IMG/VR virus record: IMGVR_UViG_3300021091_002612
Location: 1-20,140 of that record
Reading direction: 5' to 3' (one strand)
Origin: a virus
Length of the DNA stretch: 20,140 nt
Positions 1 through 20,140 of the stretch are shown here, piece by piece; positions within the stretch are counted from its first letter, which is position 1, and each line of letters starts with the position of its first letter. The notes below the pieces were generated by a model. That model saw only the letters and a program-made list of their open reading frames with translations, was not told the origin of the DNA and did no database searches. A program made the translations under genes and the position numbers.

Positions 1-2
1 TG

Positions 3-59
3 ACTCTGCAGCCACGCAGACGCGGCGGCGTTGACATTACCTGCAGGCCGACCGTATGA
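3..59 (+). CDS. C-terminal tail of an upstream gene (partial, tentative)
   Basis: The frame starting at base 3 is open from the window edge and stops with TGA at 57-59. That stop overlaps the ATG of the next gene in an ATGA arrangement, the same junction used by most gene pairs in this window. Only about 18 codons are visible, rich in Arg and Gly, so no function can be read. Another frame is open to 34, so the assignment rests only on the junction geometry. Confidence 0.3.
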   Translation, partial: TLQPRRRGGVDITCRPTV

Positions 60-238
60 GGCAGTACGTCCTTGAGATCGAATACACCATTGTGGTCGAA
101 TCAGAAGAGGATGACTCTGAAGCAGTATCTGACAACTTTGTGGCGCGGCTCACTGAGTTAGCGCCGTCAAACGATCACATCCTGGGCTTAGCCGTCCAGG
201 TGTTACCGATACCAGAACTGCGTGGACCATCAGATTGA
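56..238 (+). CDS. Small acidic protein of unknown function (60 aa)
   Basis: An unrecognised protein of 60 residues. It starts with a beta-strand-like segment (residues 2-15, alternating hydrophobic), followed by a run of Glu and Asp and a probable helix. Its ATG overlaps the possible stop of an upstream frame, and its own end overlaps the HNH gene start by 17 nt, which suggests translational coupling in a rightward operon. No Shine-Dalgarno sequence is evident. There is no signal peptide or membrane segment. It could be an accessory to the HNH protein, but only position supports that. Confidence 0.55.
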   Translation: MRQYVLEIEYTIVVESEEDDSEAVSDNFVARLTELAPSNDHILGLAVQVLPIPELRGPSD

Positions 239-521
239 AGGCTCTAACCTCATCCCGAAACGCAATGCAAAACACCAGTTCAGGCAACAAATCTTTGAGG
301 CATGGAGCCGTGAGTGCGCGTACTGCGGCGCAAAGGCTAACACGTTAGATCACGTCAAGCCACGGCATAAGGGTGGCGCCACAGTTGCTAGCAATCTTGT
401 ACCGGCGTGTCAGATTTGCAACCTTAAAAAGGGCAGCGAAGACTGGCGCGACTGGTTTAGCCGTCAAGATTCGTGGACAGCATGTCGCGTGCTAAGGATT
501 CAGGATTGGACGCTTGATTAA
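222..521 (+). CDS. HNH endonuclease
   Basis: A compact HNH nuclease of 99 residues. The core is typical: Cys32 and Cys35 (CAYC), Asp43-His44 (LDHVKP), Asn58 (SNLVPAC), Cys63 and Cys66, then Asn67 and Lys70. The four cysteines form the structural zinc site; His44, Asn58 and Asn67 are the metal and catalytic positions of the ββα-metal fold. Phage HNH proteins of this size act as homing-type nicking enzymes or as partners of the terminase in packaging. The gene overlaps the preceding small gene by 17 nt and runs convergently into the sigma-factor gene, their stop codons overlapping at 518-521. There is no DNA-binding extension, so a standalone role in packaging or a free-standing homing enzyme are both possible. 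Confidence 0.9.
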   Translation: MDHQIEGSNLIPKRNAKHQFRQQIFEAWSRECAYCGAKANTLDHVKPRHKGGATVASNLVPACQICNLKKGSEDWRDWFSRQDSWTACRVLRIQDWTLD

Positions 522-1513
522 GCATTTGGTGGTAAAAAATTAATGCTTGCCATGCCTGCCTGTGCTCGATGCACATACCATTCAGGCACACGCGATAGAT
601 ATGCCCCACCTTGTGAATCGTTGGTTTCGATATGTCCAAGAGGGGTATCGTCCAAAGGGTTACTCATCAGCATACGCAGCCGCTGCAGGCCACGCTTCTC
701 TAGGTTCTGCAATCGTGTTTTGCTAATGCCCATACGCTGTTCCAATTCAGACCAACTCACAGGCTTAGCAAGGCTTCTGGCTTTAAGTATCTGTTTTGTT
801 CTACCGTCTAGTTTTGCTTCAAATATCTCCATCATGTTGCGTATTTCTTGCCGCGTTTCAACTAAATCATTCTCGTATTTAGGATCAGCGATGTTATCGC
901 AAATGGATGTAGTTTCTGTTTCAGCTACCTTTTGATCAAGACTGGTGACGCGATAGGTTTGTTTCATCAGATATGACAACTGTTCTATTTCAATCCCCAT
1001 TGCTGCTGCCGTCTCAGCCATGCTTGGCTGGCGCCCTAGTTTATGGCTAAGGTCTTGCACCGTGCGGCCTAGCTTGTACAGCGTCTCATGCAGGCTGGTT
1101 GGCAGCCGGATCATGTCATCGCTTTGGATCAATGCACGGGTGATGCCCTGGCGGATCCACCAGTAGGCATAGGTCGAAAACTTGTAGCCCCGTGATGGAT
1201 CAAACAACTCAACCGCACGCGCCAAGCCGATATTGCCCTCTTGAATCAGGTCCATCAGCTCAAGGCTTTTGTTGCTGCGTTTGTCGTACTTACGCGCCAC
1301 ATGCACCACAAGCTGCAGATTGGACTGGATAAACCGCTGCCGTGCGCGTTCACCGCTACGCACTTCGCGCTGCTCTTCAGTAGTTAGCTTTCTATCTAAA
1401 TTCTTTAATTGTTGCCATTTTGCTACACGCCTGCCTAGCTGTATCTCTTGCTGCGGTGTCAACAGCGGATATTTGGCAATACTGTTGAGATAGTCTTTAA
1501 CGTTGTCAGCCAT
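518..1513 (-). CDS. RNA polymerase sigma factor, RpoD/group-2 type
   Basis: A sigma-70 family protein of 331 residues that would redirect RNA polymerase to phage promoters. Region 1.2 lies at about 4-30. Region 2 lies at about 56-130, with the core-binding DLIQEGNIGL at 88-97 and the -10 melting motif FSTYAYWWIRQ at 112-122. Region 3 follows at about 136-200 (RLPTSLHE, then a helical domain). Region 4 at about 233-283 is divergent: the usual SRERVRQIE recognition helix is ISKTRLQNLE here. About 45 residues follow region 4, more than in typical host sigma factors. The architecture matches cyanobacterial RpoD and group-2 sigma factors, which points to the host. It is the last gene of the leftward block, just after the deaminase gene. 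The ATG at 1513 fits the usual start of region 1.2; no strong Shine-Dalgarno sequence is seen. Confidence 0.95.
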   Translation of the reverse strand: MADNVKDYLNSIAKYPLLTPQQEIQLGRRVAKWQQLKNLDRKLTTEEQREVRSGERARQRFIQSNLQLVVHVARKYDKRSNKSLELMDLIQEGNIGLARAVELFDPSRGYKFSTYAYWWIRQGITRALIQSDDMIRLPTSLHETLYKLGRTVQDLSHKLGRQPSMAETAAAMGIEIEQLSYLMKQTYRVTSLDQKVAETETTSICDNIADPKYENDLVETRQEIRNMMEIFEAKLDGRTKQILKARSLAKPVSWSELEQRMGISKTRLQNLEKRGLQRLRMLMSNPLDDTPLGHIETNDSQGGAYLSRVPEWYVHRAQAGMASINFLPPNA

Positions 1514-1757
1514 GACGAATCCGCTGGTTCACACGATGGAAGCGAAGTTCCATGGCGCTGCCAACGCTAACATGCTGCGCCAGCTTCATGCTGCAAAAGA
1601 TTGGAATGCCTTACTGGAATATGCGCTGTTGCTGGCTGAATCGGAAGCCAGCCAGAAATCACAGATACGGTGGTTGATTGCAGAAGCCATGCGATCATGC
1701 AGCGTCCAAGATTGGCATATCCAAGCGGCTAATGAACTGCTTGCTGGCCGTGACTAA
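1512..1757 (+). CDS. Small helical protein of unknown function, divergent from the sigma gene
   Basis: Not recognised. The frame encodes 81 residues from ATG 1512, with TTG 1503 and ATG 1536 as alternatives. The sequence looks protein-like: Ala- and Leu-rich helices at about 20-60 with regular heptad-like spacing and a Trp-containing end. It starts on the opposite strand within two bases of the sigma-factor start and its 3' end covers the last 63 nt of the deaminase gene. It fills the only stretch of the leftward block (1514-1694) with no leftward gene, which supports it being real. No Shine-Dalgarno sequence is visible. Confidence 0.5.
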   Translation: MTNPLVHTMEAKFHGAANANMLRQLHAAKDWNALLEYALLLAESEASQKSQIRWLIAEAMRSCSVQDWHIQAANELLAGRD

Positions 1758-2249
1758 CTTGTCGCCGTTGTAGCTGCCGGTAATGGCATAGCTGATGGTC
1801 GGGCGTTGGCTCATGCGCCAAAAGACCATCTGACCAATTTTCAGGCCAGGGTAAATCGGCAGCGGCTGAAGCTGGCGTGCGTTTTTTAACTCCAATGTCA
1901 ACGTGCTACCGTGCCAACCGGGGTCGGCGTAGCCAGCATGGAGATTCTCATAGCCCTCGCGCGCACGACTGGATTTCAAGAAAAACAAACCTGCAATGTC
2001 TTCAGGCATGTTGAATGTCTCCATTGTCTGCGCAAGGATGAACTGCCCAGGCACCAATTCGTACGGATGTTCGACGGTGTAATCCTTAATGCTGAGCGGG
2101 ATCATCTGATGCCCTTGGACTGACTCAAGCATGATTAAATCACCCATTCGCAAGTCGATGCTTGCTGGGTTAATCAGGTCTGCGTCATAATCCAGCACCA
2201 TCGAGTGCTGGCGAATCAGGTCTTGGATTTCGTGGTCTGAAAGAATCAC
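1695..2249 (-). CDS. dcd: dCTP deaminase-like enzyme (Dcd/dUTPase superfamily)
   Basis: Predicted to deaminate dCTP to dUTP, feeding dTTP synthesis or modified-nucleotide metabolism. The 184-residue length is close to the roughly 190 of bacterial Dcd. The start (MILSDHEI) matches the usual N-terminus. Motifs seen: NPASIDLR at 27-34, LVPGQFILAQT at 65-75, KSSRAR at 92-97 (the catalytic Ser and Arg of Dcd), ADPGWHG at 108-114 and the catalytic-site Glu120 in TLTLEL, then PGLKIGQM. The His-Arg of the deaminase AHRIDPGW segment is Gly-Tyr here, so activity or bifunctionality with dUTPase needs care. The start codon is GTG at 2249. It overlaps the zinc-ribbon gene by 65 nt. Loss of dCTP would be relevant to the base-modification cassette at 11323-13491. 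Confidence 0.85.
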   Translation of the reverse strand: MILSDHEIQDLIRQHSMVLDYDADLINPASIDLRMGDLIMLESVQGHQMIPLSIKDYTVEHPYELVPGQFILAQTMETFNMPEDIAGLFFLKSSRAREGYENLHAGYADPGWHGSTLTLELKNARQLQPLPIYPGLKIGQMVFWRMSQRPTISYAITGSYNGDKLVTASKQFISRLDMPILDAA

Positions 2250-2421
2250 TGGCCTGGTAAGGAGTAACGGTTTGCTCGGGTGGTTGTGCGGTGTACCATC
2301 GATGACCGCAGCCGTTGCATTTACGGCGGCGATAAATCAAGCCTGCATCGTCTTGCTTTGTGTAGACGACATAGGTTTTTTGGCACGCGCATTCAGGGCA
2401 TCGGATTTGAATAGCAGGCAT
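2185..2421 (-). CDS. Small zinc-ribbon protein
   Basis: A 78-residue protein with a clear zinc ribbon: CPEC at 8-11 and CNGC at 35-38, followed by the HRWYT segment typical of NrdR-like and other short phage zinc ribbons. The spacing between the two pairs fits a nucleic-acid-binding β-ribbon. The NrdR ATP-cone domain is absent; after residue 45 the tail is Pro- and Arg-rich and low in complexity, and its last 21 codons share DNA with the start of the deaminase gene. It overlaps the upstream ribbon-helix-helix gene by 85 nt. Probably a small DNA- or RNA-binding regulator; the target is unknown. Confidence 0.75.
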   Translation of the reverse strand: MPAIQIRCPECACQKTYVVYTKQDDAGLIYRRRKCNGCGHRWYTAQPPEQTVTPYQASDSFRPRNPRPDSPALDGAGL

Positions 2422-2642
2422 TGATCTTCAAGGTCTTTTGCCATTACTGCAGCAGAACGCAACATGGTGCTGAGCTTAATAGGCTCCATCTCGCGTGCCA
2501 TCGCATAACGAATGGCCTGCCGGAAGCCCATACTAATGTTGCCGCTGCCTAGCTTGCGTGCCGCTTCAATTTCTTCACGAGTCATGCGGATGTTGACCGT
2601 GAAATGACGGCCTTGACCGTTAGGCCGGCGGTCGCTCGGCAT
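2337..2642 (-). CDS. Ribbon-helix-helix-like small protein
   Basis: A 101-residue basic protein. Residues 13-48 have the β-strand, helix, helix layout of an Arc/MetJ-type fold: a strand (FTVNIRM), a Thr-Arg-Glu-Glu helix start, a short turn (GSGNISM) and a second helix (GFRQAIRYAM). This suggests a dimeric DNA-binding repressor or accessory factor. The C-terminal third, rich in Lys and Ser, overlaps the zinc-ribbon gene by 85 nt. Its start is inside the 3' end of the 52-residue gene upstream. No firm family match can be given from reading alone. Confidence 0.6.
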   Translation of the reverse strand: MPSDRRPNGQGRHFTVNIRMTREEIEAARKLGSGNISMGFRQAIRYAMAREMEPIKLSTMLRSAAVMAKDLEDQCLLFKSDALNARAKKPMSSTQSKTMQA

Positions 2643-2778
2643 CCTGCATCAGCTCCATCAGGTCAAGCATGTGCGCTGCAAAAGCAACATGCGTCATTAC
2701 TGCATGATTGCCGGGCGCAATCCCATAGCTTTCACGCCACCAATCTACGAAGGCAGCCTTGATGGTTAGCTCGTTCAT
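2620..2778 (-). CDS. Short unknown phage protein (52 aa)
   Basis: A short gene found by reading the strand between the clamp and the ribbon-helix-helix gene. ATG at 2778 shares its A with the TGA of the clamp gene (TGATG), and the TAA at 2620-2622 falls inside the next gene by 23 nt. The product begins MNELTIKAAFVDWWRESYG and continues with APGNHAVMTHVAFAAHMLDL, then an acidic amphipathic end. The aromatic WWRESYG patch and the regular helix make it look like a true protein. Function unknown; no membrane segment or metal site. Confidence 0.65.
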   Translation of the reverse strand: MNELTIKAAFVDWWRESYGIAPGNHAVMTHVAFAAHMLDLMELMQDAERPPA

Positions 2779-3818
2779 CATTGCCTCACTTGGACTGGCA
2801 TTACCAAATAAGTTTGATCGACTTCAGCCTTCGGCTTGATCACGACTGGTGTTTTTTCACCATTTGCCATAAAAACCACATAGTCATGACTCTTAAAAGC
2901 CTTGAGTGCGTCAAGAATGTAGTTTACATTAAAAGCCCATACCCCTTCGCCTTCGTCCAAATAAGGCATCGACTCGGCGCCATTTAGCGCATCAGCTTCC
3001 GCTGTAATTGTCAAAACACCATTATTGGCTGCAACTTTAACGACCGAGTTGTGCTCTTCGGCCACAATTGCTACTCTTTCCAAACAGCGCAATAGCCTAT
3101 GCCGATCCACTTCGATTTGATGATCGAAAGTTTTGGGAATAAGGCTAATCAAGTTTGGATATTTGCCATCCAGCGTCCTTGAAAAAATAGTGATCCCCTC
3201 ATCAGTAACAATGACAGCTTGTCCCTTGTCCGTCGAAATAGTTACAGTTCGATCTTGGATCAAACGCATGGTGTTAGCTGGCAATACAAGGTCAATGCCG
3301 TCGGGCAGGTCAACTGCATAACGCATCATTCGATGACCGTCTGTCGCTTCCATATGTCCATTGGCAATGTGGATGCCCTGCAGAATTTGCTTGCTTGCAT
3401 CTTTGCTGGAACATGGCAGACAGGCTTTCACTCCATTTGAAAGTAAAAGCTCACTGGACTCGGACTCTACCACTGGTAAAGCAGGGTAGTCGAGTGCATC
3501 GTGAAATGGAATCTTGTAAGCACCGTCCAATGTTTTGATTAAATTGTTGTCAATACTAATAGCATCATCCTCCTCAAAACGGTTGGTCAAATTTGCTAGC
3601 AGTTTGTAAGGCATTGCCAAGCTGCCATTTTTTTCGACTAGCGCAGGCGTTGTGATGCTGATGCCAAGGTCCATGTTGAATCCAGTTAAAGTCATCTCAC
3701 CGTTCCTCGCATCGAACAGCACGCAACCAAGAATCGGATGGCTGTTGTTTGAACTAATAGCTGGTGAAATCGTTTTCAAAGCGTGGGACAGGTCGCCCTT
3801 TGTTGTAAGTAGTTTCAT
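2778..3818 (-). CDS. dnaN: DNA polymerase III beta sliding clamp
   Basis: A bacterial-type processivity clamp of 346 residues (family about 370), built from three repeated clamp domains. Signals: MKLLTTKGDLSHALK at the start, HPILGCVLFDA and LTGFNMDLGI in domain 1, ATDGHRMMRYAV in domain 2 (the conserved TDGHRL-like motif), FSRTLDGKYPN, and the typical end QTYLVMPVQVR. It would encircle DNA and tether the host replicative polymerase. I chose ATG 3818 over the upstream TTG 3839 because 3818 gives an ATGA overlap with the DUF3310 gene and the usual N-terminus. Its stop overlaps the next small gene. No DNA polymerase is visible in the window, so it probably serves host Pol III or a polymerase encoded elsewhere. 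Confidence 0.93.
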   Translation of the reverse strand: MKLLTTKGDLSHALKTISPAISSNNSHPILGCVLFDARNGEMTLTGFNMDLGISITTPALVEKNGSLAMPYKLLANLTNRFEEDDAISIDNNLIKTLDGAYKIPFHDALDYPALPVVESESSELLLSNGVKACLPCSSKDASKQILQGIHIANGHMEATDGHRMMRYAVDLPDGIDLVLPANTMRLIQDRTVTISTDKGQAVIVTDEGITIFSRTLDGKYPNLISLIPKTFDHQIEVDRHRLLRCLERVAIVAEEHNSVVKVAANNGVLTITAEADALNGAESMPYLDEGEGVWAFNVNYILDALKAFKSHDYVVFMANGEKTPVVIKPKAEVDQTYLVMPVQVRQ

Positions 3819-4015
3819 TGTCGGTGGATAAAACACCAAATTGCTTCGCCCAAATCCTCATCACCACCCTTGTGCCGTTCGCGCCAGATGTACTCTATTG
3901 CATTGCCTTTGATGCAACCACGCCATTCCTCAGGAGTGAGGGCTGATCGGATTGCATCGATGCAATCAATATTGCCACTGGTGTAATGGTCTGGATGGTT
4001 GATAGAGTCAGACAT
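3815..4015 (-). CDS. DUF3310 family protein
   Basis: A 66-residue protein of the phage family DUF3310. The pattern is clear: INHPDHYTSGNIDCIDAI at the N-terminus, then GCIKGNAIEYIWRERHKGG and EDLGEAIWCF. Family members occur in phage nucleotide-metabolism and replication regions; their biochemical role is not established. The start at ATG 4015 is preferred because the residues before it have no DUF3310 similarity and because it gives an 8-nt overlap with the upstream gene. Its TGA overlaps the clamp start in an ATGA junction, so it is probably coupled to clamp translation. Confidence 0.87.
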   Translation of the reverse strand: MSDSINHPDHYTSGNIDCIDAIRSALTPEEWRGCIKGNAIEYIWRERHKGGDEDLGEAIWCFIHRQ

Positions 4016-4235
4016 TCGCGGCTTCTTGCAGGTGAAGGATGATCCAGTCGTAATCGACTTGGAAGCTAGTGACAAGATCTGATGGAATCGGGACACCGTC
4101 GTCTTTCGCATTATCCAGAACTGCCGCAGCATTGGCAAGGGCTTCACGCATTAAACGATCTAGGTTTTGTATAACTGGTTTTTGCTTTTCGCTTATAAAA
4201 AGCAATGGATCAGGCCTGGCAACATTGATGTCCAT
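4008..4235 (-). CDS. Small protein of unknown function (75 aa)
   Basis: Not recognised. A 75-residue acidic protein, probably helical from about 20 to 45 (LDRLMREALANAAAVLDNA), with a Trp- and Tyr-containing C-terminal helix. ATG 4235 comes one base after the TAA of the upstream gene and its TGA lies inside the DUF3310 gene, so it sits in a tight operon. No signal peptide, membrane segment or cysteine cluster. Confidence 0.6.
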   Translation of the reverse strand: MDINVARPDPLLFISEKQKPVIQNLDRLMREALANAAAVLDNAKDDGVPIPSDLVTSFQVDYDWIILHLQEAANV

Positions 4236-4236
4236 T

Positions 4237-4962
4237 TTAAAAAAGCTCTTTCAAAGTTTGTTTTGTAATGCGATAGTACATTACCATGCCTGGCACCTTT
4301 TCAATAAAATCGCAATCACACAAAATCTGCAATCCACGGCTAACCATTCGGCGCCACCTAGGAAGTTGTTTGTGCATTTTAATAAGATCGCCTTCCCAAA
4401 AGTCTTCGAAACATGCTTCCAAATATGCGTTCATTGTGACCGCCGAAAAAGCGCCGTCGTGAAACTTAGGATTGTTGGCGATAATCCGCGAAATAATTTG
4501 CGCCCATTCTTGTGAGCTGCGGAATGGCAGCTCATCATTGGTTTTTTGTTCTTGCGCCTTTTGAACATGACTAATCTGAAACAATAGTGATTCAATTATA
4601 TTTGCTGCATCCCTAAGGAGCTCTGGCATTTTTGCCACATCATCAGGCACCGTTTGCCTGATTTCGTCTTGCAACAGGCCAGGCATTTGCTGTTCAATCG
4701 GGAGCGCGGTGCCTTTGTACTGCCCTTCATAAGCAGGATCGGCGCAGGGCCCAACCCTGCAAGCTTTAACAATTTGGCCGGGTCGCAGCTTGGCGAACCA
4801 CTCCTGTTTGTCTGGTGAAAAAATAATACCCTCATAAGTCATGCCGTTGTAGACATAACTGCATTTAGCCTGAAGGTTGCCGTTTCGAGTGCGCGAAGGC
4901 AAAAGAAAATTGATCCTGGCGTCGAGTGTTTCTGGAAGCATCAGCTTAATTTGGGTTTGCAT
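4237..4962 (-). CDS. Unknown protein downstream of SSB (241 aa)
   Basis: Not recognised. The N-terminal third (about 1-95) is rich in β-like segments with a short CRVGPC motif and could be an OB-like or β-barrel domain. A helical linker follows, and the C-terminal third (about 140-241) has helices ending in basic and aromatic residues (PRWRRMVSRGLQ, then YYRITKQTLKELF) that would suit a winged-helix nucleic-acid-binding domain. Its place directly after ssb suggests a replication or recombination helper. Two starts are possible: ATG 4980, buried in a perfect hairpin, or ATG 4962 just after it. I prefer 4962. Confidence 0.6.
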   Translation of the reverse strand: MQTQIKLMLPETLDARINFLLPSRTRNGNLQAKCSYVYNGMTYEGIIFSPDKQEWFAKLRPGQIVKACRVGPCADPAYEGQYKGTALPIEQQMPGLLQDEIRQTVPDDVAKMPELLRDAANIIESLLFQISHVQKAQEQKTNDELPFRSSQEWAQIISRIIANNPKFHDGAFSAVTMNAYLEACFEDFWEGDLIKMHKQLPRWRRMVSRGLQILCDCDFIEKVPGMVMYYRITKQTLKELF

Positions 4963-4971
4963 AATTAGAGA

Positions 4972-4991
4972 TGGGGGCATTGTTGCCCCCA
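4972..4991 (-). promoter_or_regulatory. Perfect hairpin between ssb and the next gene
   Basis: On the leftward transcript, TGGGGGCA and TGCCCCCA form an 8-bp perfect stem around a 4-nt ACAA loop. It begins 7 nt after the ssb stop codon and contains the possible start codon at 4980. No T-run follows, so it is not a standard intrinsic terminator. It could protect the ssb message end, pause polymerase or control translation of the downstream gene. Confidence 0.6.
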
Positions 4992-4998
4992 GTGATGG

Positions 4999-5331
4999 TT
5001 AAAAGGGCATGTCGTCAGCAGAGTCTTTCTGCTTAGGCGGCAGAGAGAAGTCTGTTACCGACAAATTGATTGCGCCACCAGGCGTGCCATCTTTACGCTC
5101 AAATGATTCGACGTACGCCTGACCAGTCACGGTGATTTGAGCACCCTTGGTCAAATAGTCATCTGCTACTTTTGCCTTAGGCCCCCATACGGCACATTTG
5201 ATGACCGAGACAATGTCTTCTCCTTTGATTTTTTTGTTGACCATCAAGGTGAAGTTGGCAACTTCGGTGTCTTTGATGGTCTTGAGTTCAGGATCGGCAG
5301 CGAGATTACCGACAGCGGTTACTTGCAACAT
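4999..5331 (-). CDS. ssb: Single-stranded DNA-binding protein
   Basis: A 110-residue SSB with one OB fold: VTAVGNLAADPELK at the N-terminus (the usual GNLxxDPE motif), VANFTLMVN, IKCAVWG, the KGAQITVTGQ strand and a final β-strand. The C-terminus is DDMPF, the acidic tip that binds partner proteins such as recombination and repair enzymes. It is shorter than host SSB (about 150-180) because the linker is short. It protects single-stranded DNA during phage replication and annealing. It lies 26 nt downstream of the annealing-protein candidate, forming a recombination module with it and RusA. Confidence 0.95.
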   Translation of the reverse strand: MLQVTAVGNLAADPELKTIKDTEVANFTLMVNKKIKGEDIVSVIKCAVWGPKAKVADDYLTKGAQITVTGQAYVESFERKDGTPGGAINLSVTDFSLPPKQKDSADDMPF

Positions 5332-5357
5332 GATTTAGGAATGGTGTTGGGCTGGTG

Positions 5358-6062
5358 TCAGAGGCTAAGGCGCTCTTGAATAAAGCGCAGATGCTTGGGC
5401 AGCGTGATATGCGCTGTCATCAATTCACCTTCGGGCACGTCAAAGGTTTTGTTGAACTCTTTGATAATCTTGTTCCTCACGGCTACTGGCTCTTGGGTGA
5501 GCAGGTCACGGATGGTCTTTAAGTCTTTGTCCGTGATCGGCGTGTCTTCAGGATCAAGTTCTGTCGCGGCAGGCTCTTGAGCTTTTGCTTTTGGCTTGGG
5601 CTCAACTTTGGCCTTTGCAACAGATTCTGTGGCTGGTGCTTCAGGGGTCGCCTCTTTAGCCGTTTCAACCTCTTCTTTTGCCCATAGCTCGTAGCCAAGG
5701 CTGAAAAAGTAAGCAGCAGCAGCACAAAGACCACGACGGTGCGTGTCAGTCAAAACACGGCACGATACCTTTTCAAAGGCAACAGGCTGGTTTCGATGGT
5801 CTTGGCATGGATAAGGAAAACAAACAGTTGATTCCCCTTCAGGACCACGGAAATAACCCATGATGTAGCCGCTGCCGTCTGGAGCTTTCCAGACATGACT
5901 GTTGTTGTCGTCCTGCATCAGGGCGAATTGCCAGCCTGGTGCGTTGGTGTGTAAGTGGTTTGCTATCCTTGCCCAACTGACGTAGTCAGCGGCATAAGAT
6001 CCAGACCCTTTGCGGAATACGTCATCTTTTGTGATGGTGCCCGCCAAATTGGGGTAAGTCAT
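5358..6062 (-). CDS. DUF1071-type single-strand annealing protein candidate
   Basis: A 234-residue protein. The N-terminal 125 residues carry the pattern I associate with DUF1071/Sak-type proteins of phages: YVSWARIANHL, PGWQFALM, GYIMGYFRGPEG, PVAFEKVS and DTHRRGLCAAAAYFFSLGYELWA. These families are thought to anneal single strands in Rad52/Erf-like fashion. A Lys/Ala/Pro/Glu-rich linker (about 130-170) connects to a small helical C-terminal domain (about 175-234). Neighbours fit: RusA resolvase upstream (ATGA overlap), SSB downstream. The family call is from recognisable motifs only. Confidence 0.6.
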   Translation of the reverse strand: MTYPNLAGTITKDDVFRKGSGSYAADYVSWARIANHLHTNAPGWQFALMQDDNNSHVWKAPDGSGYIMGYFRGPEGESTVCFPYPCQDHRNQPVAFEKVSCRVLTDTHRRGLCAAAAYFFSLGYELWAKEEVETAKEATPEAPATESVAKAKVEPKPKAKAQEPAATELDPEDTPITDKDLKTIRDLLTQEPVAVRNKIIKEFNKTFDVPEGELMTAHITLPKHLRFIQERLSL

Positions 6063-6502
6063 TTGGTTTGGTGATTAAGCGCAGTGAGCGTAATGATTGC
6101 GCCTGGCTGCTCATTTTCAGTGCAGTAGCGCTTGCTGGCCGTCAAACTGACAACCTGCCGGTCATCGTCAAACAAAACGCCTGTCAAAGCGTCGTGGGTT
6201 GACCTGACCAGTTTTTCAATGTCGCCGTTTCGGGCAGACGTGCAGTGCATGGGGGCGGACGAGCGTAAACCATGTTTTCCGTAATGGGATGTTGGACGTT
6301 TAAACCGAAACACCATGGAAGCCGTCATCGGAGCAGCGGTGTCCCAGCCGCTTGGCTTGGCTGTCATGGACTGGTACTTCACATCCTGCCGCCAGGGCTT
6401 TACGTTTTTGCTGGATTCGACCATGACGCCTTTGCCTATGTGACGTTTTGAACCTTGTGGAGCAGGAAGACCGATGACGACGAAAGAAATGGTGTTTTTC
6501 AA
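6059..6502 (-). CDS. RusA-type Holliday junction resolvase
   Basis: A 147-residue resolvase that would cut four-way junctions formed during phage recombination or replication. The N-terminal GLPAPQGSKR at 11-20 is the usual RusA PxPQGSxR motif. The metal-binding acidic residues are present: Asp94 in NGDIEKLVR, Asp104 in THDALTG and Asp112-114 in FDDDRQV. The start is TTG at 6502, the only start that keeps the family N-terminus; it overlaps the upstream TGA. The gene's own TGA overlaps the next start in an ATGA junction. Confidence 0.9.
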   Translation of the reverse strand: MKNTISFVVIGLPAPQGSKRHIGKGVMVESSKNVKPWRQDVKYQSMTAKPSGWDTAAPMTASMVFRFKRPTSHYGKHGLRSSAPMHCTSARNGDIEKLVRSTHDALTGVLFDDDRQVVSLTASKRYCTENEQPGAIITLTALNHQTK

Positions 6503-6831
6503 TCCATAGTGCGCAACTGGTAGTAGGTTGTCACATTCCTGGTCGCTAGTCCAGCATCAATGTCTTGCTCCTTAATGGTCCTCATAGCCCGTTCAGCATC
6601 TTTGCTGTACTTGTAAGAGTTACGTTCGCAACGGATGTACTTGGCATTGGGGAACTGGAAAATGCCATCCTCTTGTTGGTAATCTTTCAATTCACCAAAA
6701 GCAATGGCGCCTTGCAGTTGTTCTTTCAGGAATGCTTCTTTTTGCTCTAGCTCTTCTTTTTGATGTTTAATTTCGATCAGAGCGTTGATCAGGTCTTGTG
6801 CTGTTGTAATCGGAGTGACCATGGTGAGCAT
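6499..6831 (-). CDS. Coiled-coil protein of unknown function (110 aa)
   Basis: Not recognised. Residues 10-45 form a charged helix with coiled-coil character (repeated Glu, Lys, Gln with Leu spacing, EELEQKEAFLKEQLQ). The C-terminal half is mixed and contains several Tyr and Arg residues. ATG 6831 and ATG 6822 are both possible starts; neither has a clear Shine-Dalgarno. It precedes and overlaps the RusA gene, so it may belong to the recombination module. Confidence 0.6.
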   Translation of the reverse strand: MLTMVTPITTAQDLINALIEIKHQKEELEQKEAFLKEQLQGAIAFGELKDYQQEDGIFQFPNAKYIRCERNSYKYSKDAERAMRTIKEQDIDAGLATRNVTTYYQLRTMD

Positions 6832-7009
6832 TGGGTTGGCAGTTGATTGATTGCTGCTCGACGTGATTTAAAACCGAAAGACCGACGATGCAGCTAGTTA
6901 GGCAGAAAAAGAAAGGAAAGGAAAGTTTGAAACGTTTGTGCCAAGGCACGTTTTGATAACTGTCCATTAGGACATAAAGACCACGGCGGAGCCGAACTGT
7001 TTGTTTCAT
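6767..7009 (-). CDS. Possible small membrane protein
   Basis: An 80-residue frame whose ATG overlaps the upstream TGA in an ATGA junction. Residues 1-28 are basic, then a hydrophobic stretch with Phe and Leu (LSFPFFFCLTSCIVGLSVL) could span the membrane with the N-terminus inside. The last 21 codons overlap the coiled-coil gene and are low in complexity, so the useful part ends near residue 60. It fills an otherwise empty 175 nt. Evidence is limited to position and hydrophobicity. Confidence 0.38.
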   Translation of the reverse strand: MKQTVRLRRGLYVLMDSYQNVPWHKRFKLSFPFFFCLTSCIVGLSVLNHVEQQSINCQPNAHHGHSDYNSTRPDQRSDRN

Positions 7010-7209
7010 TGCACTGCTTGAATGCGAACACGTTGAATCAATTCGCTTAGCAGCTCGTAGCCTTCGTCTTCGCTCGGGTAAATGTCATGCTCAACCATCA
7101 ACTCTGTTGCCATTTCGGCCAGTGTGTCGATGTGGTGTTCCCAGACGTACTCGGCAAACTTGTCAGCCAGTTGATCGGCCAGGTTTGCGGTGAGGTTTGA
7201 AAAAGTCAT
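7006..7209 (-). CDS. Small helical acidic protein (67 aa)
   Basis: Not recognised. A 67-residue protein, nearly all helical, with Leu/Ala repeats and many acidic residues (NLTANLADQLADKFAEYVW, then a second helix at about 45-63). It is the first gene after the 7252-7280 promoter-like module, with a predicted leader of about 35 nt that contains a small hairpin. Early-gene position and size fit a host-takeover or regulatory protein, but nothing more specific can be seen. Confidence 0.65.
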   Translation of the reverse strand: MTFSNLTANLADQLADKFAEYVWEHHIDTLAEMATELMVEHDIYPSEDEGYELLSELIQRVRIQAVQ

Positions 7210-7229
7210 GTTTAAAACGCGATGGGCTG

Positions 7230-7243
7230 GGAGGCTTGCCTCC
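7230..7243 (-). promoter_or_regulatory. Leader hairpin containing a consensus Shine-Dalgarno
   Basis: On the leftward strand GGAGGC and GCCTCC are exact complements, giving a 5-bp stem with a CAAG loop. The upstream arm lies in AAGGAGG, the consensus anti-anti-SD sequence, yet no start codon follows within 20 nt; the next ATG is 7209. From the predicted start site (about 7245) it would form the very 5' end of the transcript. It may stabilise the message or act as a ribosome standby site. Confidence 0.4.
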
Positions 7244-7251
7244 TTGAATTA

Positions 7252-7280
7252 ATTAAAGCGTGAAACTAGGCAAAAAGCAA
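7252..7280 (-). promoter_or_regulatory. Leftward promoter P1 (TTGCTT-17-TTTAAT)
   Basis: Leftward -35 TTGCTT at 7280-7275, a 17-nt spacer, and -10 TTTAAT at 7257-7252 (5 of 6 to TATAAT). The T-run after the -35 (TTGCTTTTTG) and GTTTC within the spacer recur at P2. It lies about 40 nt upstream of the gene starting at 7209. The region 7210-7504 otherwise has no gene with a normal start codon. Confidence 0.5.
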
Positions 7281-7389
7281 CCCTAAAATCGTTAAAAAAA
7301 CAACAAAAGTGCGGGGACTTACGCGGTTGAACAGCTTGCACGGTGCCAATGCCGGATACGATTTCCTCGGAGCCACACCGCGTCCGCAG

Positions 7390-7569
7390 TCAGACCTTGT
7401 TCCATGCTTCAGCCGTTAACCCACCAAATGGTCCGATCAGTGGCGACTTACGCAACAGGAGCTGTTCGCACAATGCAGTATCAATGAGCTCCGCTGCCCC
7501 TAGATCAACCGTCGCTGAAGTGTTTTTGCACCAGCTCGTTGATTTCGTCAGGATAGTCTGTCCAGGCAG
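7390..7569 (-). other. Protein-like open frame without a standard start
   Basis: A leftward frame is open from 7569 (after TAG at 7570-7572) to TGA at 7390-7392. Its last 37 codons look like a real protein (AAELIDTALCEQLLLRKS, then PLIGPFGGLTAEAWNKV) but there is no ATG or GTG; only ATT or TTG occur, with GGAG shortly before. It lies in the +1 frame relative to the upstream 80-residue gene, whose TGA is at 7505-7507. It may be a non-canonically started gene, the product of a frameshift from the upstream gene, or a decayed gene. A 28-codon ATG frame follows at 7405-7319. Confidence 0.35.
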
Positions 7570-7747
7570 CTAACGCTTTTGCGAGCAAATCAGCTTCCAG
7601 CCATCCGAGCGGTTTGCCGAAGTGGCCGTCAATATTTCCAGTCAAAATCAAAAAAGCAGCGTAGGTCGGGGGAAACTGTTCGTTGTCTGCCCATTGAAAC
7701 AGACGGTCAACGGCGTACTCAGCATCACGTAGTTCTTGGCTTTTCAT
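7505..7747 (-). CDS. Small protein of unknown function (80 aa)
   Basis: Not recognised. An 80-residue acidic protein, mainly helical, with several Trp residues (LFQWADNEQFPPTYAAFL, then GWLEADLLAKALAAWTDYP). ATG 7747 is 3 nt after the TGA of the preceding gene. The downstream +1 frame keeps coding character past its stop (see 7390-7569), so the true product may be longer. No membrane or metal-binding motif. Confidence 0.68.
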   Translation of the reverse strand: MKSQELRDAEYAVDRLFQWADNEQFPPTYAAFLILTGNIDGHFGKPLGWLEADLLAKALAAWTDYPDEINELVQKHFSDG

Positions 7748-7750
7748 GGC

Positions 7751-7921
7751 TCAATCAAACATGCCTGCATTGTCTTCGAGTGCTGTAACCAGACCATCGA
7801 AGTCCTCGCTGTCTGGCAGCACGGTGATCAAAGTGTCAACCAGGTCGGATCCATACTCCTCGCGCAAACAATCGAGATAGTCTTCGCGGTCGTTGTATCC
7901 ATTGTCGGTGTAAACAGTCAT
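7751..7921 (-). CDS. Small acidic protein (56 aa)
   Basis: A short gene found by reading the tight gap between 7747 and 7918. ATG 7921 overlaps the TGA of the upstream gene (ATGA) and its own TGA is 3 nt before the next start. The product begins MTVYTDNGYNDREDYLDCL and ends SEDFDGLVTALEDNAGMFD. High acidic content, a Tyr-rich N-terminus and a helix pair give a convincing small protein. The pattern resembles short conserved phage proteins of unknown role; the function is unknown. Confidence 0.72.
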   Translation of the reverse strand: MTVYTDNGYNDREDYLDCLREEYGSDLVDTLITVLPDSEDFDGLVTALEDNAGMFD

Positions 7922-8112
7922 TGGCGTCGTTGGTGATAAAAGGTTGTGAGTTTGTCATCAAGTTTGATTAACTTGTCAGCCCAGCTGCCTGCTTCTGCCT
8001 GGTCTTCTGGGTCTGGCAGGTTGTTGCGAGCATCACGAGCAAGCTCGTACATTAGATCAAGTTCGGCAAACGTGAAGTGGCAGACGTAGCCGTGGTCAGC
8101 TCGTTTCATCAT
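7918..8112 (-). CDS. Small protein of unknown function (64 aa)
   Basis: Not recognised. The start at ATG 8112 shares its A with the TGA of the upstream gene (TGATGATG), so 8112 or 8109 is the probable start; a longer reading frame to 8193 has a Cys- and Arg-rich N-terminus that looks like noise. The product is helical (FTFAELDLMYELARDARNN, then a Lys/Asp-rich helix) with an acidic middle. It sits in an operon of small genes behind promoter P2. Confidence 0.66.
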   Translation of the reverse strand: MMKRADHGYVCHFTFAELDLMYELARDARNNLPDPEDQAEAGSWADKLIKLDDKLTTFYHQRRQ

Positions 8113-8291
8113 CAGCGGAGAGCCATTTTTTCGGCGACGAGCATTTGCACTTCGCGCATGCGCTTGGCAACAACACGCTTGGCCTTGGTGCAAGCAGGCC
8201 AGTCACCACGAGCGAAGCAGTGGGAGTATTCGGTTTGAGCTTGGGAAAGGAGCTCTTTGGCGGTGGCGAGTTGGAATTCGATGGTTTGCAT
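8112..8291 (-). CDS. Small coiled-coil-like protein (59 aa)
   Basis: Not recognised. A 59-residue helical protein (IEFQLATAKELLSQAQTEY, a CFARGDWPAC turn, then a basic helix with Lys/Arg). The two-helix layout with a turn suggests a helical hairpin. I chose ATG 8291 because the predicted P2 start site is near 8324, which leaves a 33-nt leader; the in-frame ATG at 8324 would be leaderless and adds residues unlike the rest. First gene of the P2 unit. Confidence 0.6.
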   Translation of the reverse strand: MQTIEFQLATAKELLSQAQTEYSHCFARGDWPACTKAKRVVAKRMREVQMLVAEKMALR

Positions 8292-8330
8292 TTGAGGAAA
8301 GAAGTGGAGAGGCATCAGCCCCATACATTT

Positions 8331-8359
8331 ATTAAACCTCGAAACGCAACAAAAAGCAA
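8331..8359 (-). promoter_or_regulatory. Leftward promoter P2 (TTGCTT-17-TTTAAT)
   Basis: Leftward -35 TTGCTT at 8359-8354, a 17-nt spacer and -10 TTTAAT at 8336-8331. It matches P1 at both hexamers, the extended TTGCTTTTTG, the GTTTC in the spacer and the spacing. It lies in the 68-nt gap between the 67-residue gene and the 59-residue gene, exactly where a promoter is expected. Confidence 0.55.
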
Positions 8360-8392
8360 GTCATTTATGACTCAGAAATGATTCGAAATGAT

Positions 8393-8596
8393 TTAGTTTT
8401 GCTGCTTTTTGCGTTCACGTTCTCTGGTTGCCGCTCTGCTCTCGATTTTTGGTTTGCGGCTGTTGTTGCCTTTTGCTCGCTTTTGTCCATGTATGGCGTA
8501 ACGCTGTTTCGTCACCTCTTTTGCAGCCTCAACAGCTTCCCAGTAGCCAGGCGGCTCCAGCTCTGAATGCTCCTTGAAATAAGTGGTCCAATCCAT
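8393..8596 (-). CDS. Small basic-tailed protein (67 aa)
   Basis: Not recognised. The N-terminal half is acidic and aromatic (MDWTTYFKEHSELEPPGYWE) and the C-terminal half is strongly basic with Lys/Arg/Asn runs ending in KKQQN, which suggests nucleic-acid binding. ATG 8596 lies 5 nt after the TAA of the nuclease gene and has AAGCAAG just before it; the frame extends upstream into the nuclease gene but that part is not convincing. Its function may be tied to the nuclease. Confidence 0.6.
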   Translation of the reverse strand: MDWTTYFKEHSELEPPGYWEAVEAAKEVTKQRYAIHGQKRAKGNNSRKPKIESRAATRERERKKQQN

Positions 8597-8601
8597 CTTG
8601 C

Positions 8602-9219
8602 TTAAAAAGGGCAGTTCTCCAGTTGAAACACGTCCCAAGCATCAAGCCATGCGCCAATGCAGTCGTCAGGCTCGTTTTGAATCAGGCGGCAGCGGTTTGG
8701 TCCGACCACAACCGTGTAGCACCAATCCACATACAAGCCGTGATGATGGCCGTTCAACATCGCCAAGTAACCACCTAGTTGAGCTTTGGCTGGCTTGCGC
8801 CGATCAACAGCAGTTTCATTGCCAACAGTCTTTAGGTCACCCAATGCGATCTTGCCATTTTTAGATTTGACTAAAAAATCAAAGCTGCCGCCTACGCCCT
8901 TTTTGTGATCGCATAGGCGGTACTCGACTGCCAACACCTCGCTGTCGCGCAGCAGCCAACAATCCTGCAAAGCACTGGTCCATTCGCCGTAATCGGTATC
9001 TGGCAGCGGCTCCTGCTTCAACATGGCTTCGCAAAAGGCGTGAACAGCATTGCCGCGAGGCGCCCACACATGCTTCGTTTCCTCAAATCGACGGTGCTGT
9101 TCAAGGTTAAAACGATTCACCACACGCGAAACGCTAAACGGCAACCAGCGCCCGTTGTATCGGTATTTGTGGATTCCTTCGTGGAACTCCAGTCCATTGA
9201 TCGGCTCAAGCACTTGCAA
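8602..9219 (-). CDS. PD-(D/E)XK nuclease, Cas4/RecB-like
   Basis: A 205-residue nuclease of the PD-(D/E)XK superfamily, probably a 5'-3' or exo-type DNA exonuclease for recombination. Core residues: His60 (GNAVH), Glu99 (VEYRL), Asp114 (GGSFDFLV) and the Asp128-Leu-Lys130 of GDLKT, followed by a helix with Gln (AQLGGYLAML) typical of the RecB family. No Cys cluster for an iron-sulfur site is evident. The start is TTG 9219 or GTG 9213; neither has a Shine-Dalgarno. It is the first gene of the leftward block and lies directly behind P3. With SSB, the annealing protein and RusA it would form a recombination system. Confidence 0.78.
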   Translation of the reverse strand: MQVLEPINGLEFHEGIHKYRYNGRWLPFSVSRVVNRFNLEQHRRFEETKHVWAPRGNAVHAFCEAMLKQEPLPDTDYGEWTSALQDCWLLRDSEVLAVEYRLCDHKKGVGGSFDFLVKSKNGKIALGDLKTVGNETAVDRRKPAKAQLGGYLAMLNGHHHGLYVDWCYTVVVGPNRCRLIQNEPDDCIGAWLDAWDVFQLENCPF

Positions 9220-9243
9220 AAACAGTCGGTTAACAGGTTTAAT
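9214..9243 (+). promoter_or_regulatory. Rightward promoter candidate for the divergent operon
   Basis: TTGCAA at 9214-9219, an 18-nt spacer and TTTAAT at 9238-9243. The -10 is the left half of the palindrome TTTAATTAAA (9238-9247), whose other strand gives the -10 of the leftward P3. A start near 9250 leaves about 22 nt before the ATG at 9272. Confidence 0.4.
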
Positions 9244-9269
9244 TAAAGCTGTTCTGCTTCAAAAAGCAC
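9242..9269 (-). promoter_or_regulatory. Leftward promoter P3 (GTGCTT-16-TTTAAT)
   Basis: Leftward -35 GTGCTT at 9269-9264 followed by the same T-run as P1 and P2 (TGCTTTTTG), a 16-nt spacer and -10 TTTAAT at 9247-9242. It would start about 15-20 nt before the nuclease start codon. Slightly weaker match than P1/P2 because of spacing and the first base of the -35. Confidence 0.45.
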
Positions 9270-9271
9270 CA

Positions 9272-9454
9272 ATGGCAGTCGGAAAAGCAACCGGAATCGG
9301 CATCGACAACAGCCTACTCGATCGGCTCGAACAGTTTCGACCACCCTACATGACCCAAAAAGTGCACATCAACATACTTGTTGAGGAAGCATTGAAACGG
9401 CTCGAACAGCAGGAACAAGCTCCTGTCGAAACTGGCACGCTTACGCTGAAGTAG
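9272..9454 (+). CDS. Small ribbon-helix-helix-like regulator candidate (60 aa)
   Basis: A 60-residue protein with CopG/Arc-like layout: a short β segment (ATGIGIDNS), helix A (LLDRLEQF), a turn (RPPYMTQKV) and helix B (HINILVEEALKRLEQQEQ). It is the first rightward gene from the divergent control region, 25 nt from the palindromic -10, in the place where a phage early repressor or cII/Cro-like regulator usually lies. It could bind the palindrome and control both directions. The fold is judged from pattern only. Confidence 0.62.
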   Translation: MAVGKATGIGIDNSLLDRLEQFRPPYMTQKVHINILVEEALKRLEQQEQAPVETGTLTLK

Positions 9455-9502
9455 CTGGCTGCCGAGGCTCAAGCGAGTCGAGCGCATTGCCAAATATAAG
9501 GC

Positions 9503-9540
9503 AAAATAAAAGCGCCCTAGCTTGGACAGAAGCCAGGGCG
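9503..9540 (-). terminator. Intrinsic terminator, leftward
   Basis: On the leftward strand an arm CGCCCT-x-GCTT pairs with AAGC-x-AGGGCG (9513-9523 with 9530-9540; 10 pairs, one mismatch, 6-nt loop) and is followed by CTTTTATTTTG at 9512-9502. This is a textbook Rho-independent terminator for leftward transcription. No leftward protein gene lies upstream of it. In the rightward direction no T-run follows. Confidence 0.72.
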
Positions 9541-9552
9541 ATTAGTCTCAGC
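9503..9552 (-). ncRNA. OOP-like short leftward RNA (candidate)
   Basis: A leftward promoter candidate at 9587-9559 and the terminator at 9540-9503 would define an RNA of about 50 nt, ending in the hairpin and T-run. It lies between the small regulator gene and the replication initiator, the same place as the OOP antisense RNA of lambda (between cII and O). It would not overlap the coding part of the regulator, so its target, if any, may be the region between the genes or the initiator message start. Inference from arrangement only. Confidence 0.35.
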
Positions 9553-9558
9553 CGCTCG

Positions 9559-9587
9559 ATTTTACATGACTTTCGCTGTTAAGTCCA
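9559..9587 (-). promoter_or_regulatory. Leftward promoter candidate for the short RNA
   Basis: TGGACT at 9587-9582 (4 of 6 to TTGACA), a 17-nt spacer and TAAAAT at 9564-9559 (5 of 6 to TATAAT), with TG directly before the -10. It reads away from the initiator gene towards the terminator 20 nt further on. It overlaps the initiator start codon, so it could also interfere with initiator expression. Confidence 0.35.
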
Positions 9588-10357
9588 CGGGCTTTTCTGT
9601 TCTTCCGTACAGGTTGATGGACGAACAAAAAGACCCAAAGATTTTGATTATTTATGCCTGGCTTCATCGCCACGGTTGGAACTCCAACCATGGTTGTTTT
9701 GCGTCTTTGGCGACGTTGGCTGGCGAGGCTGGCGTATCCAGAAAAACCACGCAACGGGCATTGGCCATCCTCGTCCGTGACGGCTGGGTGACTGTGGAAA
9801 ACCGTCCAGGCAAGACCGCCGTTTACCGAATCCGCTCCGAAAAAGCCAGGTCGAAAACGACCCAAGTCAAAAACGACCCAGGTCGAAAACGACCTAGGGG
9901 TCAGGTCGAAAACGACCTAGGTACCCAGGTCGAAAACGACCTACGAACAAAAACCCATAAACAAGAACCCATTAACAACAAAAAACCCTTAAAGCTTCAA
10001 ACCGAGTTTGAAGCCGTTTGTTCGAAGCCTGTTGGCGACAGCAAAAAGCGGCAGCGGACCAAAGGCTCAGAGGCTTTTGAAGGGTTTTGGAAGCTGTACC
10101 TGTCCGCACCTGTTCGGGCAGCTAGCCAGTCCAAACCGAAGGCTTTAGCGCAATGGCAAAAAATCACCCGTTTTGAGCCGGAACGGGTTTTAATGGAGGC
10201 GCTCGAAACCGAGATCAAGCATCAGCAGGCTGCTGGTGATGCGTTTGTGATCCCGTTACCCGATTGTTTCCGCTGGCTACGGGACGAGCGTTATGCCGTC
10301 GTCAACGAGCGCCCTGCTGGCAGCAGCGGCTTTAACCACGAAACCTATGTCTTCTGA
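9566..10357 (+). CDS. Winged-helix replication initiator, O-like, with an internal origin
   Basis: A 263-residue protein of the phage replication-initiator type. Residues 10-90 form a winged helix-turn-helix: FSVLPYRLMDEQ, helices at about 24-38, the recognition unit SLATLAGEAGVSRKTTQRAL at 47-66, and a wing (DGWVTVENRPGKTAVYRI). Residues 91-150 are a linker rich in Lys, Arg, Asn and Thr, encoded by five palindromic repeats (9849-9941) and an A-rich stretch. Residues 155-263 form a second domain (EAFEGFWKLYL, then FRWLRDERY near the end), perhaps for helicase loading. This is the layout of lambda O: iterons and unwinding element inside the initiator gene. ATG 9566 is preferred; ATG 9617 is an alternative. 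Confidence 0.75.
   Translation: MTFAVKSTGFSVLPYRLMDEQKDPKILIIYAWLHRHGWNSNHGCFASLATLAGEAGVSRKTTQRALAILVRDGWVTVENRPGKTAVYRIRSEKARSKTTQVKNDPGRKRPRGQVENDLGTQVENDLRTKTHKQEPINNKKPLKLQTEFEAVCSKPVGDSKKRQRTKGSEAFEGFWKLYLSAPVRAASQSKPKALAQWQKITRFEPERVLMEALETEIKHQQAAGDAFVIPLPDCFRWLRDERYAVVNERPAGSSGFNHETYVF
9849..9941 (+). repeat. Five iteron-like palindromes (candidate replication origin)
   Basis: Five copies of GGTCGAAAACGACC (5-bp arms around AAAA) at 9849-9862, 9865-9878 (degenerate, AGTCAAAAACGACC), 9881-9894, 9904-9917 and 9928-9941. Centre-to-centre spacing is 16, 16, 23 and 24 nt. Relative to the host gene the copies fall in all three reading phases (1, 2, 0, 2, 2), so the conserved unit is DNA, not protein. 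Flanks include CCTAGG. Likely binding sites of the initiator that contains them. Confidence 0.82.
9942..9990 (+). other. A-rich unwinding element candidate with short tandem repeat
   Basis: Directly after the iterons the strand becomes strongly A-rich with few G. It contains ACCCATAAACAA at 9953-9964 and ACCCATTAACAA at 9967-9978, a 14-nt period, then ACCCTTAAA from 9985. This matches the placement of an AT-rich unwinding element beside initiator sites. It is still coding. Confidence 0.5.
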
Positions 10358-10677
10358 TGTCTTTGAAATTATTTGACTACGAAAACCGTGGGCGTTACGT
10401 CCATCAGGTTTATGACAACAAACAACGCCTTTCGACGCAATCTGTTTATCGCTTGGCCGGGTCAGGCAATTTTGCTGAAACCGAACTTGGTGATCCGAGG
10501 TTTCATTACTCGCCTGTCAGCGGTGACCATGCGATTGGCAAGTATGACAAGGATGGCCACTACTGCACCTACCTGCCGCCAATCCCCAGACCTGGCTCGA
10601 AAGAACCTGTTGGTCGATACGTGCGCCATCCGTGGGCAGAAGAGGAGCGCCGTCGTCAAGGCGCGATGGAGGCTTGA
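10357..10677 (+). CDS. Protein of unknown function (106 aa)
   Basis: Not recognised. The 106-residue product is rich in Tyr, Arg and Gly (FDYENRGRYVHQVYDNKQR, then GKYDKDGHYCTYLPPIPRPG) and ends with a basic, Glu-rich helix. The ATG at 10357 shares its A with the TGA of the initiator gene (TGATG), so it is probably translationally coupled to it. Possible roles in replication follow only from the neighbour. No membrane segment. Confidence 0.65.
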   Translation: MSLKLFDYENRGRYVHQVYDNKQRLSTQSVYRLAGSGNFAETELGDPRFHYSPVSGDHAIGKYDKDGHYCTYLPPIPRPGSKEPVGRYVRHPWAEEERRRQGAMEA

Positions 10678-10680
10678 TCC

Positions 10681-10977
10681 GTGAAACAACCGAAAATTGG
10701 AGGTTTGCAGCCGCTCGGCACGTTCCAACAAACTGGCGAAACGCTCGCCCGCATGATCGCCAAGGGACTGTGCACCCTGGACGACCTTGACGACAGGCCG
10801 CCTGGTTCAATTGATTTGCCCATGCCTGAGTACCGAAACATCGCCCGTGATTGGATTACGGGCAACCGCAACCGATGGGCTGAAATCAAAAACGAGTACG
10901 GGTCAGCTTCGGAGCCAGTAATCGAGCTGGTTTCCCCAAGAGACCTGCCCACAACTGAACAACCACTGCCGTTCTGA
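10681..10977 (+). CDS. Protein of unknown function (98 aa)
   Basis: Not recognised. GTG start at 10681, 3 nt after the previous stop; no ATG lies further upstream in frame. The product has a helical middle (GETLARMIAKGLCTLDDLDD), a Pro/Asp turn, then a basic-acidic helix (YRNIARDWITGNRNRWAEI) and a loose Pro/Ser tail. Placed between the initiator and the next small regulator, in the same operon, it may be a replication accessory. Confidence 0.6.
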   Translation: MKQPKIGGLQPLGTFQQTGETLARMIAKGLCTLDDLDDRPPGSIDLPMPEYRNIARDWITGNRNRWAEIKNEYGSASEPVIELVSPRDLPTTEQPLPF

Positions 10978-10981
10978 CCGC

Positions 10982-11287
10982 ATGAAGCGCATCGCTGTTA
11001 AGTGCTACTTGACCCAAGAAGAAAACGAGCTACTGTCGCGTCAAGCGAAACAGCTCAACATGGAGCGCGGTCAACTGATTCGCCAGAGGGCTCTAGGAGC
11101 CGCTGCAGGGCGCTCGAACGGCTCGGCAGGCAAAACTCCCTTAAAGGTCTACCACGAGGCCGTTGCAGCCGCTTACAGGGTGTCCAATGGTTACGCCCCT
11201 CGCCATGTCGTTGAAAGCATTGCCGCTGCCGTGCTCTGCTGCGTTGATCAACTCCAAGTGGACGAGGCGTTTGACGCTGTTGCCTAA
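10982..11287 (+). CDS. Ribbon-helix-helix-like protein, MobC-like pattern
   Basis: A 101-residue protein whose N-terminus looks like a ribbon-helix-helix: β segment KRIAVKCYL, TQEENELLSRQAKQLNM helix, GQLIRQRALG helix. This pattern is seen in relaxase accessory proteins and in small phage regulators. The C-terminal half has two helices, the last with Cys-Cys (AAAVLCCVDQLQ). It lies 4 nt downstream of the previous gene and ends the small-gene part of the rightward operon. A DNA-binding accessory is likely; there is no relaxase nearby. Confidence 0.6.
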   Translation: MKRIAVKCYLTQEENELLSRQAKQLNMERGQLIRQRALGAAAGRSNGSAGKTPLKVYHEAVAAAYRVSNGYAPRHVVESIAAAVLCCVDQLQVDEAFDAVA

Positions 11288-11322
11288 ACCGGCTAAAAAG
11301 GAGCGAAAGCCAGTCGTTTCAC

Positions 11323-11916
11323 ATGGTTATCGCTCCTGAATTTATCGATCAGACCCCAGTTGAAGACCTCAGGCCATACGACAAAAACCCAAGGACCCAT
11401 AGCGCAACTCAAATCGAACGCCTGGTGAACTCCATAAAAGAGTTCGGGTTCACTAATCCACTTCTGATCGATGACGATCAAAATGTCATCGCTGGTCACG
11501 GTCGCCTCGAAGCTGCAAAAATCCTTGGCCTTGAAACTGTCCCAACAATTACTCTGTCGCACCTAACGTCAGAGCAAAGGCGTGCTTACGTTATCGCTGA
11601 TAACCAGCTAGCTCTTAACTCTGGTTGGGATGACGACCTGCTCCAATCAGAAATTAACGCACTCGGTGAACTTGGCTACGACTTGACCCTTCTCGGCTGG
11701 GGCGATGAACTTCCCAGTTTCGGTGAAGAAATCGACCTGTCTGCCCTCGAAGACGAAGAAGACTTGTCCGAATACGCTGCTGGCGTACGCAAAGCGATTC
11801 AGATCGACTTCGAACCAGAAGACTACGAAGAGGCGCAGGCACTGGTATCCGCAGCTCGCAAGTCTGGTAAATATGTCGGCATGCTTTTAATCAATGCACT
11901 TAAAGACGATGCTTGA
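11323..11916 (+). CDS. ParB/Srx-fold protein, first gene of the DNA-modification cassette
   Basis: A 197-residue protein with an N-terminal ParB-like domain at about 5-115: PVEDLRPYDKNPRTHS, QIERLVNSIKEFGFTNPLLI, IAGHGRLEAAKILG, TVPTITLSHLTSEQRRAY, IADNQLALNSGWD. The GHGRLEA motif is the ParB nucleotide-binding signature. In phages this domain is commonly fused or adjacent to DNA methylases. The C-terminal third is very acidic (residues 120-150) followed by a short domain (QIDFEPEDYEEAQALVSAAR, KYVGMLLINALK). AAAAGGAG at 11296-11303 is far from the ATG (about 20 nt). A promoter candidate TTGACG-17-TAAAAA (11271-11299) is weak. It overlaps the next gene by 8 nt. Confidence 0.85.
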   Translation: MVIAPEFIDQTPVEDLRPYDKNPRTHSATQIERLVNSIKEFGFTNPLLIDDDQNVIAGHGRLEAAKILGLETVPTITLSHLTSEQRRAYVIADNQLALNSGWDDDLLQSEINALGELGYDLTLLGWGDELPSFGEEIDLSALEDEEDLSEYAAGVRKAIQIDFEPEDYEEAQALVSAARKSGKYVGMLLINALKDDA

Positions 11917-12706
11917 TTATCAAATCGCTATTCCCTCTTACAAGCGAACGGAAACACTAGCGAAAGCAACGCTGTCTATGTTAAAAAAACATGGTTGCGA
12001 CTTTTCGAACGTAACCATCTTTACCGCCGACAAAAACGAAACCAAAGCCTATTCCGCCATGCTTGGCATGGTCGGCATTCGAGCTGAAGTAGTTACTGGC
12101 GAACCAGGCATCGGCAAGCAACGCATCTTTATTAACAAACACTACCCAGTTGGTACGAGGGTTCTCAGCCTCGATGACGATATTTATGCCTTGTCGATCG
12201 TTGATGAAAACAAAAAACTGAATCCCTGTGATTGGACAATCGACCGCATTGCCTTAAAAGGGTTTCAAACCTGCGAAAAGGTCAACGCAAAAATGTGGGG
12301 AATCAATCCCGTTGAAAATGGCTTCTATATGGATCGCACCACCTCGATTGGCCTGCGATACATCTGTGCCAACTTCTTCGGGTCTTACGCCGGTGATCCT
12401 GTTTGGACCGCCACAGACCGTAAAGACTTCTCTTCAGGCGAAGACTTTGAATCCACGCTTCGATCATTTGTGCAATACAAAGGCGTCGTCCGCCTAGACG
12501 GTATTTGCCCTAAAACTAAATACTTCGCGCAAGGTGGCATCTGCGCTGAAATAGGCGGTGAAGACAAACGCAAACTAGACCATCACAAGCACCTCACCGA
12601 AATCGCTGCACGTTTTCCGCACCTATGCAAAACCTACAAAAAATCAGACGGCACTACTAACATCAAACTAAAACCAGTCACACGCGGCAAAATTGCTTGG
12701 CTATGA
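11909..12706 (+). CDS. Glycosyltransferase of the TET-associated type (TAGT)
   Basis: A 265-residue GT-A-like glycosyltransferase. Residues 5-13 (QIAIPSYKR) form the nucleotide-sugar-binding start of the fold, GEPGIGKQR lies at 64-72, and the metal-binding DxD motif is LDDD at 88-91, followed by IYAL. Later segments (WGINPVENGFYM, NFFGSYAGD, SGEDFE, KTKYFAQGGI) fit an acceptor-binding domain, and the C-terminus is basic. The neighbour is a TET/JBP dioxygenase overlapping by 4 nt, so it very probably transfers a sugar to the hydroxylated base in phage DNA. ATG 11909 overlaps the previous stop and begins at the conserved strand; ATG 11894 is possible. The family name is inferred from fold plus context. 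Confidence 0.82.
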   Translation: MLDYQIAIPSYKRTETLAKATLSMLKKHGCDFSNVTIFTADKNETKAYSAMLGMVGIRAEVVTGEPGIGKQRIFINKHYPVGTRVLSLDDDIYALSIVDENKKLNPCDWTIDRIALKGFQTCEKVNAKMWGINPVENGFYMDRTTSIGLRYICANFFGSYAGDPVWTATDRKDFSSGEDFESTLRSFVQYKGVVRLDGICPKTKYFAQGGICAEIGGEDKRKLDHHKHLTEIAARFPHLCKTYKKSDGTTNIKLKPVTRGKIAWL

Positions 12707-13491
12707 CCATTACAAAACTGCCAACCGTCATACTCAAACCCGTTCAGCACACCGTCAAAATCGGTGATTCTGTAACCAACCTGCAACCTACAATCACGGA
12801 TTCCTGCATCCTTGTGGACCCTGACGGCAGTCAGGTAGGACTGTTCCTCAAAGAGCTTCCGACAGAACTGCAAAATCTGGTCAACATCGCTGACCTCGAA
12901 GTTCGCTCCGATCGCGTTCCAAAATCAACCATGCGCCGCTCTTCAGGCATGATGGGCGCCGCCAAAGAAGTTGAGCAATACTCGGCCATTCTCGGCTCAT
13001 GCCCGCCTAAACCGCACATGCGCCGCCCATACCCCACACGCTCGTCAATACACTCCAAAGCCTCGGCGTCAACATTCGTCCGTGCCATGCTCAAAGCAGG
13101 CAAACTCGCTATGGGTCTCGTCGCTCACTACATCCCAGACGTCCACGCCAAGCACCTATCCGTTATCGAAAAACGCATCCCATCAGATTGGCGCTTCACC
13201 CCATACTTCTCCTCAACCATCTCGAACTGCAATATCGCTGCCCCAATCCACCAAGACAACGCCAACGTCAAAGGCGCCGTAAACCTCATCATTACCAAGC
13301 GTCAAAACTCAACAGGCGGCAACCTCTACGTTCCTGATTACAACGCCACCTTCGATCAATCAAATAATTCCCTTCTCGTTTACCCCGCATGGCGCAACAT
13401 GCACGGCGTAACACCAATCGTCCCAACGCATCCTGGTGGTTACCGTAACTCTCACGTCTGGTATGCTCTAGACTCTTTTGCAAACCTGTAA
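12703..13491 (+). CDS. TET/JBP-type 2-oxoglutarate, Fe(II)-dependent dioxygenase
   Basis: A 262-residue dioxygenase of the phage TET/JBP class, which hydroxylates 5-methylpyrimidine in DNA. The double-stranded β-helix signature is visible: His183-x-Asp185 (APIHQDNANV), a strand (AVNLIITKR), GGNLYVPDYN, distal His234 (NMHGVTPI) and the 2-oxoglutarate-binding Arg248 (GGYRNSHVWY). The N-terminal half carries helices with basic patches and a Cys-Pro-Pro turn near 100, probably for DNA binding. The ATG at 12703 overlaps the glycosyltransferase stop (ATGA). With the glycosyltransferase and ParB-fold protein it forms a hypermodification cassette. No cytosine methyltransferase or other precursor enzyme is visible here, so the substrate base is undecided. 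Confidence 0.88.
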   Translation: MTITKLPTVILKPVQHTVKIGDSVTNLQPTITDSCILVDPDGSQVGLFLKELPTELQNLVNIADLEVRSDRVPKSTMRRSSGMMGAAKEVEQYSAILGSCPPKPHMRRPYPTRSSIHSKASASTFVRAMLKAGKLAMGLVAHYIPDVHAKHLSVIEKRIPSDWRFTPYFSSTISNCNIAAPIHQDNANVKGAVNLIITKRQNSTGGNLYVPDYNATFDQSNNSLLVYPAWRNMHGVTPIVPTHPGGYRNSHVWYALDSFANL

Positions 13492-13499
13492 TAACAAAT

Positions 13500-13826
13500 A
13501 TGGCTGGTAAAACTCGTTGCACTGCAGCAGAAAAAATGTTCAGAACTGCTCGTATCGCACGCATGATTGCCAATGGTGCGACACGATCGGATCTTTTGCA
13601 ATACGGTGCTGCTGAATGGGGGCTCAGCCCACGCATGGTAGACGAGTACCGTGCCGCAGCAATGAAGGAACTGGAACTTGATTGGAATCTTGACCGCCAG
13701 GCCTACGCGGCAGTCCTGTTATCGCAACTTAACATCGTACACAAAAAGTCTATGGAAGGCGGCAACCTGGCTGTCACCCTTGGCTGCATTAACACCGCTG
13801 CAAAAATTGCCAAGATTTTGGATTGA
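13500..13826 (+). CDS. terS: Terminase small subunit
   Basis: A 108-residue protein directly before the large terminase. It has an N-terminal helix-turn-helix (AEKMFRTARIARMIANGATR, then AEWGLSPRMVDEYR) for binding the packaging start site, and a helical C-terminal part (LLSQLNIVHKKSMEGGN, LGCINTAAKIAKI) for ring assembly and contact with the motor. Length and position fit small terminases. Its stop overlaps the TerL start (TGATG). It starts 8 nt after the dioxygenase stop, so packaging and modification genes are one transcription unit. Confidence 0.83.
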   Translation: MAGKTRCTAAEKMFRTARIARMIANGATRSDLLQYGAAEWGLSPRMVDEYRAAAMKELELDWNLDRQAYAAVLLSQLNIVHKKSMEGGNLAVTLGCINTAAKIAKILD

Positions 13827-15151
13827 TGGGGTTCCTTAGCTCATTGCCCTCGGGATCTGTTCTTTCGCCGATAGTCGAACCCAATACTGATGCGCAGTTA
13901 GCAATCGCCTCAGTAAGCGATACCCTTTACGACACCCTCACCGAACCGCAACGCAAGGTATACGACGCACCAGAACGGTTCAAAATGCTTTGCTCTGGTC
14001 GTCGCTTCGGCAAGACATATCTTTGCATTACTCGTCTCGTCAACTGGGCTGCTACTAAACCAAACAGCCTGAACTGGTACGTCACGGCAAACTACCGGAT
14101 GGCGAAACAAATCGCCTGGCGTCAACTCAAGGCCATGATTCCGCCTGATGTTTGCGTAAAACGAAACGAGTCTGAGTTGAGCCTTGAACTCGTCAATGGC
14201 AGCATCATTGCCCTTAAAGGCGCGGAAAACCCAGACACGCTGCGTGGCGTCAGCCTTTCAACTCTCATCGTTGACGAAGCTGCGTACGTCAAACAAGACG
14301 CTTGGGAAATGGTTCTGCGTCCTGCTCTGTCAGACCAAGGTGGTCCGGCTTGGTTTATTACTACGCCCGCTGGCCTGAACTGGTTTCATGATCTTTGGGA
14401 ACAAGCGCAGCAGGAACCTGACTGGCGTACGTTTTCATACTCCACCATTGAAGGTGGCAACGTATCTCAAGAAGAAATCGACGCTGCCAAACGCACCCTG
14501 GATGAACGCACCTTTCGCCAGGAATATCTCGCCAGCTTTGAAACGCTGTCTGGCCGCGTTTATCCAGACTTCTCTGACGACAACATTTCAGACACCGTTC
14601 AGGACACAGGAGCTGAAATCTACTGGGGCACAGACTTCAACGTATCAGTCATGGCTGGTGTTCTTGGCAGTCGCGTGGGCGACACGCTGCATATCTGGGA
14701 TGAACTGGCAGTCAACCAGTCCAATACCGACGAAGTTTGCACCCTGTTAAAAGAACGCTTTCCTGGCCGCAAAATCATTGCTTATCCAGACCCGACAGGT
14801 TCAGCTCGCAAGACCAGTTCCGCCGGTAAAACTGACCATGACATTATTCGTCGTTACGGCTTTAGCTGCATGAGCCCGAAAGCTCCTTGGTCGGTGAAGG
14901 ACAAAATCAACGCGACCAACTGGATGGTTCGCACTGCCGATGGGCATTTGAAACTATTTGTCCACCCTCGTTGCAAACACACCATCAAAGCCTTGAAAAA
15001 CGTGACATACAAACAAGGCGCAGACGAGTACGTTATTGATAAATCAGCAGGCATTGAGCACTGGACCGATGGACTTGGATATCTGATCCTTGGTGCCTTC
15101 AATCCCCTTTACGAGCGTGCTGGCAAGGGGACTGGCATTAGGATCTATTGA
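13826..15151 (+). CDS. terL: Terminase large subunit, ATPase and nuclease
   Basis: A 441-residue packaging motor. Walker A is SGRRFGKT at 57-64, Walker B TLIVDEA at 146-152, coupling motif FITTPAG at 178-183. The RNase H-like nuclease follows: Asp270 (YWGTDFNVS), Asp322 in AYPDPTG at 319-325, and a late Asp in HWTDGLGYLI near 420. It cuts the concatemer and pumps DNA into the prohead. The in-frame TTG at 13823 is less likely than ATG 13826, which overlaps the TerS stop. The PDPTGSARKTSSAGKTDHD segment is typical of siphovirus and T7-like large terminases. Confidence 0.95.
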   Translation: MGFLSSLPSGSVLSPIVEPNTDAQLAIASVSDTLYDTLTEPQRKVYDAPERFKMLCSGRRFGKTYLCITRLVNWAATKPNSLNWYVTANYRMAKQIAWRQLKAMIPPDVCVKRNESELSLELVNGSIIALKGAENPDTLRGVSLSTLIVDEAAYVKQDAWEMVLRPALSDQGGPAWFITTPAGLNWFHDLWEQAQQEPDWRTFSYSTIEGGNVSQEEIDAAKRTLDERTFRQEYLASFETLSGRVYPDFSDDNISDTVQDTGAEIYWGTDFNVSVMAGVLGSRVGDTLHIWDELAVNQSNTDEVCTLLKERFPGRKIIAYPDPTGSARKTSSAGKTDHDIIRRYGFSCMSPKAPWSVKDKINATNWMVRTADGHLKLFVHPRCKHTIKALKNVTYKQGADEYVIDKSAGIEHWTDGLGYLILGAFNPLYERAGKGTGIRIY

Positions 15152-15195
15152 TTGCCATTCCCTTAGACTGCTCGCATCGACAGCGTTAGTTTGCC

Positions 15196-16641
15196 GTGTA
15201 CACCGGATACAACTTCTACGACCGGCCACTAGCGCAGCGGACTGTCACAAAAGTCCAAGACCCTAATACGGCATGGTTTACGCAAGAGCCGCATTGGATC
15301 CTGATTGAAGACCTGCTGCAAGGCACCTATGGGATGCGCAAGAAGCATCGCCGGTACCTGCCGCAGGAACCACGCGAACTAGATGAGTCCTACGACAACC
15401 GCTTAGCACGCAGTGTGGTGCCGCCGTACTACGTCCGCCTTGAGCGGATGCTGGCAGGGATGCTTACCCGTAAGCCAGTCAGGCTTGACGATACGGCTGA
15501 TGCCATCCGTGAGCAGTTGTTTGATGTTGACCTACAAGGCAATGACCTCAATGTCTGGACCTACGAAACCGCACGCAAAATGGTCCGCTATGGGCACGTT
15601 GGTGTCTTGGTGGATGCACCGGCTTCTGGGGGTAGACCCTATTGGGTGAGCTACACGCCTAGGCAGATCCTTGGCTGGCGCACCGAGCAGCAAGAAGGCA
15701 AACAGGTGTTGACGCAGTTGCGGCTGTCGGAAGTGGTCACCGTTCCTGATGGTTTATACGGCGAAAAGGAAGTGCAGCAAATCCGGGTGCTGACGCCTGG
15801 TGAATATCAACTGCACCGCAAGGATGACAACAGCGACTTCGTGATCGTTGATGAAGGCCGAACCAGCCTTTCAGAGATCCCGTTCAGCCTCGCCTATGCA
15901 CAGCGGCATGGCTTTATGGAGTCGCGTCCGCCGCTTGAGGATATTGCCGAGCTGAACCTGAAGACCTATCAGATCCAGTCTGATCTGGACAACCAGCTCC
16001 ATATCAGCGCCGTGCCGATGCTGGCGTTTTATGGTTTCCCGTCAGCAGCAGAGGAAGTCAGCGCTGGTCCTGGCGAGGCGATTGCATTTCCGGCTGATGG
16101 CCGTGCTGAATACATTGAGCCGCAAGGCAAATCCTTTGACGCGCAGTTCCGCAGGCTAGAGCAGCTAGCACTGCAGATCAATGAACTTGGCCTGTCGGCA
16201 GTCCTTGGTCAGAAGCTCAGCGCCGAGACGGCAGAAGCAAAACGCATTGACCGCAGCCAAGGCGATAGCACCATGATGGTGATCGCGCAGAACATGCAAG
16301 ACATGATCGACAATTGCCTGCAATACCACGCGCAATACCTCGGCAACGCAACCGCTGCCGGTAGCGCGTATGTCAACCGCGACTTCCTTGGTGCACGCCT
16401 TGAGCCGCAAGATATTCAGGCATTGCTGTCGCTTTACACCGCTGGCACCATCAGCCAGGAAACGCTGCTGACCGAACTGGCAGAAGGCGATGTCCTTGGC
16501 GATAATTTCGATGTAGACGAAGAGCTTGAGGCCACTTCCAATGCGGGGCTTGACGTATCTTCTACTGGACTGGCTGACAGACTGGTTGGTGGCGCTGATG
16601 ATCTTGGTGGAACCGAAGAAACCGAGGCGACCGGGGATTGA
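15196..16641 (+). CDS. Portal protein, DUF4055-like
   Basis: A 481-residue portal, the dodecameric gate through which DNA enters the head. Its N-terminus (HWILIEDLLQGTYGMRKKHR, then YLPQEPREL and YDNRLARSVVPPYYVRLER) and the sequence MLAGMLTRKPVRLDD match the DUF4055 portal pattern. A mixed domain (VGVLVDAPASGG, the β-rich stem region) and the long helix with LEQLALQINELGLSAVLG follow; the C-terminus is acidic and Gly-rich. The start is GTG at 15196, the only start after the in-frame stop at 15187. The 44-nt gap after TerL holds no visible signal. Position between terminase and MuF protein is standard. Confidence 0.88.
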   Translation: MYTGYNFYDRPLAQRTVTKVQDPNTAWFTQEPHWILIEDLLQGTYGMRKKHRRYLPQEPRELDESYDNRLARSVVPPYYVRLERMLAGMLTRKPVRLDDTADAIREQLFDVDLQGNDLNVWTYETARKMVRYGHVGVLVDAPASGGRPYWVSYTPRQILGWRTEQQEGKQVLTQLRLSEVVTVPDGLYGEKEVQQIRVLTPGEYQLHRKDDNSDFVIVDEGRTSLSEIPFSLAYAQRHGFMESRPPLEDIAELNLKTYQIQSDLDNQLHISAVPMLAFYGFPSAAEEVSAGPGEAIAFPADGRAEYIEPQGKSFDAQFRRLEQLALQINELGLSAVLGQKLSAETAEAKRIDRSQGDSTMMVIAQNMQDMIDNCLQYHAQYLGNATAAGSAYVNRDFLGARLEPQDIQALLSLYTAGTISQETLLTELAEGDVLGDNFDVDEELEATSNAGLDVSSTGLADRLVGGADDLGGTEETEATGD

Positions 16642-16648
16642 TTACACG

Positions 16649-16861
16649 ATGTGCGAGCTGCCTAATGAGGTGCTTGCCGTGGTGCGTATGAAGTATTACC
16701 GAAACGGCAAAGCTGATGAGGTAGACGAAATGGTGATCATGGAAGATGGCCAGAATGGTTATGACGCTTTTGCCGCAGCGGTCCGTGGTGCATTGACACG
16801 CGGCGCTGATGTAAGCATCAGATCGCAGTACCGGCCAGATCAGCTAGGGATTCTGGGATGA
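16649..16861 (+). CDS. Small head-region protein of unknown function (70 aa)
   Basis: Not recognised. The ATG at 16649 lies 7 nt after the portal stop; the frame is open upstream within the portal gene but that part is not coding. The 70 residues comprise a β-hairpin-like start (EVLAVVRMKYYRNGK), an acidic stretch (ADEVDEMVIMEDG) and a helix (YDAFAAAVRGALTRG). TGA overlaps the next ATG (ATGA). It may be a small accessory of the head. Confidence 0.68.
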   Translation: MCELPNEVLAVVRMKYYRNGKADEVDEMVIMEDGQNGYDAFAAAVRGALTRGADVSIRSQYRPDQLGILG

Positions 16862-18072
16862 GCACACCAGAAGCGCTATACCGCAATGCGATTGACCTGA
16901 ACCGTTACAGCAACAGCGTGGCGCGGCGTGTCATCAATGCCTATAACGACATCATTATTGATGCGGTCAATCAGCTACGCACCATTGATGAGCTCGCCGC
17001 ACCTGTAAAAGCTGCACGGCTGCGTGGGATCCTTGCGCAACTTAAGGAATCGCTTGGTACGTGGGCTGGTGATGCTACCGAGCTGACCGCTGCCGAACTG
17101 CAAGGCATCGCGCAGTTGCAGTCTGAGTTTGTTACCGAGCAGCTAACCAAAGCGCTGCCAGTTGGCAGCCGTGATGCAGTACGCACTGTTGAGATCAGCC
17201 CGCAGTTTGCTCAAAGTGTGGTCACAACTGACCCGACGCAGATCAACGTGGTAGCGCTTAGCGATGACCTATTTGCAGCCGTCCAAGGCGCACCGCAGAC
17301 CTTCGCATTGACCGCTGCCCAGGGTGCCACTATCACGCTGCCCAATGGCGAGGTGGTCAGGAAAGCCTTTCGCGGCATTGCTGTAGACCAAGCTGAACGG
17401 TTTAATCAAGTGGTAAGGCAAGGACTTCTTACCGGCGAACCGACACCCGAAATCGCTAAGCGGTTGATCGGTAACTTGCAGTTTGGCGAACGTGCCCGCA
17501 ATGTCAGACAGCTTATCGCTGCAGGTGGTCAGGCCACAGCCGTTGCTGACAATCAAATCATGGCACTAGTGCGTACTAGCGTGAATCAAGTAGCGAACAG
17601 CGCTAGCCAGCAGGTCTATGAAGCGAATCAAGACATCACTAAAAAGTATCGCTATGTGGCAACACTGGATACCCGCACCAGCAGCATTTGCCGTGCACTG
17701 GATGGTCAAGAGTTTCCATATGGCAAAGGTCCAACACCGCCGCAGCATTTCAACTGCCGCAGCACGACGGTGCCAGTCATCGACCCAGACATCTTGCCAC
17801 CATCAACGACCGCAACACGCGCAGCAGCAGGTGGCCAAGTGCCGGCCAACATGAGCTATGGGGAATGGCTAAAAGAAAAGCGCCCAGGAGAGACAGATGC
17901 TGATCTACTGGTTCGTCAAGCAACTGCGCTTGGTGCAGGCAAAGTTCCTTATTTCCGCATGTTGTCCGAAAAGTACGGACCACAGAACGCGCTTGCCAAA
18001 CTGGTACGCGACGATGGATCTGAATTAACCTTAGACCAACTGAAAGCGCGATATGGACCTGCCAGGACTTAG
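16858..18072 (+). CDS. MuF-type (SPP1 gp7-like) head morphogenesis protein
   Basis: A 404-residue minor head protein. The N-terminal 230 residues are helical. Residues 245-315 carry the MuF motif: ALVRTSVNQVANSASQQVYE, YVATLDTRTSSICRALDG, GPTPPQHFNCRSTTVPV, with the Cys and His-Asn-Cys pattern of the family. A Pro-rich linker leads to a helical C-terminus. MuF proteins are packaged with or bound near the portal and can be carried into the cell with the DNA; toxin fusions at the C-terminus are known in this family but none is evident here. Follows the portal as usual. Confidence 0.88.
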   Translation: MSTPEALYRNAIDLNRYSNSVARRVINAYNDIIIDAVNQLRTIDELAAPVKAARLRGILAQLKESLGTWAGDATELTAAELQGIAQLQSEFVTEQLTKALPVGSRDAVRTVEISPQFAQSVVTTDPTQINVVALSDDLFAAVQGAPQTFALTAAQGATITLPNGEVVRKAFRGIAVDQAERFNQVVRQGLLTGEPTPEIAKRLIGNLQFGERARNVRQLIAAGGQATAVADNQIMALVRTSVNQVANSASQQVYEANQDITKKYRYVATLDTRTSSICRALDGQEFPYGKGPTPPQHFNCRSTTVPVIDPDILPPSTTATRAAAGGQVPANMSYGEWLKEKRPGETDADLLVRQATALGAGKVPYFRMLSEKYGPQNALAKLVRDDGSELTLDQLKARYGPART

Positions 18073-18373
18073 GCATTTCAAGGATGGCCTGATCTATAGC
18101 GATCCGGTCGAAGCATTGGTTGGTGAAGCCTGGGTATCAGCAGTGCTATGCCTTGAGCCATCTGGTGACATGCACTGGGCAACATTGGACATGGCTAAAC
18201 TGAGCCCAGTGACAGAATGGCGTTATGGCCAAGAAAATGAAGGCAGCTCAGAAGAAGGTGGGCGAGGTGATGAGCGAGTACAAAGCCGGAACACTCAAAA
18301 GCGGCAAACCCGGTCCCGGCAAGGGTCCAAAGGTCAAAAGCCGCAAGCAGGCAATCGCCATCGCACTGTCTGA
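18053..18373 (+). CDS. Small protein of unknown function, long overlap with next gene
   Basis: Not recognised. ATG 18053 overlaps the MuF stop by 20 nt. The first 60 residues are protein-like (LRHFKDGLIYSDPVEALVGE, AVLCLEPSGDMHWATLDMAKL). From about residue 58 the frame shares DNA with the DUF6496 gene on the same strand for 149 nt and becomes a low-complexity Arg/Gln/Gly tail. The functional part is probably the N-terminal half. Confidence 0.5.
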   Translation: MDLPGLRHFKDGLIYSDPVEALVGEAWVSAVLCLEPSGDMHWATLDMAKLSPVTEWRYGQENEGSSEEGGRGDERVQSRNTQKRQTRSRQGSKGQKPQAGNRHRTV

Positions 18374-18416
18374 AGCTGGCATGAGCCGTAAGCAACCTAA
18401 GGGCAAAAAGAAATGA
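18225..18416 (+). CDS. DUF6496-like small basic protein
   Basis: A 63-residue very basic protein with the recognisable pattern MAKKMKAAQKKVGEVMSEYK, GTLKSGKPGPGKGPKVKSRK, QAIAIALSEAGMSRK. Proteins of this pattern are widespread in tailed phages, often near head genes, with unknown role; the charge suggests nucleic-acid contact. Stop overlaps the next start (ATGA). Confidence 0.8.
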   Translation: MAKKMKAAQKKVGEVMSEYKAGTLKSGKPGPGKGPKVKSRKQAIAIALSEAGMSRKQPKGKKK

Positions 18417-18634
18417 AACGCGGTGACCGGGTTAGCTGGATGTACCAAGGTGCCCGCACCTTTGGCGTGATCACTAGTATCGGTGGCGAACGCGCCACTA
18501 TTGCGACACGCAGCGGTGGCAGCGTCACCCGCGTCGGCAGTCAGGATGACCCGATTGTGCGGATCAAGTCTGAGTCAACCGGCAATGCGGTTATCAAGAA
18601 GCGTTCCGAGCTGAAGCCAGCACCACGGCGATGA
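18413..18634 (+). CDS. Small Tudor/SH3-like protein (DUF2945-type)
   Basis: A 73-residue protein with the pattern KRGDRVSWMYQGARTFGVIT, GGSVTRVGSQDDP, VRIKSESTGNAVIKKRSEL. This fits the small β-barrel family described as DUF2945 or hypervirulence-associated Tudor-like domain, with a barrel of five short strands. It lies in a chain of ATGA-coupled small genes between MuF and scaffold. The role in phage is not known; basic surface suggests nucleic-acid binding. Confidence 0.72.
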   Translation: MKRGDRVSWMYQGARTFGVITSIGGERATIATRSGGSVTRVGSQDDPIVRIKSESTGNAVIKKRSELKPAPRR

Positions 18635-18906
18635 GCATCACTTATCGCGGCGAAGAGTTTGAGGGTTACAACAAACCCAAGCGGACGCCAAAGCATCCGA
18701 CCAAATCGCACGCGGTACTGGCCAAGGATGGCGATACGGTCAAGTTGGTCAGGTTTGGTCAGCAGGGCGTATCTGGCTCACCAGCGCGCGAGGGCGAATC
18801 TGCAGCAGCTAAGGCTAGGCGTGCATCCTTCAAGGCAAGGCACGCCAGTAACATTGCTCGGGGGAAAATGTCACCGGCTTATTGGGCGGACAAGGTGAAG
18901 TGGTAG
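18631..18906 (+). CDS. DUF6321-like small basic protein
   Basis: A 91-residue basic protein with the pattern ITYRGEEFEGYNKPKRTPKH, AVLAKDGDTVKLVRFGQQG, FKARHASNIARGKMSPAYW, ADKVKW. This matches small phage proteins grouped as DUF6321, in which a β-rich start is followed by a Lys/Arg-rich segment. Function unknown; the position among head genes suggests a minor virion or DNA-binding component. Start overlaps the previous stop (ATGA). Its 3' end is overlapped by an antisense gene for 77 nt. Confidence 0.72.
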   Translation: MSITYRGEEFEGYNKPKRTPKHPTKSHAVLAKDGDTVKLVRFGQQGVSGSPAREGESAAAKARRASFKARHASNIARGKMSPAYWADKVKW

Positions 18907-19096
18907 CAGCCTCTTGGCGATGTATCCAAGTCTTCAGCTCGCAGATGTAACGCCTCAGGTCATGCGCTCTGGCTGCGTGCCAACCGTTGCCGGTCTTGCG
19001 ATACAAGTGCTCGTGCCGGTCAATGGCATCAAGCGTTTGCTTGATTAGCGGGTTCCATGGTTCCCGCACTGGCGTATTCCACTCACGTTTTGACAT
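18830..19096 (-). CDS. Antisense small helical protein (88 aa)
   Basis: A leftward frame in the only gap of the late rightward operon (18907-19147). It reads like a real protein: EPWNPLIKQTLDAIDRHEHL, GNGWHAARAHDLRRYICELK, TWIHRQEA. The last 25 residues lie over the DUF6321 gene and are poor in character. ATG 19096 sits on the edge of the capsid-promoter candidate. It faces the direction of all its neighbours, so it may be a regulator or moron-type gene. Not recognised. Confidence 0.55.
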   Translation of the reverse strand: MSKREWNTPVREPWNPLIKQTLDAIDRHEHLYRKTGNGWHAARAHDLRRYICELKTWIHRQEAATTSPCPPNKPVTFSPEQCYWRALP

Positions 19097-19118
19097 GGCG
19101 CGAGCGAGCCATTACGAT
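19090..19118 (+). promoter_or_regulatory. Rightward promoter candidate before scaffold and capsid
   Basis: TTGACA at 19090-19095 (exact consensus), a 17-nt spacer and TACGAT at 19113-19118 (4 of 6). Predicted start near 19125, 23 nt before the scaffold ATG; the leader can form AAGCC-TGC-GGCTT just before the start codon. It differs from the leftward P1-P3 type in the -35, so it may be read by host sigma. It overlaps the start of the antisense gene. Confidence 0.5.
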
Positions 19119-19147
19119 GACAGCGTAATTAAGCCTGCGGCTTATCC

Positions 19148-19837
19148 ATGTCTGATGAACAACAAACCCAGGAGCCTGCGGCTACCGGGGGTGACATTGA
19201 GATCCTTCAACGCAGCATCCAAAATTTAGAACGCAAAAACCAAGAGCTTGCAGACGAAAAGCGCAAGCTAAGAAAGTATGAACGGATGGCAGAGCAGCTA
19301 CCAGAAGGAACAGATGTCAACGAACTGCTGGAGTTCAAGCGCAACTACGAGCAGCAGCAGCTCGAATCACAAGGCAAGTACCAAGAAGCCCGGCAAGCTC
19401 TGGAGCAGCAGTTCCGTGAGGCGACGGCTCAAAAGGACCAGCGCATCTCAGAACTTGAAGCCCGTGTGCGAGAGCTAGAGCTGGTGACACCTGCAGTCAC
19501 CGCACTGGCTGAGATCGTTCACGACCCCGACATGGTGCTAAAGACCAAGCTCAAGCCCGAAGCAATTGAGCGTGAGCCTGACGGCACCGTCGTTGTGGTA
19601 GACGGCTATGAGCGCAAACCTGTTGCGGAATGGGCAAAAACTTTGCCTGCGTGGATGCAAAAGCAACCCAAGCCGCAAGGCAGTGGTGCTCCATCTGCAG
19701 GTGCGACAGGTGGCAGCATCCCGGCTGGCATGACCAATCCGTTCAATCGTGATTCATTCAATCTGACTGAACAGGCACGGCTGTATAAAACAGACCGTGA
19801 CTTATATGAAAGAATGAAAGCAACAGCTAACCGCTAA
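19148..19837 (+). CDS. Scaffold (head assembly) protein
   Basis: A 229-residue protein directly before the capsid gene. It is a long coiled coil (about 15-110, with LERKNQELADEKRKLRKYER and LEQQFREATAQKDQRISELE) followed by a small mixed domain (VTALAEIVHDPDMVLKTK, then VVVDGYERKPVAEWAKTLP), a Gly/Ser/Pro-rich linker and a short C-terminal helix (FNLTEQARLYKTDRDLYERM) that would bind the coat protein. This is the usual plan of tailed-phage scaffolding proteins. No protease domain is seen, so maturation may use another enzyme or none. Confidence 0.85.
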   Translation: MSDEQQTQEPAATGGDIEILQRSIQNLERKNQELADEKRKLRKYERMAEQLPEGTDVNELLEFKRNYEQQQLESQGKYQEARQALEQQFREATAQKDQRISELEARVRELELVTPAVTALAEIVHDPDMVLKTKLKPEAIEREPDGTVVVVDGYERKPVAEWAKTLPAWMQKQPKPQGSGAPSAGATGGSIPAGMTNPFNRDSFNLTEQARLYKTDRDLYERMKATANR

Positions 19838-19908
19838 GCTGTTGTCACCGGCTGCGCTGGTGCATCGGGCTGCGCCCACACCCGTAAATCCATTTTTGGT
19901 GATTCATC

Positions 19909-20140
19909 ATGGCGACTCTTCGCTCTGACATCATCATCCCAGAGGTTTTTACGCCTTACGTCATCGAGCAAACCACCCAGCGTGATGCCTTCCTGGCTAG
20001 CGGTGTGGTGCAGCCGATGGCTGAGCTGAACGCTGCTGAGGGTGGTGATTTTATCAACGTTCCTTTCTGGAAGGCAAACCTGTCTGGCGATTTTGAAGTC
20101 CTTTCGGACTCCAGCAGCCTGACCCCTGGCAAAATCACTG
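19909..20140 (+). CDS. Major capsid protein, N-terminus only
   Basis: ATG 19909, with GGTGA 9 nt upstream as a weak Shine-Dalgarno, starts a frame that runs off the window after 77 codons. The product begins MATLRSDIIIPEVFTPYVIE, then TTQRDAFLASGVVQP and GGDFINVPFWKANLSGDFEV. This start resembles coat proteins whose N-arm begins with 'L-x-D-x-I-x-P-E-V-F'. Position after the scaffold supports major capsid. Only the N-arm is visible, so the fold family is not assignable. Confidence 0.7.
   Translation, partial: MATLRSDIIIPEVFTPYVIEQTTQRDAFLASGVVQPMAELNAAEGGDFINVPFWKANLSGDFEVLSDSSSLTPGKIT

Follow-up and report, generated by a model that had tools for sequence, protein, structure and literature searches.

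In kinetoplastids, the synthesis of base J by JBP1 and JBP2 proceeds through a dioxygenase of the TET/JBP family and then a glycosyltransferase, and no DNA methyltransferase is required. T-even phages make hydroxymethylcytosine before replication. In phages, TET enzymes, TAGT glycosyltransferases and ParB proteins are already known as a kind, and the Pfam glycosyltransferase family PF20691 is named for its association with TET. The phage TETs of Burke et al. 2021 reportedly act on 5-methylcytosine that comes from a co-encoded methyltransferase; the available part of PMC8670742 holds nothing on phage TET.

Here, we describe a cassette of three genes which, most likely, would oxidise a methyl group on the bases of phage DNA and then attach a sugar. 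It lies in the window, by which we mean the whole stretch of 20,140 bases analysed, an IMG/VR record classed as a fragment that contains all the sequence of this virus at hand. The window virus is a tailed phage. Its RpoD-like sigma factor fits best the family TIGR02997, a cyanobacterial subfamily (E 2e-72, below the model's cut-off), and since this sigma factor is of the cyanobacterial type and the nearest cultured relatives infect Prochlorococcus, the virus probably infects a cyanobacterium. The cassette consists of three overlapping genes on the + strand at 11323-13491, as the first-pass annotation of this DNA had placed them: a stand-alone ParB_N-domain protein of 197 aa (11323-11916), a TAGT-family, i.e., TET-associated, glycosyltransferase of 265 aa (11909-12706) and a TET/JBP-fold Fe(II)/2-oxoglutarate dioxygenase of 262 aa (12703-13491, from the ATG at 12703). 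The first two overlap by 8 nt and the last two by 4 nt; the longest glycosyltransferase frame starts at 11894, and the conserved ATG is that at 11909. The cassette belongs to a longer run of + strand genes, putatively the late operon named in the first-pass annotation, whose first gene, upstream of ParB at 9566, is replication-initiation-like; a promoter scan of the window returned two sites where 4.1 were expected, and both lie on the - strand. Given the low dN/dS between the window and its relative L006 (dN 0.11 and dS 3.7 for ParB, dN 0.14 and dS 1.45 for TET), ParB and TET appear to be held by selection, beyond chance. Judged from sequence, the cassette is real, constrained and widespread.

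On its modelled structure, the dioxygenase is a TET-fold enzyme, and it would most likely hydroxylate a 5-methylpyrimidine in DNA. Its sole Pfam match, spanning residues 107-250, is to PF12851 (Tet_JBP) at E 1.1e-5 and 25.1 bits, under the curated cut-off of 34.9; the actinophage TET relatives tested likewise score under it. The model, built from 21 sequences (pLDDT 84), matched TET2 best in the PDB (4nm6, Z 17.9), followed by NgTet1 (4lt5, Z 17.6), and rows 1-16 of this fold ranking comprised TET2, NgTet1, CcTet and CMD1 (Z 15.4-17.9), with FTO and AlkB at about 14 or less. When a profile of the catalytic core was compared with the PDB, eight distinct sequences had an E of 1 or less, and all of them belonged to the TET family (best E 0.004). 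With the whole-length profile, TAL-effector repeats headed the list (28 of the first 28 rows); we regard them as spurious, because they are sums of many weak matches onto one helical stretch, and beneath them stood CMD1 and TET2 at E 0.0006-0.007. The residues H183, D185, N188, H234, R248 and Y254 are kept in all 130 distinct TETs, the window's included; by homology, H183, D185 and H234 would be the iron ligands and R248 the 2-oxoglutarate contact, and the HxD motif at 183-185 (HQD), H234 and R248 sit exactly where they had been reported. Pfam revealed no J-binding domain beside the dioxygenase (262 aa, one family). Moreover, no TET relative was found among 34 pattern-matching stretches of bacterial genomes, so there is no prophage context for this enzyme.

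The glycosyltransferase matches PF20691 (TAGT) with 37.8 bits (cut-off 27.5), over residues 4-106 and no more. The LDDD motif noticed in the first reading is present, and the DxD-type acidic motif D89-D91 is invariant in eight aligned members; a structure model from eight sequences reached a pLDDT of 45, too low for fold comparison, and the profile had no meaningful match among solved structures. The ParB protein, in which the GHGRLEA motif was likewise present, scores 34.7 bits against PF02195 (ParB_N; cut-off 26.3), with no further Pfam family found in it, and matches phrog_498 (E 8e-47), phage ParB-DNA-methyltransferase proteins whose N-terminal part it resembles; among its annotated matches, several are methyltransferases. 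Its role is probably that of a partner which binds DNA or targets the enzymes to it. The three family assignments of the first-pass annotation are supported, those of ParB and the glycosyltransferase by Pfam profiles and that of TET by fold and core profile, and its idea of a DNA base-modification cassette is supported with its core reading unchanged; what our analysis adds is an exchange slot and an argument for thymine.

The frame that follows (13500-13826, +, 108 aa) starts 8 nt past TET and is followed by the gene for the terminase large subunit, TerL (13823-15151, +; PF03237, 55.6 bits, cut-off 22). It was described before as terS, and the adjacency is correct; the name terS follows from its position, and homology did not confirm it, as the product had no meaningful match in Pfam, NCBIfam or solved structures and falls into phrog_34910, a family of unknown function. 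We collected IMG/VR loci with three queries, TET (best 80 of 191), FkbM (best 80 of 195) and ParB (best 80 of at least 570); the three sets represent the nearest relatives and overlap mutually. Among the best 80 of 191 TET loci, 71 have ParB upstream of TET and 77 have TerL downstream, starting 286-549 nt past TET, and the order is never broken: the nine loci without ParB have at most 822 nt of sequence ahead of TET, and TerL is absent from three (L011, L080, L084). Similarly, TET lies downstream of ParB in 79 of the best 80 of at least 570 ParB loci, the exception, L279, having too little sequence. Adjacency of ParB, TET and terminase is the rule among relatives of the window phage. The terminase adjacency and the absent methyltransferase, at first taken as oddities of one phage, are both general in its relatives.

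The gene between ParB and TET varies. Since the FkbM query inflates the combined set of 130 rows (83 with FkbM), we quote the TET-query set, in which the best 80 of 191 loci carry FkbM in 49 cases, a second TAGT type in 17 and the window-type TAGT in seven, the rest being a P-loop protein (two), nothing (four) and a slot that is cut off (one). The slot FkbM matches PF05050 with 43.8 bits (cut-off 22.7); against solved structures, its profile matched an RNA methyltransferase best, with an FkbM protein lower. The second TAGT type, to which the slot gene of L082 also belongs when its frames are read, scores 62.8 and 48.3 bits against PF20691 and a third type, from the slot of L259, 37.9 bits (cut-off 27.5 for both); the kinase-like P-loop protein is under every Pfam cut-off and represents one case seen twice (L069, L070). 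Relatives of FkbM were placed between ParB and TET in all of the best 80 of 195 loci. The exchange is most direct in closely related pairs. L026, with FkbM, and L067, with the order ParB-TAGT2-TET-TerS-TerL, share 96% nucleotide identity in ParB, 92% in TET, 94% in the gene at the TerS position and 95% in TerL, against 49% in the slot; for L285 and L286, the corresponding values are 92, 92, 98 and 95%, against 43%; and L207 and L317 (ParB 86%, TET 94%) differ in that the slot gene is present in the former and absent in the latter. Neither L006 nor L008, which lie nearest to the window on the TET tree, shares its slot type. On a TET tree of 81 rows (reduced from 130 by similarity, loci lacking a full ParB or TET being excluded), at least 13 changes of slot type are needed, compared with a mean of 26 after shuffling, and none of 200 shuffles gave a number as low; the tree is a quick maximum-likelihood one that leaves 23 of its 78 inner branches unresolved, but its well-supported branches alone force five changes for FkbM and seven for the second TAGT. 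These genome comparisons show the middle gene to be an exchange slot, a feature not visible from one sequence; it may be empty or contain FkbM, a TAGT of any of three types or a kinase-like P-loop protein.

The slot is found in cultured phages as well. The Prochlorococcus phages P-HS2 and MED4-184, whose records are letter-identical and are therefore counted as one genome, and MED4-117 share the gene order of the window, and their TET is 69% identical to that of the window; their slot holds an FkbM methyltransferase, whereas that of the window holds a TAGT. The Pelagibacter (SAR11) phage HTVC112P, for which no paper was found by isolate name in open-access literature listings, has the order ParB-TET-FkbM, with a TET (annotated DnaJ/SNF2) that scores 103.2 bits against PF12851, above the cut-off, an FkbM with 52 bits against PF05050, and eight genes between FkbM and TerL; its association of TET with FkbM is apparently distant from, and independent of, the relatives of the window. 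Mycobacteriophage Acadian (ParB-TET-TAGT-PIG-L-TerS-TerL) resembles the window in having ParB, TET and TAGT next to TerS and TerL, but its TET precedes TAGT and is very distant, its TAGT is 33.5% identical, and it has an extra PIG-L deacetylase. The order is ParB-TET-TerS-TerL in Mycobacterium phage Nigel and ParB-TET-hypothetical-terminase in Margaery, and in Arthrobacter phage Altadena ParB, TET and a glycosyltransferase occur, but no terminase gene is annotated closer to them than about 4 kb. In Gordonia phage CaiB, with ParB and terminase near, TET adjoins Ploopntkinase3, a P-loop nucleotide kinase, and an ADDT amino acid:DNA transferase, partners known from thymine hypermodification that act on 5-hydroxymethyluracil DNA.

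Given this, we propose with considerable confidence that TET hydroxylates a base, whichever it is, and that the slot enzyme caps the product. Our main reason for assigning the first step to TET and the cap to the slot is that the slot enzymes, which replace one another next to a dioxygenase expected to produce a hydroxymethyl group, all can act on a hydroxyl. In the first step, as the fold and residues suggest, the dioxygenase would hydroxylate the 5-methyl group of a pyrimidine, most likely converting thymine to 5-hydroxymethyluracil in the manner of JBP during the synthesis of base J; in the second, to judge from its family, the TAGT would add a sugar to that hydroxyl, with ParB probably recruiting the enzymes to DNA. 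Another TAGT, an FkbM protein (predicted O-methyl cap), a P-loop protein (possible phosphoryl cap) or no enzyme may take the slot, so that a swap would alter the outermost chemistry and leave the hydroxylation step in place. That FkbM could act as an O-methyltransferase on DNA we infer from its Pfam family; no paper tying FkbM to phage DNA modification and hydroxymethyl bases was found in open-access literature listings. To our knowledge, 5-methoxymethyluracil has not been reported in natural DNA, and the word 'methoxymethyl' was absent from the open-access papers listed. Phosphorylation of 5-hydroxymethyluracil in DNA by a known kinase is described in PMC7653180. The slot exchanges suggest that phages vary how their DNA is chemically coated by replacing a single gene, and the likely purpose would be to evade host nucleases specific for one modification.

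As to the base, we consider thymine, within a post-replicative, two-step hypermodification cassette, a somewhat probable reading. The C5-methyltransferase family PF00145 was found neither in the 20,140-base window fragment nor in any of ten whole phage records with TET (two Prochlorococcus phages, five actinophages, HTVC112P, Acadian and Altadena), and in 2 of 48 IMG/VR relatives (L038, L043); the sample was 50 longer records out of 82, and the search sees that family alone, so that other C5-methyltransferases would escape it. PF00303 was absent from all 19 records tried, which argues against a pre-replicative hydroxymethylase. The same two steps on 5-methylcytosine, with a methyltransferase from the host or elsewhere in the unfinished genome, would yield glycosylated 5-hydroxymethylcytosine. 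We judge this fairly unlikely. It would agree with published phage TETs, which reportedly act on 5-methylcytosine, and with N188 and Y254, which match TET2 residues. At the position where TET2 has YQH and NgTet1 FAH, however, the His that contacts 5-methylcytosine is replaced by Leu (L256) in 127 of 130 TETs of the window family. The T6 TAGT acts on glucosylated hydroxymethylcytosine, according to PMC13216743, which again would suit cytosine, as would the two relatives with PF00145 and the occurrence of this family in 31 of 87 genomes of the genus Prochlorococcus and in 33 of 200 genomes sampled at the level of the family. Against this, PF00145 had no match in G085, which we identify as MED4, the host of the Prochlorococcus phages, because a primer placed at MED4 position 1,457,449 in PMC7852597 sits at exactly that position (G095 also contains the primer). 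Thus, as no C5-methyltransferase was detected in phage or MED4, thymine would be the simplest substrate for P-HS2/MED4-184 and MED4-117. For the window phage the case is weaker, since its genome is fragmentary and its host only presumed to be a cyanobacterium, and host-made 5-methylcytosine may occur because some hosts carry PF00145; thymine is nevertheless its likely TET substrate. Overall, the missing PF00145 favours thymine over 5-methylcytosine, and among the methyl sources first listed (host, elsewhere in the genome, or thymine as in JBP) we prefer the last as the likelier one, although the two PF00145-bearing relatives speak against it.

The neighbourhood also raises the idea that the modification marks DNA for packaging, either as a signal of the pac kind or by switching the DNA from replication to packaging, instead of or besides restriction escape. 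The close spacing of TET and TerL (77 of the best 80 of 191 loci), the order in Nigel and the nearness of ParB, TET and terminase in Margaery, CaiB and Acadian would fit such a role, but Altadena and HTVC112P, with their terminase genes distant or not annotated nearby, would not, and the exchange of caps among near-identical phages is easier to reconcile with escape from defence than with a recognition signal that stays fixed; we consider a role in packaging unlikely. A third reading, in which the target of the dioxygenase is RNA or some other substrate and not phage DNA, with the slot enzymes decorating something else, is very improbable. It derives from the label 'queuine tRNA-ribosyltransferase' that phrog_6059 and the record NC_020847 give to this family, whereas no tRNA-ribosyltransferase family of Pfam or NCBIfam reached E 0.1 with the window proteins, the fold and core profile are those of TET, and the enzyme is accompanied by ParB_N and by families that take their names from an association with TET.

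If thymine hydroxylation and capping are correct, picocyanobacterial and SAR11 phages might share post-replicative hydroxylation of thymine with a one-gene cap, giving glycosyl-hydroxymethyluracil in the window phage and 5-methoxymethyluracil in P-HS2, MED4-117 and HTVC112P, a proposal that we make only tentatively. An FkbM-type enzyme that methylates a hydroxymethyl group of DNA would then represent a base chemistry new to DNA and could serve as a useful reagent, and exchange of the slot would amount to antigenic variation through DNA chemistry. What is new here is a natural experiment, in which near-identical phages differ only in the predicted capping enzyme. It makes two questions testable, whether a phage TET oxidises thymine without a C5-methyltransferase and whether DNA chemistry changes by a one-gene swap, and cultured pairs exist for such tests (P-HS2 with Prochlorococcus MED4, HTVC112P with SAR11, Acadian with M. 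smegmatis).

Like the phage TET clusters of Burke et al. 2021, the cassette would place TET within a cluster for complex base modification; unlike those clusters, with their co-encoded C5-methyltransferases, neither the window nor the ten phage records contain PF00145. The lack of PF00303 likewise sets these phages apart from T-even phages, whereas the T6 TAGT (beta-glucosyl-HMC-alpha-glucosyltransferase) and the window glycosyltransferase have PF20691 as their common Pfam family. In comparison with JBP1 and JBP2, the window enzyme is a phage-borne single domain of 262 aa with no J-binding or SNF2 part, its substrate is only predicted, and the second enzyme is exchangeable in the relatives of the window. 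As in the synthesis of base J, however, a TET/JBP dioxygenase is predicted to act ahead of a glycosyltransferase, apparently with no need for a DNA methyltransferase, and glycosyl-hydroxymethyluracil, if it is the product, would be the phage counterpart of base J.

The TET enzyme of the cassette probably acts on thymine, and the window also carries, at 1695-2249 on the minus strand, a dCTP deaminase (PF22769, TIGR02274, over cut-off), which would supply dUTP/dTTP; this gene is consistent with a metabolism centred on thymine but is no proof of one. A C5-methyltransferase (PF00145) is present in two related loci, L038 and L043 (L086, L085), where it lies in the neighbourhood of RusA, distant from the cassette, and where the exchangeable slot between ParB and TET is occupied by FkbM. 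In the phages Acadian and Altadena, a de-N-acetylase comes next after the glycosyltransferase (PF02585, L324 2438-3022, and, per annotation, L325 4735-5328, respectively), and this gene order suggests a cap that would be GlcNAc first and glucosamine next.

Several cassette genes are likely misnamed in relatives' records: in NC_020847 (L002 15790-17914), ParB is labelled 'DNA methylase' and TET 'queuine tRNA-ribosyltransferase', while the TET of HTVC112P is called 'DnaJ chaperone/SNF2'. NC_020847 (MED4-184) is also identical, letter for letter over 38327 bases, to P-HS2 (L004), filed as a separate isolate.

The phage encodes, both on the minus strand, a bacterial-type DNA polymerase III beta clamp (2778-3839; PF02768, PF00712) and an RpoD-like sigma factor (518-1513; TIGR02997, E 2e-72, under that model's cut-off), which is closest to the cyanobacterial RpoD/SigA subfamily and has relatives of 45-54% identity in loci L007, L017, L035, L057 and L063. 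Within the replication-initiation-like gene, a pair of almost identical inverted repeats separated by 33 bp (9846-9898) belongs to an excess of stem-loop/T-run sites across 9200-15300 (17 vs 8.1 expected, sd 2.7). By analogy with lambda O, these repeats may be an origin.
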